DNA of 64,000 nt from the NCBI RefSeq assembly GCF_001458735.1, contig NZ_CZQA01000011.1, positions 1 to 64,000 of the forward strand, in the 5' to 3' direction. Below are positions 1-64,000 of this stretch, one piece after another (position 1 is the stretch's first letter; each line of letters opens with the position of its first letter). Below the pieces are notes generated by a model. The model was not told the origin of the DNA. It was given only the letters and a program-made list of their open reading frames with translations, and did no database searches. The position numbers and the translations under genes were made by a program. The DNA is from Candidatus Nitrospira nitrosa (lineage in GTDB: Bacteria > Nitrospirota > Nitrospiria > Nitrospirales > Nitrospiraceae).

Positions 1-9
1 CCCGATAAT

Positions 10-24
10 CATCTCGAAGGCTCC
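10..24. repeat. Left subterminal inverted repeat of the IS
   Basis: The 15 bases CATCTCGAAGGCTCC are the exact reverse complement of 1549-1563. The match stops at both sides (T against G outside, T against C inside), so the repeat is 15 bp. Position close to but not at the element tip is typical of IS1111-type elements. Confidence 0.85.
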
Positions 25-88
25 TCTCTTGAAGAGTAGAGTCGTTGCTAACGCGACGGGCTCATCCACTTTAACCGAGGAGGTTGCG

Positions 89-1105
89 ATGATGTGTTAT
101 GCGGGCATTGATCTCCATGCCACGAATAGTGTGCTGGTCGTGATTGATGAAGCGGATCGAGTGCTGTATCAGAAACGCCTCCGCAATGACCTGGCCGTGA
201 TCTTCACGGCCTTAACACCGTATCAGACCACGCTGCAGGGCGTGGTCGTTGAGTCCACCTATAATTGGTACTGGTTAGTCGACGGGCTCATGGAAGCAGG
301 GTACCGGGTCCACCTCGCTCATGCACCAGCCCTGCCGCAGTATAGTGGGCTCAAGCATGTTGACGATCAACACGATGCGCAGTGGTTAGCCCATTTACTC
401 CGGCTAGGTTTGCTCCCTACCGGGTACATTTACCCCAAAGCGGAACGGGCCGTGCGGGACTTGTTGCGGAAGCGCAGTCAGTTGGTTCGGCACAAGACCA
501 TGGTCGTGCTGAGCCTACAAAGCCTGCTGACACGACTGACTGGCAATCGGCTCTCCCTCCCTCGGCTTCGACAGCTCACCCCAGAGGGCATTCAGGCACT
601 TGTGCCATTTCCCGAACATGTGCAATCGGTCAGCAGTTCGTTGGCTGTGCTGCAATGTCTGGAGCACGAGATTCACACGATTGAGGGCACGGTTCGGGAA
701 GCGGGGCGGACTCAGCCGGGCTATGTGCTCTTACAGACCGTCCCCGGAATCGGGCCGATCTTGGCGGGCACCATTCTCCTGGAAGCCGGTGACCTGCGGC
801 GGTTTGCGACCGTGGGACACTTCGCCTCCTACTGTCGCTGTGTCGGCAGCGAACATGTGAGTAACGGCAAACGCAAAGGGGCTGGCAACACGAAGAACGG
901 CAACAAGTATTTAAGCTGGGCGTTCATCGAGGCGGCGCACTTCGCCATTCGCTATGAGGCCGTGATTCGCCCGTCTTATCAGCGCAAGCAGGCACGGACG
1001 CATCCCCTTGTGGCGCTGAAGGCCGTGGCCCATAAATTGGCGCGGGCCTGCTATCACATGCTCCGTGCGCAGGTGCCATTCGATCTGTCCCGCGCTTTTG
1101 GCTAG
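89..1105 (+). CDS. IS110/IS1111-family transposase (recombinase)
   Basis: Protein of 338 aa, the usual size for IS110-family recombinases. The start is the ATG at 89, preceded by a strong ribosome site (CGAGGAGG at 76-83); an upstream in-frame start at 29 lies in the IS end and is unlikely. The N-terminal RuvC-like DEDD domain begins at once (AGIDLHATN), with the second acidic residue in VVVEST and the last pair in HVDDQHDAQWLAHLLR. The C-terminal Transposase_20 domain is recognisable by TVPGIGPILAGTILLEAGD and the following conserved Ser/Gly/Lys-rich part around residues 235-295. Family knowledge: these enzymes recombine DNA under guidance of an RNA encoded in the element's non-coding end. 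The frame is intact, so the element could be active. Confidence 0.93.
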   Translation: MMCYAGIDLHATNSVLVVIDEADRVLYQKRLRNDLAVIFTALTPYQTTLQGVVVESTYNWYWLVDGLMEAGYRVHLAHAPALPQYSGLKHVDDQHDAQWLAHLLRLGLLPTGYIYPKAERAVRDLLRKRSQLVRHKTMVVLSLQSLLTRLTGNRLSLPRLRQLTPEGIQALVPFPEHVQSVSSSLAVLQCLEHEIHTIEGTVREAGRTQPGYVLLQTVPGIGPILAGTILLEAGDLRRFATVGHFASYCRCVGSEHVSNGKRKGAGNTKNGNKYLSWAFIEAAHFAIRYEAVIRPSYQRKQARTHPLVALKAVAHKLARACYHMLRAQVPFDLSRAFG

Positions 1106-1548
1106 GCGCGGCAGAGCTGGGGGGAGCTGGGAGCTCGCAAAGGGGTTGAGGCCACACCTCGCACTCCCGATTAGCCCCGGTCTTCCCCCTTCAACTCCCT
1201 CGCCACTGGCGTGGGGACTGAGACGCCTCGACCGTGAGCCATGATGGGGTTGGCGCCAGCCCGCTGGTAGCCAGACGTCCTGTGCGTAGGTATGCTGGAC
1301 ACGGCCGGGAACCGACGGTTGTCTGGGGCACGAGGTGCCAGGGGCTGGAGTGGATCCCCGACGGGGCTCGCTCCCACGCCTTGATCCTGATGGGTGACTG
1401 GTGCGGCTCAAATCCGAGCTGACACTGCTGACGACGACAACCGGGATGCGACGGAGTCACGCGACCACCATGGCGAGGGAAGACGTCGTCGGAGACCTCG
1501 CCCCGTTTGTAGGATACGGAGGGCATGATCGGCTGTGCCCTCTTGACC
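1106..1548 (+). ncRNA. Structured non-coding 3' part of the IS; candidate guide (seek/bridge) RNA
   Basis: No convincing reading frame occupies this 443-bp stretch inside the element. It is rich in inverted repeats, for example GGCGAGG (1472-1478) with CCTCGCC (1496-1502) and GGGCA (1521-1525) with TGCCC (1536-1540), plus GC-rich self-complementary segments near 1195-1290. In IS1111-type elements the guide RNA is encoded downstream of the recombinase gene, which is where this lies. That an RNA is made, its ends, and its target loops are inferred, not shown. A short tRNA-like string near 1400 is better explained as part of this structure than as a tRNA. Confidence 0.45.
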
Positions 1549-1563
1549 GGAGCCTTCGAGATG
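1549..1563. repeat. Right subterminal inverted repeat of the IS
   Basis: GGAGCCTTCGAGATG is the exact reverse complement of 10-24 and marks the right end of the IS1111-type element. It sits about 60 bp before the PEP-CTERM gene start at 1622. Confidence 0.85.
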
Positions 1564-1621
1564 GGCGGCCCGTTTAAGTCCCCCCACGCACGGGCGTCCT
1601 CACAACAACCGGAGAACCATC

Positions 1622-2128
1622 ATGCATTCACACCATACAAAGCATTTGTCTTCAGTCTTGGCCGTCCTACTCGGGTTTGCACTGGTCTGTGGCGTAACCA
1701 CAATAACCCCGGCAACGAGTCACGCGATTCCCGTCGCTGGCGACTACACATTCACCAGCGGGTTCACCGGTACCTTCACATCCAACGGGAATGCGTTAAC
1801 TGTCTGGTCATTCAGCGTACCATCGACAATCGTACTCTGGACTGATTCTGATCCATCAGTGCGTCCAGCCACCAATGGCAACACAATATTTTTTGCCGCG
1901 ACGCAAGCTGGGGATGTCAGGATTGATTGGAGTAACACTTCATTCACCGCACGCCTAAACCTGACGGCTGGGGGCATAGGTAGTTTCGATGGACCGTTCA
2001 ATTATCAGCCAGCAATAAATGGGACAGTGCCGGAATCCAGCAGTGCCGCCTTAACAGGCGTAGGTCTCTTGTTGCTGCTGGGCTATGGGTGGCGGCAGCG
2101 GCGTCATGCAGGGTTGCAAGTCGGATAA
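1622..2128 (+). CDS. PEP-CTERM-type sorted surface protein, unknown function
   Basis: Protein of 168 aa. Residues 1-36 form a Sec signal peptide (hydrophobic run from about residue 10 to 35). The C-terminus has the three-part sorting signal of PEP-CTERM proteins: a V-P-E-S motif near residue 138, a transmembrane helix of small and Leu residues, and an arginine-rich tail (WRQRRH). Family knowledge: such proteins are handled by an exosortase and linked to exopolysaccharide; no exosortase is in this window. The middle is a Thr/Ser/Asn-rich beta-type region without a known domain. A ribosome site (CGGAGAACC) precedes the ATG. The IS right end lies about 55 bp upstream, so the native promoter may have been lost. 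Confidence 0.8.
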   Translation: MHSHHTKHLSSVLAVLLGFALVCGVTTITPATSHAIPVAGDYTFTSGFTGTFTSNGNALTVWSFSVPSTIVLWTDSDPSVRPATNGNTIFFAATQAGDVRIDWSNTSFTARLNLTAGGIGSFDGPFNYQPAINGTVPESSSAALTGVGLLLLLGYGWRQRRHAGLQVG

Positions 2129-2310
2129 GCCACCTATGGCCCAGCGCTACCATCGCGACACGTAGTTACCTAAGAATGAGGCCTAGATGAGGTCTCGATC
2201 ATGTTGCTCTTGAAGTCAGTGCGTAGGCTGCCTTTGCTGTTTTGACGTAGAACGGTCACAGCCGATCACGTAATAGATTGCTTGCCCATGAGCTACGGAG
2301 GGAGATGGTT

Positions 2311-2330
2311 CTGTTGGACATGTCCAACAG
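2311..2330. promoter_or_regulatory. Perfect 20-bp palindrome, copy 1 (parS-like candidate)
   Basis: CTGTTGGACATGTCCAACAG reads the same on both strands. It shares the 18-bp core TGTTGGACATGTCCAACA with the second copy at 2451-2472. The core begins TGTT and ends AACA like canonical parS (TGTTTCACGTGAAACA) but differs in the middle and is two bases longer. No T-run follows on either side, so a terminator is unlikely. The position within about 320 bp of parB suggests a binding site for the ParB encoded there; an operator for some other dimeric regulator is the alternative. Confidence 0.55.
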
Positions 2331-2450
2331 AATGCCCTCGCCCTAGAGAGTCAGGGTCTGGTTCAAGTACATCGAACTCCGACCTCTTTGAGCTTTGACG
2401 AAGACCTCTGCTTAAGCCTGGTCGGATAGCCATGGCCGATCGAGGTATCA

Positions 2451-2472
2451 GTTGTTGGACATGTCCAACAAC
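2451..2472. promoter_or_regulatory. Perfect 22-bp palindrome, copy 2 (parS-like candidate)
   Basis: A perfect palindrome of 22 bp with the same 18-bp core TGTTGGACATGTCCAACA as copy 1, extended by two more paired bases on each side (GT...AC). It lies 140 bp from copy 1 and 157 bp from the end of parB. Flanks differ between copies, so the core is what is conserved. Confidence 0.55.
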
Positions 2473-2628
2473 CTCTCGATCCGGCTCGCGCGGTTCAAGC
2501 GAGATCTTGGCGAGATATGAGCGTGTAGAAAAACTGGTGCTGCGAGTGAAAGAGTTGTGGTGGGTGAGGATGTTCAGATTGTCCCTCTCCCCAGTTTGGA
2601 TTGAAGAGAGGGACGAATTGATGAAGGA

Positions 2629-3564
2629 CTACGGGAAAATAATCTGTTCGATGTGACAGTGCCGAGCCGGTACTTCCTCCTGCTTCCCATCCGAAAAATT
2701 GACGATCAGGTGGTTTGCTTGTTGTGGGGCACGCCGCAGATCTACAGTGCCTGATCGATCCTGAAACATGACGATCAAAGACGGCAGCGCTGGTACCGGA
2801 CTATTCCTCTGTTTCTCACCACTACGTTCACTCTTTGAAGGGGCGACGGGTGTTTTCTGTGTGCCCCTCAGTTTGGCGGATAAGGCCGACACGGTTGCAC
2901 GGGTGATCTCCTGATCGGTCGCACACCACCGTTCGACGTCTTTAGGAAACTCCTTATGCAGGTTCCGCAAGTCATAGAGTGTCTTGGCGGAGGAACATTT
3001 CCCTGACGTGTAAATCTCTTCGATACAAGCCGGTGGGTCAATGAGCGCCAAGTGATTCGTGACCATGGATCGGTTCACGCCGAGGAGCTCGGCAATGTGA
3101 GCCTGTTTTTCTCCTTCGTCCATCTTCTTCTTGATGAACATCGCGAGCTCACGCGGCTTCAGATCTTCCCGCTGCAAGTTTTCGATTACTTGTTGATAGT
3201 CCGTATGCGAACGATCGATGAAGGCGGGGATCGTAGTTTTTCCAACGGCTCTGGAGGCTCTGAGGCGACGCGCTCCAAAATTCAAAATCCATCGTTTCGG
3301 CTCCGTGGGATGGGGACGAATCGATATCGGTGTTTTGACTCCATGGATCCTAACGCTCTGTTCCAGTTCTTCCATGCTCGCTGCATCGAATTCCTGGCGC
3401 GGCTGTCCGGGGTCTTCGTCGATGTCCTTCAACGGAATATGAAGCGGGCGTCCCAAGACTTCAGCCGTCACGGTCCGTTCTTTGGCGATCGGATCCGGTG
3501 TCGGTGCGGGAGTCGTCCGATCAAGGGCCGTGAGATCCAACGTCGCGATTAGTGGTTTTTTCAT
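2629..3564 (-). CDS. parB: ParB/KorB-like partition protein
   Basis: Protein of 311 aa, started at the ATG at 3564 that overlaps the parA stop as ATGA, with GGGGGTGATGG as ribosome site; longer forms would run back into parA. The ParB N-terminal domain holds the PGQPRQEF segment and box II (GARRLRAS). A helix-turn-helix follows (HIAELLGVNRSMVTNHLAL). The C-terminal ~50 residues (from LIVMFQDRSGTVDLRRAP) resemble the SH3-like dimerisation domain of plasmid KorB. Family role: binds centromere sites and recruits ParA for segregation; KorB types also repress transcription. The KorB-like end and the non-chromosomal flanks suggest an acquired partition cassette, not the housekeeping parAB. Two palindromes downstream are its candidate sites. 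Confidence 0.85.
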   Translation of the reverse strand: MKKPLIATLDLTALDRTTPAPTPDPIAKERTVTAEVLGRPLHIPLKDIDEDPGQPRQEFDAASMEELEQSVRIHGVKTPISIRPHPTEPKRWILNFGARRLRASRAVGKTTIPAFIDRSHTDYQQVIENLQREDLKPRELAMFIKKKMDEGEKQAHIAELLGVNRSMVTNHLALIDPPACIEEIYTSGKCSSAKTLYDLRNLHKEFPKDVERWCATDQEITRATVSALSAKLRGTQKTPVAPSKSERSGEKQRNSPVPALPSLIVMFQDRSGTVDLRRAPQQANHLIVNFSDGKQEEVPARHCHIEQIIFP

Positions 3565-4343
3565 TCCATCACCCCCATCGTATGAGCCACCTTTTGAAAG
3601 ATCGGCTTCAGATGCAGCCATGCCTCTCGAGAACTGGTTTTCTGCAATGTCCAGATCGGTGCTCCCATCGCCTGTGCTTCCGCCACCGCTGTGCGTGAGG
3701 GAATGGCGGCCATTCGGCCGTCCTCTAGTCGAATGAACAGCGAGGCAAAGGCCTTACAGAGTTGGTCGAAATTCGCGCGTTGAAAGGGCGTGGGTTCCAC
3801 CAGATTCGGCAGCAGGCCGATGAATCGAAGATCTTTATTTAGCGTGCTCTGTATCTTGAGGACCTGCGCCCGGAGTGCTGCGATGCCATCGACCGCTTCT
3901 TGATTCAGTTGAATAGGCGACAGCACAAAATCACCCACCACGAGTGATGCGAGCACGCGGATATCCGGGTTCGGATTCGTATCAATGATGGCCACATCGA
4001 ACCGGTCGTCCATTTCGTTGAGGAACAGCCGGAGATTGTTGGCGAACTGGTTGTGATCCTCTTCTCGTCGCTCGAGTTTAAGTAGGTCGGCATGCGAGGG
4101 AATCACCACAAACGTTCCACCCTCAATGGTGGTGACCGGCTCCGTCAACAGTTGGTTGGCTGTGATGGAGGAGATGGTGGCCAGCCTGGAAGTGCCGATA
4201 TTTTTCGACGTGTTTCCCTGATGGTCCAAGTCAATGATCAAGACCCGTTTCTTGAGCATTTCGACGAGGAAGTACCCCAGTTGGCAGGCAATCGCCGTTT
4301 TCCCTACGCCGCCCTTCTGATTGGCTAAGACCAATGTTTTCAT
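3561..4343 (-). CDS. parA: ParA-family partition ATPase
   Basis: Protein of 260 aa. The start is the ATG at 4343, with AAAGGAGA as ribosome site and the P-loop directly after it; an in-frame start 60 bp further up would add 20 residues with no family match. The deviant Walker A box KGGVGKT is at residues 10-16, Walker A' at VLIIDLDHQGN and Walker B at VAIIDTNPN. It moves ParB-bound DNA by ATP-dependent binding to the nucleoid. It is the first gene of a two-gene operon with parB, coupled through an ATGA overlap. A plasmid or integrated-element origin is likely but no replication gene is visible. Confidence 0.92.
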   Translation of the reverse strand: MKTLVLANQKGGVGKTAIACQLGYFLVEMLKKRVLIIDLDHQGNTSKNIGTSRLATISSITANQLLTEPVTTIEGGTFVVIPSHADLLKLERREEDHNQFANNLRLFLNEMDDRFDVAIIDTNPNPDIRVLASLVVGDFVLSPIQLNQEAVDGIAALRAQVLKIQSTLNKDLRFIGLLPNLVEPTPFQRANFDQLCKAFASLFIRLEDGRMAAIPSRTAVAEAQAMGAPIWTLQKTSSREAWLHLKPIFQKVAHTMGVME

Positions 4344-5264
4344 CGATCGCTCTCCTTTGTCACGAGCCAGGACGTTGTCTGCTTTCTCACGACAGGCGTT
4401 CACGAATGACCAGCATGATGCCTCCCTTTATGGTTAGGTCTGCGTCATGTTTGAGAGAATGCGAGAGGCCGCTCCTGGTCGATCGATTCCATCAAGATAG
4501 AGTTGGTTCCTAATCATCTAATGGATTGCTCTCGCGAGTCGAGCACGTCATGGAGCGTGCGGCATTCTGAATCAGGCCTGCTGAACGGGACTGAGTATTT
4601 CTGCGAGTCTGTGTGGAAGGTTCTTCTCCCTTACGGTTCTCATGGGAGCAGTATCCTAGGTGAAAGAAATTGTCAATCCTCTTGCCCTAAAACCGTACAG
4701 ATCGGTCATTGAATTGGGCATGACTCCGAGATGAATGTCCGGGTTGCCTTAGCGTACGCATGATTCCAGCTGAGGTTGAAAGTCGCGGCGACGCTCGAGT
4801 TCGACGAGATGGGTTGGATGACAAATTGGGTGAACCAAGCATTCTGTCATGCTCCACGTGCAGTACTGCTTGTAGCTACGGGTGCCGGCCGGCTACCGGC
4901 TACGCGTCGATAGTGTTGCCGTCCCTACGCAGCGTGGGGGGCATGGGAAAGAGCGGGATGAGATTGAGACAAGTATGGTCGTACGGTCGCTGACTGTCCT
5001 GTGAAGCAGTCTCGTGCGGCACTGGCTGATCTTTGCACGATCGACGGATTCAATAAATATTTTGTACTCCGTCCCGTTCCATCGTACCGTCACAGGTATG
5101 CCGGAACCATCGTTGTCGTTCCCGTGCGTCGCGGCCTCCGCTCGTCCCGAATGTGAACACGAACGGGAGGGTGAGCTGGAATAGCGGAGGTGTGGGGTCA
5201 TCAAGCCTTCAGTTCTGGCGTTTGAAACAGATCAAATTTGAGTATCGAGGGGATGGAGGTGCCT
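4344..5264. other. Gene-poor stretch upstream of parA
   Basis: About 920 bp without a supportable gene. Several short frames exist but none has both a ribosome site and a recognisable protein. A minus-strand frame (4893-5204) contains a protein-like patch (IPVTVRWNGTEYKIFIE) and may be a decayed gene remnant. A GC-rich self-complementary patch (GCCGGCCGGCTACCGGC) occurs near 4890. A possible parAB promoter is noted separately. Confidence 0.5.
4650..4676 (-). promoter_or_regulatory. Possible sigma-70 promoter for parAB
   Basis: On the minus strand a perfect TTGACA (4671-4676) is followed after 15 bp by GATACT (4650-4655). The spacing is shorter than ideal and the leader to parA would be about 300 nt, so this is only a candidate. 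Confidence 0.3.
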
Positions 5265-5513
5265 ATGACCATCGGATATCAGCGAGTCTTTCTGCTGTTG
5301 ATACTCGTCCTCATGATTGGATTGGCTGGTTGTCAGCGTGAGACGCCAGTCGAGAAGTCGCAGGCTTCACAGTCGCCGTCGGTCGTTGATCAAGCGGTTC
5401 GTCAGTCTGTCGATGCGATCCAGACACCGATGGACAAGGCTCGCGGGGTGGAACGGACGCTGAGTGATGCGGCGGGTCGTACGGCTGATCGAGTTCAGGA
5501 AGGCACGCCGTAG
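5265..5513 (+). CDS. Small lipoprotein, unknown function
   Basis: Protein of 82 aa starting at the ATG at 5265, chosen because GGGGATGGAGG lies at the right distance; two earlier in-frame starts are less well placed. Residues 1-23 are a lipoprotein signal peptide with lipobox LAGC. The mature part is charged and Gln/Ser/Ala-rich and predicted helical, ending DAAGRTADRVQEGTP. It should be anchored in the envelope by an acylated cysteine. No family recognised. Confidence 0.65.
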   Translation: MTIGYQRVFLLLILVLMIGLAGCQRETPVEKSQASQSPSVVDQAVRQSVDAIQTPMDKARGVERTLSDAAGRTADRVQEGTP

Positions 5514-5807
5514 CGGGAAGACAGAGGGCTCCTTTCCCGGTCTGGTCGATCTCAGTAGCGGGCTCTTGGGGCTCTGCGTACTCCATCTTGCAGGTTTCGT
5601 CATGACCCGTGCGGGCTCAGTGCCTTACTTCGCTCAGCACGAAACTCTTTCTGTCACATGCGCTCATTGCGTTCTTCCCACCGCGAGCATAGACTCTTTA
5701 CCTAACCTTGAGCCGCGCGGGTCTTTGCGTCGGTGAATGGCACAGACCACGGTCGCGTGGCCACCCCCGAACCGTCGCATGCTATTTCCTCAGGAAGGAG
5801 AAGGTGG

Positions 5808-6275
5808 ATGGATTTTGTTGTATTTCGTTGTATAGGGCGTGTCGTATTGTGCCTGATCCCGGTGATGGCCGTGAGTCTTCCGGTCGGCGCTGCCCCGCCT
5901 GGTCTGAATCCCTGCGCATTAGTGACAACCGCAGAGGTCGAGCAGGTCATCGGTAAGCTGAGGGGGACACCCAAAGGGGAAACACTGGCTGATGCTAAGT
6001 CGTGTACGTACGAATTTACCAATGGCCAGGATGAGTTCGAAGTCTGGATTGGCCCAGGTGATGCCTTCGCACTTATGCGGAAGGATGCGAAAAAGCCGGT
6101 GTCGGTGGGTGGCTTCGGGGAGGAGGCCTATATGGAGCGAGGCAGACTCGACCTCGGTTCGCTGGAACTCACCATGAGGAAAGGGGCGGTGTTGGCGCAA
6201 CTTTCGATCAGGGAAGGCGCAGGCGACGAAGCGAAGCTGAAGGCCTTAGCGCAGAAGGCTGTGGGGCGAATGTGA
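5808..6275 (+). CDS. Exported protein, DUF3558-like
   Basis: Protein of 155 aa from the ATG at 5808, preceded by GGAAGGAGAAGG; the reading frame is open further upstream but without a ribosome site. Residues 1-30 look like a Sec signal peptide ending in a VGAAPP-type site. The mature part starts with NPCALVTTAEVEQVIG, the Cys-Leu-Thr-x-x-Glu pattern seen in DUF3558-type exported proteins, and contains a second Cys (CTYEF) that could pair with it. It is likely periplasmic or surface-located. Function unknown; family assignment is by pattern only. Confidence 0.65.
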   Translation: MDFVVFRCIGRVVLCLIPVMAVSLPVGAAPPGLNPCALVTTAEVEQVIGKLRGTPKGETLADAKSCTYEFTNGQDEFEVWIGPGDAFALMRKDAKKPVSVGGFGEEAYMERGRLDLGSLELTMRKGAVLAQLSIREGAGDEAKLKALAQKAVGRM

Positions 6276-6406
6276 CGGATTGGAAGGTCATGAGGTAGCT
6301 ATGGTTAGAAACTGCTCGTGGGTTTTGGTTTGGAGGGAATCGGTGCGTTACATCAAGTCATGACGGGATTCACTTCTTACTAGGAGTCTCACGATCATGA
6401 GGTATT

Positions 6407-7135
6407 GTGGGTATTCTTCTGCAGATGCTCACCGGGCTGATGCTCGGTTATGTCACGACCACGCTACTTGAGTCCACGCTTCATCGGGTGATCTATCATG
6501 CGGGACCACGAATCCGCCGGCTCTGGGCGCGCTATCCGAGGCTCAGTGGACCATTCAGGCGTGCCTATTTCTCCCATGGCATCGTCCATCATCGGTGGAC
6601 CTTTCGAAAAGATTTTGTGACCCAATTTTCAAGCCAACAGGAAAAGGAACGGCTTGATGTGAAGCTCGGGTCTCATCAGGCTTCGTTGATTCGGCAAGAA
6701 CACTATGGCATGAGCTTGAGAGGGGTTGGGATTGCCTGGTTCAATCTGCCGATCTTGCCCTGCATCCTGCTGATCGGTCTGGTATGTGGTCCATGGGGCC
6801 TGGTTGGAGCCCTTCCTGCCCTTGTGGCCTATTCCTGCTTGGCGATGTTCGTGCATCCCTATTTGCATCGACCCGCTGAAGGGGATATGACAGGTGTCTC
6901 TCCTGCCCTGCGATGGATTCTGAAGACCGAATATGTTCGGTTCTTGAGGCGTCATCATTTCCTTCACCATCGATATACAGACTGCAATTTCAACTTACTG
7001 CTGGGCGGAGATGTGGTGCTTGGTCGCTCTCGTCCACCGACGGTACAGGATTGGGATGAGATGCGTCGGCTTGGTCTTGTCGTGGATGGCGACAGAAGGC
7101 GGATGTCGTCGACCCTCATCCGCCGTGGTTCTTAA
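6407..7135 (+). CDS. Fatty acid hydroxylase/sterol desaturase-like membrane protein
   Basis: Protein of 242 aa with a GTG start preceded by GAGG; an ATG at 6425 is the alternative. The di-iron histidine clusters of the membrane hydroxylase superfamily are present: HRVIYH (about 26-31), HGIVHHRW (about 57-64), HPYLHRP and HHFLHHRY (about 182-190). Hydrophobic segments lie near 5-22, 105-140 and 140-150. The family uses two irons and O2 to hydroxylate or desaturate lipids at the membrane; the substrate cannot be told from sequence. Its 3' end overlaps the tail of the next gene on the opposite strand by 20 bp. Confidence 0.78.
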   Translation: MGILLQMLTGLMLGYVTTTLLESTLHRVIYHAGPRIRRLWARYPRLSGPFRRAYFSHGIVHHRWTFRKDFVTQFSSQQEKERLDVKLGSHQASLIRQEHYGMSLRGVGIAWFNLPILPCILLIGLVCGPWGLVGALPALVAYSCLAMFVHPYLHRPAEGDMTGVSPALRWILKTEYVRFLRRHHFLHHRYTDCNFNLLLGGDVVLGRSRPPTVQDWDEMRRLGLVVDGDRRRMSSTLIRRGS

Positions 7136-7532
7136 TACCCTGTTCCCATCCGTAGAGAATCGCCTGCTGATGTTGATTCCACGGTCCCATGATGCCTTCA
7201 TTCCAGTTTTGTCGCGCGAGCGGTTCAAGGCGCTTCCAGTCCATCTTCTGATTGTCTCGATCCTGGGCGAGGTCAAAGCCATATTTATAGGCTAGTCGAT
7301 AATGTTGGTAGGTCTGCCCTGAGGTCGCATAGTGCGACCGGTAATGAGTTTCGAAAAGGGACTCGTGACGTAAGAATAGGTCGGTTTCTTCATGGGATTT
7401 ATACTCTTCGGCGGACTGCATGACTCCTCGGAGATGGCTGGATCGCGAGTGGTCAGCAGGCAAGAGACGAAGCATCACCCAGGTGAGAGGAATGATCAGG
7501 ATGAGGAGTCGAAATATGCTGCTAGCGCCCAT
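7116..7532 (-). CDS. Unknown protein with N-terminal membrane anchor
   Basis: Protein of 138 aa. The start at 7532 is favoured by GGAGG five bases upstream; the frame is open to 7595. A single hydrophobic helix (residues 6-23, IFRLLILIIPLTWVML) is followed by a soluble part rich in Tyr, His, Gln and Trp (repeated YxxHY-type spacing, ending WEQGIKNHGG). It probably faces the periplasm as an anchored or cleaved protein. No family recognised. Confidence 0.6.
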   Translation of the reverse strand: MGASSIFRLLILIIPLTWVMLRLLPADHSRSSHLRGVMQSAEEYKSHEETDLFLRHESLFETHYRSHYATSGQTYQHYRLAYKYGFDLAQDRDNQKMDWKRLEPLARQNWNEGIMGPWNQHQQAILYGWEQGIKNHGG

Positions 7533-7792
7533 GGAGACCTCCAGGCAGGGTGCGGGGCACATGATAAGTGAGATCGATTCCAACTTCCAGCCCAAGTTTT
7601 AGGCACATTGATCATGCGCCATCGGGAAGCCCCAGCGGGACACGTGGGAAGGGCATGACGTGCGTACGCGACAGTCTCGTTCATGTGCATCGTGCTTGTG
7701 TCGCGGAAGTTGCCACCTCCAGGGGCTTACTTTCTCTGACCTCCGTGTAGTACACAAGGGGTCAATCGAGATGTGGTGAAGGGGGTGCACGT

Positions 7793-8320
7793 ATGGGACA
7801 ACAAACGACTCATTTGACCAAGCCCCAGCTGTTTCTTTCGACCCTACAGGTCATCGTGCTTCTGGCAGGTGTGCTTCTGAGCGGAGGAGTGGCGTTCCCC
7901 TTCGGTGGCCAAGTGGTAACCGTGCTTGATGGTGGCACGATTGAAGTAGTGCGAAGCGGAAAGGCGCAACGAGTTCGCTTGAACGGGATTGCCTGTCCGA
8001 GGAGTGGCCAACCCTACAGCGAGCAGGCCAAACAAGCGACATCGGACCTGGGATTTAGTATGGACGTGACGCTTCAGATCTATGGTAAGGACAAGCAGGG
8101 ACGTGTTGTGGCTGAGGTGCTTCTTCCCGATGACAGGAACATGAGCCAGTTGTTGGTACAGCAGGGCTGGTGTTGGTGGGATCGGAAGCAGGCCCCTGAT
8201 GATACCCAGCTGGAAGCGCTGGAGAAAGAGGCACGAGAGTCCCAAAGGGGATTGTGGGCTGATCCAGATCCGGTCCCACCATGGGAATGGCGGAAGAATG
8301 CTCGGGCTACGACGCCATAG
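7793..8320 (+). CDS. Exported SNase-fold protein lacking key catalytic acids
   Basis: Protein of 175 aa. A signal anchor or signal peptide spans about residues 12-35. The staphylococcal-nuclease-like (OB) fold follows: VLDGGTIEV, RVRLNGIACPR, and GRVVAEVLL near residue 103. Known catalytic positions are Asp21, Arg35, Asp40, Glu43 and Arg87 of the Staphylococcus enzyme. Here the two arginines remain, but the Asp21 equivalent is Gly48, the Asp40 equivalent Ala67 and the Glu43 equivalent Arg70. Calcium-dependent nuclease activity is therefore unlikely; a binding or structural role is inferred. The reading frame and hydrophobic core are intact, so it does not look like a decaying pseudogene. GGGGG precedes the ATG at fair distance. 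Confidence 0.8.
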   Translation: MGQQTTHLTKPQLFLSTLQVIVLLAGVLLSGGVAFPFGGQVVTVLDGGTIEVVRSGKAQRVRLNGIACPRSGQPYSEQAKQATSDLGFSMDVTLQIYGKDKQGRVVAEVLLPDDRNMSQLLVQQGWCWWDRKQAPDDTQLEALEKEARESQRGLWADPDPVPPWEWRKNARATTP

Positions 8321-8474
8321 TCAGAAAATACACATGAATGGCAGGTTGTGCCGATGATTCTGCGCGAGGGGTTATATTTGCCGCGAGTAGTCAGCGGCCT
8401 GGTCGGTAAGAAGTCTTCGAGGGGGAGCGGCGGATCGAGCTGGTGCCGGTGGAGGTTGGATTGGGCTGATCGGT

Positions 8475-8505
8475 CTTCCCGCATGGGCATGGCCCATGCG
8501 GGAAG
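8475..8505. terminator. 14-bp stem hairpin between convergent genes
   Basis: A perfect 14-bp stem (8475-8488 with 8492-8505) closes a three-base loop. It lies 10 bp past the stop of the outer membrane protein gene on the minus strand and 155 bp past the SNase-fold gene on the plus strand. No U-tract follows on either side, so intrinsic termination is likely weak or the hairpin serves RNA stability. Confidence 0.5.
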
Positions 8506-8514
8506 GAACACTGT

Positions 8515-9135
8515 TCAGAAGGTGTGGCGTACCCCGAACAACAATCCGATAGTGGAAGCATCCCCATTTGCATGATTCCGCTTCCAGGCCGTTTCCACAT
8601 TCAGTTTCATTCCTTGTGGGGCTCCTGGGATTAAATTGGTCAAGGCATAGTCCACGCCTCCGCCAACCCGCCATGCAAAACTGTCGGACACGTTGTGTGT
8701 ATTAATGTTTACACCGATTCCGGTTGTGACATAGGGAATCAGATTTCCAAAATGCCCAGGACGATACTCCAAGTTGACAGGCAGCAAGGTGACGGTATTG
8801 ACGGAGCCGGTCCCAGGATCATCGACACCATGATTTTCCCATTCCAGCATCATCCCGGCCCGGAACCATTTATTGAGGCCATACATGCCTTGGAAGTTCA
8901 CCAAGGGGCCGACGGTAGATACGCCGGAGCCTTGTGTGGTGAAGCTCGGTCCGACACGAAACCCTCCTGTGATTCTCCCTTCTTCAGCCATGCCTTCATG
9001 GACCCATCCCCCATCGGCGGCATCGGAAGGATGATCATCAGGGGGATGAGCCTGAGCGACGTGAGGAGTCATGCCGAGCAAGAGTGTAGCGGTCAGTATC
9101 CCCTTTAATAAGGATGGAGTAAAGCTTGTATGCAT
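8515..9135 (-). CDS. Outer membrane beta-barrel protein
   Basis: Protein of 206 aa with a classic signal peptide (residues 1-29, ending AQA-H). The mature part shows alternating hydrophobic/polar strands (VNLEYRPGHF, IPYVTTGIGVNINTHN, LNVETAWKRNH) and ends in Phe (FGVRHTF), the usual outer membrane barrel C-terminal signature. An His/Asp-rich segment follows the signal peptide (HPPDDHPSD). It resembles small OmpA/OmpW-sized barrels of eight strands. Substrate or role unknown. A hairpin lies directly downstream. Confidence 0.78.
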   Translation of the reverse strand: MHTSFTPSLLKGILTATLLLGMTPHVAQAHPPDDHPSDAADGGWVHEGMAEEGRITGGFRVGPSFTTQGSGVSTVGPLVNFQGMYGLNKWFRAGMMLEWENHGVDDPGTGSVNTVTLLPVNLEYRPGHFGNLIPYVTTGIGVNINTHNVSDSFAWRVGGGVDYALTNLIPGAPQGMKLNVETAWKRNHANGDASTIGLLFGVRHTF

Positions 9136-9293
9136 GGTGTTCTCCTAAGGTAAGCCAATGATGGAGCGAACTGTAACGGACTCCTCCCGCAGTTTCAATA
9201 GAAAGCGTGTATTGGTCAAGAGGAATCCAATCCATTTTGAATGTGAGAGCCACCACGTCATGGGATTCTACGGCGGTCGGGCATCATCATGCG

Positions 9294-10295
9294 TCATCCT
9301 TCTGCGCGAGGCTTGGTGAGTTCCTCCAGGAGAAACGTTCGCACTCGTTCTCGCGCGTCACGCGAGGCCTGTCCGGACTGAGCTCGCTCTTTCCACGAGC
9401 CGATCAGCGTGCTATGGGCGTGCGTCGGTTTGCCATCGATCTGATAGGCACCGGCCGGGATGGCGCCGTCGATGAAGCGATGGCCAAACATGTCGCTCAG
9501 GGTCTTGTGTTTCTCAGAAGGAGCCATGCAGTCTGTTTCGAACCGCAATCCGTACACCTTGGCGGTGCTTGTTTTGGCGATCGTGAGATCGTCTTCGGAT
9601 ATCCCAAGGGATGCCTTGTCATTGTCCGTGTACCACCAGAAGCGTAAGGGAAGCGCTGGTTGGGCGACCACTGCTGCAGTGACCCGAGGATGATCCAACA
9701 GAGCAAGGGGGAAGGGACCGGTCAGGCAATTGCCGATGAGACCGATCCGCTGCCCCGCATGTCGGTTTCCCATCGTCTGGACCACGCCGCGCAGCCAGTT
9801 GACGATCGGTGCGCTTCCGTGGGATGGCGTTCCCCATTCCCCACCAGGAAGAAATTCCACGACGCCTCCAAGCCAGTACGCCTCCAAGCCATGTATCGGC
9901 GAGAACTTGCCTTTCTCGCCGAACAGCAATGGGACGTAGACGGTGAAATCTTTCGAGAGCTCCTCGGCATAGGCCAATGTTCCGGGGGATAGTCCGGTCA
10001 TCTCGTGGAGTAAGAGGACCGGAGGTTTGGCCGTGTCGTCATTGAGGCAGAACACGGAATGGGTGATTCCAGCGTGCGAGAAGGGTTGCTCAAAACATTC
10101 GGTCCAATTCCCAGCAGGCCTCCCCTCTTCTTTTACGTGTGGTGCGCACATCCCGAGCTGTGTGGCCCCACAGCCCGACAGGAGCATCGACAACACCACG
10201 CCATGGAAAAGCGGACTTCGGGATCTCTCCCGTGTCGTTCTGTCTCTCAAACTGGGGCAGTCCGTCTTGCGCATATGGTGTCGATTCAGTCTCAT
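9294..10295 (-). CDS. Lipoprotein of the dienelactone hydrolase (alpha/beta hydrolase) family
   Basis: Protein of 333 aa (start uncertain; an ATG at 10274 is also possible). The N-terminus carries a hydrophobic segment and lipobox LLSGC with the cysteine at residue 42. The hydrolase core follows: LLLHEMTGLS (oxyanion side), nucleophile motif GLIGNCLTG with Cys190, and a C-terminal His in AHSTLIG. DLH enzymes hydrolyse lactones or small esters, normally in the cytoplasm; the lipobox places this one in the envelope. It sits 10 bp after the patatin-like lipoprotein gene on the same strand, so the two are probably co-transcribed. Confidence 0.8.
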   Translation of the reverse strand: MRLNRHHMRKTDCPSLRDRTTRERSRSPLFHGVVLSMLLSGCGATQLGMCAPHVKEEGRPAGNWTECFEQPFSHAGITHSVFCLNDDTAKPPVLLLHEMTGLSPGTLAYAEELSKDFTVYVPLLFGEKGKFSPIHGLEAYWLGGVVEFLPGGEWGTPSHGSAPIVNWLRGVVQTMGNRHAGQRIGLIGNCLTGPFPLALLDHPRVTAAVVAQPALPLRFWWYTDNDKASLGISEDDLTIAKTSTAKVYGLRFETDCMAPSEKHKTLSDMFGHRFIDGAIPAGAYQIDGKPTHAHSTLIGSWKERAQSGQASRDARERVRTFLLEELTKPRAEG

Positions 10296-10304
10296 TCGCC
10301 GGCG

Positions 10305-11747
10305 CTAAGGCGCATCGGACGTTGTCGAAGTCGTTGTGGCATCGTGCGCAAGGTCCCTGATCAGACGCTGAAATTCTGAATTGTTCCGCAATAGACGCGA
10401 TCCGGCTTGAAGCAGATGATCGACTTCTTCGTTGGTCAAGGCGAGGTTGGTGGCAATATTCATGAGGCGCGCCTCTTCCTCCGGATCGGTCATTTCTGTC
10501 AGGCTCGCGTTGATGAAGTAGATATCCGCGTCCGGCGCGAAAATGCTGGGAGCACTATCGGGCCTCTGCCTGAGCTGTAGGCGCCATTGCTGCACGGCCT
10601 GATCCAGGAGTTGCATGGTGTCTGTGGAATAGCGGTTGATCGGGATATCAATTAATGCGTGGCTTACTCGCGAAAGACCCGGGATATCGTTGAGCTGGTA
10701 TTGAGTCAGATCCGGAGCGGTTTCCGCGCTCACCATGAGGTAGACCAGCTTTCGAATGTTCTTGGCTCCGAGCATCTGGAACGTTGACTCCAGATCTCCG
10801 ACGAGGGCCGTCGTTTCCAAGACGGTGCGCATCCCAATATTGTCGGAAAGCCCGCCATCCAAAAGATGAATGTACGGACGTTTCTTGGCGTCGAGATAGG
10901 ACCGGAGTTCCCTGGCGCGCTGGCGGCCCCATGCGGTGGGCCGCTCTTCCACCAATCTGGTCGGCGGCTGAAATCCACATTCGCCGGCATAGTTTTTAAT
11001 TGAAATCGGGCTGAGCAGCAGTGGGAGTGCACTCGTGGAGGCGGCGGCGACCGACAAGGGGAGTTGGCTGAGGTCCGAACAGATGATGTTGAATTGCCGC
11101 TGGTTGAACTCGAAGCGTGAAAGAGAGGCCATGTCGGAGGCATGCAAATTAATGATGGGGCGCTGGCGCTTGGCAAGGAGATCACCAAAAGTATGGCCAT
11201 TGAATAGGGCCTCGTCCAATAACTCGGCGAAGATATGGGCGCGACCGAAATATGGAGACCAGAGTCGAAGCCAGTTGGACGGAGAACGAAAAATCCTGGA
11301 CCGAAGTTCGGTCTCCCAATCCTTCCGGAGAAATTGAGTCTCGAAATCCTGGAAGATACGGTCACCATAGAGCGCGTAATACACCGCAGTGAAGCTTCCG
11401 CCCGAAACGGCATTGATAATGTTCAGCTCATCGACCAGTCGTTCTTGACGTCCCTCCCAGACGATCAGAGTTCGAGCCAGCTCTTGCAACACGCCGTAGG
11501 AGAGGGCCGATGCGCGCGCACCGCCACCTGAGAACGATGCGACGATGAACAGACCGTCCGAGCTGCCGATCTTGGATGGAGGCAGGTTCGTCGATCGGTA
11601 GCCATAGGCTGGGTCCCAGTGGGACAAGGGCGCGTTCATGGTCGGGCGGACGTATTCGCAGCCGAGCAACAGCATGGCGCAGCCGATCACCATCCAGGTA
11701 ACCAGCGGACGTGTAAGAGCTGTTAGGAGAGCGTGAACGGCCTTCAT
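10305..11747 (-). CDS. Patatin-like phospholipase, lipoprotein
   Basis: Protein of 480 aa from the ATG at 11747, chosen because it gives a normal lipoprotein signal peptide with lipobox LLLGC (Cys30); an upstream TTG would add 21 residues. Patatin motifs are complete: the glycine-rich oxyanion loop SGGGAR (about 73-78), the nucleophile in AVSGGS (Ser115) and the catalytic Asp in LLDGGLSDN. The family hydrolyses acyl esters of lipids; here it would act at the periplasmic face of a membrane. The C-terminal ~100 residues are helical and not part of the core domain. It is first in a likely two-gene unit with the DLH lipoprotein. Confidence 0.85.
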   Translation of the reverse strand: MKAVHALLTALTRPLVTWMVIGCAMLLLGCEYVRPTMNAPLSHWDPAYGYRSTNLPPSKIGSSDGLFIVASFSGGGARASALSYGVLQELARTLIVWEGRQERLVDELNIINAVSGGSFTAVYYALYGDRIFQDFETQFLRKDWETELRSRIFRSPSNWLRLWSPYFGRAHIFAELLDEALFNGHTFGDLLAKRQRPIINLHASDMASLSRFEFNQRQFNIICSDLSQLPLSVAAASTSALPLLLSPISIKNYAGECGFQPPTRLVEERPTAWGRQRARELRSYLDAKKRPYIHLLDGGLSDNIGMRTVLETTALVGDLESTFQMLGAKNIRKLVYLMVSAETAPDLTQYQLNDIPGLSRVSHALIDIPINRYSTDTMQLLDQAVQQWRLQLRQRPDSAPSIFAPDADIYFINASLTEMTDPEEEARLMNIATNLALTNEEVDHLLQAGSRLLRNNSEFQRLIRDLAHDATTTSTTSDAP

Positions 11748-11997
11748 GAACGGGGGAGGGTACGCAGGCGGATGGATTGTGTCAACTCTATTGGGCCGGA
11801 TCGTCGACAATCGAAGACTATGGCACTGTCGTTCATGACCCTGTCGGCAGTTGTCTGCTCAGCGACATTGAATCGGCGACGCTCATGGAGTATTGTTTGT
11901 GCTCAGTGCTAATACGGAGAGCCCTCAGCGCATCCGACTCTCCTGGATGGTACATACAACCGGGTGCAGTTCGCATCGGATGAAGAAGGAGCCTGTG

Positions 11998-13257
11998 ATG
12001 AGTCACATCGGCATCCTCTGCCCCAATACCTCAGGGCATGTGAATGCCATGTTGGCGTTGGCCGATGCGACCCGTGGCCGCGGGCACCGGGTCACCTTTT
12101 TTTTATTGGGCAAACCGCCTGCATCGATCGCGGGAGCCGGGTTCGAGACCGTCCCTCTTGGCGGGACCGTCTTCCCTGCTGATGTATACCAAGCCGAGTT
12201 TCAGAAGCTCGGCTCGCTTCAGGACCGGGCAGCGCTCAAGCACACGCTTGCGATCGGTGCACGTGCGGCTGATACCGTGCTAGAAATCGGGCCAACCGTC
12301 GTACGCGATGCTGGTGTCTCGGCTTTGGTGGTCGATCAAGTCTCGTTTCCTGGTGGGACGGTTGCCGATCAGCTAGGGCTTCCCTTTGCAACGGTCTGTA
12401 ATGCGCTTCTCCTGAACCCGGACCCTGCCGTCCCGCCCTACTTTACGCACTGGCAACCTCGGGATGCGTGGTGGTCGCGGACTCGCAACCGAATCGCTTG
12501 GATGGGACTGAATCGACTGTATGCGCCCATCGTGACACGCATTCAAGATCACCGCCGAAAGCTGGGGCTTCCGGTTCCAACCGGTATCCCACAGGTCTGG
12601 TCCGACAAACTCCAAATCAGCCAGCAACCTGAACTCTTTGAATTCCCTCGGCGTGAGTTGCCGATACAGGTCCGGTTCGTCGGCCCTCTCCATCGACCGG
12701 CCGGCTCTCAGCCCGTCCCGTTTCCCTGGGATCGTCTTGATGGACGTCCGTTGATCTATGCCTCGCTGGGAACACTGGTCAACCGTGTCGCAGGTATGTT
12801 CCGTGTGATTGCGGAGGCCTGTGATGGACTTGATGCCCAATTGGTTATCTCAACCGGGAATGGGGTGTCTCCAGAGACGCTCGGCAACCTCCCTGGGGAT
12901 CCGATCGTGGTCTCCTATGCTCCTCAGCTGGACCTGCTCCGTCGGGCTACCCTTGCGGTGACCCATGCAGGCCTCAACACCGTACTCGAAGCGCTCAGTA
13001 CCGGGCTTCCGATGGTGGCGATCCCCATAACAAATGATCAACCAGGAGTTGCTGCCCGCATCGCCTGGATCGGGGCCGGTGAGGCCGTTCCAATCAAGAA
13101 CGTGACGGTTCAGGTACTGCGCTCAGCGGTGGTCCGTGTGCGGTCGGACCCATCCTACCGTGCGGCCGCCGAAAGGGTTCGTGACGCGATTGAAGTTGCT
13201 GGCGGTGCACCATGTGCGGCAGAGCTGATTGAACAGCGTTTGGCACTCAAGACCTGA
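11998..13257 (+). CDS. UGT/MGT-like glycosyltransferase (GT1 type)
   Basis: Protein of 419 aa. The ATG at 11998 has GAAGGAG nearby and starts the family's N-terminal strand (IGILCPNTSGHVNAMLALAD); the frame is open to 11893. GT-B fold: N-terminal acceptor domain with the conserved His in SGHVNAM, C-terminal nucleotide-sugar domain with YASLGTLVNR and the PSPG-like THAGLNTVLEALSTGLPMV followed by NDQPGVAARI. Such enzymes transfer sugar from a nucleotide sugar to small lipophilic acceptors (macrolides, sterols, carotenoids such as zeaxanthin). The acceptor cannot be deduced and no carotenoid or polyketide gene is adjacent. Confidence 0.85.
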   Translation: MSHIGILCPNTSGHVNAMLALADATRGRGHRVTFFLLGKPPASIAGAGFETVPLGGTVFPADVYQAEFQKLGSLQDRAALKHTLAIGARAADTVLEIGPTVVRDAGVSALVVDQVSFPGGTVADQLGLPFATVCNALLLNPDPAVPPYFTHWQPRDAWWSRTRNRIAWMGLNRLYAPIVTRIQDHRRKLGLPVPTGIPQVWSDKLQISQQPELFEFPRRELPIQVRFVGPLHRPAGSQPVPFPWDRLDGRPLIYASLGTLVNRVAGMFRVIAEACDGLDAQLVISTGNGVSPETLGNLPGDPIVVSYAPQLDLLRRATLAVTHAGLNTVLEALSTGLPMVAIPITNDQPGVAARIAWIGAGEAVPIKNVTVQVLRSAVVRVRSDPSYRAAAERVRDAIEVAGGAPCAAELIEQRLALKT

Positions 13258-13389
13258 TGACCATGTAGCGAAGTCATGAGTCCAGGCTGCTTGTCCTCAT
13301 CTTTGTAATCCTTTAGTATCGGCACCATATGCGCAGCATTCACCGTCTAAGTCATTCCACTCTCCACGACTACCTCGCTTCTCTTCTCA

Positions 13390-15273
13390 ATGAGTAATCA
13401 GTCCGAGCGATCGACAACGGCGGGCCTGGCACTGGCTGCGCTCGGCGTCGTCTATGGTGATATCGGCACCAGTCCTCTGTATGCACTACGGGAATGTTTC
13501 CATGCCTCGCATGGATTACCCGTTGTCTTGGCAACGATCACAGGCCTGCTCTCCCTCATCATCTGGGCGCTGTTATTGGTCGTCACGGTCAAGTACTTGC
13601 TCTTTGTCATGCGGGCTGACAACCAAGGTGAAGGAGGCATTTTGGCGTTGATGGCGCTGGGGCAGCGCCATCGGGAAGAATCTGCGTTTCCCTTGAGAAT
13701 TGGCCCAGTGATCGCACTGGGTTTGCTCGGAGCCTCGTTGGTCTACGGCGATGGCATCATCACGCCGGCCATCTCGATTTTGAGTGCCGTGGAAGGCATC
13801 GAAGTCGAGACGACCGCCTATCAACCGTATACATTGCCGATCGCCATTGCCGTCTTGCTCGTCTTCTTTGCGATCCAGTCGCATGGAACGGGACGGCTCG
13901 GTGGATGGTTTGGTCCGATCATGTTGCTCTGGTTCCTCACACTCGCGGCCTTGGGGATTCGGAGTGCTGTGCAGACTCCCGAGGTATTTACGGCGTTCAG
14001 TCCCACCCATGCCGTGCAGTTTCTGCTGGACCATCCCACGCAGGGGTTTGCGGTGTTGGGCAGTGTGTTTCTCGTTCTGACCGGTGCGGAAGCCTTGTAT
14101 GCCGATATGGGACACTTCGGCAAAGGGCCCATTCGCCTCGGATGGTACAGCGTGGTGCTGCCGTCGCTCGTCTTGCAATACCTTGGACAAGGGGCCCTGC
14201 TGGTTCGCCAACCGGATGCGGTCGCCAATCCTTTCTACTTGCTGGCGCCCGGATGGCTGCTGCTCCCGCTGGTCGTGCTCGCGACCATGGCGACGATCAT
14301 CGCGTCGCAAGCGATGCTGAGCGGTGCTTTTTCGCTCACGCAGCAGGCGATTCAGTTAGGCTACTTGCCGCGTATGGATATTCGGTACACATCCGCCTCC
14401 CAGATCGGGCAGATTTACGTGCCTGCCGTGAATGTCCTGATGCTGATTGGGACCATCAGTTTGGTGCTGTTTTTTCGCACCTCCAGCAACCTGGCTGCTG
14501 CCTACGGTATCGCCGTGGCCGGCACGATGGTCATTTCTACGCTCCTGATTTTCGTCGTGGTGCGGCGGCAGTGGAAATGGAGTTGGCCGTTGGCGGCCCT
14601 TGTCACTGGGTTCTTCCTGACCCTTGATCTTTCATTCTTCGGTGCGAATGCCTTAAAGATTCCGCATGGTGGCTGGTTGCCGCTTGCCTTTGGTGCTGGT
14701 CTGTTCCTCTTGATGGCGACGTGGAATGGCGGGCGTCGGCTCGTCGCGAAGCACCTCTGGAGTAAGATGCCGCAGCTGACCGCCTACCTGAAGGAGGTGT
14801 TGGATCAGTCGCTGACTCGCGTGCCAGGGACTGCTGTCTATTTAACGCAGTTTCCTGACCTGACGCCACCTTCGTTTGTGCAGAACGTCCGGCATAACAA
14901 GGTGCTCCATGAGCAGCTGGTTTTTCTGACGACCACGACTTCCCGTGTCCCGACCGTGACCGGGAGCCATCACGTGCGCATCGAACCCCTTGCGCCGGGT
15001 GTGCGTCGAGTTGTGGTGCAATACGGATTCATGGAGACGCCGGACATTACGCGCCTACTCACGGCATGTCGGTCACAGGGACTGGAGGTGGATCTTGAGG
15101 GAGCGACCTTCTTTCTCAGTCGTGTAAACTCCATTGCGACACCGAAGCCTGGTATGGCGCTGTGGCGAGAACGGCTCTTCGTCTTTCTCAGCCGTAACTC
15201 CCAGCGCGCGAGTTCGTTCTTCCACATTCCCGCCGACCAAGTCGTCGAGATCGGTGTGGTGGTGGAGATCTGA
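13390..15273 (+). CDS. kup: Kup-family potassium uptake protein
   Basis: Protein of 627 aa, the usual size. The N-terminal signature LGVVYGDIGTSPLYALRE is complete, followed by about twelve membrane helices up to residue ~455 and a hydrophilic C-terminal domain with the conserved METPDITRLL and FFLSR motifs. It imports K+ with H+ and acts in the inner membrane. The start ATG has no clear ribosome site. No potassium-responsive riboswitch was recognised in the 132 bp upstream. Confidence 0.95.
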   Translation: MSNQSERSTTAGLALAALGVVYGDIGTSPLYALRECFHASHGLPVVLATITGLLSLIIWALLLVVTVKYLLFVMRADNQGEGGILALMALGQRHREESAFPLRIGPVIALGLLGASLVYGDGIITPAISILSAVEGIEVETTAYQPYTLPIAIAVLLVFFAIQSHGTGRLGGWFGPIMLLWFLTLAALGIRSAVQTPEVFTAFSPTHAVQFLLDHPTQGFAVLGSVFLVLTGAEALYADMGHFGKGPIRLGWYSVVLPSLVLQYLGQGALLVRQPDAVANPFYLLAPGWLLLPLVVLATMATIIASQAMLSGAFSLTQQAIQLGYLPRMDIRYTSASQIGQIYVPAVNVLMLIGTISLVLFFRTSSNLAAAYGIAVAGTMVISTLLIFVVVRRQWKWSWPLAALVTGFFLTLDLSFFGANALKIPHGGWLPLAFGAGLFLLMATWNGGRRLVAKHLWSKMPQLTAYLKEVLDQSLTRVPGTAVYLTQFPDLTPPSFVQNVRHNKVLHEQLVFLTTTTSRVPTVTGSHHVRIEPLAPGVRRVVVQYGFMETPDITRLLTACRSQGLEVDLEGATFFLSRVNSIATPKPGMALWRERLFVFLSRNSQRASSFFHIPADQVVEIGVVVEI

Positions 15274-15550
15274 CAGGATGTTGGGAAAATCATCGGGTTT
15301 CATTCTCGCATCGCTCAGAGGCTTAATAAATGCGGGATGCAGTGCGCCTCGCCTGTTCACTTGCTGCGGTCTTAGCTAGCGTCCTTTACTCAGTCTGCGA
15401 TCTTCAGTGGGGCGAGAGTGATCAGGAATCAACATAGTTTTTCGATACTCTGGAGCTCTCAGAGACTGTCTGATAGTACAGTGCTTTCGATCGACCACTG
15501 AGGCTTTCAGGTCACGACTCTCTATGAGGTTAAGGCTTCGACCGTCCGAG

Positions 15551-16831
15551 TCAGAACGGCGACATGTGCTCTGGCAGTTTGACCATTGAGCGTAGAGCCT
15601 TCATGGCTCCGAACTCACCGGCGTCTGTTGCACCGAGCAGGACCAGCAGTCGGTCAAAGTCCTTCATCATCGACAGCGGGAGTGCGTATTGGTCTAGGAG
15701 TTGTCCGTCCTGGTTCACCACACGCAGTTCAATCCAGGCTAAGGCACGACCTAGCAGCACATGCTCATTTCCTTCACCCAACTGTCTCGTTCGTCTTTTT
15801 GTGCGAAGCGGACGCACCGTCCGTTGACCGGTGGCATTGAAGAGCGCGACGGCTTCTCGTTTTTTGAAGCCACGAGCCTTCAATACAGAGGCGTGGCAGG
15901 CAAGCAAGACCTCTTGGGCTGCGGCCGCATCTGAAAAATCCGGTTCAATCAGCTTCGGAGCGAACGCATCGGAAAATTGAGCCAGAATCGGACAGATCAC
16001 GATGCGATAGCCAAAACGTAACAGCCGGATTGCCCAAGGCAGGAGGATGATGCAGGGAACCAAGAGCAAGATGCCCAGAATTGCCGCCACCAGGGGGCTC
16101 AGTAGGAAGTAAATGGCCAGGAAGGCCAGAGAGAACACGACCTTGCAGGTCTCGAACAGCAGATCGATGAATGGGATTGGGCTGAGCCAGATGAGCACAT
16201 CCAGGGCCAACCTGGTGAGCATCATCGTGCCCAGTGAGATGAGCGCGGCCAGAATCAGGATGGCCGTGCTGGATTCAAAGCCCGAGAATAGACCTGCCTG
16301 CACGATTGAAGCATGCAGCTCCGACGAAGATGCCGTCAGACCGTTTGGCGTCAGGGCATCCGCGCCAATCATGAGGTAGATGAGGCCGACGGCGATATCC
16401 TCGGCGATACGAACGAATTTCCCAAAGGCTCCTCGAATTTTTCCTGAGTTGACCAGCCAGGTGAGCCCAGCGAGGAGGGCGAACGTGCCAAACACCCACC
16501 AATTCACATATTGTTTGGCCTGACGGACCAACGAATTTTGTCGAATCTGTTGGAGGAGCCGCAATTCCGATTTGGCAAACACCGGCTCATCCACGAGCAA
16601 CGCCGTTCCGGTTAAGACCGCGAGGCCCAGAAACGGGGTGGAGGCGATGGCCGGCAGTGGCCCAAAGACCTCAATGAGCTTCTTATTCAGGTAATCCACT
16701 TGTGGACTCTGCCCATTCGGTGAACTCGTCGTGTCGTCGGCCCCATGCGACTGTGACGCTCCACAGCCTGTGACAAAAATTACAGCGAGTATCAGTCCAA
16801 ACAGCTTTGACCAACGAGACAGGTCCCGCAT
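15551..16831 (-). CDS. Multi-span membrane protein, unknown function
   Basis: Protein of 426 aa starting at the ATG at 16831, which has GGGAGGG upstream. The N-terminus looks like a lipoprotein signal (IFVTGCGAS). Further hydrophobic segments lie near residues 75-90, 115-135, 150-165, 185-235 and 235-280; residues 300-426 are soluble and contain RTVRPLRTKRRTRQLGEG and ALAWIELRVVNQDGQLL. No family recognised with confidence. The soluble end would face the cytoplasm or periplasm depending on the helix count. It stands alone between kup and the DUF2278 gene. Confidence 0.65.
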   Translation of the reverse strand: MRDLSRWSKLFGLILAVIFVTGCGASQSHGADDTTSSPNGQSPQVDYLNKKLIEVFGPLPAIASTPFLGLAVLTGTALLVDEPVFAKSELRLLQQIRQNSLVRQAKQYVNWWVFGTFALLAGLTWLVNSGKIRGAFGKFVRIAEDIAVGLIYLMIGADALTPNGLTASSSELHASIVQAGLFSGFESSTAILILAALISLGTMMLTRLALDVLIWLSPIPFIDLLFETCKVVFSLAFLAIYFLLSPLVAAILGILLLVPCIILLPWAIRLLRFGYRIVICPILAQFSDAFAPKLIEPDFSDAAAAQEVLLACHASVLKARGFKKREAVALFNATGQRTVRPLRTKRRTRQLGEGNEHVLLGRALAWIELRVVNQDGQLLDQYALPLSMMKDFDRLLVLLGATDAGEFGAMKALRSMVKLPEHMSPF

Positions 16832-17234
16832 CGCGACCCTCCCACTATTCACATCCGAAAGAAGCCTTCCAGCGAGGCTACGAGTAGTTGATAGACCTCG
16901 AAGCGGAAATGGACGTCATGATACCAAGAAAATGGACACGTGTGGTCCTCTCCCAATTGGCTTGCTGCGCCCGCATCGGATGGAGGTCGTGTATCTGATT
17001 CGATACGGCATGCTATCCAAATTGATACAGTTCAATCCTCTGTCAAAGGCGGTAATCCGTAAACACCGCGGAGATATTGACTTCCATCGATGTGGCTCAC
17101 AACTTGCTGCAAGAGGTCCTCATGGGGATGAGTTGATGAGTAAGGTTGGAGCATGCTTCGAACGCACGACATGAAACTAGAGTGACCGGTCGGCATCTTG
17201 TCGATGCCCCAGAAGCCAAAGACGGAGGTGATAC
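16832..17234. other. Gene-free stretch
   Basis: About 400 bp between divergently transcribed genes. No frame with a ribosome site and protein-like content was seen. It should contain the promoters of both neighbours, but no convincing hexamer pair was identified by eye. Confidence 0.5.
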
Positions 17235-18227
17235 ATGCCGCTAAAACGATACGGAGTATTGAAAGGAAGAGTGATTGCCGCCAAGCGGGAAGAAGACCAA
17301 TCCTCTCCTCATTATCAGATTCATATCCAGGCTGGCTCGACGCACTACCGCATCGCGGTCAATGTGAAGTCTCAGCTCAGCCCCTCCGAGCTGCTGTTTC
17401 TGGTCGATGACCGTTTCCACCATCCCATCACCGCCGACCTACCAAGCCTGGAGGATGAGTTTACCCTGCTGTCGAGCAAGCCCGGTGGACAGGCCGTGGA
17501 CTTCATTCGCGGCAATCTCTTCGATCGATCGGATATGCGGTTGCTTCCCCCGAATCTTCCCGGCCCGGATAACGATCTGAGTGATCGAATTGAACATTAC
17601 GTCAAGCGTGCCATGCAGGAAGAGGATGCCCGTGTCTATGCGTTTGGGGAGCGCTGGGGGCCGGAGGGCGGGAAAGCGGACAAGATTTTTGGATTTCGAC
17701 CAGGGAATGGGATTCATGACATTCATATGAATCAGGGAAATGACATGTCCCACAAAAGTGACGATGGCGTGTGGCAAGACGGAGCCCTGATGTTTCACTT
17801 CCCTTCTTCTCAACAATGGGTTGCAGTGTTTCTGGCGTTTCAGTCTCAAGCCTGGCATACCGATGATCATACCGGCCACGCCATTGTCGATGTGCCGACC
17901 GAGCTGGATCATGTCATCCGAATCGTCGGTGCGCTGGTGAACCCGGGTGGTCCCTCTCCAGAACGGGAAACGGTGACGCTGCTCAATGCGTCACCGACTG
18001 CCATTGATCTCTCAGGCTGGCAGATCGCAGACCGGTTGAAAAACAAAATGACGCTATCCGGTACGATTCACTCCGGTGCCGCGATCACGGTCAAGCTGTC
18101 ACAAGATGTACAACTCGGGAATAAGGGAGGCATGATCACGCTGCTCAGTCGCAAAGGATTGAAAGTGGACGGGGTGTCGTACACGGCGCAGCAGGCGCAG
18201 CAGGAAGGCTGGACGATTGTGTTCTAG
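17235..18227 (+). CDS. DUF2278 (YukJ-like) protein with C-terminal lamin-tail domain
   Basis: Protein of 330 aa with a strong ribosome site (GGAGGTG) before the ATG. Residues 1 to about 220 match the DUF2278 pattern (MPLKRYGVLKGRVI start, HYRIAVNVKS, GIHDIHMNQGN, WVAVFLAFQSQAWHTD). Residues from about 235 form a lamin-tail-like (LTD) beta domain, recognisable by ETVTLLNASPTAIDLSGWQI and the closing VDGVSYT segment. No signal peptide is visible, unlike most bacterial LTD proteins. Function unknown; the combination is seen in other bacteria as far as I know. Confidence 0.85.
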   Translation: MPLKRYGVLKGRVIAAKREEDQSSPHYQIHIQAGSTHYRIAVNVKSQLSPSELLFLVDDRFHHPITADLPSLEDEFTLLSSKPGGQAVDFIRGNLFDRSDMRLLPPNLPGPDNDLSDRIEHYVKRAMQEEDARVYAFGERWGPEGGKADKIFGFRPGNGIHDIHMNQGNDMSHKSDDGVWQDGALMFHFPSSQQWVAVFLAFQSQAWHTDDHTGHAIVDVPTELDHVIRIVGALVNPGGPSPERETVTLLNASPTAIDLSGWQIADRLKNKMTLSGTIHSGAAITVKLSQDVQLGNKGGMITLLSRKGLKVDGVSYTAQQAQQEGWTIVF

Positions 18228-18243
18228 CCATAGGTGCAACGTT

Positions 18244-18271
18244 GGGCTCCACTGCTCAAGAGGTGGGGCCC
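18244..18271. terminator. Hairpin between convergent genes
   Basis: GGGCTCCAC (18244-18252) pairs with GTGGGGCCC (18263-18271), nine pairs with one G-T wobble and a ten-base loop. It lies 16 bp after the DUF2278 gene and 38 bp from the end of the next minus-strand gene. No T-run follows. Confidence 0.5.
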
Positions 18272-18308
18272 AGGTCGGATTTGAGAGTCGGTGTTGGTCT
18301 GGACAGGC

Positions 18309-18704
18309 TTATTGTGTGGTAGGGAGCGTTGCAGCTTTTGCTAACACCTCCTTGGCATCAAGCAGATCCGGAACCCCCACGGGTTTTGGGTTCTTGTACA
18401 GTGTCACCGTCATGGCTGTTCGGCGCCAGAGCCCCAACACGTCTAATCGTCCACCTTGGTAAAAGTAGTCGTACCCCTCGCGGAGTGTCAGCTCTGCACA
18501 ACGGCGGCGGAGATACGCGTCCAGCTGTGCTTGCGCCGTGAAGGCGCTCGTCCGATATTCCACCCGGTACGCGTTCTCTTTGAGCTGCTCAATGACATCA
18601 TCTCCAGCCTCACCAAGCGGTGTGTAGTGCCCGGTGGCACATCCAGGTAGAGTGGCAACCAGCACCAACAATAGGAACTCTGTTTTCCATGGATAGGTTC
18701 GCAT
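18309..18704 (-). CDS. Small lipoprotein with conserved CAE..GYDYF motif
   Basis: Protein of 131 aa. The signal peptide ends in lipobox LPGC (Cys22). The mature part has YRVEYRTSAF and RRCAELTLREGYDYF, a pattern common in small proteobacterial and Nitrospira lipoproteins of unknown function annotated by the CC0125/CC1285 type. It is likely attached to the inner leaflet of the outer membrane. Stands alone. Confidence 0.7.
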   Translation of the reverse strand: MRTYPWKTEFLLLVLVATLPGCATGHYTPLGEAGDDVIEQLKENAYRVEYRTSAFTAQAQLDAYLRRRCAELTLREGYDYFYQGGRLDVLGLWRRTAMTVTLYKNPKPVGVPDLLDAKEVLAKAATLPTTQ

Positions 18705-18898
18705 GAAGTAACATCGTAGCGAGACGAGTCGGCGAGATCAATGGCAGCTTTACAGCACTGCCGACTCAGCGGTGGATCCATGAGTCAGAAGTAGAGGGGA
18801 CAATGAAGGTACTGAGCAAGGCGTGACTCCATGTTGCTTGGTTTCATTGCGTTGCCGAATCCCAATAATGTCCAATATCTTTGCCATTGGAGCCAAAA

Positions 18899-20191
18899 TT
18901 ATCTCTTGCTCTTTAGCGTCTCGTCGTTCCTCGGATTCGGGGAGAACTCATTCTTGTCTGGTTTATCCTGCTCGTTCCCTCTGACCCAGTCAGACTTCAA
19001 GAAGTTTGACAACCCTTCGGCCCGGTATGTGTGCTTGGGTAGCAATAAAGCATAGCGTGTTTTTTCAGGCTCTTTCTCCTCTTTCTGAACAACAACGATT
19101 TCAAGATCTTGCAGGCCTTCATCTCGACCACTATAGGCTCGTAGAAACATCGACCGGATGGCCACATCTTCGGGAGGGAACGAATATCCGACAATGAACC
19201 ACTGGCTAGCTCGACGTAAGACATCCAGCGCATTACGCCAGATTTCAAGTAAGATCGGATCACGCACATCTCGCACGAATGATGGCGAGACAATCACCGC
19301 CCGGAGAGGCGAATTGCCACAATGGCATTGAGTGGCACCATTCTCTTCCAATGCCTTAAGGAAGAGCGTTTGGGCAGGATCTTGCTTCCCATCGTCAGCG
19401 GAAAGAAAGGAAAGGTATGCGATAGGTCCCACGGGATTGACGTAGATCGTGTCACAGAGGTCACACCGAAGCCAGTTCAGGGAGCCGTGCAGTTTGTACA
19501 CTCCGATGTGCGCTCTTGTCGGACGGTGATAGATCTTCCCTTCAACAGGCTCTCGGACGCCCGTGCCGAAATCAACTTCACTGAATACTTGGTGGTAGCC
19601 TAATCGTTTGTAGATTTCCTGTTCTACCTCTATATCATAATTGGTTGAAATCAGAGTGACTCGTCCTTTACGTGCGATCCCCATGACCCAATCAACAATC
19701 CCCTGTACCTCTGACTCAGATTCAGGTAGTCGCTGGGACAGCAGATTGAGCTTCGTTGTTGTGTCCCATTCAGTGCGAACGCGGTCTGGCATATCCTTCA
19801 TCCGCAGCCTGGTGGGTTCTTCGTTGCGTACGAGAAGTTCAAAAATAGCACGTTCCAGGAGTGTCCGCCCCTGTGATAGATCTTCCAGCCCAAATTTCGG
19901 GATTGGTGCATTAGTAGACCGAAGGAGAAAATCAATGCTGGAGAGAAGATCCGTCACTGGAGGAATGGGTTTGTGTAGTAATTCCTCGTCAGAAGCGCTG
20001 TTCATCATCTCGCTGAGACCAGGAAGAACGGCCTGAAGGCATCTATTCAGTTGCTCAATCGCAGTGACATTTCCAGCGAAGAGAGTATTCTTGCGCAGGC
20101 GAGTGAGTATCTTGGGAATAATCTCGTTTGCCAGGGGGAGGCCAATCGCTTTCGACGCTCCCGCTCCAAGGAAAACGACAGCTTCTTCCAT
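18899..20191 (-). CDS. SIR2-fold protein, last gene of an unknown four-gene operon
   Basis: Protein of 430 aa. The start at 20191 (GGGAAGGGGAAG upstream) places the Rossmann motif at the N-terminus; a TTG at 20260 overlapping the preceding stop as TTGA is possible. SIR2 features: FLGAGASKAIGLP (residues 7-19), STNYD, and KLHGSLNW with the catalytic-type His. Two cysteine pairs (CDLC and CHC) may form a small zinc site. The tail has a Rossmann-closing FIVGYSFPPEDVAIRSM. SIR2-like proteins of this type can be NADases in antiphage systems; that role is inferred only. The three genes before it encode envelope-type proteins, which is unusual for known SIR2 defence systems. Confidence 0.82.
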   Translation of the reverse strand: MEEAVVFLGAGASKAIGLPLANEIIPKILTRLRKNTLFAGNVTAIEQLNRCLQAVLPGLSEMMNSASDEELLHKPIPPVTDLLSSIDFLLRSTNAPIPKFGLEDLSQGRTLLERAIFELLVRNEEPTRLRMKDMPDRVRTEWDTTTKLNLLSQRLPESESEVQGIVDWVMGIARKGRVTLISTNYDIEVEQEIYKRLGYHQVFSEVDFGTGVREPVEGKIYHRPTRAHIGVYKLHGSLNWLRCDLCDTIYVNPVGPIAYLSFLSADDGKQDPAQTLFLKALEENGATQCHCGNSPLRAVIVSPSFVRDVRDPILLEIWRNALDVLRRASQWFIVGYSFPPEDVAIRSMFLRAYSGRDEGLQDLEIVVVQKEEKEPEKTRYALLLPKHTYRAEGLSNFLKSDWVRGNEQDKPDKNEFSPNPRNDETLKSKR

Positions 20192-20256
20192 AGTTAGATC
20201 TTCCCCTTCCCTTAGCTGACAGTGGTCTTTTGATATCCGTGCTAAGGAATTGCCGA

Positions 20257-21324
20257 TCAAGTATTTGGTGTTTTCCCCTGGCCAATCTTATCTTTCGCGG
20301 GCTGTTCTGCCGTCCTAAAGATCGTGCTGAATACTTCGCTCAGCTTGTCTGTCGCAGTTTTTGCGAACATCCCGGTTAAAGCTGAGAAGGCGTAGATTCC
20401 CACGAGATTAAGGCTGGCAGTGCTTGAGGGACTATTCGCAATTCCGGATGGACTCAGGATGCCAACTCGGAGGAGCATATAGACAATCGGTGCGAGCGCA
20501 GCGCCAGCGATGGGAAGTGACAAGTAATACGGCAGCCATCGACGCTTGAGCTGACCATTTCCAATGTACATAACGAGTGAGAGTACAAGATGGAGTGATC
20601 CTCCTAGCGCTCCAAGGAGGATCACCATGTGGATGACGGTCCTTTCTGACGCCCCTCCTTGACCAAGTGCTGTAAATGCTTTGTCCGCATCGTCTTGGGC
20701 TGTCGCGACCTGAGTTTTCAGCTTTTCGAATCCGTTCGGCTCGGAAAGAGGGATCTTCTGGGCCTCTGTTTCATTCTGACTATTGGCGGAAGCTTGTGGG
20801 GCAGGACGAGAGGCCTTTTTTACCTCCTCTGCTAGAAGTGCCGTCCCCGTCCTCTGCACTTCAGCTAGTTTCTTGAGTGCTGCATCCGCCCTCTGAAGCT
20901 TGACTGTAAAATCAGAAGCGGTTGCCTCTTCCCAGTGGTTAACGATCGTGCCTAACAGTGTTCCGGCTATGAGAAACGAAATGAACAACCATGTAAAAAT
21001 GAAGAAATTCGAGGCATAGCCTCCATACATCAGGTGCCCTTCATCAGTAGGCCCGTCGAGACCTGCAACAGATCTCAATGAGTCTCTAACCAGGATGAGG
21101 CGAGTGTAGGCAATATTCCGGTCCTTTTCGTCCATCTTCATCCATACGGCATCGTCAAGTTTTTCTGCGGGAGATGGGAGAAGGGGTTTCAGTATGTCCG
21201 CTTCTATGCTCTCAATGTCTTTTAGTTTGGTGCGAGCAACCTCGCCAAACGAGTTGATGGTGGATTTAAGCCTTATGATTTCATCCAGAATCTGCTGCGT
21301 TGTTGTGCTCGCGACGGCGGGCAT
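20257..21324 (-). CDS. Four-TM membrane protein of the SIR2 operon
   Basis: Protein of 355 aa. The ATG at 21324 has GGAGG five bases upstream; the listed longer frame begins at a TTG inside that ribosome site. Residues 1-105 are soluble and helical, TM1 is about 107-128, residues 130-228 form a helical, partly coiled-coil and Ala/Gln-rich loop, and TM2-TM4 are about 230-254, 264-290 and 304-321. The tail is charged. No domain recognised. It is followed 66 bp later by the SIR2 gene, and preceded by an 89-bp gap. Confidence 0.7.
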   Translation of the reverse strand: MPAVASTTTQQILDEIIRLKSTINSFGEVARTKLKDIESIEADILKPLLPSPAEKLDDAVWMKMDEKDRNIAYTRLILVRDSLRSVAGLDGPTDEGHLMYGGYASNFFIFTWLFISFLIAGTLLGTIVNHWEEATASDFTVKLQRADAALKKLAEVQRTGTALLAEEVKKASRPAPQASANSQNETEAQKIPLSEPNGFEKLKTQVATAQDDADKAFTALGQGGASERTVIHMVILLGALGGSLHLVLSLVMYIGNGQLKRRWLPYYLSLPIAGAALAPIVYMLLRVGILSPSGIANSPSSTASLNLVGIYAFSALTGMFAKTATDKLSEVFSTIFRTAEQPAKDKIGQGKTPNT

Positions 21325-21413
21325 GGTTTCCTCCAAAGTTGCACGTATTCAGATTGAAAAGGTATGGTCCAAATACATCATGAGGTGTCTAACCGGCGGA
21401 TCTCCGCTCGTCT

Positions 21414-21605
21414 TTATTGGCGATAGGTCACTCGCCAACCTTTTGAGCTGCCGATTTCAATGCGCCGAATTTCAACAATGGACAGATCGTTCCAAGCTCC
21501 ACTCAGTAAATCCGAGAGCTCGGAATTCTTGTCCTCATCACTTGTAAACTCTTCCGGGTCCTCGCTGTACCATTCCTTCTCTTTCAGGACTGCTTTTGAT
21601 GGCAT
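21414..21605 (-). CDS. 63-aa acidic protein of the SIR2 operon
   Basis: Its ATG overlaps the stop codon of the lipoprotein gene (TAATG) and has a near-perfect ribosome site (GCAGGAGGTG), so translation is very likely coupled. The N-terminal half is acidic (SEDPEEFTSDEDKNSE), the C-terminal half alternates hydrophobic and basic residues (IVEIRRIEIGSSKGWRVTYR). No transmembrane segment. No family recognised. The excellent ribosome site is the main reason to call it. Confidence 0.65.
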   Translation of the reverse strand: MPSKAVLKEKEWYSEDPEEFTSDEDKNSELSDLLSGAWNDLSIVEIRRIEIGSSKGWRVTYRQ

Positions 21606-23137
21606 TAGTCACCTCCTGCCTGTTCAAGATCGCTTGCAAAATCGATTGCATCGCGGAGCAGCAGTTGATGGTCATGAAGCCCCTGCTCAAGCTCGGCGAG
21701 CGTCTGCGTGCTACACTGAAGTTGTTCCGCCTGGTCTGTTGGGCGTGGGTTCGGTTCGGCCTGCAAGGCAGCGATAGAGTGGCGGAGCTTTTCTCTGAAA
21801 GTCGTTACGACCGAAAAATTGCGAGGTTCTACACCTATGGGTGAGCCAGCCTGAAATTGGTCGCTTAAGGCACCATCCGGTCCTGTCTTCCCATAGATTG
21901 TGCAGGGGTACACAGCTGGAACCAGAGAAGCCAGAGCGTCTAATTCCTTCAAGAAAGTCATGGCTTTGGGGTTCTGGCCCTTTGCGGCCTCTTCCTTTAT
22001 TGTCTTGTAACTACGCTTTGATACCACGCTTTTGGGGGTCCGTTGGCCGTCCGGTGAAATCTGTTGAGTGAGGATGGCGTGGGTCGGGATGGGTGGACCC
22101 AGGAACCCGTATTGATCGATTGGGAAATCAAACCCCAAGTACCCGATGACCAGTGGCCGAGGAAAGGTCTCCACTAAAGAAATAGTGTTCGCAGATGCGG
22201 CGACAACTTTGACGGTCCCTCCTGGGATCAAAGTATCCCCAGCTTTCGACAGGATGCCCTCAACCATTCGGTTGAGCTTTTCGAGATTGGTGTTGTATGC
22301 CTCCATGGAAACCTGCTGAACATCTCCACCGGCGTGTGGCATGAGTAGATCAACTGGCTTGCGAGCACCACCCCAGACCTCTCCTGCCGAGGACTTTGAT
22401 GATTGCAAGGACACGTTGACACGGCTCGTGAGGTAGACCCGGCTGACAACCCGGACGAAATTCTGTTTGATCTTCTTCTGCCCATCTATTGATGGAGCAA
22501 AATTGGAGAGGAAGGACCGGTGACTGGACGCCCACTTTTGTGTGTCTTCCTCCAAAGAGATTGTGTCGATGCCATAAGTCTTCGCGTCTGCGATGACGAT
22601 GCTTCCTTGCGCTGCATCGCTTGCGAGCAAGCTTAATCCCACAGGAACACCCTGGACTGGCACAGCGAGATTGAGACCGGCACCGCGGCGTACTGCAAAG
22701 GAATAGGTGGGAAAGCTTGAATTGGGAGCTGATGTGCCTGGTACACCTTGGCCAGGTGCAAACCAGTCCCGCGGGAGGATCAAATTGTTCGCGGCATGTA
22801 CAGTCCTCTCATAAAATTTCCCAAAGCCGCTAGGCAGAATGCGGCCAATGTGGTTATCAAGAGGAAGAAACCCGCTCCGGTTGAAGATTTCCTGTTGCCT
22901 GTCAATTGGAATTTGCACCAGAAAAATGTCTCCAGGCTGTAAATCCTCCGTGAGCGGATAGACTGGCATGATCTGGCTTGCGCGTATAGTCAGCGACCAG
23001 TCCTTGGCTACCTGTTCCAACTCGTTCTGCTTCCCTTTCCATGAACAACCTGAAACTACGATGAGTAGAGATAGAAATAAACTCGTGTACGGGGACGCCC
23101 CGTTCGAATGTCTATTCTTTCTTGGCACCACCTTCAT
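21605..23137 (-). CDS. Large lipoprotein, first gene of the SIR2 operon
   Basis: Protein of 510 aa with GGGGAGA before the ATG. Signal peptide with lipobox VSGC (Cys31). The mature protein contains LQPGDIFLVQIPI near residue 65, LPLDNHIGRILP, and a long central beta-rich part with repeated VNVSLQSS/VKVVAASANTISLVE-like strands; the last 60 residues are helical and Gln/Glu-rich. No domain recognised. It should be anchored in the inner or outer membrane facing the periplasm. It opens the operon; a 41-bp element shared with another operon lies about 280 bp upstream. Confidence 0.72.
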   Translation of the reverse strand: MKVVPRKNRHSNGASPYTSLFLSLLIVVSGCSWKGKQNELEQVAKDWSLTIRASQIMPVYPLTEDLQPGDIFLVQIPIDRQQEIFNRSGFLPLDNHIGRILPSGFGKFYERTVHAANNLILPRDWFAPGQGVPGTSAPNSSFPTYSFAVRRGAGLNLAVPVQGVPVGLSLLASDAAQGSIVIADAKTYGIDTISLEEDTQKWASSHRSFLSNFAPSIDGQKKIKQNFVRVVSRVYLTSRVNVSLQSSKSSAGEVWGGARKPVDLLMPHAGGDVQQVSMEAYNTNLEKLNRMVEGILSKAGDTLIPGGTVKVVAASANTISLVETFPRPLVIGYLGFDFPIDQYGFLGPPIPTHAILTQQISPDGQRTPKSVVSKRSYKTIKEEAAKGQNPKAMTFLKELDALASLVPAVYPCTIYGKTGPDGALSDQFQAGSPIGVEPRNFSVVTTFREKLRHSIAALQAEPNPRPTDQAEQLQCSTQTLAELEQGLHDHQLLLRDAIDFASDLEQAGGD

Positions 23138-23556
23138 ACGTGTCTCCCCTGCATGACTGATATGTAATCAGATCATTTAATTTCAATGCTGTACATTGCC
23201 GGGTCTTGAATTTGGCACTCACTTGCATGCTAACGCACACAGATCGATGCAACTTTCTACATGAAGTGATCTATGGAACGATCTCATCCATGACCCTGAA
23301 ACTAAAATGCTTCCAGTATTGGCAGGAGCAAAGAATAGGCCACGAGGAAGATCGCGAGAACTACGTAAATCAGGAAGAATTGTGAAGTTGGTTAGGAAGA
23401 ACGATCGCTAGAGGTGAATCTCTTTCGATTCAGGGTGTATCTAAATAGATTCATGGTTAGTTCTTCTGGATGGGTGGCAAGTGAGAATACCATGGGAGCC
23501 AGTAACGCTCCTACCTATCCTTTCTCGATAGCCATGAACTGACAGATGGTTCGGCA
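23138..23556. other. Intergenic region upstream of the SIR2 operon
   Basis: About 420 bp with no gene. It holds the first copy of a 41-bp repeat (23413-23453) and an imperfect palindrome CTGATATGTAATCAG about 20 bp upstream of the lipoprotein start. A -24/-12-like string at 23213-23226 has the wrong spacing. Confidence 0.55.
23413..23453. repeat. 41-bp upstream repeat, copy A
   Basis: About 36 of 41 positions match copy B at 25034-25074. On the minus strand it begins TGAATCTATTTAGAT and ends with GAGATTCACC, so arms TGAATCT and AGATTCA face each other. It lies about 280 bp upstream of the SIR2-operon lipoprotein gene. Confidence 0.65.
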
Positions 23557-24573
23557 CTACCACTCCCGAATTATCTTCCCCTCAGCGGTGAATAGCTGTG
23601 AGCCGGCTTCTTTGAAGACGACTTCATCTGGGGCATAGATGACCTTCCGGCCGTCTTTCACCATCTGTTCGATCTGGAACGGAATTGCAGCCAAGAATCC
23701 CTCATCATGCATGCTGGCCCTTTCGAAGAACACATCATCCGGGAACAGGCTGAGATAGGTGTCGAAGCCACCTTTGAATGTGCCAAGTTTTCGATAGGCC
23801 CACCAGGTACATTGGCGACGGTAGAGCTTGGGGTGGAGAAACCGTTTGGTCTTTTCCGGTTTGAGTGTGGCGGTTGCCGGCGGCTGGTACAGGAGTTGAG
23901 AATCAAACTCACCAATCGTACGGGTTTGATATTGTGCTACACCGTCGGTGGCAGTTTCCCCGATCGCCCACGCCTCCAGGCAGGCCTCCATTTCGGCCGG
24001 TTGCATGGAATTATACAACGCCACGATCGCGAGACCCTGTCGGAGAATTTCCAGATTGATGTCGATCTCGTTGACGAGCACATTGCCGACGAATCGCCCG
24101 TATTTATCTACGGCATCCGCCGGACCTTCATGATCCGTCACCTCTGTCTGAAATCGACAGGGGAGAGGAGACGTGCCGAACGTGCTGAGATAGCGGCCCA
24201 GTCGAACCGTGGCGGTTTCTGCCTGACGCTGGCGATATTTTTTGACCAGTCCGGATCCTCTGAGGCTGCCAAACGGCTGACCTTTGTAGGTCTTCCCCTT
24301 CATGGATTGCGGTTGATAGTGCAGTTCTGGTGCGTCGACTCCCTGTAGCCGCACGGTGATTTTCCCATTTTTAATGACCGGCTTCAGTTGGCCGAACGAT
24401 TTGACACAGGCACCGGCATACTTCGTGGTGGGGCGTGGAACGTCATCGGCTGGTTGGTATTGGACGGCACTAGGAGAGACCGTCAGCACAATCTTCGTCG
24501 TATCGGCATCAGATTCTCCTATCGGCCAGAACTGTGACAGGTCTAACGTTCCATCGATCGTCAGCTTGCCCAT
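23557..24573 (-). CDS. SNase-like nuclease with C-terminal extension
   Basis: Protein of 338 aa, ATG preceded by AAAGGAGA. All nuclease positions are present: Asp22/Asp24 (SDADTTKI), Arg75 (VRLQGVDAPE), Asp80, Glu83, and Arg160 (DKYGRFVG). An insertion of about 35 residues separates the first Asp pair from Arg75, and a further insert (about 95-145) precedes Arg160. Residues ~230-338 form an extra domain with RRQCTWWAYRKLGTF and VIYAPDEVVFKEAGSQLF that I do not recognise. No signal peptide is visible, so it is probably cytoplasmic or exported by another route. Contrast with the catalytically degraded homologue at 7793. Confidence 0.8.
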   Translation of the reverse strand: MGKLTIDGTLDLSQFWPIGESDADTTKIVLTVSPSAVQYQPADDVPRPTTKYAGACVKSFGQLKPVIKNGKITVRLQGVDAPELHYQPQSMKGKTYKGQPFGSLRGSGLVKKYRQRQAETATVRLGRYLSTFGTSPLPCRFQTEVTDHEGPADAVDKYGRFVGNVLVNEIDINLEILRQGLAIVALYNSMQPAEMEACLEAWAIGETATDGVAQYQTRTIGEFDSQLLYQPPATATLKPEKTKRFLHPKLYRRQCTWWAYRKLGTFKGGFDTYLSLFPDDVFFERASMHDEGFLAAIPFQIEQMVKDGRKVIYAPDEVVFKEAGSQLFTAEGKIIREW

Positions 24574-24904
24574 GTCGTCTGTCTCCTTTCAGCCGGAGGG
24601 GTTGAGCCATTGAATTCCGTTGCGTAAGCGTCACCGTCTGCTTCGACCGCACGAGTGATTCCTGGTGGCAGGCTTGTGAGCTCAGGGGACTAGTCGGTGC
24701 TAGATCTTCGCAGCGGCCGCCTGGTCTGGTCTTTGATCTCATGTCAGTATCGTGAACTTGGCTCAAGACAGGGGGCAGGCCTGAAGGCTGACGGATTGCT
24801 GCATTTACTGGTGCGTTTTGCCGCAAGGAGTTTTTATCGGCGATCAGACTCACTACGAGCAATAGTAATAACCATCCAGCGCTCAACCACAATGATGTAC
24901 GCAT
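24509..24904 (-). CDS. Possible small membrane-anchored protein
   Basis: A 131-codon frame whose first 22 residues form a clear hydrophobic segment (LWLSAGWLLLLLVVSLIA) after AAAGGA. The rest is polar and low in recognisable structure, and the last 65 bp overlap the SNase-like gene in another frame. The N-terminus looks real; the C-terminal part may be out of frame through a past frameshift. Low confidence as an intact gene. Confidence 0.35.
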   Translation of the reverse strand: MRTSLWLSAGWLLLLLVVSLIADKNSLRQNAPVNAAIRQPSGLPPVLSQVHDTDMRSKTRPGGRCEDLAPTSPLSSQACHQESLVRSKQTVTLTQRNSMAQPLRLKGDRRHGQADDRWNVRPVTVLADRRI

Positions 24905-25033
24905 AGAAATAGTCCTTTCATTCCTTGGCTTAGCAAGGAGTAGTCTAGCAAGGAACGGGCCAATCGGGATGCAGAGAGAATCGGAACAATTGATAAAGAA
25001 TGATGACGGTGGCGTATATCAAGAACCGTGCGC

Positions 25034-25074
25034 GGTGTATCTCTTTTGACTCAGAGTGTATCTGAATAGATTCA
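25034..25074. repeat. 41-bp upstream repeat, copy B
   Basis: Copy B of the repeat at 23413-23453. On the minus strand it starts CTGAATCTATTCAG, a near-perfect palindrome with six-base arms. It lies about 130 bp upstream of the small anchored protein frame (start 24904) and thus of the SNase-like gene. Confidence 0.65.
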
Positions 25075-25156
25075 GTATGAGTTCAGTGAGAAGTGGGGAC
25101 TCAGTTTGAGCTGTTGATACCAGGATGGCCGGTGATTGTGAGGTTGTGCCAGCCAA

Positions 25157-26134
25157 TCATGTGTAGCGCCTGTCACATGGCGGTAAGGCTGCGTCAAGTT
25201 GGGCATGTTGCATTCGTAAGAGACGTTGAGCTTGGGCCACGGTGCACAGAATAAATCGAATGCGGTCGCCAGGAGCCAATTGTGCGGCAAGGGGAAGGTC
25301 GGCTGAAATCACGACAGCGATTTTGGGATAGCCTCCGGTGGTCTGTCGGTCAGCCATCAAGAGGATTGGCTGCCCGTCGGAGGGCACTTGCAGGGATCCC
25401 GTGGCTGTGCCGTCCGAGATAAAAGCAACAGTGTCTTTCTGGACAATCTTGGGGCCGGCCAAGCGATAACCCATGCGATTGGATTGAGGAGAGACGGTAT
25501 AGGGGCTCTGCGTCAAGGTCGTGAGCGAATGCTTTTCAAAAAACATCTGCTGTGGACCAGGAATGATGCGCAGGGTTGCAGCGCGTTCATAGCGAGGACG
25601 GAGTGGGGCTGGGAATTCTGTACCGATTGGCTGGGTAATGAGTAGGGCTGGTTTTCCACCTCGCAAAACATCCCCTTGTGTCAGTGGCCTTCCATGCAGC
25701 CCTCCTGTTTCGCTTGCATAGTGGGTTGCGCGGCTGCCCAGTACCAAAGGGACGTCGATGCCGCCAGCGATCGCGAGGTATGCACGAGCTCCAGCCCGTG
25801 GCATGCCGAAGCGCAATTGACCACCACGCGGAATCAGCATACTTCTCCACATCGGCATGTTACGACCATCAAGGGTAGGGGAGATGTCCGCTCCGGTGAT
25901 GGCGATGACCGTGTCCTGCTTGAACAGGAGTTCCGGCCCTTTTAGGGTGAGCTCAAGTACCGCCGCCTGGTCTGGATTCCCAACCTGCCGATTTGCAACG
26001 ATCATGGAGAAGGAGTCCATTGCTCCTGAGACGGATACGCCATAGTGTTGATGGCCGTGGCGCCCCAGGTCTTGTATGGTGGTCAGCCAGCCGCTTTTCA
26101 GGACAAGGATCTCGGCTGGCTGGAGTTTCATCAT
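25157..26134 (-). CDS. pxpC: 5-oxoprolinase subunit PxpC
   Basis: Protein of 325 aa of the KipA/biotin-dependent carboxyltransferase-like family, shown by GWLTTIQDLGRHGHQHYGVSVSGAMD at the start, LTGADISPTLDG and AGGIDVPLVLGSRAT. With PxpA and PxpB it forms the ATP-dependent enzyme that opens 5-oxoproline to glutamate. Its start overlaps the pxpA stop as ATGA. Last gene of the operon. Confidence 0.92.
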   Translation of the reverse strand: MMKLQPAEILVLKSGWLTTIQDLGRHGHQHYGVSVSGAMDSFSMIVANRQVGNPDQAAVLELTLKGPELLFKQDTVIAITGADISPTLDGRNMPMWRSMLIPRGGQLRFGMPRAGARAYLAIAGGIDVPLVLGSRATHYASETGGLHGRPLTQGDVLRGGKPALLITQPIGTEFPAPLRPRYERAATLRIIPGPQQMFFEKHSLTTLTQSPYTVSPQSNRMGYRLAGPKIVQKDTVAFISDGTATGSLQVPSDGQPILLMADRQTTGGYPKIAVVISADLPLAAQLAPGDRIRFILCTVAQAQRLLRMQHAQLDAALPPCDRRYT

Positions 26135-26892
26135 GTCTGAAGCGGCTTCGCAATGCGAACTCCAGCCGATTGAATCTCTTGTCCAATAAGCTGGAGGAAT
26201 TCAACTGCCTGGGGAGTGTCTAGGTGAACGCACAGGCTCTCGGCCTGGATCGCTATTTGCTGTCCATCAATGCTGGTGACAGAGCCGTTGAGGATCTCGC
26301 GCAATTGCCGACGAATGTGTTGCTTAGGCTGTAACAGCGCATGAGGGTGTGAGCGAGGAACCAAGGTGCCGTCGGACTGATACGCTCGGTCGGCGAATGC
26401 TTCCTGAATCACAGTCAGTCCAGCCGTTCTCCCGCTTGTTACCAGTTCCAATCCTGCAAGGGCAAACAGTAGCAGGTGAGCATCGAATGATGCCACGGCT
26501 CGTGCAACGGCATCGGCCACTCTACGATCTCGTGCCGCCAAGTTATAGAGAGCCCCATGAAGCTTGACGTGGCTGAGTGTCAGTTGCTCCGACTCCAGTA
26601 CTTCGGCCAACGTTTTCAGCTGTGCAGATAGGAGCCATTCAACTTCGTCTGCAGACGTCCGGCGATCCCGGCGTCCGAAGTCTTGTGCATCGGGAAATCC
26701 TGGATGGGCGCCGATTGCCGTTCCGGATTGTGCGGCAAGCTTCGCAGTGCGGAGCATAAGTGAGGGATTACCGGCATGTACGCCGCAGGCAATATTCACC
26801 GAGGTGATCAGCGGCATGAGCTGAGCTTCAAGAGCGTGATACGTTTCACCCTCGTACTCGCCCATGTCACTGTTTAAATCAATCGTTGCCAT
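26131..26892 (-). CDS. pxpA: 5-oxoprolinase subunit PxpA (LamB/YcsF family)
   Basis: Protein of 253 aa. The ATG at 26892 gives the family N-terminus MATIDLNSDMGE; the frame is open to 26925. Conserved motifs: SVNIACGVHAGNPSLM, IGAHPGFPDAQDFGRR and VKLHGALYN, then EAFADRAYQSDGTLVPR. It overlaps the end of pxpB by 14 bp and pxpC by 4 bp, so the three subunits are translated as a coupled set. Confidence 0.93.
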   Translation of the reverse strand: MATIDLNSDMGEYEGETYHALEAQLMPLITSVNIACGVHAGNPSLMLRTAKLAAQSGTAIGAHPGFPDAQDFGRRDRRTSADEVEWLLSAQLKTLAEVLESEQLTLSHVKLHGALYNLAARDRRVADAVARAVASFDAHLLLFALAGLELVTSGRTAGLTVIQEAFADRAYQSDGTLVPRSHPHALLQPKQHIRRQLREILNGSVTSIDGQQIAIQAESLCVHLDTPQAVEFLQLIGQEIQSAGVRIAKPLQT

Positions 26893-27622
26893 GCAAGCTC
26901 TCATGGTTGAGACGATCGAACTCATGACGGTCGATTGGATTGAATTGAACGATGTCCCCTGGCTTCAGTAGGAAGGGATCGGCTCTGCCCTTGCGGTACA
27001 TGGCGATCGGTGTTCGACCAATCAGTTGCCAGCCGCCTGGTGTGGCGATGGGGTAAATTCCCGTCTGGTGATCAGCAATGCCGACTGATCCAGCCGGGAC
27101 TGTCGTCCTCGGGGTTGAACGGCGAGGCATGGCCAACCGCTCAGAGACGAGCCCAAGATAGGGAAACCCGGGACTGAATCCGAGCATATACACGCGGTAC
27201 TGAATGGACGCGTGCAATGCGCTGGCCTCATCCGGTTGTAGACCGGCAAAGGCTGCCACCGCTTCCAAGTCAGGCCCCCATTCGCCGCCGTACAAGACGG
27301 GAATTTCGTGGAGAATGCCTTGTGGGTCAGCCTGGCCTGGTTCTCGTCGCGGTAAGGTCTTGAGTCTCTTGGCCAACGTGGCCGAATCCCATCGGAGCGG
27401 ATCAAAGTGAACGGTGACCGATCGATAGGTGGGGACGATGTCGTGGATGCCTTGCCAATGTTGGTTGAAGACCGTCTTCGCGAATGCCACGACTCGGGAG
27501 TTGATTTCCGAATTGATCATGTTCCCGAACTCAATTGTGAGTGCGGAGTCGCCAAGCGGCAGAATACGGAAGCTCTCTTTCTTTGGATGATGCGGGCGTC
27601 TGGTATGAGATCGAGAAGGCAC
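26879..27622 (-). CDS. pxpB: 5-oxoprolinase subunit PxpB (KipI family)
   Basis: The GTG at 27622 is proposed as start because it lies 19 bp after the amine oxidase stop and gives 247 aa, the normal family length; no ATG precedes the conserved RILPLGDSALTIEFG. Longer readings would overlap the amine oxidase gene by 85 bp. Family motifs HEIPVLYGGEWGPDL, VYMLGFSPGFPYLG and TPGGWQLIGRTP are complete. The ribosome site before the GTG is weak. Confidence 0.88.
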   Translation of the reverse strand: MPSRSHTRRPHHPKKESFRILPLGDSALTIEFGNMINSEINSRVVAFAKTVFNQHWQGIHDIVPTYRSVTVHFDPLRWDSATLAKRLKTLPRREPGQADPQGILHEIPVLYGGEWGPDLEAVAAFAGLQPDEASALHASIQYRVYMLGFSPGFPYLGLVSERLAMPRRSTPRTTVPAGSVGIADHQTGIYPIATPGGWQLIGRTPIAMYRKGRADPFLLKPGDIVQFNPIDRHEFDRLNHESLHGND

Positions 27623-27641
27623 TGGACTTACCGTTGGAGCG

Positions 27642-29291
27642 TTACCGAGGCTTAGCCGTTGTGAGAATTGATTGGGCTGCTGCAATGCCGGAAAGGGCCG
27701 CTCCCTCCATGAAACCCTGCCATTCATAGAACGAGTTGGTGTGTTCGCCGGCGAACAAGAGATTGCCTGCCGGGAGGCCTTCCAAACCTGCCATTGTCGT
27801 GAATTGGCCTGGACGATAACAGGTATAGCTGCCTTTCATCAGAGGGTTTGACGGCCAATGTTCGAGATGTGCGCGGTACTGTCCCTGTCTATCCTTGGAC
27901 GCAGCTCCAAGTGTGCCGGGGTAGACTCGATTCAAATCCTGTAAGAACTGCGCGGCGTTTGTTTGGACTGCACCTGGGTCCAGTCCAGCCCCACGAGGCC
28001 CGCTTGAATAGTCGGTGAGAATTCCGCGGTTGTCTGATCCCAACGTCGGATTGGTTTCCCATGTCGTTTGGACGTTGAGGAGATCCGCATAAGCCGTTCC
28101 GTTACTCCCCAATGTATGCCAGGGTCGGCTTGAAAAACCGATCATCATTTTGGCATTCGTTCCATACCCGAGTCCCTGAATCGCAGCACGTTGTGCGGGA
28201 GGGAGACCAAGCCCAGCATCCAAGTTCACCTGGCGGAGCGTCGTAAAGGGGATGGCCAGCACGGCGACATCATGCGAGAAGGTCACGGTACGGGAATCTT
28301 GCTGAACCGTGAGTTCGATCCGTTCATCGCTCAACTGGCGGACTCGCATGAGTCTTGAGCCATACACAATCTGTCCTGAAAGTTCGCGTGTCAGTCCTTC
28401 GGTGATTCGATCATTGCCGTCGACTAGATGATACCGTTCGTCACTGAATACGCCGAAGGGAGTGAAGTGCGAGCGCTGGTCAGCATGAATGAAGAGGAGA
28501 AACGTAAGACAGCTTTGTTCGTCCGCTGTGAGTCCATACTCAGCCTCATAGGCGGCAACAATTGCGGCCTTGGCGAGCGGCCCTGCCGAGACACCGGCTC
28601 CATTTTCTCCCTCCAGGTAGGCCAATAGGCTGATCCGGTCCAAGGCCACATCGTCCATGGTATGGGATGTAGCCGTGACTTTTCGTGATAGGTGGTTCAG
28701 GTCAATCCGCATCACCGAGATGAAATCTCGAAACTCCGCTACGACTGCTGCTTCTGAATACCGTTGTCCATAGAAGTGGTAGAAGACCTCTCCCGGCTCC
28801 TTGTTCATATCCTCCAGGCTCAGACGAAATCGCTTAGCGTAGCTCAGCATCGTCTTATGCAGCGTGTCGATGAGTTCGCCGCCGCGTTCGACCACTTGGC
28901 CTGGAAAATAACCACGTAACGTCCAACAACGGCCACCTGCTCGATTGGCCGCCTCGTAGATGGTGGCTTGAACGCCTCCGCTCTTGAGCGCATCGGCACA
29001 AGCCAGTCCGGCGAGCCCCGCACCGACAATCCCTACGGAGAGCGAGGAAGGCGATGGCTTGGCGGCGGCCGCGCATCGTGGAAGCCCCGGCATCGCCCCC
29101 AGGGCAAGCGCGACACTCGTTGTCCCGGCACTAAGCAGAAAGTCGCGGCGCGAAATCGAATGCGCAGCCCTTCGTGGAAGCCACTCTTGGATCGCTCCAA
29201 GTGCATCGACAGCAGAACAGTGCCGGCGTTCAGCCAAGAAGGCGGCTGTCGTTAAGCGGACCAACGAACGGAATGATGGAGTTCGGAACAT
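27642..29291 (-). CDS. Tat-exported flavin amine oxidase
   Basis: Protein of 549 aa from the ATG at 29291 (GGGAGA upstream). A twin-arginine signal (SISRRDFLLSAGTTSV, about residues 45-60) is followed by a hydrophobic stretch and an Ala-rich cleavage zone. The FAD-binding Rossmann motif VGIVGAGLAGLACADAL and the downstream E-A-x-x-R-x-G-G-R segment (YEAANRAGGRCWTL) are intact; the C-terminal FAD loop is LFAGEHTNSFYEWQGFMEGA. Such enzymes oxidatively deaminate amines or amino acids in the periplasm. It heads an operon with pxpBAC, which suggests use of an amino acid or gamma-glutamyl compound that yields 5-oxoproline, an inference from order only. Confidence 0.87.
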   Translation of the reverse strand: MFRTPSFRSLVRLTTAAFLAERRHCSAVDALGAIQEWLPRRAAHSISRRDFLLSAGTTSVALALGAMPGLPRCAAAAKPSPSSLSVGIVGAGLAGLACADALKSGGVQATIYEAANRAGGRCWTLRGYFPGQVVERGGELIDTLHKTMLSYAKRFRLSLEDMNKEPGEVFYHFYGQRYSEAAVVAEFRDFISVMRIDLNHLSRKVTATSHTMDDVALDRISLLAYLEGENGAGVSAGPLAKAAIVAAYEAEYGLTADEQSCLTFLLFIHADQRSHFTPFGVFSDERYHLVDGNDRITEGLTRELSGQIVYGSRLMRVRQLSDERIELTVQQDSRTVTFSHDVAVLAIPFTTLRQVNLDAGLGLPPAQRAAIQGLGYGTNAKMMIGFSSRPWHTLGSNGTAYADLLNVQTTWETNPTLGSDNRGILTDYSSGPRGAGLDPGAVQTNAAQFLQDLNRVYPGTLGAASKDRQGQYRAHLEHWPSNPLMKGSYTCYRPGQFTTMAGLEGLPAGNLLFAGEHTNSFYEWQGFMEGAALSGIAAAQSILTTAKPR

Positions 29292-29450
29292 GAGCACGTC
29301 TCCCGGTTGGACAACGATCAGGCACGGTATCTTACAGAAATGATAAGAGCTGCGGAAAGAGGGGAGCAAGGGAGTGGCGATCAATGGGCGACACGAACCG
29401 CCGTTAGAACATAGCGCAGACTATATCTGGGGCTAAAAGCGCAGGAAGAG

Positions 29451-29469
29451 CTGTCCAACTATTGGACAG
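29451..29469. promoter_or_regulatory. Inverted repeat in a divergent promoter region
   Basis: CTGTCCAA (29451-29458) and TTGGACAG (29462-29469) flank a 3-bp spacer. It lies in the 301-bp region between the divergent amine oxidase and DUF3597 genes, a good place for an operator. It uses the same 7-mer TGTCCAA/TTGGACA as the palindromes at 2311 and 2451 but in the opposite order. Confidence 0.45.
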
Positions 29470-29592
29470 TTGTGGGCGAAGGTTGGCTGCCATGAAAAGA
29501 GTGGGGTGATTTTATTTCTGCTTAAGTGTTAGATTCGATTTCCACGACAGAGAGATGTGACTCATTCAGTCTTCTACATGGAGGGATGGACG

Positions 29593-30000
29593 ATGGGACT
29601 CTTTGGCACGATTATGGAGAAACTCGGATTTGGTTCCGCTGCCCACGCAGCCCCCCCGCCGCCGGCTGCGGCTCCGGTATCAAGTGCTCCGTCAGCTCCC
29701 GATGCGGCGCAGGCTGCTCCCAAGCCCGCTGCGATATCGGCGGTCGATGTCGTGGGAAAGCTTGAAGGGCTTGCTGCGCAGAATTCGCAGAAGCTGAATT
29801 GGAAGACGTCGATCGTCGATTTGATGAAGCTCTTGAATTTGGACAGCAGTCTCACGGCACGCAAAGAACTGGCGACTGAACTCGGATGCCCCGCAGACAA
29901 GATGGGCGACTCCGCCCAAATGAACATGTGGCTCCACAAAGCGGTGTTGCAGAAGTTGGCGGCGAATGGTGGGAATATTCCCAAGGAACTCTTGCACTGA
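29593..30000 (+). CDS. DUF3597 domain protein
   Basis: Protein of 135 aa from the ATG at 29593 (ATGGAGGGATGG upstream). Starts MGLFGTIMEKLGF, then a Pro/Ala-rich linker (about 20-50), then the DUF3597 core with ISAVDVVGKLEGLAAQNSQKLNW and SIVDLMKLLNLDSSLTARKELA. The core is a small helical domain found widely in proteobacteria and Nitrospira; function unknown. Its end faces the bactofilin gene, with a hairpin between. Confidence 0.85.
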   Translation: MGLFGTIMEKLGFGSAAHAAPPPPAAAPVSSAPSAPDAAQAAPKPAAISAVDVVGKLEGLAAQNSQKLNWKTSIVDLMKLLNLDSSLTARKELATELGCPADKMGDSAQMNMWLHKAVLQKLAANGGNIPKELLH

Positions 30001-30008
30001 CAGAATGC

Positions 30009-30043
30009 AGAGCGAGAGGACTATGAGCTCTCTTGCTCGCTCT
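30009..30043. terminator. Hairpin between convergent DUF3597 and bactofilin genes
   Basis: AGAGCGAG (30009-30016) pairs with CTCGCTCT (30036-30043), with further inner pairing around a loop near 30022. It overlaps the last codons of the bactofilin gene and follows the DUF3597 stop by 8 bp, so it could end both transcripts. No strong U-tract. Confidence 0.45.
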
Positions 30044-30479
30044 CGATCAAAATCGGGCGGGAGAGGCTCAGCCTTTGCGGCGCTTCGGTCAGGACCAAAG
30101 GGGTCTGCTGGAACTCATCGACCACCGGATGTGAGCCCATGTCGATCGAGCCTTTAAAAAAGGCGCCCTCTTCCATCGAGAACGACGGCGCAGAGATATC
30201 CCCAAGGACAACTGCGGGTTTGAGCAGTTGGATTTTGCTGGTCGCAGTCACGTTGCCATGGATCTTTCCTCTGGTGACGATGGTTTCAGCGACAATCGTT
30301 CCTCGGATCGTGGCATTTTCGCCGATCACCAACATCCCTTTTGCATGGATCTCGCCCTCGATGGAGCTGTCAAGCTGAACCGTGCTGTGAAAGTGGACGA
30401 TGCCCTTGAAGGTGACGTCCTTTCCAAGCACGGTGAAGTGTCCATTGTCGGAATCACTCTCTCTTTTTTTGTCCCACAT
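30021..30479 (-). CDS. Bactofilin (polymer-forming cytoskeletal protein)
   Basis: Protein of 152 aa with AGAGGGG before the ATG. The central right-handed beta-helix shows the typical six-residue Ile/Val/Gly ladder (FKGIVHFHSTVQLDSSIEGEI, VIGENATIRGTIVAETIVTRG, KIHGNVTATSKIQLL). Polar tails flank the core, as in BacM/CcmA types. Bactofilins form non-polar filaments that scaffold cell-wall or polarity functions; no cell-wall gene is adjacent. Confidence 0.9.
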   Translation of the reverse strand: MWDKKRESDSDNGHFTVLGKDVTFKGIVHFHSTVQLDSSIEGEIHAKGMLVIGENATIRGTIVAETIVTRGKIHGNVTATSKIQLLKPAVVLGDISAPSFSMEEGAFFKGSIDMGSHPVVDEFQQTPLVLTEAPQRLSLSRPILIESEQESS

Positions 30480-30587
30480 GATGCCCCTCTTTTCAAAGTG
30501 AGTTCAAAAAAATAGGTAGTAACCATACAGGAGTTGGAAGGAAGAATCAAAGGCTGATTTGTGGGCGGTGTGAGGATGGACGGAGTA

Positions 30588-30857
30588 CTACCGCTTGTCG
30601 GATGGCTGATTCCGAGATGGTTTCTGTTCCGAACCATGCCCTGCCATGGATTTGGCGGTCTTGCCGATCGCCGATCCGATTTTTGGGATTTCCTTTTCGA
30701 TGTTCTGTGCGGCGCTCCGCAACCCACGTGTGAGATCGTCGACGGTGAGACCTTTCTGTTGGTCGCCTCGCTGTGAGTCGGCCGCTTCGACCACGGTTCC
30801 AGTTGGGAAACCCATGCAGAGCCACAGAAGCCATCCGGTGATCCATCGGTGCTGCAT
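30588..30857 (-). CDS. Small exported protein, unknown
   Basis: Protein of 89 aa. Signal peptide about residues 1-26 (ITGWLLWLCMGFPTGTVVEAA), then a charged helical part (LTVDDLTRGLRSAAQNIEKEIPKIGSAIG) with Lys/Ser-rich tail. Looks like a small periplasmic helix protein; no family recognised. Ribosome site not obvious. Confidence 0.5.
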   Translation of the reverse strand: MQHRWITGWLLWLCMGFPTGTVVEAADSQRGDQQKGLTVDDLTRGLRSAAQNIEKEIPKIGSAIGKTAKSMAGHGSEQKPSRNQPSDKR

Positions 30858-30976
30858 ACCTCAACTATATCAGATAAAGTAACGGCATCTCGGCTCCATG
30901 TCGATGGCGTATTCGCCTGGGATCGCGTATGATCGCGCCGGTTGGTCACGAGACTATTGTTGAGGAGCACTCGAGG

Positions 30977-31366
30977 ATGGATATCGACATCTCAGCTCGT
31001 CGGTTGGTGGTCATCGGCGCTCTCAGTGCCGGGTTGGGCGTCGTCGCCGGTGCCTTTGGGGCGCATATGCTGAAGGATATGTTGGATCAACATCTGCTGG
31101 ATGTGTATGAAAAGGCGACCCGCTATCAGATGTATCATGCCTTTGGTCTGGTCCTGAGTGGATTTGCTGTGCAAATCTGGCGCGATACCGGAATGGCCAA
31201 AGCTGGGTGGTTGTTTGCCGCTGGGACAATCCTGTTCTCTGGAAGTCTCTATGGAGTCTCTCTACTGGGGATTCGATGGTTAGGAGCCGTGACGCCGATT
31301 GGAGGCCTCCTCTTTATCGCGGGATGGACGGTACTCGCGTGGCGTGCGTGGCGTGAGGTCGCTTGA
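30977..31366 (+). CDS. DUF423 family small membrane protein
   Basis: Protein of 129 aa from the ATG at 30977 (the frame is open to 30929). Four membrane helices with the family motifs GALSAGLGVVAGAFGAHML, ATRYQMYHAFGLV and FSGSLYGVSLLGIRWLGAVTPIGG. The family (YwdK/TMEM256 relatives) is widespread and of unknown function. Stop is directly followed by the end of the next gene on the other strand. Confidence 0.9.
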   Translation: MDIDISARRLVVIGALSAGLGVVAGAFGAHMLKDMLDQHLLDVYEKATRYQMYHAFGLVLSGFAVQIWRDTGMAKAGWLFAAGTILFSGSLYGVSLLGIRWLGAVTPIGGLLFIAGWTVLAWRAWREVA

Positions 31367-32308
31367 TTATGGTTTGCAGGGCGCGAGGCGTTTACCGCTG
31401 ATGGGACCCCATCCGCCGGTATTGCTCACAAATGACCCTTCGATCCTCTGATCGTCCTTGGTAAACAGCAGACTGTCTTCTTGAATGTGCCCGTTCTGCT
31501 CCCAGCGCAAGTACATGGCATCTCCGAGAAAGATGCTTTCTGCCGGCGTTGCGGCATTGGCGGATGTGGCTCCAGGTGGGGGAAAGACGATGGTGGATTT
31601 CTGTTCACCATGCTGCTGGTGATTATGAATGATCCACTGCCAGGTTCCGCAGAGTCGTGACTGGCCTTTGGTTTGTCTGATCCGATTCTTCCACCCATGG
31701 ATGTTCCACCAGGCTGTGATGGCCTGGTGACTCGCTTCAAACGCCGTACGCTCTGCCGCCAAGCGCAATTCGATGTTCCGTGGCTGTGATGTTCCTTGGG
31801 CCGTCCGAGAGTCCAGTTCTTCCTTGGTCAGACGGAGCAGGTCGGAGAATGCTGCTATCTGGTTTCTGGTCCGTAACCAGTCTTGTCGTGCTGTCGGTAA
31901 TGGAAGGACGGGAGTGGATAGGCCGGTTTCTTGACGAAGGGAATTGGCAAACTGCCATGTCCCCAGTGCGCTCATCAATTCAGAGACAGACTGTGACAAC
32001 TCCGGCACCCCGAGTTCCTTGACCATTTTGCTGGGGAGTCTGGCACCCAAGACTCCGGCTGCATCCTTCAGTCCAAGGGCAGGTCCAATCGAGGTCGTAA
32101 ACAACCGCAGTGCCCCCTCGTCTGACTCGAGTAATGCGAATTGGTCGGCTCGTTGTGTCACTACGTCGGTCAACAAGCGCGGAGAGTCCTGCCCCTCTGC
32201 CATGGCCAACGATGGGAGGAGGAGCACACCCAACAGGATGAGGAGGAAGCTGACTCTGTCCTGCCGGTGTCCGCGACCAAGTTGATGCTGATTCAGCTCA
32301 TTTACCAT
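31367..32308 (-). CDS. Exported protein, unknown function
   Basis: Protein of 313 aa if started at the ATG at 32308, which gives a signal peptide ending LLLPSLAMA-EG; ATGs at 32359 and 32404 are alternatives and no start has a good ribosome site. The mature part begins with a helical region (LTDVVTQRADQFALL) and ends in a beta-rich domain with a Cys pair (RLCGTWQWIIHNHQQ ... RLAPCKP) reminiscent of a lipocalin-like or single-domain periplasmic fold. No family recognised. Confidence 0.6.
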   Translation of the reverse strand: MVNELNQHQLGRGHRQDRVSFLLILLGVLLLPSLAMAEGQDSPRLLTDVVTQRADQFALLESDEGALRLFTTSIGPALGLKDAAGVLGARLPSKMVKELGVPELSQSVSELMSALGTWQFANSLRQETGLSTPVLPLPTARQDWLRTRNQIAAFSDLLRLTKEELDSRTAQGTSQPRNIELRLAAERTAFEASHQAITAWWNIHGWKNRIRQTKGQSRLCGTWQWIIHNHQQHGEQKSTIVFPPPGATSANAATPAESIFLGDAMYLRWEQNGHIQEDSLLFTKDDQRIEGSFVSNTGGWGPISGKRLAPCKP

Positions 32309-32355
32309 ATTGACTAGTCTGTGTGGAGAATCGTCAAAGAGAGAGCGGCGCCGAC

Positions 32356-33156
32356 TCATGTTCCCTGGAAGCACGATTTCAGAAAGTTCGCCGTGCGTTC
32401 CCATGCGAGGGAGGTACTCTCGGCATCATAGGCACTTGGCTTCATCTCGTTGCAGAATGCGTGCGAGGCGTTGGGGTAACAATGGATGTCGACCCGCTTG
32501 CCGTACGCTGCGGAGGCGCTCCGTAGTTGCTCAACAACATCCGGTGTGGCCCAGGTGTCCTTCCCCGCCTGATGGTATAACACCGGGGGAAAGAGGTCTT
32601 TCATTGCCTCGTTTGACGTGATTATCTTGCCATAGTACGAGACGGCTGCGCGCAACCGTTTCCGGTGGCAGGCGAACCGCAGCGCATAGGATCCTCCCAT
32701 GCCGTATCCGACGACTCCATGGATGTTCTTCTTGGCCATGGTACGAGTATTGAGGTATTCACAACAGGAATTGATGTCGGTGATGACCTGGTCATCATTC
32801 TGTCGTTCCAACAACGCGGCCGCCACGTCGTCGTTGGCCGTCACCATGCCTCCTAATCGACCGTAGAGATTCGGAAGAATCACCATGTAGCCTTCACAGG
32901 CCAGGCGAGCTCCCAGATCCTTCATCTGGCCGGTCAGTCCCCACCAATCATGTAAAAGGACAATCCCTGGATAGGTTCCGGCTTGCTGCGGCCAGAAGAG
33001 CAGGCAATCGACTTGGTGTTCCTTCGGCATTTTACTTTTGAAGTAGGGGTCCACCATCTGGTCGGTATGGGTGGGGATCGGAACGCCGCTTGGGAAACGG
33101 GCGGTTCCCGTACCGATTTGTTCTAAGGTGAAAGGAGTCGCTGGTGCCGTAGGCAT
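32356..33156 (-). CDS. Dienelactone hydrolase homologue lacking its nucleophile
   Basis: Protein of 266 aa. The DLH fold is clear: GIVLLHDWWGLTGQMKDLGARLACEGY, the elbow VVGYGMGGSYALR, Asp200 in HQAGKDTWATP and His232 in YPNASHAFCN. The nucleophile of this family is the Cys in G-x-C-x-G-G; here residue 152 is Gly (codon GGC, one base from TGC). Asp and His remain. A binding or alternative-mechanism role is possible, or the gene has recently lost function. Cytoplasmic; start ATG has AGGAT upstream. Confidence 0.85.
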   Translation of the reverse strand: MPTAPATPFTLEQIGTGTARFPSGVPIPTHTDQMVDPYFKSKMPKEHQVDCLLFWPQQAGTYPGIVLLHDWWGLTGQMKDLGARLACEGYMVILPNLYGRLGGMVTANDDVAAALLERQNDDQVITDINSCCEYLNTRTMAKKNIHGVVGYGMGGSYALRFACHRKRLRAAVSYYGKIITSNEAMKDLFPPVLYHQAGKDTWATPDVVEQLRSASAAYGKRVDIHCYPNASHAFCNEMKPSAYDAESTSLAWERTANFLKSCFQGT

Positions 33157-33281
33157 GGTTGAGATCCTGTTACCGGATCGCTGTTGCGCTGGACATGACG
33201 GTACTATATGAAGCCGTTTGTGGGAATGTCAATTGACTGCCGGATGATGTGGTTCTACAGTGCGGGGGGGAGCGACGTATC

Positions 33282-34271
33282 ATGAACAGAGACCGCATTG
33301 GAGTGGGACTGATCGGGGTGGGCCGGCATGGAGCCCGGTATGCCCAGCACCTTATTCATGATCTGCCGTTGGCGTCTCTCCGGGCCGTGTGTCGACGACA
33401 TCCTGAGCAAGGGTTTCAGTTTCCTGGTGCCGAGTCCGTCACGGTGTACGGTGAGGCCGCTGCACTCATCGCTGATCCGTCGGTCGACGTGGTGGTGGTG
33501 GTGACTCCCCCGCTGTACTCTCCTGAGATCTGTCGCCTTGCAGTGCAAGCCCGAAAACCCCTGTTGATTGAGAAGCCGCTGGCTACAACCGCCATCGATG
33601 CCAGGACAATGGTGGCTCTGGCTCGCGAGGCGGGGATCCCGCTGATGACGGCGCAGACCCTCCGGTTCGACAAGACGATTCAGTACGTGAAGAGTTTCCA
33701 CCCCTCTCTCGGGCGTTCTCAGGAACTCGACGCGGTCTTTCAGATCGAGATTCGGAACACGGCCCCCGACCATGTTGTGGGCTATGGGAAGCGAGGAGCC
33801 TTACTGGAAATCGGTGTACACATGCTTGATCTGGTTCGGTTCCTGACAGGAGAGGAGGCACAAGCCGTGCGCTGTACGATGGATCACATGCCACCGATGG
33901 CGCCGGAACGAACGGCTTCAATTTACCTTACCACCACAGGGGGAACGGTCTGTCGCATAGAAATTTCACGAGTTGTGGGCGAACGTGCGGGACGAGCCAT
34001 CTGGGTCGGGTCACAGGGGCGGGTGGAGGCCGACTGGATGCGCCGGCTGATCCACTATGAAACGAGTACCGAAGCAAGGACCGGGGATATCGACATCCCT
34101 CCATCCCTGACAGTCCTCGACACCCTCTCAGCATTCCTCCAAGCGGTGCGCGACGGCACACCCATGCCGATCACGGGAGAGGACGGATGCCGAGCCGTGG
34201 AAATCGCCGAAGCCTGCTACCAGTCGGCACAGGCCGGTGGCGCACCGGTTACCGTCGATCGTCGTTCGTGA
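33282..34271 (+). CDS. Gfo/Idh/MocA-family oxidoreductase
   Basis: Protein of 329 aa from the ATG at 33282 (GGGGGGAG upstream). NAD(P)-binding motif VGLIGVGRHGARYAQHL at the start, VDVVVVVTPP, and the conserved LLIEKPLATT. The C-terminal domain has LLEIGVHMLDLVRFLTGEEA. The family oxidises or reduces sugars and related compounds; inositol dehydrogenase-type enzymes are closest in pattern. Substrate unknown; no catabolic genes nearby. Confidence 0.88.
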   Translation: MNRDRIGVGLIGVGRHGARYAQHLIHDLPLASLRAVCRRHPEQGFQFPGAESVTVYGEAAALIADPSVDVVVVVTPPLYSPEICRLAVQARKPLLIEKPLATTAIDARTMVALAREAGIPLMTAQTLRFDKTIQYVKSFHPSLGRSQELDAVFQIEIRNTAPDHVVGYGKRGALLEIGVHMLDLVRFLTGEEAQAVRCTMDHMPPMAPERTASIYLTTTGGTVCRIEISRVVGERAGRAIWVGSQGRVEADWMRRLIHYETSTEARTGDIDIPPSLTVLDTLSAFLQAVRDGTPMPITGEDGCRAVEIAEACYQSAQAGGAPVTVDRRS

Positions 34272-34324
34272 AGCGTGTTTCGCCCGCCACGATGAGACGT
34301 GCGCTCTTTCCGTCCTGCCCTTCA

Positions 34325-34356
34325 CGCGTCACGAGGGGCACGCGTTTCGTGACGTG
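34325..34356. terminator. Hairpin between convergent genes
   Basis: A ten-pair stem (34325-34334 with 34347-34356, one G-T) including GTCACGA/TCGTGAC lies between the stop of the oxidoreductase gene (+) and the end of the RAM-domain gene (-). No T-run follows. Confidence 0.45.
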
Positions 34357-34358
34357 GG

Positions 34359-34595
34359 CTACGACTCCGCCACGATATGGGTGTCCGTCTCTTCGATCCC
34401 GTCGATCGAATGGATTTTCGTAATCACCACATCGGAGAGCGAGCGCTCGTCCTGGACGCTGATAAAGACAAAAATATCCGGACGGCCGAAGCAGGAGTGA
34501 GCCTGTTCAACACCCGGTATGCGCTTCAGTGCGCCGACCACGTCTTTTGTTTTCCCTGCTTTGACCTTGATGAGGATGTACGCTCTCGTTGCCAT
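34359..34595 (-). CDS. Stand-alone Lrp/AsnC effector (RAM) domain protein
   Basis: Protein of 78 aa with AAGGAG before the ATG. It matches the AsnC_trans_reg ligand-binding domain (AYILIKVKAGKTKDVVGALKRIPGVEQAHSCFGRPDIFVFI) without a DNA-binding part. Stand-alone RAM domains form rings that bind amino acids; their targets are mostly unknown. Confidence 0.88.
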   Translation of the reverse strand: MATRAYILIKVKAGKTKDVVGALKRIPGVEQAHSCFGRPDIFVFISVQDERSLSDVVITKIHSIDGIEETDTHIVAES

Positions 34596-34754
34596 GTGAT
34601 TCTCCTTCGATTAGGGTGCGAGATGTTTATAACGTCGTTCGCGTGATGCCGCTTGGTGATATGAGTTTCGTGTTGCAAGTTTCGGGTTTGAGATTTCATG
34701 TTCTTCTCCGAAGCCATCACAACAGACGAGAAACTCGAAACCAGAAACGGCGCG

Positions 34755-35396
34755 CTAGCGCGCCGCGCCCGGCATTGTACTCCGATGATGGGTATAGACC
34801 TCTTGAAAGGCCAATCCTTGTGCCGTGAGGGCTGATCGGCCGTCCCTCACGAGTTGCATGAATCGTCGAAAATCATCCACCGACAGATTAAATTGTCCGA
34901 GTCCCGTGGCCAGTGTCTTCCGCTCGTCAGGTGAGGCGTTGGAGTCGGCATCCGCAAGCGCTTCCAACATGTCAGCCGTCCATCCACCGGCTCGAAAGTG
35001 CTCCAGACTGGTTGCGGCGTCCGCTCCGCGCTTGTTGGTTAACGCACGTCGGGCGAATTCTTGTATTGAGGGATCTGTTCCCTTGGCAAAGATGGATTGG
35101 AGCTGGATGACGGCCTGGATGATGCGATCAGCTTCACGTGTGCCCTCCGGCGGAAGTACCGCAGCCTGCTGAAGGGTGGCCAGTACAGCCATGGCTGACC
35201 CGATGTAGGGCGATGCCGCTTTTGCTTGTTGTGCCAGTGTTGAAGAAATTTCGCTCGCGGTGATGGCCCATGCACCGTCGACCGGGAGCACGATCAGCCA
35301 TAGCGCGACCGTAGGGCTCAAGATGGGGTGAGGTTGCCAGCGGAATGATGATCGACCCGAAGGAACCACTCCCTCTGGGGATGACCAGAGGCGCAT
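34755..35396 (-). CDS. Exported helical protein, unknown function
   Basis: Protein of 213 aa. A hydrophobic stretch at about 28-44 (ALWLIVLPVDGAWA) gives a signal peptide after a long polar n-region; a later start is possible but none has a better ribosome site. The mature part is helical, Ala/Gln/Leu-rich and has no recognised domain. The gene ends in a 16-bp perfect palindrome (34749-34764) that contains the stop codon. Confidence 0.6.
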   Translation of the reverse strand: MRLWSSPEGVVPSGRSSFRWQPHPILSPTVALWLIVLPVDGAWAITASEISSTLAQQAKAASPYIGSAMAVLATLQQAAVLPPEGTREADRIIQAVIQLQSIFAKGTDPSIQEFARRALTNKRGADAATSLEHFRAGGWTADMLEALADADSNASPDERKTLATGLGQFNLSVDDFRRFMQLVRDGRSALTAQGLAFQEVYTHHRSTMPGAAR

Positions 35397-35530
35397 GGGG
35401 AGATTATACAGAGTCGCGCGCAGAGGTTCCAGCGAGGAGCGGGCATCGGTGTGATCTATTGAAACCCTTAGAGAGACTTCCTATAATGAACACATTTTCT
35501 TTCGGTTCGGTTGGAGAAAGGCACTGAGAC

Positions 35531-37060
35531 GTGCTTGCTAGGGTGACAAGTGCGGCGTTGATCGGTCTTGACGCACATCTGGTGGATGTCGAAGTCGATA
35601 TCTCCGGTGGGCTCCCTCAGTTTTCGGTCGTGGGGTTGCCGGACGCCACGGTGAAGGAAAGTCGAGACCGTGTTCGAGCTGCGCTGAAGAACACAGGGTT
35701 TCATTTCCCCGCCAAACGCATCACCGTGAATCTCGCTCCCGCCGGGGTCAAAAAAGAAGGCTCGGGGCTCGACCTCGCGATTGCCGTCGGCATTCTCGTC
35801 GCCGAAGAAGTGATCCCACAGTCGATGCTGGATCATCGCGTCCTTGTCGGGGAGTTGTCGCTGGACGGCCGAGTGAAGCCGATTGCCGGAGCCCTTTCCT
35901 TTGCGCTGGCCTGCCGAACCGGTTACGACTTACTGCTCCCGGCAGACAATGGAGCTGAAGCGGCATGGGTCAAAGGCGTGCAGGCCTATCCGGTCCATAC
36001 TCTTCCCGAAGCGGTAGAGTTTTTGAAGGGAAGCCAGGTTCTTCTTCCAAGCCCTTCACATCAGGATGTTCGGGGGGCACTCAGCTCGACGGACGATGAG
36101 GACTATGCCGATGTTCGCGGGCAGGACCATGCCAAGCGAGCCCTCGAAGTCGCGGCGGCAGGGGGACACAATGTGTTGATGGTCGGTCCTCCTGGATCCG
36201 GCAAAACCATGTTGGCGCGCCGCTTGCCGTCTATCCTGCCGTTGTTGGAATTGGATGAGGCGATTGAAACGACCAGGGTTCACAGTGTGGCTGGATTGCT
36301 CACTCCGGAACGACCGTTGCTCGCTGTTCGGCCGTTTCGAGCTCCGCATCACAGTATCTCGGACGCTGGCCTGGTCGGGGGCGGGACTATTCCTAAGCCT
36401 GGGGAGGTCTCGCTGGCGCATAATGGGGTGTTATTTTTGGATGAATCACTTGAATTTAAGCGAGGGGCGCTCGAAGGGTTGCGGCAACCGTTAGAGGACG
36501 GGTATGTCATCCTGACGCGGGCAAGTGGGACGCTCAAGTATCCGGCGCAGTTCATGCTGATCGCGGCGATGAATCCCTGTCCTTGTGGGTACTATGGAGA
36601 TCGCACTCGGTCTTGTATCTGTTCCGGCATCCAGATCCGCCGGTATCGTGCGAAACTCTCTGGTCCCTTGCTGGATCGACTGGATATCCATCTGGATGTG
36701 CCGCCGGTGCCGGTTCGAGAGCTTCGTGCGGAACTTCCTCCCTCGGAAGGTTCAGCGGCGATTCGATTGCGTGTCGTCACGGCGCGTGATCGACAGCGGC
36801 AGCGATACCGATCCGAGGGGATTTATACAAATGCGCAGTTGAAGCCGCGGCTGGTAAAACGGTATTGTGGGCTCGAACAGTCGGCTCAAGAGTTGCTTGA
36901 GCAAGCGATGGCAAGGCTTCGACTCTCTGCGAGAGCGCATGGGCGTATCCTGCGTGTCGCACGGACGATCGCGGATCTGGCCGACGCTGAGAGGATTGAG
37001 GCTGTGCATATTGCAGAGGCCATACAGTATCGTTCATTTGACCGTAACCCTGACGTGTGA
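35531..37060 (+). CDS. comM: YifB/ComM-family Mg chelatase-like AAA ATPase
   Basis: Protein of 509 aa with a GTG start; AAAGG lies about ten bases upstream. The N-terminal ChlI-type domain has ISGGLPQFSVVGLPDATVKESRDRVR, the AAA core GPPGSGKTMLARRLP, the family signature HHSISDAGLVGGG, and MNPCPCGYYGDRTR with conserved cysteines. ComM is a helicase used in branch migration during natural transformation. Known competence genes are not adjacent, but a pilus-type operon is 13 kb away. Confidence 0.95.
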   Translation: MLARVTSAALIGLDAHLVDVEVDISGGLPQFSVVGLPDATVKESRDRVRAALKNTGFHFPAKRITVNLAPAGVKKEGSGLDLAIAVGILVAEEVIPQSMLDHRVLVGELSLDGRVKPIAGALSFALACRTGYDLLLPADNGAEAAWVKGVQAYPVHTLPEAVEFLKGSQVLLPSPSHQDVRGALSSTDDEDYADVRGQDHAKRALEVAAAGGHNVLMVGPPGSGKTMLARRLPSILPLLELDEAIETTRVHSVAGLLTPERPLLAVRPFRAPHHSISDAGLVGGGTIPKPGEVSLAHNGVLFLDESLEFKRGALEGLRQPLEDGYVILTRASGTLKYPAQFMLIAAMNPCPCGYYGDRTRSCICSGIQIRRYRAKLSGPLLDRLDIHLDVPPVPVRELRAELPPSEGSAAIRLRVVTARDRQRQRYRSEGIYTNAQLKPRLVKRYCGLEQSAQELLEQAMARLRLSARAHGRILRVARTIADLADAERIEAVHIAEAIQYRSFDRNPDV

Positions 37061-37067
37061 GGTTTCA

Positions 37068-37280
37068 GTGTCATCGGTACGCGTGTTTGTCTGGTGGTTT
37101 ATTGTGGGTGCCACGATGGCGTTGTCTGTCATCATGGTGCAAGGGGGCATCAGAGAAGTCATGCAGGCCCAAGGGTCTGTATGGGAGCTGAAGCTTGTTG
37201 AGCTGCTGACGACGGTGATGGGGGGAGGCCTGTTGGGCGGTTGCATCGCGCTGATCCTGGATCGAATTAAGAAGTCGTAA
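37068..37280 (+). CDS. Small two-TM membrane protein
   Basis: Protein of 70 aa starting at a GTG at 37068, eight bases after the comM stop, with GAGG five bases upstream. Two hydrophobic segments (VFVWWFIVGATMALSVIMV and LLTTVMGGGLLGGCIALIL) bracket a short loop. The close spacing suggests co-transcription with comM. No family recognised. Confidence 0.55.
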   Translation: MSSVRVFVWWFIVGATMALSVIMVQGGIREVMQAQGSVWELKLVELLTTVMGGGLLGGCIALILDRIKKS

Positions 37281-37471
37281 GTGTGCCTAGTTTTCGTGCG
37301 ATTCTACACGTCTCATATTTATCAACATATCTTTATCCCTTCCCGGTATCTGCGCTCAATACTCAGGACTTCTTCCCTTTTAGGGGGCGTGATTTCTCGT
37401 AAATACACAGGTAAGCCTCGGCGACTTCTCTCCTGCTTCGATAGCGGGGCTCACTATGCTGTCTTGGCGGT

Positions 37472-37630
37472 ATGAGCTATAACGAAGCCGAAACCCGCTT
37501 CTATCTGATCGATCCGGTTCTTCGCGGAAAAAATTACAACGAGCACTGGAAGCTCAAGCTCGAAACGCCGGCCCCGGTTGAACCCACCGGAGCCAAAGGC
37601 CGCCGCCGTCCAGGAGGTGGTCTATCGTGA
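37472..37630 (+). pseudogene. Fragment of a type I restriction R subunit (hsdR 5' end)
   Basis: A 52-codon frame starting MSYNEAETRFYLIDPVL and running KLKLETPAPVEPTGAKGRRR, which matches the conserved start of HsdR proteins (N-E-A-x-T-R-x-x-L-I-D-P-x-L). Normal HsdR continues into the nuclease and helicase domains for several hundred more residues; here the frame ends at 37630 and runs into an unrelated gene tail. It is a broken remnant of a restriction locus. Confidence 0.6.
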
Positions 37631-37715
37631 ACAAGACAACGATGGCTTTATCATTACGGCGTTTCTGACCCGCCGCATTCGGTCTCTGGAGAAGAGGAGG
37701 CAGGTATGGCCATAG
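37608..37715 (+). pseudogene. C-terminal tail of a toxin-like gene preceding a DUF2283 gene
   Basis: A frame ending at 37715 encodes VVYREQDNDGFIITAFLTRR then SLEKRRQVWP, which resembles the C-terminal strand and arginine/Trp tail of DUF4258-type proteins that commonly precede DUF2283 genes. Only about 36 residues remain and they begin inside the hsdR fragment. The 10-bp overlap with the next start matches a normal toxin/antitoxin-type gene pair. Confidence 0.5.
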
Positions 37716-37948
37716 TGGATATTCAGGAGTATTTGAAGCTGATTCCAGCCGTCAATCGAGCTCCGCAGCACGCTGTCTGGCTGACGTACGACGCTGAGGC
37801 CGACACATTGTATGTCAACTACAAGAAACCTAGTCATGCCACCGACAGCGAGATGACCGACGAAGACGTGATCATCCGCTATGAGGGTGACGATATCATC
37901 GGGTTTACCGTGTTGCATGCGAGCAAGCGACTCAAAAAATCGGCTTAA
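37706..37948 (+). CDS. DUF2283 protein (antitoxin-like)
   Basis: Protein of 80 aa with GAGGAGG before the ATG. It has the DUF2283 pattern VWLTYDAEADTLYVNYKKPSHATDSE and IIRYEGDDIIGFTVLHASKR. DUF2283 proteins are usually the second gene of a pair with a small nuclease-like partner; here the partner survives only as a tail, so this would be an orphan. Confidence 0.8.
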   Translation: MAIVDIQEYLKLIPAVNRAPQHAVWLTYDAEADTLYVNYKKPSHATDSEMTDEDVIIRYEGDDIIGFTVLHASKRLKKSA

Positions 37949-38271
37949 ATCTTCACAGATACCAGATACATTGTTATGGCAGTCATCAGAGGGTTAGGAA
38001 CGACGCCCGGATCAGGTCAGGTTCTGAATCAGCGTCAATATTACGTGGTATCTGCATAGGCACCCAGACGTGTATTCCATACTCTGCCGCAGGTCAGCTT
38101 GAGCCGAGCCTTCCCCACCTACTCGTTTGACCACAAGCGATTGACTCAGTCTGTGCTCCGAATCCAGAGCGGTCTTCATTCCCCAGACGGCGAGGATTGC
38201 AAAATGGCAGAACTTGGCGATACAAGTGATGAGAACGGTAGGACTGCTGCGCTATAACCCGACAGAGGACT
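37949..38271. other. Gene-free stretch
   Basis: About 320 bp. The only open frame of note is a 27-codon one at 37976 (MAVIRGLGTTPGSGQVLNQR) without a ribosome site. No promoter or terminator clearly recognised. Confidence 0.45.
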
Positions 38272-38697
38272 ATGGATATCGAAATCGGTTCAAATCTCTA
38301 TAAGAATTTCAACGGGACGATTGAAGTCGAGGGGGTGCCGCAACTTCAAGTAGCTCGCCATCCCTCAACTGGGGCGTTGCTGGTCAATTTTGCGCTGTTC
38401 GACTTGAATGGCCGGATGTTGGCCAAGGTGGTGGACAGCACGCTGATGTTTAACGAGCGGCGCGCCTATGAGTTAGCGAAGACCGACAAGCGTCTGACAA
38501 TGAAGGAAGTGGATTCCGGAAAAGTGGTCCTCCAGCTTGATGTGAAGGAACCTCAGCCTGTCTCCCTGACTCAGGCCGAGTTCTATACAATGAAAGGCCA
38601 TCTCCTGCAAGTCACCGCGACGGAGTGGAAGATCGAGAAACAGCACAAGAGCGGTCTGACACAAGACACCCAGGGCGGTGTGGTTTCTATCGGCTAG
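38272..38697 (+). CDS. Unknown beta-rich protein
   Basis: Protein of 141 aa, GAGG four bases before the ATG. No signal peptide. Alternating strands ([55 protein letters not shown]) suggest a single beta domain. No family recognised. Its stop overlaps the clpB stop region on the opposite strand by 11 bp. Confidence 0.6.
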
Positions 38698-41305
38698 GGG
38701 CCGGTGTCTGCTCTCCCTCCGCGACTGTCGTCACAAGCGAGGCCCCATTTTTCATCTCGACTGAAGCGGTATTCCCATCCCGTAGCTCTCCCTTGACCAA
38801 CAACTTGGCGATCGGTGTTTCCAGCTCCTGCTGAATGAGGCGCTTCAGTGGTCGTGCTCCGTACACCGGATCGTAGCCGCGTTCACCCAGATGCTGGAGT
38901 GCGGCGGGGGAGATGGCCAACGTGATCCGACGTTCTGCGAGTCTGTGGCGGAGCCGTTCCAGCTGGATCTCCACGATCTTGATCAAGTGTTCGGTTCCCA
39001 GTGGATGGAACACGACGAGTTCATCGACTCGATTCAAGAACTCCGGGCGGAAATGTTGTCGGAGTTCCCCCATCACGACGGTTCTGACTTGATCATAGGA
39101 CGCGCCACGTTGTTGAGCCTCGAGAATGTGAGGACTGCCGATGTTGGAGGTCATGATCAGGACGGTATTCTTGAAGTCGACCGTACGACCTTGTGAATCG
39201 GTCAGCCGTCCATCATCTAGCACTTGCAGTAAAACATTGAAGACATCGTGATGCGCCTTCTCGATTTCATCGAACAAGATCACTGAAAATGGGCGTCGCC
39301 GAACTGCTTCGGTCAGCTGACCGCCTTCTTCATAGCCGATGTACCCGGGAGGCGCGCCGATCAGGCGGGCGACGGTGTGCTTTTCCATGTACTCGGACAT
39401 GTCGATTCTTACCAAATTCCCTTCGTCATCAAAGAGAATGGCGGCGAGCGCTCTGGCCAATTCAGTTTTTCCGACCCCGGTTGGGCCCAGGAACAGAAAC
39501 GAGCCAATCGGACGATTGGGATCCTTGATGCCGGATCGTGCACGAAGCACCGCGTCTGCCACGGCCCGGACTCCTTCTTCTTGGCCGACGACCCGTTCGT
39601 GCAGGAGATCCTCGAGCTTCAACAGCTTGTCGGTTTCGCCTTCGAGTAACCGCGAGACCGGAACACCGGTCCAACGACTGACGACCGCGGCAATCTCGTC
39701 TTCATCGACTTCTTCCTTGAGCAACCGGGTCTCGTCCTGTTTCTTCCCCAACTGTTGCTGTTCTAGCTCCAGTTCTCGTTCCAACCGCGGCAGGTCACCG
39801 TAGCGGAGTTCAGCCACGCGATTCAGGTCATACGCTCGCTCCGCCTGCTCGATCTTGAGCTTCAGCTCCTCGATGGCTTCTCGGGTCTTGCGAAGCCGAG
39901 ACACAGAGGTTTTCTCCGATTCCCATCTGGTTTTCAGTACCTGCATGTCACGCTGCTTTTCGTTCAACTCCGTTTCGAGCGCAGTCAGCCGAGCGGCGCT
40001 CGCGGCGTCCTTCTCCTTCTTCAACGCCTCGCGCTCAATTTCCAGCTGGAGTACTTTGCGAGAGACTTCATCAAGTTCGGCCGGCAGGCTGTCGATCTCG
40101 GTTCTGAGCCGTGCCGCGGCTTCGTCGACTAAGTCGATGGCTTTGTCCGGAAGAAACCGATCGGCAATATAACGATGGGATAGTTTGGCTGCAGCCACCA
40201 GCGCGCTGTCTTTGATGCGCACGCCATGGTGGACTTCATAGCGTTCCTTGAGGCCACGTAGGATGGAAATGGTGTTTTCCACCGATGGCTGGTCAACCAA
40301 CACTGTTTGGAAGCGGCGTTCCAAGGCGGCATCTTTTTCGATATGCTTTCGGTATTCGTCCAGTGTCGTGGCGCCGATCAAGTGCAACTCGCCTCGCGCC
40401 AGCATCGGTTTCAGGAGATTGGCGGCATCCATCGCCCCTTCTGCTGCTCCGGCTCCAACGACCGTGTGCAATTCATCGATGAAGAGGAGAATCTGACCTT
40501 GGGACGATTGGATTTCTTTCAGGACGGCTTTCAAGCGCTCTTCAAACTCACCCCGAAATTTGGCCCCGGCAACGAGTGAGCCCATATCCAGTGCGAAGAG
40601 TTTCTTATGCTTGAGGCTTTCCGGCACGTCGCCTTTCACGATGCGAATAGCCAGTCCTTCCACGATTGCGGTTTTCCCGACCCCCGGTTCACCGATGAGG
40701 ACCGGGTTATTCTTTGTCCGACGAGACAAGATTTGAATGACACGCCTAATTTCATCGTCCCGCCCAATGACGGGATCGACTTTGCCCTGTCCGGCCAATT
40801 GAGTCAGATCTCGACCGTACTTCACCAACGACTGGTAGGTGCTTTCAGGATCTTGACTGGTGACCCGTTGATTCCCCCGTACCTGTTGCAATCCCGCTAA
40901 GAGCCGGTCACGAGTCAGGCCGAGCTTCTTGAAGACCCCTCCCTCCTGAACCATGGCGAGGAGGACATGCTCGACGCTCAAAAAGTCATCCTTCATCGAC
41001 TTCTGCTCGTCTTCTGCACGGTTCAGCACCTGAGTGAGTCGACTCGCAATATGAACTTGACCGGGGGCTGCTCCCGAACCTTGTACTTGAGGTAGCTTTG
41101 TCAGTGCCTGTTCAGCGGCTTGCCGCACGGCAGGAAGTGCGAGTCCGGCACCTTCAAGAAGGGCCGGAGTTGTCCCTCCCTCTTGTTCGAGGAGTGCTAA
41201 AAGGACATGTTCCACATCGATGCCTTGATGACTTCTCCGCTGGGCGTGTCCCGAAGCGGACTGCAGGGCCTCCTGCAACTTGACCGTCATACGATTCATG
41301 TCCAT
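38687..41305 (-). CDS. clpB: ClpB disaggregase
   Basis: Protein of 872 aa, full length. N-domain about 1-145 with the two repeat halves, NBD1 Walker [10 protein letters not shown] near residue 207, the coiled-coil middle domain about 410-525, NBD2 Walker [10 protein letters not shown] near 610, and the C-terminal D2-small domain. It extracts and refolds proteins from aggregates together with DnaK. AGAGGTGG precedes the ATG. No CIRCE element was seen; a sigma-70-like promoter lies about 50 bp upstream. Confidence 0.97.
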
Positions 41306-41351
41306 GGTGATCCACCTCTAACTGGTGATATTCATCCTGCTGATACGACCA

Positions 41352-41379
41352 GTGATAATCATTTGGTTGGATAAGTCAA
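41352..41379 (-). promoter_or_regulatory. Candidate clpB promoter
   Basis: On the minus strand TTGACT (41374-41379) and TATCAC (41352-41357) are 16 bp apart, 47 bp before the clpB ATG. A heat-shock sigma promoter cannot be excluded. Confidence 0.4.
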
Positions 41380-41419
41380 CCTGGAAGCTCCATCGTTATT
41401 GCGACGGCGTGACTAGTGC

Positions 41420-41448
41420 TTGACCTCTCGCCCGATCCCGACTAGGGT
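41420..41448 (+). promoter_or_regulatory. Candidate promoter giving an almost leaderless transcript
   Basis: TTGACC (41420-41425), 17 bp, TAGGGT (41443-41448). Transcription would begin about 4-6 bases before the ATG at 41459, fitting the lack of a ribosome site there. The -10 box is only a partial match. Confidence 0.35.
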
Positions 41449-41458
41449 ACGCATCAGC

Positions 41459-42292
41459 ATGAGCAATCTTACTTCGGCTACGGTTCAACTTTATCGACAT
41501 GTGCTGCGTGTGACCTGGCGTTCGCTGACCAAAAGTTGGATAGCAATGGTCGCGCTTGTCCTCTTCGGGCTGCTATTTGTGGGTATTGCACGGATTGCTG
41601 CTCCGTTGGGTATGGCCGGCGGTTTTTTACTCGGGATGGTGAATGCCCTCCTGGTGGGAGCCACGCTCCGGTTGATCGAGCAGTCGCTGAGCGCGTCACG
41701 AACCCTTGGGTTCAAGGATGTGACGGAAAGCTTTGGGCATTACTTTTGGGATGTGATTGGTGTTGGTTTTGTATTATGGCTGCCGACGCTGTTGCTTGAT
41801 TTGGGGTTACAAGCTAATCCTGCGTACGGTCAATTTCTTCTCTCCGCATTCTTGCTTTTGGTCTTCATCCTGTTGAACCCAACGCCGGAAGTGATTTATC
41901 AGGTACGACACGACTCAACCCTTGATGTATTCAAGACATCCTACGAATTTGTGGTGGAACATTGGATCGAATGGTTTCTCCCATTCGTCCTGCTGATCTT
42001 GCCGGTGGTGCTTTCTCCGAGCGGGCTGCAAGAATTTTTTTCGCTGTCCGGCCGTGCCGGTCGAGGAGCAGGGTTAGACTTCCTTCAAATTCTGATGCTG
42101 CCACTGACGGCAATCGGAGGATGGTTGTCGTACATTGGGCTCGATTCGGAGGGGCAGGAGATCGTCCTTCTCCTCCTCACTCCCCCAGTAGCCATGGCCA
42201 TCTTGTTGTTCCGTGGCCACCTGTTTGCCGCACTTCACGGGTCATCCAGGAGACAGCGGCTCTTTTCTGACCAATTCGGTACTAGACAGTAA
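41459..42292 (+). CDS. Multi-span membrane protein, unknown
   Basis: Protein of 277 aa from the ATG at 41459. Six to seven hydrophobic segments (for example WIAMVALVLFGLLFVGIARI, GFLLGMVNALLVGATLRLI, FVLWLPTLLLDLGL, LLSAFLLLVFILLN, FLPFVLLILPVVL). A conserved-looking SPIRPADLAGG-type loop is absent; no domain recognised. It lies between clpB and the histidine kinase operon on the plus strand. Confidence 0.6.
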   Translation: MSNLTSATVQLYRHVLRVTWRSLTKSWIAMVALVLFGLLFVGIARIAAPLGMAGGFLLGMVNALLVGATLRLIEQSLSASRTLGFKDVTESFGHYFWDVIGVGFVLWLPTLLLDLGLQANPAYGQFLLSAFLLLVFILLNPTPEVIYQVRHDSTLDVFKTSYEFVVEHWIEWFLPFVLLILPVVLSPSGLQEFFSLSGRAGRGAGLDFLQILMLPLTAIGGWLSYIGLDSEGQEIVLLLLTPPVAMAILLFRGHLFAALHGSSRRQRLFSDQFGTRQ

Positions 42293-42452
42293 CTGTCTGG
42301 GTAGATTCTTTTCTGGAGTGTCCGGTTGGTCCGAGACATTTTTATCTCCAGGCACGGGTATGCCCTTGTGGTTGGAAGCTGAAATAGTGTATGGAATAGC
42401 CTACACCTAAATTCTGCCCACCTAGAATCGAGTCCGAACGAGGCACGGACTG

Positions 42453-43928
42453 ATGCGACTTTCAATATTTTCAAGGCTGGTTTTGACCTCCCTGGTCATT
42501 ATTGCAGTGATGGGGGGAGTGAATCTCTACGCACTCTTTCAACTTCGACAACTGACGGCCATGAGTACTCAAATGGCGTCGTATCACTACCCCGCCGTCG
42601 AATCTGCTAAGAGGCTGTTAGGGTCACTGTATGCCCAACAGAATAATGAGAAGAAGTTTCTTGCCACGAAAGATCCCACATTCCGTACCAACGTGACGGA
42701 AGAAGTTGAAGAGTTTCAGCGGGTGCTTCATGTGTTGCGAGGGCAGGAAAGTTCCACACGAGGACTGACGCTTTTGCAAGAGACGGGTGAGTTATTGAAA
42801 GAGCGCGAGCGATTGTTTGACAGTGCCTTTCAGGTGGCAACGCGATCGATCCCTCCTGCGATCCCAGACTATGAAAGTAAGCGTGACAGCCTCACGGACC
42901 GCATGTCGTTCACGTTGCAGAATTATATCGATCTTCATGAAGCGAGAGTCAGCGTCGGGGTGACTGAATCGCGTGCAAGTGCCGCCCAAGCCGAGGCGGT
43001 GACGGAGCAGCTTGTTCTTGTGGCGTTGATGTTCGGATTGGGGCTGGCCGGGGTAGCGAGCTATACGATTCTGCGCCCTCTCCGCGAGCTGCAGGGACAT
43101 ATCAAGCAAATCGGACAGGGGAATTTTGGGGCATCCCTCAACATCAAGGCTCCGGCCGAGCTCCGTGAGTTAGTGGATTCTGTGAACTGGATGGGGCAAA
43201 AGCTCCAAGAAATCGACGAGATGAAAACGGATTTTCTCGCACATGTGTCCCATGAATTACGAACACCTATGGCCTCAATTCAGGAGGGGACAAATCTCTT
43301 GCTTGATGAGATTCCGGGGCCGCTGATGCCGGAGCAACGTATGACGCTTCGGATCATGGCTGACAGCAGTAAACGCCTGATGCATCTCATCGCCACGATT
43401 CTAGATTTATCGAAAATGGAAGCCGGGATGATGGAGTATCGGTTTGTCCCGGTCGATCTCCAGCGGATTGTCGACATCTCCATCAATAAGATTCGTCTTC
43501 TTGCCGACTCCAAGCACGTCCAATTGGTCTTGGAGCATGCAGGACAGCGGGCTTGGGTCAAAGCGGATGCATCTCGGTTGGAACAGGTCTTCGACAATCT
43601 TTTGTCCAATGCACTGAAGTTCAGTCCCGAAGGGGGCGTAGTGAAGGTATATCTGAAGCCAGATCTGCAGGCCGGTGTGCTGGAGGTTGCCGTCTCAGAT
43701 ACGGGGCCTGGTATTGCACCCGAGGACCTGCCCCATATCTTTGAGCGCTTTTACCAGGGCCGTACCAAGGTCAAGCAGACGGCAGGAAGTGGGTTAGGGT
43801 TGGCATTGGTCAAGAATGTTGTCGAAGCTCATGGAGGAAGAATCTGGATTGAGAGTGAGAGGGGGAAGGGGGCAACTGTACGGTTTATCCTACGGTTGAC
43901 GAAGTCGGAAGCGAAAGGGAAATCGTGA
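42453..43928 (+). CDS. Sensor histidine kinase, QseE/GlrK-like
   Basis: Protein of 491 aa. TM1 about 8-28, a periplasmic helical sensor of about 155 residues, TM2 about 186-206, HAMP about 207-260, then the H-box with His267 in HVSHELRTPMAS, N-box in DNLLSNALKFSP, G1 in SDTGPGIAPEDL and G2 in GSGLGLALV. It is followed by a lipoprotein (GTGA overlap) and a sigma-54 activator, the order of the QseE-QseG-QseF (GlrK-YfhG-GlrR) module of enterobacteria. The signal sensed is unknown. Confidence 0.92.
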   Translation: MRLSIFSRLVLTSLVIIAVMGGVNLYALFQLRQLTAMSTQMASYHYPAVESAKRLLGSLYAQQNNEKKFLATKDPTFRTNVTEEVEEFQRVLHVLRGQESSTRGLTLLQETGELLKERERLFDSAFQVATRSIPPAIPDYESKRDSLTDRMSFTLQNYIDLHEARVSVGVTESRASAAQAEAVTEQLVLVALMFGLGLAGVASYTILRPLRELQGHIKQIGQGNFGASLNIKAPAELRELVDSVNWMGQKLQEIDEMKTDFLAHVSHELRTPMASIQEGTNLLLDEIPGPLMPEQRMTLRIMADSSKRLMHLIATILDLSKMEAGMMEYRFVPVDLQRIVDISINKIRLLADSKHVQLVLEHAGQRAWVKADASRLEQVFDNLLSNALKFSPEGGVVKVYLKPDLQAGVLEVAVSDTGPGIAPEDLPHIFERFYQGRTKVKQTAGSGLGLALVKNVVEAHGGRIWIESERGKGATVRFILRLTKSEAKGKS

Positions 43929-44695
43929 AAACGAAGACATCTCTTATGCCAATCAGTTGCGGTATGCTGTCTTTCTTGCTTGCTGGATGTGCAGCGTGGA
44001 CGACGTCCGTCCCGGCCTCTCATCCTTATTTCGTAACGAATCCACTAGAAGAGACTAGTTTTCAAGCGCTTGCAAAGAAACAGAAGGAATTAGTCTCGCG
44101 ATGTGCTCAATCACACTCGTGTAGGGAGGTGTATTTTACGCTTGGACTCCTTAACCTCTATCAAAGTCGCGAAGTTGCAGCGAAATATTTTGAAAAAGTT
44201 CTCACTGTCGCTCCAACAGGACCGGTTGCGGAGACGAGTAAAGCCTGGCTGCAAGTCATCCAGAAATCCGTTGTTCCCGAGAAGAAGGGATGGTCTGAAT
44301 CCGTATTAACTGCTCCTGCGATTGCAGAAGCACACACCTCATTAGCGATGGTGACGGATCGTCTGGTTCGGAACTTGCTTGACGAGCAGGTGTTGATACA
44401 ACAATTCCATGCGTCGAAGAATGATGAGTCGGAGGCGATGGAGGCGTTACAGCGGGAACTGGCAGAGCGAGATCGAAGAATTGAAACTCTCCTTTCCAAG
44501 AAAGATTCGACAAAGGGATCGGCAGATCCAGTCGCGATGCAAAAACAACTGGCTGAACGAGAGAAGAAGATTGAAGAGCTCTCTTCTCAACTTGAGGCAT
44601 TGAAACGAATTGATCAAGAGATGCGCGAAAAGGTTCGTCCGATCCGTCCCCCGCTGACGACGGTTCCTATGCCGGGCCCAGAAACGACACCCTAA
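43925..44695 (+). CDS. QseG-like lipoprotein of the two-component operon
   Basis: Protein of 256 aa with a GTG start overlapping the kinase stop. Signal peptide with lipobox LAGC (Cys22). A TPR-like helix pair (QALAKKQKELVSRCAQSHSCREVYFTLGLLNLYQSREVAAKYFEKVL) is followed by a long coiled coil (EALQRELAERDRRIETLL, QKQLAEREKKIEELSSQLEAL). Position between kinase and regulator matches QseG/YfhG, which modulates the kinase from the outer membrane. Sequence similarity to QseG itself is weak by eye. Confidence 0.7.
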   Translation: MKTKTSLMPISCGMLSFLLAGCAAWTTSVPASHPYFVTNPLEETSFQALAKKQKELVSRCAQSHSCREVYFTLGLLNLYQSREVAAKYFEKVLTVAPTGPVAETSKAWLQVIQKSVVPEKKGWSESVLTAPAIAEAHTSLAMVTDRLVRNLLDEQVLIQQFHASKNDESEAMEALQRELAERDRRIETLLSKKDSTKGSADPVAMQKQLAEREKKIEELSSQLEALKRIDQEMREKVRPIRPPLTTVPMPGPETTP

Positions 44696-44721
44696 ATGAA
44701 AGCCAGAAGGATAAGGTGATC

Positions 44722-46155
44722 ATGGAGTCGAAAGACATGGAGCGAGAGAACATTCTTGTCATTGATGATGATGAAGGGTTGTTGCATTTACTGAAAATGC
44801 GGTTGTCCGCGATGGGATTTTCCGTTACGCCCTGTACAACGGGACAGGAGGCTGGTGAGGCAGCGAAGCAAACGACGTTTGACTTGGCGATTACGGATCT
44901 CCGTCTCCGAAATGAAAATGGGTTGGACGTGACCGAAGCGTTGGTGCAAAACCAACCAGGGCTTCCGGTCATCATTTTAACGGCTCATGGCAGCATTCCC
45001 AACGCTGTCGAGGCGATGCAGCGTGGGGCGTTCGGGTATCTGACAAAACCGTTCGATGATAAAGAACTCAAGGAGACGATCGATAAAGCGCTCGCTCAAC
45101 GGCGGATGAGTCGTGAGATTGATCGACTCAAATCGTTAGTCAAGGAGCTATACGGGCTGGAAAATGTTGTGGCGAGAAGTTCGGCGATGCAACAGCTTTT
45201 TCAGCAAATTGGTCAAGTTGCTGAATCAGATGCGACCATTCTGCTCTTTGGAGAGACCGGCACCGGTAAGGAAGTCATGGCTCGCGTCATTCATGCGAAC
45301 AGTCGACGCAGTAAAGGAGCGTTTGTGGCTCTCAACTGTGCTGCCATTCCTGAAACACTGTTCGAGAGTGAATTGTTTGGGCATGTGAAGGGTGCGTTTA
45401 CGAGCGCCCATGGCGCAAAGCGAGGACTCTTTCAAATGGCCCATGGGGGGACGCTTTTTCTGGATGAAATCGGAGAAATGCCGCTTTCGATGCAGGTGAA
45501 GTTGTTGCGTGCCGTTCAGGAACGGGAGATAAGAGAGGTTGGATCGGAGACGTCGGTCAAGGTCGATGTGCGCATTCTTGCTGCGACGAACAAAGATCTT
45601 GGTGAGGCAGTGAAGAACGGGACATTCCGCAACGACCTCTACTATCGGATTTCGGTGGTTCCTCTATTCATTCCCCCGTTGCGTGAGCGGCGAGATGATA
45701 TCCCGTTGCTCGCTCAGTATTTCTTGAAGCAGAGCATGAAGCGATCCAACAAGGAGATCAAAGGGTTTACGCCTGCTGCGCTTCATCGCCTGATGATCAA
45801 TCCATGGCCGGGTAATGTGCGTGAGTTGGAAAATGCTGTCGAAAAGGCGGTGGTGATGTCGCAGCAAGAAATGTTGACGCCGGATTTGTTTCCGGCAGTC
45901 AGTGCATCGGCTGAGTCCCCACTCAAACCCCTCACGGAGGCGAAGGAGGAATTTGAACGCACCTACCTGAAGAATGTGCTTCATTTGACCGGTGGCAACA
46001 TCTCACGTGCTGCTCAGTTTGCCGGGCGATATAGGGCCGACTTCTATAAAATGCTCAGGAAGTATGGACTCCATCCGTCAACGACGAAGGGAAGACCCGA
46101 CTCAGAGGTGGATGAGCTAGAGGGCGAGGAGCATTTGACGGAAGCAGAACGATAA
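44722..46155 (+). CDS. Sigma-54-dependent response regulator, QseF/GlrR-like
   Basis: Protein of 477 aa from the ATG at 44722 (AGAAGGATAAGG upstream; a GTG six bases earlier is less likely). Receiver domain with Asp59 in AITDLRLRNENG, AAA+ domain with Walker A GETGTGKE (177-184), and a FIS-type helix-turn-helix at the end (GGNISRAAQFAGRYRADFYKML). The sigma-54 contact loop reads GAFTSA (224-229), not the usual GAFTGA. It should activate -24/-12 promoters after phosphorylation; one such promoter lies upstream of the convergent neighbour. Confidence 0.92.
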   Translation: MESKDMERENILVIDDDEGLLHLLKMRLSAMGFSVTPCTTGQEAGEAAKQTTFDLAITDLRLRNENGLDVTEALVQNQPGLPVIILTAHGSIPNAVEAMQRGAFGYLTKPFDDKELKETIDKALAQRRMSREIDRLKSLVKELYGLENVVARSSAMQQLFQQIGQVAESDATILLFGETGTGKEVMARVIHANSRRSKGAFVALNCAAIPETLFESELFGHVKGAFTSAHGAKRGLFQMAHGGTLFLDEIGEMPLSMQVKLLRAVQEREIREVGSETSVKVDVRILAATNKDLGEAVKNGTFRNDLYYRISVVPLFIPPLRERRDDIPLLAQYFLKQSMKRSNKEIKGFTPAALHRLMINPWPGNVRELENAVEKAVVMSQQEMLTPDLFPAVSASAESPLKPLTEAKEEFERTYLKNVLHLTGGNISRAAQFAGRYRADFYKMLRKYGLHPSTTKGRPDSEVDELEGEEHLTEAER

Positions 46156-46229
46156 GGTGGGTATAGCTGCGATAAGGTTTGATTTCTTCGCAGTTCTGAG
46201 CAGAAGTCAGGCCTGCGTTCATATGAATG

Positions 46230-46259
46230 ATAGGGCGGTCTTGAAGAAGACCGCCCTAT
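46230..46259. terminator. Bidirectional terminator hairpin
   Basis: A perfect 13-bp stem (46230-46242 with 46247-46259) with loop GAAG, between the convergent activator and BACON-protein genes, 75 and 18 bp past their stops. It is GC-rich at the base (GGGCGG/CCGCCC) but lacks a U-tract. Confidence 0.65.
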
Positions 46260-46276
46260 GCAATGCTCTCTCAGGA

Positions 46277-47902
46277 TCAGTAGACGCTCTTGCTCACCTC
46301 GTTTGAATATCCACTTTCATTTCCCGCGATGTCAAAAGCCGTCACGACAAAGAAATACGTTGTCCGGGATTGAAGACCTGTCGCTTGGTACGTTGTCATA
46401 TTTTTTGGAAGCAGAGCGATCAAATTGCTTTGCTCATATTTTCCAGGTACGGTTGATCGATAAACCTTGTATCCTGCCAGATCTGTTTCGCTGTTGGCCT
46501 TCCATGTCAATGTTGCGGATGAACTCGATGGCGCATTGAGCGTCAGCGTGATCGTGACGGTCTTGATGATGCTTCCACTGGCCACTGTAATTGTAGCCTG
46601 GTTCTCTCCTTGTGTTGCCTTTGAGGTGTCCACATTGGCGGTAATGGTTCCATTGGCGGACCCGGAGGTTTGACTGAGCACAAGCCAAGGGGCGGCCTTC
46701 GTTGCCGTCCAAGATCCAGCGGACTGTACGGTGATGGTCTTGCTCGACGGGTTTGCCAAACCTTGTGTTGCCGTAAAGGCGAGGCTATTTGATGAGAGGG
46801 TTAAGGAACCATCTGAGAGCGTCAGGGTCACCCCGAGAGTTCTCGTCGTGTTTCCGGCAGTCACGGAGAGGCTGGCAGTATTGGTCCTAGCCGACACACT
46901 TCCGAGATCGACGCTCGCGATGATCGTGCCGTTGCCTGAACCAGAGGTTGTGCTCAACTTGAGCCAAGGAGCGTTGACGCTGGCAGTCCAGTTGCCATTT
47001 GCGGTGACCGTCACGGATTGGTTGGCTGGATTGGATCCCCCTGATACGCCTGTATAGGTCAGTGATGACGGGCTTAGCGTGATGGAGATTGGTGCAGGCG
47101 TTACGACGAAGGTGATCGGTACAGAAACCGGCTGTGCGCCGGGCGCGCTAAGCGTGATGATGCCAGTATGAGTGCCGACGCCAAGGGATCCGAGGACGGG
47201 GGTAATGGTCACGGTGCCGTTACCGGTGCCGGCTGCGGGCGAGAGAGTGAGCCAGGCAACATTGTCACGTGCAGTCCAACTGAGTGTGCCACCGCCGGTG
47301 TTGCGAATACTCAACGGTTGGGCAGCTGGGTTGCTTCCACCCTGTTGGGCAGTAAATGACAAGCTGGGGGAGGTCACGCCAATGGCTGGAGGAACAGGCG
47401 CAGCCGTCACGGTGAGCGTAATCGGCACAGAAACAGGCTGCGCGCCAGGTGCGTTGACGGTGACTAGTCCTGTGTGAGTGCCGACCTCAAGGGAACCACT
47501 GGCAAGGCTGATGGTCACCGTGCCATTGCCGGTACCTGAAGCAGGGCTTAGGATTAACCATGATGTGTTTGTTGTGGCATTCCAGTTCAATGTTCCCCTA
47601 CCTCGGTTGCTGACGATCAAGACGTGTGGAGAAGGGGGTGGACTACCCTGCTGACTAGTAAACGAAAGGCCAAGAGAGTTCAGTGCGATAGCAGGTATTG
47701 GATGGGGTGGTGTGGCAAGCCGTTTCAATGCCGGCATTCCAGACATCAGTCTTGACTTGGGTGTCGGTGACGTCGTGGTGACAGAGGGATCACCGGCTGC
47801 TGCGAAAGCACTGGGGATTGGTACATTCGTTGGTTCGAATAGAGTGGAAACCATGCAGAATCCAATAGGGAACATCAACAATTGCCGAATAGTCTGGCGC
47901 AT
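46277..47902 (-). CDS. Secreted BACON-repeat protein with C-terminal FnIII domain
   Basis: Protein of 541 aa with AAGGAGG before the ATG. Signal peptide about 1-35. Four tandem BACON/Ig-like domains (about 70-165, 175-262, 268-355, 360-450), each with a W-(L/T)-x-(L/V)-S-x-x-x-G-x-(G/A)-N-G-T core such as WLILSPASGTGNGTVTI, then a fibronectin type III domain from about 455. Such proteins bind carbohydrate or mucin-like surfaces and sit on the cell surface or are secreted. No anchor is visible. A sigma-54 promoter lies 60-80 bp upstream. Confidence 0.85.
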   Translation of the reverse strand: MRQTIRQLLMFPIGFCMVSTLFEPTNVPIPSAFAAAGDPSVTTTSPTPKSRLMSGMPALKRLATPPHPIPAIALNSLGLSFTSQQGSPPPSPHVLIVSNRGRGTLNWNATTNTSWLILSPASGTGNGTVTISLASGSLEVGTHTGLVTVNAPGAQPVSVPITLTVTAAPVPPAIGVTSPSLSFTAQQGGSNPAAQPLSIRNTGGGTLSWTARDNVAWLTLSPAAGTGNGTVTITPVLGSLGVGTHTGIITLSAPGAQPVSVPITFVVTPAPISITLSPSSLTYTGVSGGSNPANQSVTVTANGNWTASVNAPWLKLSTTSGSGNGTIIASVDLGSVSARTNTASLSVTAGNTTRTLGVTLTLSDGSLTLSSNSLAFTATQGLANPSSKTITVQSAGSWTATKAAPWLVLSQTSGSANGTITANVDTSKATQGENQATITVASGSIIKTVTITLTLNAPSSSSATLTWKANSETDLAGYKVYRSTVPGKYEQSNLIALLPKNMTTYQATGLQSRTTYFFVVTAFDIAGNESGYSNEVSKSVY

Positions 47903-48417
47903 TGCTTGGATCCTCCTTGCGAGTCAATCGTGAAGCGAACGATTCACGATGAGGCTGGATCTGGAGCAAATCGGGTGCCGTGCTTAATGGGCAAATCGGT
48001 TCAGTTGGGTTGCCACGCGTATTCGGAGTATTTTCAAGTGTTTGGATAAAAAGAGTCGTTCATGTCGTATTCAGGAGATCTATGTAGCGATACTGAGGAT
48101 CAAAAAAGCGCGGTCTCAACGATTGTACAGGTAATAAAATGATTCATGTGTAAGCTGTAACTGATTGTTAATGTTTATGAATAAGTCCATGCGCACAATC
48201 ATCCTCTTCTGATCGCATTGATATATCTAAGGCATCGTTCTCTGTTATATAGGGGGCAATGTGGAATTTTATGGTATGTAAGAAAGAAGAGGGACAGCGA
48301 CTGCAAGAGGAAGACTTCTTAATAAAAGGCGATACAATTCTTGACGACCCACGCATCTTCTGCCATTGTTATCACCGTTCCCATCATGATTGACGCCTGG
48401 GAGAATGTGAGAAGGAT
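47903..48417. other. Intergenic region between divergent genes
   Basis: About 515 bp, noticeably A/T-rich from 48040 to 48260. It holds the -24/-12 promoter of the BACON gene; the rest shows no gene and no convincing promoter for the dehydrogenase gene at 48418. Binding sites for the sigma-54 activator would be expected between 48000 and 48200 but no inverted repeat stood out. Confidence 0.55.
47965..47980 (-). promoter_or_regulatory. Sigma-54 (-24/-12) promoter of the BACON gene
   Basis: The minus strand reads CGGCACCCGATTTGCT. It keeps GG and GC exactly ten bases apart, with the full GGCAC and TTGC boxes of the consensus. Transcription would start near 47954, about 50 nt before the ATG. 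The neighbouring gene encodes a sigma-54 activator. Confidence 0.7.
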
Positions 48418-49713
48418 ATGAATAAACGGCAAGCACGCTCTATTGCAGTGGTCGGATTGGGTTATGTCGGCCTTCCGATCGCTGTGGCATTCGGGAAAAT
48501 TGGCCCGGTTGTTGGGTTTGATGTTAACAAGAAGAAAATTGAGGAATTGCAGAAGGGAATTGATCGGACCGGCGAAGTGTCAAAAGAGGATCTTGGTCTC
48601 GCTCAGGTCCGGTATACTTCGGAGCCAGCTGATCTGAAATCCGCGAACTTCATTATTGTCGCTGTACCCACACCGATCAACGATGCGTTGCAGCCGGATC
48701 TGACAGCGTTGCAGAAGGCCTCGGAGCTGATTGGGCGAAACTTGTCTTCGGGTGCCATCGTGGTCTACGAGTCAACGGTCTATCCTGGGGCAACAGAGGA
48801 AATCTGTTTGCCTATTTTGGAAAAGGCTTCGGGTATGAAGGCTGGGGTTGATTTTAAATTGGGGTATTCGCCGGAGCGAATCAACCCAGGAGATAAAGAA
48901 CATACGCTCGCCAAGATTATCAAGGTTGTATCAGCACAGGATCAAGACTCTCTGGACATCGTAGCTGATACCTATGCACTCGTTGTCACAGCAGGTATTC
49001 ATCGAGCATCAGGCATCAAAGTAGCTGAAGCCGCCAAGGTCATTGAAAATACGCAGCGAGATTTGAATATTGCACTGATGAATGAGTTGTCGTTGATCTT
49101 TCACCGGCTGGGGATCGATACCAGATCAGTTCTCGAGGCTGCAGGAACGAAGTGGAACTTTCTCAAGTTTTCCCCCGGCCTCGTTGGTGGGCATTGTATC
49201 GGTGTGGATCCATATTATTTGACCTCAAAAGCGGAATCAGTGGGCTATCATCCGGAAGTGATTCTTGCCGGCCGTCGTATCAACAACGGGATGGGCAAGT
49301 TCGTGGCCGAGCAGACTATGAAATTGCTCAGTCAGTTATCGCGACCGGCTAATGAATTGCGAGTCGGAGTACTTGGTTTGACATTCAAGGAAAATGTGCC
49401 GGATCTTCGTAATAGCAAGGTGCCTGATATCATCCGTGAACTTCATGAATATGGCGTGCAGGTCCTGGTCCATGATCCCATCGCTGAAGAGGAAGAAGCG
49501 CTGGCAGAGTATGGCCTTCATTTGGTTGGGTGGGGTCAGCTGAAGGATCTTGATGGACTGATCGTTGCTGTCGCGCATAAGCGGTTTTCTGATATGAGCC
49601 TCCAAGACTTGTTGAGGCCGCTTCGGATCAAGAACCAGGGTGTTCTGATTGATGTCAAGAGCATCCTTGATCCAGTTCAGATCCCTACTTCCCTAAAATA
49701 TTGGCGATTGTAA
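48418..49713 (+). CDS. tviB: UDP-N-acetylhexosamine dehydrogenase (TviB/WbpO type)
   Basis: Protein of 431 aa. NAD-binding start IAVVGLGYVGLPIAVAFG, the three-domain UDP-sugar dehydrogenase pattern, and the catalytic Cys260 in GGHCIGVDPYYL; N-terminal YESTVYPGATEE and C-terminal GLTFKENVPDLRNSK match TviB/VipA and WbpO. It oxidises UDP-GlcNAc or UDP-GalNAc to the uronic acid for surface polysaccharide. The symbol is by family; exact sugar unknown. It lies just before the pilus operon. Confidence 0.88.
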   Translation: MNKRQARSIAVVGLGYVGLPIAVAFGKIGPVVGFDVNKKKIEELQKGIDRTGEVSKEDLGLAQVRYTSEPADLKSANFIIVAVPTPINDALQPDLTALQKASELIGRNLSSGAIVVYESTVYPGATEEICLPILEKASGMKAGVDFKLGYSPERINPGDKEHTLAKIIKVVSAQDQDSLDIVADTYALVVTAGIHRASGIKVAEAAKVIENTQRDLNIALMNELSLIFHRLGIDTRSVLEAAGTKWNFLKFSPGLVGGHCIGVDPYYLTSKAESVGYHPEVILAGRRINNGMGKFVAEQTMKLLSQLSRPANELRVGVLGLTFKENVPDLRNSKVPDIIRELHEYGVQVLVHDPIAEEEEALAEYGLHLVGWGQLKDLDGLIVAVAHKRFSDMSLQDLLRPLRIKNQGVLIDVKSILDPVQIPTSLKYWRL

Positions 49714-49827
49714 GTGCTAACCTGACTGGTCTGCGCTAAGGTAATTCTGTACGCACCCACGAAACTTCCTGCTCGCATCGAATGCGAGGGGACAGTTCAT
49801 CTCGTCTTCAACTTCTGGCCTTTTCCT

Positions 49828-49855
49828 TTGAGCCCATTTTGATCCGTAGTATAAG
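49828..49855 (+). promoter_or_regulatory. Candidate promoter of the pilus/secretion operon
   Basis: TTGAGC (49828-49833), 16 bp, TATAAG (49850-49855), 66 bp before the secretin start. Best hexamer pair in this intergenic gap. Confidence 0.45.
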
Positions 49856-49921
49856 AAAATGATGGAGGGGTGAGGGCACCCTTCGCTTCTACCTCATGGC
49901 ATCCCGTATGAGAGAGGTATT

Positions 49922-52264
49922 GTGGCTTCTCATCGGAAAGCGTGTCGCTATCGTCACCTCGTAGGCAATGTACTGGGCGTCGGCGTCTTGTGGATCACGG
50001 GCTGTTCGTTCTTTGTCTCGCCGGACATCAAGCGTGGAGATCAACACCTCGCATCAGAGCGATGGGAGGAGGCGAGTCTTGCCTACAAGCAAGCATTAAA
50101 AGACGAGCCATTTAATGTTGCGCTTCAAGGCAAGTATGCGCTGGCTCGCGAGCGTGCCGCAGCGGGGCACGCGGAGCGCGGGCGTATACTTCTCAAGGAG
50201 AAACAGGTTGCACTCGCGTTGGAGGAATTCGAGCGTGCCCTTGCGATCGAACCATCGCGAGCCGAATATCAGGCTGGATTTCAGGACGCGACTCGCGTGA
50301 AAGAGTCTCGGTCTCAGTATCGTGAAGCTGAACGATTGGCACAACTTGGACGAACTGAGGAAGCATTGAATAGACTTTCACGCGCTGCGGAGCTCGACCC
50401 CACATACCAAGAGCCGTTAGAGAGCATCAGTCGTCTTACCGAAGAGCAACAAGCTCGTGCGAGGGCTGAGCGTTCGAGACAACCCGTCACTCTGAAGTTC
50501 AAAAACGCCGGTATCAGGGAAGTCCTGGAGGGGGTGGCGAAGACGGGTGGATTCACCCTGGTTTTTGATAAGGATGTTCGGAACGACCCGATATCCATCT
50601 CTATTCAGGAGACACCGTTTGAAGATGCCTTACAGCTGATTCTTAATAGTAACAGCCTCTTTTCAAGACAGGTCTCGCCGACGGTCTTAGTCGTCAGTCC
50701 AGATACCAGGCAGAAACAAGAACAGTATCAGGATCTGATGATCAGAACATTCTATTTGTCCACGGCCAAGGCGAAGGATATGGTGCTGTTGCTCAAGAGC
50801 ATGTTGGATTCAAAGCGGATGCATGCGAACGAACAGCTGAATGCCATCGTCATGCGTGATCAGCCAGAGAAATTGGAACTTGCCGAGAAGATTATTTTGG
50901 CCAACGACCGATCCGAACCAGAGGTGCTCTTTGAGTTGGAGGTGCTAGAGGTTAATCGGACAAAAGATCAGAAGTACGGCTTAAGTTACCCCAAACAAGC
51001 CGGGGCCGGGTTGGTGGCTGCTGGGTTTGCAGGACCATTGGCGGCTGAAGCCGTGCAGATGACGTATCGGCAACTGGCTGACCTCGGTCCCAGTAACTAT
51101 CTTTTTAAGTTACCGACCACGGTGTTGCTGGATTTCTTTAAACAGCAATCCGATGCCAAGACGCTCGCGTCACCGAAGGTCCGCGTCCTGAATAATAAAA
51201 AAGCCGAGATCAATATCGGCGATAAGCAACCAATTCTTCTTTCAACCACCAATGTATTGCCCGGACAAGCCACGACCGGAGCAGTTCCGACGACATCGAC
51301 CGTCACATCAATAGAGTTTCGAGATACAGGCGTAAAACTGACTGTTGAACCGTCGATCCGACTTGGAAATGAACTGTCGCTCAAGATGAAAGTCGAGGTT
51401 ATTCGAGTTGGAGAGAAGGAGATCCTCCAAGATGCTCCCCGTATTCAGCAATTTAAGTTTGGTAACCGTTCAGCAGAAACGACGCTGAGTATGCGTGATG
51501 GGGAGACGATTGTTCTCGGTGGGCTCCTGCAAGAAGAGGACAAACGAACAAGGGTCACGATTCCATGGATCGGAGATTTGCCGCTGATTGGAAATATGTT
51601 GAGCTCATTTGAAACAAAACGTGTCACAACCGAAGTGATTCTCACCATTACTCCTCACATCGCGCAGCCGACCTTTCCTGTCGGGTCACACAATCAGGCC
51701 TTTTGGTCTGGTACGGAATTCAACTATGCGACCCGCCCGGTCTTTTCTCGCACGTTTCCAAGGCCATCGACGTTGACGGGAGGAGATGCTGGGAAACGTA
51801 TTGTTCGGGCTGAGGTGATGAGTAAAGGGAATGGAGAGGTGAACGCGGGTCGATCGTTTGCCCAGTTAGCGAGCCCCGGTCCTCAGTTGGCTATCAAGCC
51901 GGAGGACTCGATCGTGCAATTTGGCAAGGAGGTCACACTTTCCCTCATTGACGGGCAAGTTCGTCCATCTGATGAAAACGTGTACAGGTTGGAATACGAC
52001 GCCACTATTCTGGAATTTAAGCGATTGGACGATGCCGAGTTGAACAGAAGCAGTGACTCTCTTGGAGCGGGTGGGGAAAGTGCTGCAGGGACGATTATGT
52101 TCCGTTTGGCTCGTCCTGCGGGACGAGCGCCAGGGGCCGTGGGGGTCACCTTCCTCGCAAAGGCGGCAGGAGTCTCCCCGGTTCGTGTGGAACTGTTGGA
52201 TTCCAGTAGTCCCGCGCAGGCATTACCTGGAGTCGTGGGGGCGGGTGTGGTGCGCGTCCGGTGA
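49922..52264 (+). CDS. Secretin (GspD/PilQ/MshL-like) with TPR and cohesin-like ends
   Basis: Protein of 780 aa with a GTG start (GAGAGG upstream). Lipobox ITGC (Cys28). TPR-type helices about 35-180, secretin N-domains about 188-360, the outer membrane secretin core about 395-585 with VEPSIRLGNELSLKMKVEV and TTEVILTITPHI, and a C-terminal cohesin-like beta domain (about 640-780, VTLSLIDGQVRPSDENVYRLEYD). It forms the outer membrane pore of a pilus or secretion machine. First gene of an eleven-gene operon; the next start overlaps its stop (GTGA). Confidence 0.9.
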   Translation: MASHRKACRYRHLVGNVLGVGVLWITGCSFFVSPDIKRGDQHLASERWEEASLAYKQALKDEPFNVALQGKYALARERAAAGHAERGRILLKEKQVALALEEFERALAIEPSRAEYQAGFQDATRVKESRSQYREAERLAQLGRTEEALNRLSRAAELDPTYQEPLESISRLTEEQQARARAERSRQPVTLKFKNAGIREVLEGVAKTGGFTLVFDKDVRNDPISISIQETPFEDALQLILNSNSLFSRQVSPTVLVVSPDTRQKQEQYQDLMIRTFYLSTAKAKDMVLLLKSMLDSKRMHANEQLNAIVMRDQPEKLELAEKIILANDRSEPEVLFELEVLEVNRTKDQKYGLSYPKQAGAGLVAAGFAGPLAAEAVQMTYRQLADLGPSNYLFKLPTTVLLDFFKQQSDAKTLASPKVRVLNNKKAEINIGDKQPILLSTTNVLPGQATTGAVPTTSTVTSIEFRDTGVKLTVEPSIRLGNELSLKMKVEVIRVGEKEILQDAPRIQQFKFGNRSAETTLSMRDGETIVLGGLLQEEDKRTRVTIPWIGDLPLIGNMLSSFETKRVTTEVILTITPHIAQPTFPVGSHNQAFWSGTEFNYATRPVFSRTFPRPSTLTGGDAGKRIVRAEVMSKGNGEVNAGRSFAQLASPGPQLAIKPEDSIVQFGKEVTLSLIDGQVRPSDENVYRLEYDATILEFKRLDDAELNRSSDSLGAGGESAAGTIMFRLARPAGRAPGAVGVTFLAKAAGVSPVRVELLDSSSPAQALPGVVGAGVVRVR

Positions 52265-52767
52265 AAGGGGATGGGTTCACCCTGGTTGAGATCCTCGTTG
52301 CCATGACGATTCTTGCCATTCTGGCGTCAGTGGCGATGCCACTGAGTAAGGTCTCGACGAAACGGACACAGGAAATTGAATTGCGTCAACAGCTTCGAAC
52401 AATTCGAAGCGCCATTGACTCATTTAAATTGGAATGGAACCGTGACGGGGACGTGTTACTGGGACCTGCCTGTGTGAAAAATAGGTTGGTATGTAAGGAA
52501 GTTTCTGGCCCGTACGGTTATCCCAAGACCGTTGAGACGTTGTTGGGAGTCAAACTGACCGGGGAAGAGGCCACCGTTAGGGGTACGACGATGAGACGCT
52601 ACCTACGGAGCATGCCGATTGATCCACTGACTGGGAAGGCGGATTGGCTACTGCGGTGTTACAAGGATCAGCCCAAGCCAATCAGTTGGTGTGGTGAAGA
52701 CGTCTATGATGTCATGACGCAAAGTGAGGCGGTCGCAATTGATGGCTCCAAATATCAGGATTGGTAG
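52261..52767 (+). CDS. Type II/IV pseudopilin
   Basis: Protein of 168 aa, GTG start overlapping the secretin stop. Prepilin motif [14 protein letters not shown] with Glu5, then the hydrophobic helix. The globular part has four cysteines ([23 protein letters not shown]), which could form two bridges. The signal before cleavage is only five residues. Inner membrane, processed by a prepilin peptidase encoded elsewhere. Confidence 0.85.
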
Positions 52768-53143
52768 AGCAGGCAGATGGAATGCAAAAGGATTCACGCT
52801 GGTCGAACTCATGATTGTCGTGTCCATCATCGGCATTCTCGCTACCATCGCGGCTCCGTCCTATCAGTCCTCGTTGGTCAAGGCGAGGGAAACGGTCTTG
52901 CGACAGGATCTATTCACGATGCGTGACCTGTTGGACCATCACCGTGCGGACCAGGGAAAGTATCCGCCATCATTGGAGGGCTTGGTGGCGACGGGGTATT
53001 TGCGGGCTCTTCCCAAAGATCCGTTCACGAATTCTTCGAGTTCTTGGCAGGAGATGAGCGATCCGGCCGAGGGTGGTATTTTTGATGTGTATTCAGGGTC
53101 GGATCTCGTTGGGACCAACGGGGTTCCCTATAACAAGTGGTAA
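52742..53143 (+). CDS. Type II/IV pseudopilin (GspG-like)
   Basis: Protein of 133 aa from the ATG at 52742, overlapping the preceding gene by 26 bp; GAGGCGG lies upstream. Prepilin motif [23 protein letters not shown] with Glu5. The C-terminal [11 protein letters not shown] and [17 protein letters not shown] resemble the calcium-binding loop region of major pseudopilin GspG. Confidence 0.87.
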
Positions 53144-53150
53144 CTCAGGT

Positions 53151-53975
53151 ATGAACTTCAACTGTCGTCCATTGTGCTGCCAATGCAAGGCGTTCCGATG
53201 GAACCAGGTATGGAGAAACTTGGGCATTGGGCTGATTCTACTTAATCTTGTAGCCTGTCGTTCTCTTGGTGCTCCAGGGCTGTCGGATCTTCAGCTCACG
53301 GTCGATGTGCTCAACGTATCGTTGAAAGATGCGCAGCAGGCAATGGCAGAATTGCGTGCAGAAGTCGAGGTGCGGAACCAGGAGTTGGCTGAGACGCAGG
53401 TGATGCGCGCGCAGCTCGAAGGGCGGGTTCGAGAAGCGGAGAGCCGGTTGAGCGAGGCTCGCCATGTGATTGCTTTGCAACGGGAAGAGCTAGCCGAATC
53501 CAGGGCTGATCGGGAGCGAATTGCCCGGACGAGAGCAGCACTTCAGAGTCAGCTCAAACAGCTGCGAAAACAACTATCAAGAATCGAGAAGCAGGCATCT
53601 GGAAGTATTTCTCCAGCCATCATGGATTTTCAGGAAGAGAGGCTGCTGAGGCCAGTGCCGGCAGGTATGAAAGAGGCTGTAACGTTTGGTGATTCGCTAG
53701 AAGATCGTCGAGCCTTTCCGCCATCGGATGAGGTGATGTCTGGGGTAATGTCGGTTGATCGAGGGGAGGGACTGGCTCAATCGTCGATACTCGTCACACC
53801 ATCACGAGTCATGATCAAATCTGGAGATACGCTGTGGAGTCTTGCCCAACGATATCGTACCTCTGTGCATCAGCTCATGGCCGTCAACGCGCTCTCCACA
53901 GATTATATTCAAGCGGGGCAGAGTCTCTGGTTGACGGAGTCGGTGGTAGACGGATCAGAACTCAAACAACGGTAG
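53151..53975 (+). CDS. LysM and coiled-coil lipoprotein of the pilus operon
   Basis: Protein of 274 aa from the ATG at 53151. A signal with lipobox-like NLVACRS, then a long coiled coil (about 40-150, many Glu/Arg/Leu heptads such as RAEVEVRNQELAETQV) and a LysM peptidoglycan-binding domain at the end (VMIKSGDTLWSLAQRYRTSV ... GQSLWL). It may link the secretin to the cell wall as TsaP does in other pilus systems. The start has only a weak ribosome site. Confidence 0.78.
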   Translation: MNFNCRPLCCQCKAFRWNQVWRNLGIGLILLNLVACRSLGAPGLSDLQLTVDVLNVSLKDAQQAMAELRAEVEVRNQELAETQVMRAQLEGRVREAESRLSEARHVIALQREELAESRADRERIARTRAALQSQLKQLRKQLSRIEKQASGSISPAIMDFQEERLLRPVPAGMKEAVTFGDSLEDRRAFPPSDEVMSGVMSVDRGEGLAQSSILVTPSRVMIKSGDTLWSLAQRYRTSVHQLMAVNALSTDYIQAGQSLWLTESVVDGSELKQR

Positions 53976-53996
53976 TCATGTCGAAGGGCCTGAGCT

Positions 53997-55211
53997 ATGG
54001 CTGTATTTGCATACAGAGTTGCACGATCTGACGGATCCATGATCCAAGGCTCTTTGGAAGGAGAAGGGGAAGCGGCCGTTCGCGCGAAACTCGAATCGCA
54101 AGGACTGCTGGTTTTTTCCCTCAACCGACGTGGTGCGCACTCAATGCCAAGCCCACGATCTTGGTCATTCGGTGGGCTTCCTCTCGGGCAGTTCATGATT
54201 TTTAATCAGGAATTATTGGCGCTTATCAAGTCTGGGTTGCCGATCTTACGAGTCTGGGACTTGCTGATTGATCGCGCAGGGCATCCAGGGTTTCGGCAAG
54301 TGTTACGCGACGTAAAAGAAGACATCCGAAGTGGTGCCTCCGCATCGGAGGCGTTGGCAAAACATACCGCCTATTTTCCGGATCTGTATGTGGCGACCAT
54401 CAAGGCTGGTGAGCAGTCGGGCAATCTTTCAGAGGTGCTGCAGCGGTATGTTGTGTATCTGAAGCTGATGATCGGGCTTCGTCAAAAAATGACGAAGGCG
54501 ATTTCTTATCCGATTTTCCTTGTTGTAATCGGCGTGGCCGTGATCGGTTTCTTGGTGGCCTATGTCATGCCCACGTTTGTGTCTGTGTATGGAGAAACGG
54601 GGAAGACCTTACCATGGGCGACACAGCTGTTGTTGCAGCTGGTTGCACATGCAGAGGCATGGGGCTTGGCTGCGACGATCATCCTGGTTGGGTTAATACT
54701 CGGTATTCGTACCTATTATGCCACTTCCGCCGGGCAGCTGATGATTGACCGTTTCATACTGCATCTTCCACTGGTGGGAACAATAGCGGTTAAACATAAC
54801 ACCGTGCAGTTCACGAGAACATTGGGGACTATTCTTGCCGGAGGAACCCCACTTGTGGATGCCTTGCAGGGGGCACGGGCAGCTGTCTCAAATCGTTTTG
54901 TCTCCTCTCGTCTGGCTGGAGCCGTTGAGGAGATTCGGGAAGGAACAACCTTAGCAGATGCCTTGGAGCGCTGTCAGGTGCTGCCCAAGCTGGTGATTGA
55001 GATGCTGTCGGTCGGTGAGGAGACGGGGTCGCTCGAAGCGATGCTGAAGGATGTGGCGGAATTTTACGAAGCGGATATGGATACGCAACTCAGCCAGCTT
55101 ACAACCTGGATGGAGCCAGCGTTGTTGCTTGTGATGGGAGTTCTGGTGGGCGGGATTGTGATCGTGATGTACCTTCCCGTTTTTCAAATGGCTGGAACAG
55201 TGGGCGGGTAG
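53997..55211 (+). CDS. gspF: GspF/PilC-like inner membrane platform protein
   Basis: Protein of 404 aa. Two GspF domains (about 65-190 and 270-395) with FNQELLALIKSGLPILRVWDLL, IKAGEQSGNLSEVLQRYV, and VKHNTVQFTRTLGTILAGGTPLVDAL, and three membrane helices. It anchors the assembly ATPase and pilin-like subunits in the inner membrane. GAAGG before the ATG. Confidence 0.93.
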   Translation: MAVFAYRVARSDGSMIQGSLEGEGEAAVRAKLESQGLLVFSLNRRGAHSMPSPRSWSFGGLPLGQFMIFNQELLALIKSGLPILRVWDLLIDRAGHPGFRQVLRDVKEDIRSGASASEALAKHTAYFPDLYVATIKAGEQSGNLSEVLQRYVVYLKLMIGLRQKMTKAISYPIFLVVIGVAVIGFLVAYVMPTFVSVYGETGKTLPWATQLLLQLVAHAEAWGLAATIILVGLILGIRTYYATSAGQLMIDRFILHLPLVGTIAVKHNTVQFTRTLGTILAGGTPLVDALQGARAAVSNRFVSSRLAGAVEEIREGTTLADALERCQVLPKLVIEMLSVGEETGSLEAMLKDVAEFYEADMDTQLSQLTTWMEPALLLVMGVLVGGIVIVMYLPVFQMAGTVGG

Positions 55212-55247
55212 ACTGCGAGGAATCTATGAGGCTTTGGGAGTCTGTAT

Positions 55248-56975
55248 ATGTTGCGTAGCCTAGCGCGGCCCAGCTTGGCGGAGGTCTTGGTCAGTCAGGG
55301 TGTGCTGACAAGGCATAAGGTGGACGAGGTGTTCCGTCGTGTGAAGGGAGTGCCGGCTGCTTTAGGGAAGGCCTTGACCGATGAGGGACTTCTGTCGGAA
55401 GACCAGCTCGCTCAGGCGTTGGCCAGTCAATACGGGCTGACGTACGATCCATTGACGAACTTTCGGATCAATCCTCAGTACTATGAGTCTATCTCGATTA
55501 AATGGATGCAGCGCGCTCCTTTTGTGCCTCTGAACGAGCAGGCCGGGGTGTTGACGATTGCCGTTGCGGAACCCCACAACCTGCTGGGCCTGGACGAATT
55601 GGAACTGTTGGTTGGAAAACCGTTGGAGCTTGTTGTCAGTCCCAGAAGCGCCATCATGGCGGCACTGGAACGCAGTGAAGGGTCGAGCCAAGTACTCCGC
55701 GAGTTTGAAGCAGAATATCGATCAGTCTTGGTCAAAGAAGATGAGCGAGGGGAAGAGATACTTGCGCTGGATCATGCCGGAGAAGACCAGAGCCCGACGG
55801 TCAAACTGCTGGACTCAATCTTACTGAACGCCATGCAACGCCGAGCGAGCGATATCCACATCGAGGCGGCGGATCGTACGACCAACGTCAAATTGCGTGT
55901 CGATGGGATTCTTGTTCCAGCCATGGAGCCGTTGGACATTCGATTACACGCTCCCCTAGTGTCCCGCCTCAAAGTCATGTCTGAGCTCGACATTGCAGAG
56001 CGTCGCGTTCCTCAAGATGGAAGTTTCCGCATGAGACTGGATCGAAAAACGGTAGATTTCCGTGTGTCCATCTTGCCGAGCGTCTTTGGGGAGTCCGTGG
56101 TGATCAGAATCTTGGATCGAGATTCCATTGCGACCGGAGTCTCAGACTTGAAGCTTGAGCGTCTTGGTTTTAATCCGGAAGATCTGAAACGATTTCGAAA
56201 ATCGATCACACGCCCGCATGGCATGGTGTTGGTGACCGGGCCGACCGGAAGTGGGAAGACGACGACATTGTACGCCGCCATCTCGGAAATGAACACGCTG
56301 GAAGACAAGCTGATCACGATCGAAGATCCAGTCGAATACCAGTTGTCGGGCGTGGTGCAGATTCCGGTGAATGAAAAGAAGGGGCTCACCTTTGCCCGAG
56401 GTCTTCGGTCTATTCTCCGTCATGATCCGGATAAGATTATGGTTGGCGAAATTCGTGATGCTGAGACCGCACAGATCGCTATTCAGTCTGCGCTAACAGG
56501 ACATCTGGTCCTTACGACGGTTCATGCCAACAACGTCTTTGATGTCATTGGACGGTTCGCCTCGATGGGGATTGACGCCTATAATTTTCTGGCTGCGCTC
56601 AATTGCGTGTTGGCTCAACGACTGGTTCGAATCCTGTGCCCATCCTGTCGGACCCCGGGAAAAGCACCACAGGCTCTGATTGAAGAATCAGGGTTGGGCT
56701 ATGAGCAGTACAAGGATACGTTATTTTACGAGGGGCCAGGCTGTCCGCAATGTCATGGAACTGGATATCGAGGGAGAAAGTGCATTACGGAATTTCTGGA
56801 TTTGACAGATGAGATTAAGGAGATGATTCATGCGGAACGACCACTCTCCGAGATCAGGTATCGAGCCGTAACCGGTGGAATGATTACGCTTCGGCAGTCG
56901 GCTCTCAACAAGGTGTTGAACGGCGAGACATCACTTCGTGAGATCAATCGTGTCACGTTCAGCGAGGAAGGGTAG
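55248..56975 (+). CDS. gspE: GspE/PilB-family assembly ATPase
   Basis: Protein of 575 aa. N-terminal MshEN-type domain (about 1-155, with two repeated RxxLxxxLV-like halves), then the ATPase core with Walker A GPTGSGKTTTLYA, Asp box and Walker B-type motifs (ITIEDPVEYQL, IMVGEIRDAETAQIA), and the tetracysteine metal site CPSC ... CPQC near residues 460-505. It powers pilus/pseudopilus assembly. The MshEN domain often binds cyclic-di-GMP, so this machine may be under that control (inference). Confidence 0.95.
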   Translation: MLRSLARPSLAEVLVSQGVLTRHKVDEVFRRVKGVPAALGKALTDEGLLSEDQLAQALASQYGLTYDPLTNFRINPQYYESISIKWMQRAPFVPLNEQAGVLTIAVAEPHNLLGLDELELLVGKPLELVVSPRSAIMAALERSEGSSQVLREFEAEYRSVLVKEDERGEEILALDHAGEDQSPTVKLLDSILLNAMQRRASDIHIEAADRTTNVKLRVDGILVPAMEPLDIRLHAPLVSRLKVMSELDIAERRVPQDGSFRMRLDRKTVDFRVSILPSVFGESVVIRILDRDSIATGVSDLKLERLGFNPEDLKRFRKSITRPHGMVLVTGPTGSGKTTTLYAAISEMNTLEDKLITIEDPVEYQLSGVVQIPVNEKKGLTFARGLRSILRHDPDKIMVGEIRDAETAQIAIQSALTGHLVLTTVHANNVFDVIGRFASMGIDAYNFLAALNCVLAQRLVRILCPSCRTPGKAPQALIEESGLGYEQYKDTLFYEGPGCPQCHGTGYRGRKCITEFLDLTDEIKEMIHAERPLSEIRYRAVTGGMITLRQSALNKVLNGETSLREINRVTFSEEG

Positions 56976-56979
56976 CGAG

Positions 56980-57975
56980 ATGTGGGATTGGGCCAGGCGT
57001 CGCCCACAACGGTGTTTGAAATTCGGCACTGACTGCCTCGGATGGGCGGAGTGTGAGCGAAGCTGGTATGGGCGTCTTCGCCAGAGATACGGCATGTCTC
57101 CCCTCGAAGTAGGCGCGATGAGGTCTTCACCCACAGTTGACAATGTGTCACAGCCATCGACCTTGGCTTCACAGGTTTGTGCATTAGCCGGTGTAGACGG
57201 GAAGCGTTCTTTCATGAGAGGAGCCTTTTTCTCAGAACTTCCTCGGCGCATTGCGGTCTTGCTTCCTGACACAGCGGTGCGAACAGCGGTTTTATACCTC
57301 GATGAGATTCCGATCAGACGTGAAGAGCGCGATGCGTTGATTCGGTGGCGATTGGGACAAGAGCAGATCTTCCCGCTGAATAGCGCGAAGATTGTGTCGC
57401 AGGTTTTTGGGGGTCATGGAGAAGGTCTGGAGCGTAGGTACACGGTCCTGGCGGTGGCCGTTCAAGAGTCGATTCTCAGTCAATACGAATCACTCTGTGA
57501 ATCTGTTGGCTTAATTCCTTCCGAGGTGGGAATCACGAGCTTGCGGCTGTTTGACCTCTGGAAGAGAATGTCACGGACGGCGGGTTGGTTACGCCACGAT
57601 GTCTTGTGGATCACGCTAGCCGACCGATCGCTGACGATCATGGTCTTTCAACGGGGGCAGATCGTGTTCTACCGTTGCAAGCTATTGGGGGGGGACGCTT
57701 TAGAGGTTCTGGCTACAGCCGATTTACAGAATAGAATTCTTGATGAGTGTCGTGCTTCCCTTGAGGTTTGTCAACAGCAGCATCCCTCCGTCGAGATACA
57801 TGACGCGGTGATCTGTGGCGATGGGGAGATGGCCTCGTTGCAGGCGGAGCTTCAGGGGCAACTTCAGCTTGCTGTGCAACAATTCGGTTGGAAATCAGTC
57901 GAAAAGCTTGGATGGGGAGCGAAGGGGAGCCAGCAAGGCATGGCCGCACTAGCCGCAATAGCAGGGGTTTCATAG
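56980..57975 (+). CDS. PilM/GspL-like cytoplasmic assembly protein
   Basis: Protein of 331 aa from the ATG at 56980 (GGAAGGG upstream; the frame is open upstream inside gspE). Actin-like fold indicated by LPRRIAVLLPDTAVRTAVLYLDEI and HDAVICGDG, and by its place before a PilN-like gene. The usual PilM ATP-binding signature is weak. It likely binds the N-terminus of the next protein. Confidence 0.78.
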   Translation: MWDWARRRPQRCLKFGTDCLGWAECERSWYGRLRQRYGMSPLEVGAMRSSPTVDNVSQPSTLASQVCALAGVDGKRSFMRGAFFSELPRRIAVLLPDTAVRTAVLYLDEIPIRREERDALIRWRLGQEQIFPLNSAKIVSQVFGGHGEGLERRYTVLAVAVQESILSQYESLCESVGLIPSEVGITSLRLFDLWKRMSRTAGWLRHDVLWITLADRSLTIMVFQRGQIVFYRCKLLGGDALEVLATADLQNRILDECRASLEVCQQQHPSVEIHDAVICGDGEMASLQAELQGQLQLAVQQFGWKSVEKLGWGAKGSQQGMAALAAIAGVS

Positions 57976-57976
57976 C

Positions 57977-58606
57977 ATGGCAGCGAATAGTGCGTGGAGC
58001 AAATGGCCCGTTGAATTCCTTGCTCAGATTCAATCAGGGAATCGTACCGGTCGGCAGTTCCAGATCAACTTATCCAGCCGGTATCGGGCGGGGATGACAA
58101 CGTATCGGACATGGTTGATCAGCGCATGTATTGGACTGTTTTTGAGTATCGTCTGGAGCCTCTGGCAAGGAGTCTTGCTCTATGAGCAAAGTCAGATCAT
58201 CGAGGCTGAACTGGAGCGAGTTCGCCAACTCGATCAGACGGTGATGGCTGAAGCCAGGAGGGAGGGGATTGATCTGTCCGAAGGTGCGTTGAAACGATTG
58301 TCCTCCGAAGTTGACCTGGCGAATCAGCTGCTTGAAAAGCGGACATTCTCTTGGACCACGTTTTTAGGGGAATTGGAGCAAACAATCCCTCCACGTCTTG
58401 CGCTCACGAGCATTCGCCTTGATCAGGCCGGCAAGACTGTTCAACTCACCGGAATGGCAACGGACTTAGAAGAGATCACGGCGTTTACGGTTGGGTTGCA
58501 AAATCATGCCACATTCAAGGATCCAGTCTTGGCTCAGCATCGAGTGGGATCTGGCGGGCTGGTTGAATTTGACGTGACCGTGCGGTATCGACAAACCGGA
58601 GCATGA
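57977..58606 (+). CDS. PilN-like assembly protein
   Basis: Protein of 209 aa. A basic N-terminal stretch with INLSSRYRAG (the PilM-binding type motif is INLLP in PilN), a single TM at about 46-66, a coiled coil, and a ferredoxin-like C-terminal domain (TFLGELEQTIPPRLALTSIRLDQ). Inner membrane, periplasmic domain. Confidence 0.82.
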   Translation: MAANSAWSKWPVEFLAQIQSGNRTGRQFQINLSSRYRAGMTTYRTWLISACIGLFLSIVWSLWQGVLLYEQSQIIEAELERVRQLDQTVMAEARREGIDLSEGALKRLSSEVDLANQLLEKRTFSWTTFLGELEQTIPPRLALTSIRLDQAGKTVQLTGMATDLEEITAFTVGLQNHATFKDPVLAQHRVGSGGLVEFDVTVRYRQTGA

Positions 58607-58609
58607 CGG

Positions 58610-59182
58610 ATGAGAAAGCGTCTGATCGCATTGCTGCAGCATCCCTTTGCTCCATTACTTCCCTGGGGCGGCATCGCGATTGGGCTTTTTGTGGCACTGA
58701 TCTTTGTACAGTCTATTGGGCTCGCAGATCTGCAAGCCAAGCGTCAACGGGTAGAGGCAGAATGGGAAACTGTTCGCCAGTCGTTGGTGCATCACCGAGA
58801 AGCGAGGAATGCCGCCAAGGATCTAACTCAGGTATGGGCGTTGCTTCCTGGTGAGCGAGACTTTGGCCCACTGGCATTGGGGATTTCGGATGAGGCCAAG
58901 CGTGAGGGGGTTGTTCTACCGGCGTTGTCCTACAAGACGGAACCTACCACTGTCGCCCATACGACCAAAGGGCTATTACAGGGGTCGATGAGTGGGCGAT
59001 ACGAGGATCTCCGGCGATTCATCCATGATCTGGAGACTGCAGACGAGTTATTGTTCATTGAGGATCTGGAGTTGAATCGAGCCGGGAGTCTACAGAATGC
59101 AGCTCTGACCTTTAACATAAAAATCGCAACCTATTTAAGAGCGGATCACGAGAAACGGAACATCCAGGAGATAATTCACTAG
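58610..59182 (+). CDS. PilO/GspM-like assembly protein
   Basis: Protein of 190 aa, starting 3 bp after the pilN-like stop. TM about 18-38, coiled coil (LQAKRQRVEAEWETVRQSL), then a ferredoxin-like domain (VLPALSYKTE and GRYEDLRRFIHDLETADELLFIEDLEL). Pairs with the PilN-like protein. Confidence 0.82.
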   Translation: MRKRLIALLQHPFAPLLPWGGIAIGLFVALIFVQSIGLADLQAKRQRVEAEWETVRQSLVHHREARNAAKDLTQVWALLPGERDFGPLALGISDEAKREGVVLPALSYKTEPTTVAHTTKGLLQGSMSGRYEDLRRFIHDLETADELLFIEDLELNRAGSLQNAALTFNIKIATYLRADHEKRNIQEIIH

Positions 59183-59184
59183 CC

Positions 59185-59772
59185 ATGGATGCAACGAAGA
59201 AGGTGATGATGGCAGGCTCGCTGATCCTCGTATGGGCTGCGTTGGCAGTTTGGCAGTGGAATTTGCTGGAAGCGCCAGTTCGTGTTCCCCTGACCAATGT
59301 CACAGGTCCCGGGACAGGAGGTCGTCAGTCGGACGGAAGAGGGGCGGGGTTGCATGTCAATCTGAGCCTGCTTAAGGCCACAGCGATGGAACGTGATGCC
59401 ACCCATATGATGCCTCGGAATATTTTCTCAATGACATCTGTCGAGGGAACACTCCCGGTGAATTCTGATGTGGTCGTGCCTGATCAGGAAGAGACACATG
59501 CAACGGAGACTCTCACGGATCAGGGTGGTGTCGCAGAGTCGGGGCCGATCAAATATTTGGGGTTCCTGCGCATGGGGGAGGGGGTAACGACCAGTCCGTC
59601 TGTGGCGGTACTTCGCAAGGATGACGATGTCTTGGTGCTCAAGGCCGGTGATCGTATTGACAATCGGCTGGTGCTCAAAAAGATCACGCCTGAGAATGTA
59701 ACCGTGCGGGATTCTGGTACACAAGTAGACCAGATGGTTGGGTTGTCGGACGAGGCAGAAGCCCAGGAGTGA
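59185..59772 (+). CDS. PilP/GspC-like protein
   Basis: Protein of 195 aa. A TM at about 9-26, then a disordered linker and a C-terminal beta domain (about 115-185, IKYLGFLRMGEG ... VLRKDDDVLVLKAGDRIDNRLVLKKITPENVTVRD) like the secretin-binding domain of PilP or GspC. It would bridge the inner membrane complex and the secretin. Confidence 0.75.
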   Translation: MDATKKVMMAGSLILVWAALAVWQWNLLEAPVRVPLTNVTGPGTGGRQSDGRGAGLHVNLSLLKATAMERDATHMMPRNIFSMTSVEGTLPVNSDVVVPDQEETHATETLTDQGGVAESGPIKYLGFLRMGEGVTTSPSVAVLRKDDDVLVLKAGDRIDNRLVLKKITPENVTVRDSGTQVDQMVGLSDEAEAQE

Positions 59773-59776
59773 CACA

Positions 59777-60322
59777 ATGATGCGGCGTTCTGCAGCATGG
59801 TCGAGAGGGACTGAGACAGGGTTTTCCTACCTCATGGTCATGCTGGCCGTGACCCTCATGGGGCTGCTGATGACCGTCGCCGCGAAGCAGTGGAAGACGA
59901 TAATCCAACGGGAACTCGAGATGGACTTACTGGCCAAGGGCATGGAGATTCAAGCGGCGTTGGCCCTGTATTCGGCGACAGCGAAGGCAGGCAGGGTCAT
60001 GCCAGGCGAGATCTATCCTCACACGCTCGCTGAGCTGACACGGCCCCCCAAACCGTTTCTCAGGAAGGTGTATCTTGATCCGATAGGACATGGCGAATGG
60101 GAACTGTTGCGAGCCCCGACGGGAGGAATCATGGGGGTTCGAAGCACGAGTAAGCTCAGGCCCATCAAACAGAACAACTTTCCATTGGTCGTTCGTCATT
60201 TTCAGGGTAAACCGACTCACCATGACTGGGTCTTTCAACATCCCAGTCCCTCTCAGGGAGGGGTGCTGGGGCCACCCATGCCTGCGGGTGCGGGACCAGG
60301 ACGGATACCCACAGTGAACTAG
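59777..60322 (+). CDS. Atypical pseudopilin without Glu5
   Basis: Protein of 181 aa from the ATG at 59777 (AGGAG upstream). A G/F cleavage site followed by a pilin-like hydrophobic helix (FSYLMVMLAVTLMGLLM), but residue 5 after cleavage is Met, not Glu. The rest has a Pro/Gly-rich tail. Such Glu5-lacking minor pseudopilins (GspK-like behaviour) can sit at the tip. End of the operon. Confidence 0.72.
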   Translation: MMRRSAAWSRGTETGFSYLMVMLAVTLMGLLMTVAAKQWKTIIQRELEMDLLAKGMEIQAALALYSATAKAGRVMPGEIYPHTLAELTRPPKPFLRKVYLDPIGHGEWELLRAPTGGIMGVRSTSKLRPIKQNNFPLVVRHFQGKPTHHDWVFQHPSPSQGGVLGPPMPAGAGPGRIPTVN

Positions 60323-60365
60323 GTTTTTGTTTGGATACAGATAGGACGTTCCCGATCTCGATCGT

Positions 60366-60395
60366 TTGCTACATCGGTGGTGACATAGGTACAAT
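60366..60395 (+). promoter_or_regulatory. Candidate promoter of the SDR gene
   Basis: TTGCTA (60366-60371), 18 bp, TACAAT (60390-60395), about 80 bp before the SDR start. The -10 box is a five-of-six match. Confidence 0.4.
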
Positions 60396-60476
60396 CATGT
60401 GCTGTCGAGTGTGACCATGCAGAAAGTTTCTCGTGTCTTTATGGGGGATAGCCACGTAGTGGGAGGAATGTAAGAT

Positions 60477-61490
60477 ATGCGTATATTGATCACAGGCGGG
60501 GCAGGATTCTTGGGGAGCCATTTGGCCGAGTCGCTCGTTGGGCAAGGGCATCAGGTTATCAGTATGGACAATCTCAGCACCGGCAAAGTGGAGAACGTCG
60601 CCCATTTGATGGGGAATGAGCTGTTTTCGTTCGTGAAGTATAACGTCTGTGATTATATTCATGTCGAGGGCCATCTTGATGCGGTAATGCATTTTGCCTC
60701 GCCTGCGAGTCCTCAAGATTATCTCGACATGCCGATTGCGACGATGAAGGTCGGTGGATTGGGAACACATAAGGCCTTGGGGTTGGCGAAAGCAAAAGGG
60801 GCGCGCTTTCTTATCGCAAGCACATCGGAAGTCTATGGGGATCCTCTGGTCAACCCGCAACCCGAGTCCTACTGGGGGAACGTCAATCCCATTAGCCCCC
60901 GGGGCGTCTATGATGAAGCGAAGCGTTTCGCCGAGGCAATGACCATGGCGTATCAACGCTATCATGGTCTCGATACAAGGATCGTCCGTATTTTTAATAC
61001 GTTCGGCCCAAGGATGAGACCGAACGATGGACGGGTGGTCTCGAATTTCATCGTGCAAGCTATTCAGGGGAAGCCGCTCACGGTGTATGGCGACGGCAAT
61101 CAAACCAGAAGTTTTTGTTATGTCGATGACCTCGTGCGTGGGATCATTGCCCTGCTCCTTGTGGATTCCGACAAGACGGTCGAGCAGCGGACCGACCGAA
61201 AATCGTTTTTCATTAAGCAGGAGTCCAACCAAGTCAGCAGTGTTCATGACCCGGTCAATATCGGGAATCCTAGGGAACTGACGGTGCTGCAGATCGCCAA
61301 GGAAATTCTGAAACTTACTCGCTCGTCGAGTCAGATTACCCATCATCCCTTGCCGGCCGATGATCCGAAAGTGAGACGACCGGATATTACTCGGGCGAAG
61401 ATGTTTCTGAAGTGGGAACCTCAGGTCGAGCTAGAGGATGCGTTAGTGAAAACCATCCAATACTTCAAAAAGGCTTTGGCAGGTTGCTGA
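60477..61490 (+). CDS. UDP-glucuronate decarboxylase-like SDR
   Basis: Protein of 337 aa, GGGAGGAATG before the ATG. Extended SDR with [24 protein letters not shown], catalytic Tyr145 and Lys149 (GVYDEAKR), and the UXS signature [19 protein letters not shown]. An insertion at about 232-257 ([18 protein letters not shown] plus ten residues) interrupts the region before PVNIGNP and is not usual in UXS. It would make UDP-xylose from UDP-glucuronate for a surface glycan; a dehydratase-type reaction is the alternative. Confidence 0.85.
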
Positions 61491-61779
61491 AAACCTCCAT
61501 GGTCGCGCATTCTGCCTCGATAGCTTGATTCAAAAGGCTCGCAAGGGGGGAGCGTTCAGGAAATCGAGACCATTTAATAAGGTCGCATGCTCGCACCCGA
61601 TTATTGGTATCATTGCAAATGAACAAGGTCACCGGACAGTTCAATATTCTGCTAAGGTGGCGGACATCAATGGGCTGAATGTCTTCTCCGATACCACGCA
61701 GTGGTCGAACTCTTGACCTCTTTCTTATCCACGCGGTATTGTCTGCATCCTTCCCAATTGTGAGTCGCCGGGGAGAACT

Positions 61780-63090
61780 ATGGAAGCGCTGAGTCAAGCC
61801 GTTTCAGAACCAGGTAGTGAACCATCGAAGCCATTGCCTACGATGGAATATGTCGTTGACCTAGTGTCCAACGCGAAACGGGCAGCCAGACGACTTGCCG
61901 CGCTACCGACATTAACCAAGAACCAAGCATTGTTGGCGATGGCGGATGCGTTGGAAGCCAAATCGGACGAATTGATCACGGCAAATGAGCGCGATCTCGA
62001 GGCCTTTGGGGCTGCCAATGACAAGAAGGCCATGGCGGATCGCTTGCGGTTGACCGACAAACGGATCAAGGAGATGGCAGCGGGGATCCGCGAGGTGGCG
62101 CAGTTGCCGGATCCTGTGGGGATGATGTCTGCCATGTGGACAAGACCCAACGGGATGCAGGTGGGGCGGGTTCGCGTGCCGATCGGGGTGATCGGAATCA
62201 TTTATGAGTCGCGTCCGAATGTGACAGCTGATTCCGCTGCGCTTTGCCTCAAGTCGGGGAATGTCTGTGTGTTGAGAGGCGGCAGCGAAGCGATTCATTC
62301 CAATACGGCGATCGCGTCCATTCTCTCCGACGCGTCACAAAAAGCCGGTATCCCACCGGGTGCGATCACGTTCGTCGATCGCGCGGATCGTGAGATCGTA
62401 CAGGTCTTGCTCAAGCAGGATCAGTGCATCGACTTGATCATTCCCCGTGGTGGCGAATCGTTGATGAAACTCATTGCCGAACACTCGACCATTCCCGTAG
62501 TCAAGCATGATGCGGGTGTCTGTCATATCTATGTCGATGCTGCAGCCGATGTCGCCATGGCGGAAGCGATTTGCCTCAATGCGAAGGTGCAGCGCCCATC
62601 AACCTGCAACGCTATGGAAACACTGCTGGTGCACCAGTCGATTGCGCGCACGTTCTTGCCGGCGCTGGCGGCTGGTCTCCGGGCAGCCCATGTTGAAATC
62701 CGAGGCTGCGCCAAGACCTGTCAGTTGATCTCGGAGGCCAAGCCGGCCAGTGAGAACGATTACGGGAAAGAATTTTTGGATCTCGTCCTGGCCGTGAAAG
62801 TCGTGAAGAACATGGATGAGGCCATGGAGCATATCGCGCAGTATGGCTCGCGACATACGGAAGCGATCGTGACGTCGGACTATGGGCGCTCGATGCGATT
62901 TCTTAAAGAGGTTGATGCCGGTGCGGTGATAGTGAACGCTTCTACGCGCCTCAATGACGGATATCAGTTCGGTCTCGGGGCTGAGATCGGGATCAGCACG
63001 TCGAGGATTCATGCTCGGGGCCCGATGGGATTAGAAGAACTGACCTGCTCAAAGTTTATGGTTTTAGGGAGCGGCCAGCTCCGCGAGTGA
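61780..63090 (+). CDS. proA: Glutamate-5-semialdehyde dehydrogenase (ProA)
   Basis: Protein of 436 aa, GGGGAGAA before the ATG. ALDH-fold with MWTRPNGMQVGRVRVPIGVIGIIYESRPNV split over the family signature, RGGSEAIHSN, and catalytic Cys in VKHDAGVCHIYVD. Second step of proline synthesis: reduces glutamyl-5-phosphate to the semialdehyde. The upstream 289 bp contain no gene. Its stop touches the start of the next gene. Confidence 0.96.
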   Translation: MEALSQAVSEPGSEPSKPLPTMEYVVDLVSNAKRAARRLAALPTLTKNQALLAMADALEAKSDELITANERDLEAFGAANDKKAMADRLRLTDKRIKEMAAGIREVAQLPDPVGMMSAMWTRPNGMQVGRVRVPIGVIGIIYESRPNVTADSAALCLKSGNVCVLRGGSEAIHSNTAIASILSDASQKAGIPPGAITFVDRADREIVQVLLKQDQCIDLIIPRGGESLMKLIAEHSTIPVVKHDAGVCHIYVDAAADVAMAEAICLNAKVQRPSTCNAMETLLVHQSIARTFLPALAAGLRAAHVEIRGCAKTCQLISEAKPASENDYGKEFLDLVLAVKVVKNMDEAMEHIAQYGSRHTEAIVTSDYGRSMRFLKEVDAGAVIVNASTRLNDGYQFGLGAEIGISTSRIHARGPMGLEELTCSKFMVLGSGQLRE

Positions 63091-64000
63091 ATGTCCTCGG
63101 ATCCCATTGCATGTGCCCTGTTCGCTCCAGGCCATCTCCGATTTCCTTCCACCCGTGCGCTTGCTGAATCCTTCCACAAGGTCGGCGGACACGTTAGAAC
63201 GTTACCGACCGGGCACCTCGTCTTTTATCGACCTGATGGCAGACGGTTCCTTGCCACCGATCCTACAGGCCACCCGCTCCATGAGTGCGAATGGGACGTG
63301 AGTGAACTGGGGGTCGTGTCCCTCAAGCGCGCCCGGGTCAAGCTGGATTGGGGGGGCTGGGTCGGAATAGTACCTGCCGGCTTGGTAAATGAAACCCGAG
63401 TGAATCTTGCCACGAGGTCCAACTGGCAGCGGACTACTCCCGAGGATCTTCGTAGTTTGGCGGCAAAGGCCTTACGGGTGCCAATTGAAGAGGTGCGGTG
63501 GTTTTATCGGGATGAGGATTTTTCCATTGAGCCCACCGGGCTGGCGACGATCCGCCAACGAAAAGATGCGTTCTATCTGTTGGACGATGGCGGGTTTGAA
63601 ACCGCACGCTTTATGTCCTGCATGGGTGCGATGCACTGGGAGGCGATTGATTTCCTCCCGGTCGTTGAGCTGTTCAAATCGCTGCTACCCGGGACGGGTT
63701 CAGCGGTGTTGGAACTCATTCGCGGACTGTATGACGATCAACAACAAGGGCATTCGGCGCCACGACCGTTACGGTATCGTGGCATCCCTCCCTATCCATC
63801 TGAGGCGGCGTTTCGGCTGTTCAGCACCTTTTTCACGCCTCACTCATCAGGGACCGGGGATCCCTTTGTCGACTTCATGAATCCCTCGAAATCGCACGTC
63901 GTCGCCTGGCTGCCTGCCGATCATCCACCGGTACGCTATTTTGACGAACGCCAGGGGGTATGTATCACGATGAAAGATGGGGTCGCGCAGAAGGCAACCC
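63091..64000 (+). CDS. Unknown protein, 3' end outside the window
   Basis: A frame starting at the ATG directly after the proA stop stays open for 303 codons to the end of the window, so the gene is incomplete here. It begins MSSDPIACALFAPGHLRFPS and includes VFYRPDGRRFLATDPTGHPL, WGGWVGIVPAGLVNETRVNL and VRWFYRDEDFSIEPTGLATI. No signal peptide and no recognised domain. Repeated Trp/Tyr/Asp-rich strands suggest a mostly beta protein. Likely co-transcribed with proA. Confidence 0.65.
   Translation, partial: MSSDPIACALFAPGHLRFPSTRALAESFHKVGGHVRTLPTGHLVFYRPDGRRFLATDPTGHPLHECEWDVSELGVVSLKRARVKLDWGGWVGIVPAGLVNETRVNLATRSNWQRTTPEDLRSLAAKALRVPIEEVRWFYRDEDFSIEPTGLATIRQRKDAFYLLDDGGFETARFMSCMGAMHWEAIDFLPVVELFKSLLPGTGSAVLELIRGLYDDQQQGHSAPRPLRYRGIPPYPSEAAFRLFSTFFTPHSSGTGDPFVDFMNPSKSHVVAWLPADHPPVRYFDERQGVCITMKDGVAQKAT

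Follow-up and report, generated by a model that had tools for sequence, protein, structure and literature searches.

Several described bacterial systems employ SIR2-type NAD-binding effectors. SIR2-HerA (Nezha) is a two-gene unit, Thoeris pairs a SIR2-SLOG protein (ThsA) with the TIR protein ThsB, and DSR1-DSR2 and KomC also belong to this group. In the small operons of long-B prokaryotic Argonautes, SIR2_2 proteins (BPAS) and trans-membrane proteins (BPAM) both act as abortive-infection effectors (PMC10620215).

Here, we analyzed a 64,000-nucleotide stretch of Candidatus Nitrospira nitrosa DNA (the window), which carries four genes encoding a large lipoprotein, a 63-aa acidic protein, a four-transmembrane (4TM) protein, and a SIR2-like protein. 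We found that this operon is composed of two independent two-gene modules, one comprising the 4TM and SIR2 genes (module A) and the other the lipoprotein and 63-aa genes (module B). Judged from sequence, there is about an even chance that module A is a horizontally moving, membrane-linked NAD-depleting conflict module of the anti-phage type.

As in Nezha, module A is a two-gene unit with a SIR2 fold and its characteristic residues, and SIR2-HerA proteins are its top matches in both Foldseek and sequence searches; unlike in Nezha, the partner is a four-TM membrane protein, and no HerA-family ATPase is encoded among the operon and flanking genes. With ThsA, DSR1-DSR2, and KomC, the locus shares the SIR2-type effector, but here this is a separate, short protein with neither SLOG domain nor long C-terminal sensor, and the fold matches are weaker. 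None of the operon or flanking proteins matched TIR or ThsB, and in PADLOC ThsA was not matched by the SIR2 protein at E<=1. The two effector types of the long-B Argonaute operons are both represented but sit together here, and the operon contains no Argonaute gene. The small multi-TM family YLATT (PF20303) was weakly matched by one relative of the 4TM protein (14.2 bits against a cut-off of 26.7; E 0.04), although none of 25 family members reached E<0.01, and we rejected membership. A literature search of an open library yielded nothing specific on YLATT or on a SIR2 plus multi-TM pair, and no known defence system was recognized adjoining the operon within the window. A SIR2 NADase-type protein tied to a membrane partner is not shown by the solved SIR2 defence systems compared here.

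Anatomy of the operon and the SIR2 protein

The features of the region are listed below, together with their counterparts in a sister species (G181; contig L038, also L050) and in a related genome with an empty site (G032; L042).

18309..18704, minus strand: CC0125-family lipoprotein gene, left flank (L042:6470-6865 in the G032 empty site)
18899..20191, minus strand: SIR2-like protein, 430 aa from ATG (453 aa from a TTG at 20260), module A
20257..21324, minus strand: 4TM protein, 355 aa from ATG (359 aa from an upstream TTG), module A
21359..23258, no strand: 1,900-bp block with the lipoprotein and 63-aa genes, found in the window and precisely missing from G181
21414..21605, minus strand: 63-aa acidic protein, pI 4.6, module B
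21605..23137, minus strand: lipoprotein, 510 aa, lipobox LIVVSGC, module B
23259..23556, no strand: upstream region common to G181, immediately preceding the 4TM gene there
23557..24573, minus strand: SNase-domain gene, right flank (L042:7276-8292 in the G032 empty site)

The initial annotation had described four same-strand genes in close order, the first two overlapping and the others separated by gaps of 89 and 66 bp, and this description holds. All four open reading frames are closely packed on the minus strand, from the lipoprotein gene through the 63-aa and 4TM genes to the SIR2 gene; the lipoprotein gene ends and the 63-aa gene begins within a shared CTAATG; and the ATG starts of the 4TM (21324) and SIR2 (20191) genes, which are backed by homologous starts in G181, give gaps of 89 and ca. 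66 bp. The strong ribosome sites that it had noted are present at the 63-aa (GGAGG) and 4TM (GGAGGA) genes, but those of the lipoprotein and SIR2 genes are weaker. Promoters in the operon region did not score above shuffled sequences in a promoter/terminator scan, and terminators were marginal; the upstream region at 23259..23556 likely carries a putative ancestral promoter, and the lipoprotein and 63-aa genes are probably now cotranscribed with the 4TM and SIR2 genes.

Each gene is single copy in the nearly complete 4.42-Mb host genome (G000). Comparison with G181 gave dN/dS ratios of 0.24 for the 4TM gene and 0.15 for the SIR2 gene; this purifying selection indicates that both are real genes rather than chance open reading frames and that both are maintained. 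The 63-aa and lipoprotein genes are supported by homologues in a genome of another genus (G235). The GC content of the four-gene stretch (51%, versus 56-57% in the flanks) is consistent with acquisition.

The SIR2 motifs reported initially (GAGAS, TNYD, and KLHGSLNW) were all found, as were both Cys pairs (C243-x2-C246 and C289-x-C291). GAGAS, TNYD, and KLHGS are conserved across an alignment of close relatives (A9), in which GAG, N184, D186, and H235 are invariant, as are C243 and C246; the second Cys pair is not. The protein scored 20.7 bits against Pfam SIR2_2 (PF13289), below the gathering cut-off of 24.5, and on this basis is best regarded as a divergent SIR2_2 relative and not a curated member; its PADLOC SIR2 match had an E value of 8e-10, and SIR2-HerA-type proteins ranked first among solved structures in the sequence search. 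A predicted model of modest confidence (pLDDT 66, pTM 0.69) matched SIR2-HerA chains in Foldseek (E 4e-8), followed by sirtuins and KomC, with DSR2 and ThsA weaker. The SIR2 fold proposed by the initial annotation is thus borne out: a Rossmann-type SIR2 fold with the NAD-pocket GAG, Asn, and His residues intact places the protein in the SIR2-like NADase superfamily, and it did not group with a family of known nondefence function.

A nondefence role, as a zinc-ribbon sirtuin-like deacylase or an NAD-linked envelope housekeeping enzyme, nevertheless has to be weighed. The C-x2-C and C-x-C pairs lie at the position of the sirtuin zinc site, so that deacylase activity is conceivable, and sirtuins are among the fold matches. 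We consider this role improbable: the patchy distribution of the 4TM gene (4 of 396 genomes), the signal of horizontal transfer, the variable site, and the immune-type neighbors described below are all unlike those of housekeeping genes.

Two modules at one variable site

The initial annotation had treated the four genes as a single system, whose order should recur in relatives. Neither expectation was upheld. In profile searches of 396 Nitrospirota genomes, the 4TM protein was found in four, the lipoprotein in three, and strong SIR2 relatives in 18, and the only genome with all three was that of Ca. N. nitrosa. In G181, the 4TM gene (90% identical) sits beside the SIR2 gene (92%) at the same chromosomal site, and the lipoprotein and 63-aa genes are absent from the locus. 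On the G181 side, the local alignments break off and resume at a single base (L038 base 10513), which corresponds to window positions 21358 and 23259; the breakpoints are precise to one base. Conversely, G235 (L130) encodes a 41% identical lipoprotein homologue followed directly by a 45% identical 63-aa homologue (L130:8140-8310; E 1.6e-8), with neither a 4TM nor a SIR2 gene nearby in the 15 kb of L130 covered. Because the modules occur apart in G181, G235, and elsewhere, we regard the lipoprotein and 63-aa genes as one module and the 4TM and SIR2 genes as another; the unity of the four genes is ruled out by G181, G235, and G032. A role for the 63-aa protein as a type II antitoxin, or in relieving SIR2 toxicity as suggested initially, is likewise disfavored, since the SIR2 and 4TM genes occur without it in G181 and it occurs without SIR2 in G235. 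The exact difference between the two loci indicates that an envelope lipoprotein pair can join or leave such an operon as a unit, and cautions that a tight operon need not equal one machine.

These comparisons also bear on the idea of a genuine four-gene envelope-stress system, in which the lipoprotein would sense outer-membrane damage or phage and signal via a periplasmic loop of the 4TM protein while the 63-aa protein tuned SIR2. The four genes are close packed with one likely transcript, the 4TM loop is predicted to be periplasmic by the charge rule, and in another genome (G058) a nonhomologous row of lipoprotein, membrane protein, and SIR2 genes occupies the corresponding place. However, G181 lacks the lipoprotein and 63-aa genes yet keeps the 4TM loop, and G235 lacks the 4TM and SIR2 genes, leaving this scheme with a slim chance of being correct.

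The lipoprotein has a Trp at position +2 and would be expected to be sorted to the outer membrane; it matched no family model. Besides G235, homologues are encoded by G063, by a Rhizobium plasmid, and by Klebsiella IncFIB plasmids, and in these latter three settings no SIR2 or 4TM gene lay beside them. The distant homologues on the Klebsiella plasmids (L123-L125) adjoin a gene for a 115-aa membrane protein, and two of these loci also carry genes for a 1126-aa protein and a DNA methyltransferase. Near the G235 module are two gene copies of a ca. 28-aa hydrophobic peptide (MDIGVTLIMANLLMAALVYVVIGMIWQE type; L130:4692-4913 and 8622-8705). Module B may contribute sensing at the envelope but is dispensable for the 4TM-SIR2 core.

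The site itself is variable. In G032 it is empty, the CC0125-type gene adjoining the SNase gene with no operon between them. Between Ca. N. nitrosa and G181, dS is 0.20-0.25 for the 4TM and SIR2 genes and 0.80-0.90 for two flanking genes; the low values of the pair relative to its flanks suggest a recent transfer, later than the divergence of the two core genomes. In G181, an FRG gene (PADLOC candidate PDC-S15; L038:7013-7891) adjoins the 4TM-SIR2 pair and a TIR-NB-ARC-WD40 gene (936 aa; L038:260-3070) is close by, which gives the region the look of a conflict-gene hot spot. The 4TM protein was not found on plasmids, and neither it nor the lipoprotein was matched in viral contigs. At the corresponding place in G058 (L015:5473-12910) is a row of genes for a lipoprotein, a second lipoprotein, a membrane protein, a SIR2 protein (44% identical to that of the window), a PhoD-like phosphatase, and a lipoprotein hydrolase. 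The membrane protein and lipoprotein gave no hhalign signal with those of the window and were rejected as homologues; the parallel is one of arrangement only.

The 4TM family and a proposed mechanism

Hydropathy reveals three clear TM segments in the 4TM protein, and alignment together with the predicted model (all helical; pLDDT 75) points to a fourth. The charge distribution suggests an N-in/C-in topology with the ca. 98-aa loop between TM1 and TM2 in the periplasm. The model had no significant fold match, and none that was pore-like. A scan of 84,980 species identified 65 loci encoding family members, in Nitrospira, Acidobacteria, Proteobacteria, Actinobacteria, Verrucomicrobia, Ignavibacteria, and others, and an alignment of 25 members from several phyla defined a core of G-x-x-G, GN...W, R-x-G, and G(M/L)F(S/A)K.ATDKL. 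No Pfam or NCBIfam model covers this membrane core, and the protein in the window matched no model in PADLOC or PHROGs.

A six-frame search placed SIR2 genes within 7 of the 65 loci and found none in the examined flanks of the other 58. Those on the same strand include the sister-species locus (L050), a 4TM-SIR2-nSTAND1 operon in Ignavibacteria (L059), a SIR2-nSTAND1/WD40-4TM row in Terriglobia (L070), and a SIR2 gene near a 4TM relative in Verrucomicrobia (L076); in three Streptomyces loci (L092, L099, and L101) the SIR2 gene is divergent. No Pfam family was more frequent than SIR2_2 (six, tied for first place) among 92 neighbor proteins from ca. 41 loci. The seven SIR2 genes were observed in 0.90 Mb, against 0.11 expected, a comparison good only to an order of magnitude, as the expectation derives from SIR2_2 density in 59 genomes of one group (the host's order) with a different profile and the Streptomyces loci are mutually related. 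Two further relatives (L039 and L052) have TIR genes nearby, and another has a DUF4062-nSTAND1 gene. Overall, 4TM relatives appear to neighbor SIR2, TIR, STAND, and FRG genes above chance expectation. Given that most 4TM loci lack SIR2 and that many SIR2 relatives are orphans or lie in other operons, neither protein needs the other.

For module A, we infer NADase activity, topology, physical coupling, a trigger, and an anti-phage role as follows. A cytoplasmic SIR2 NADase would be the effector, and the four-TM inner-membrane protein would tether and/or gate it or serve as the sensor. In response to a trigger (most likely phage attack) acting on the membrane or across it, the 4TM protein would release or activate the enzyme, which would deplete NAD+ and stop the cell, as in abortive infection. 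The lipoprotein and 63-aa proteins form a separate envelope module that the core does not need; their genes now lie upstream of the 4TM gene, separating it from the ancestral upstream region. The initial proposal of an envelope-sensing system with a cytoplasmic NAD-cleaving effector therefore survives in part: the SIR2 fold with its intact NAD pocket, the membrane partner, and the conflict-type surroundings in relatives agree with it, but the single four-gene machine does not stand.

Alternatively, the 4TM protein itself may be the killer, a pore or channel opened by a nucleotide signal that SIR2 (or TIR elsewhere) makes from NAD+. Membrane proteins do serve as effectors in other systems, such as BPAM (PMC10620215). 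Relatives of the 4TM protein pair with varied NAD-consuming or TIR-type genes (SIR2, TIR_2, and CAP12-type TIR), and C-terminal CBS domains end 2 of the 25 aligned relatives and TIG domains 3. CBS domains commonly bind adenine nucleotides. However, the 4TM protein of the window has neither domain and no pore-like fold match, and SIR2 proteins are usually the toxic component; we think this alternative unlikely, if worth keeping in mind. A broader and rather doubtful extension is that NAD-consuming SIR2 or TIR enzymes drive the uncatalogued multiphylum 4TM family as a common effector or receptor at the membrane, forming an immune module gated by an NAD-derived signal, with the lipoprotein and 63-aa pair as a swappable outer-envelope sensor. 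Under our preferred reading, with SIR2 as the effector, this widespread family, unnamed in the libraries searched and found with SIR2, TIR, and STAND genes, offers an entry point to membrane-coupled NAD depletion.

Other SIR2 loci were also encountered. Phage-like contigs and Nitrospirota genomes share a four-gene cassette (L115:3586-7358, L118:2983-6765, and L157:3068-6487 in G156; also G371, L156) encoding a ca. 443- to 471-aa protein, a SIR2 protein, a ca. 133- to 147-aa small-nuclease-like protein, and a ca. 195- to 214-aa protein, all four of which are homologous (35-44% identical) between phage-like and genomic copies. In G087 (L018:2490-7616), a gene for a 951-aa protein lies between two SIR2-like genes in one same-strand row, and in G417 (L155:2061-9543) a SIR2 gene is flanked by NOV_C helicase and DUF1156 methyltransferase-type genes, an arrangement resembling a restriction/defence operon.
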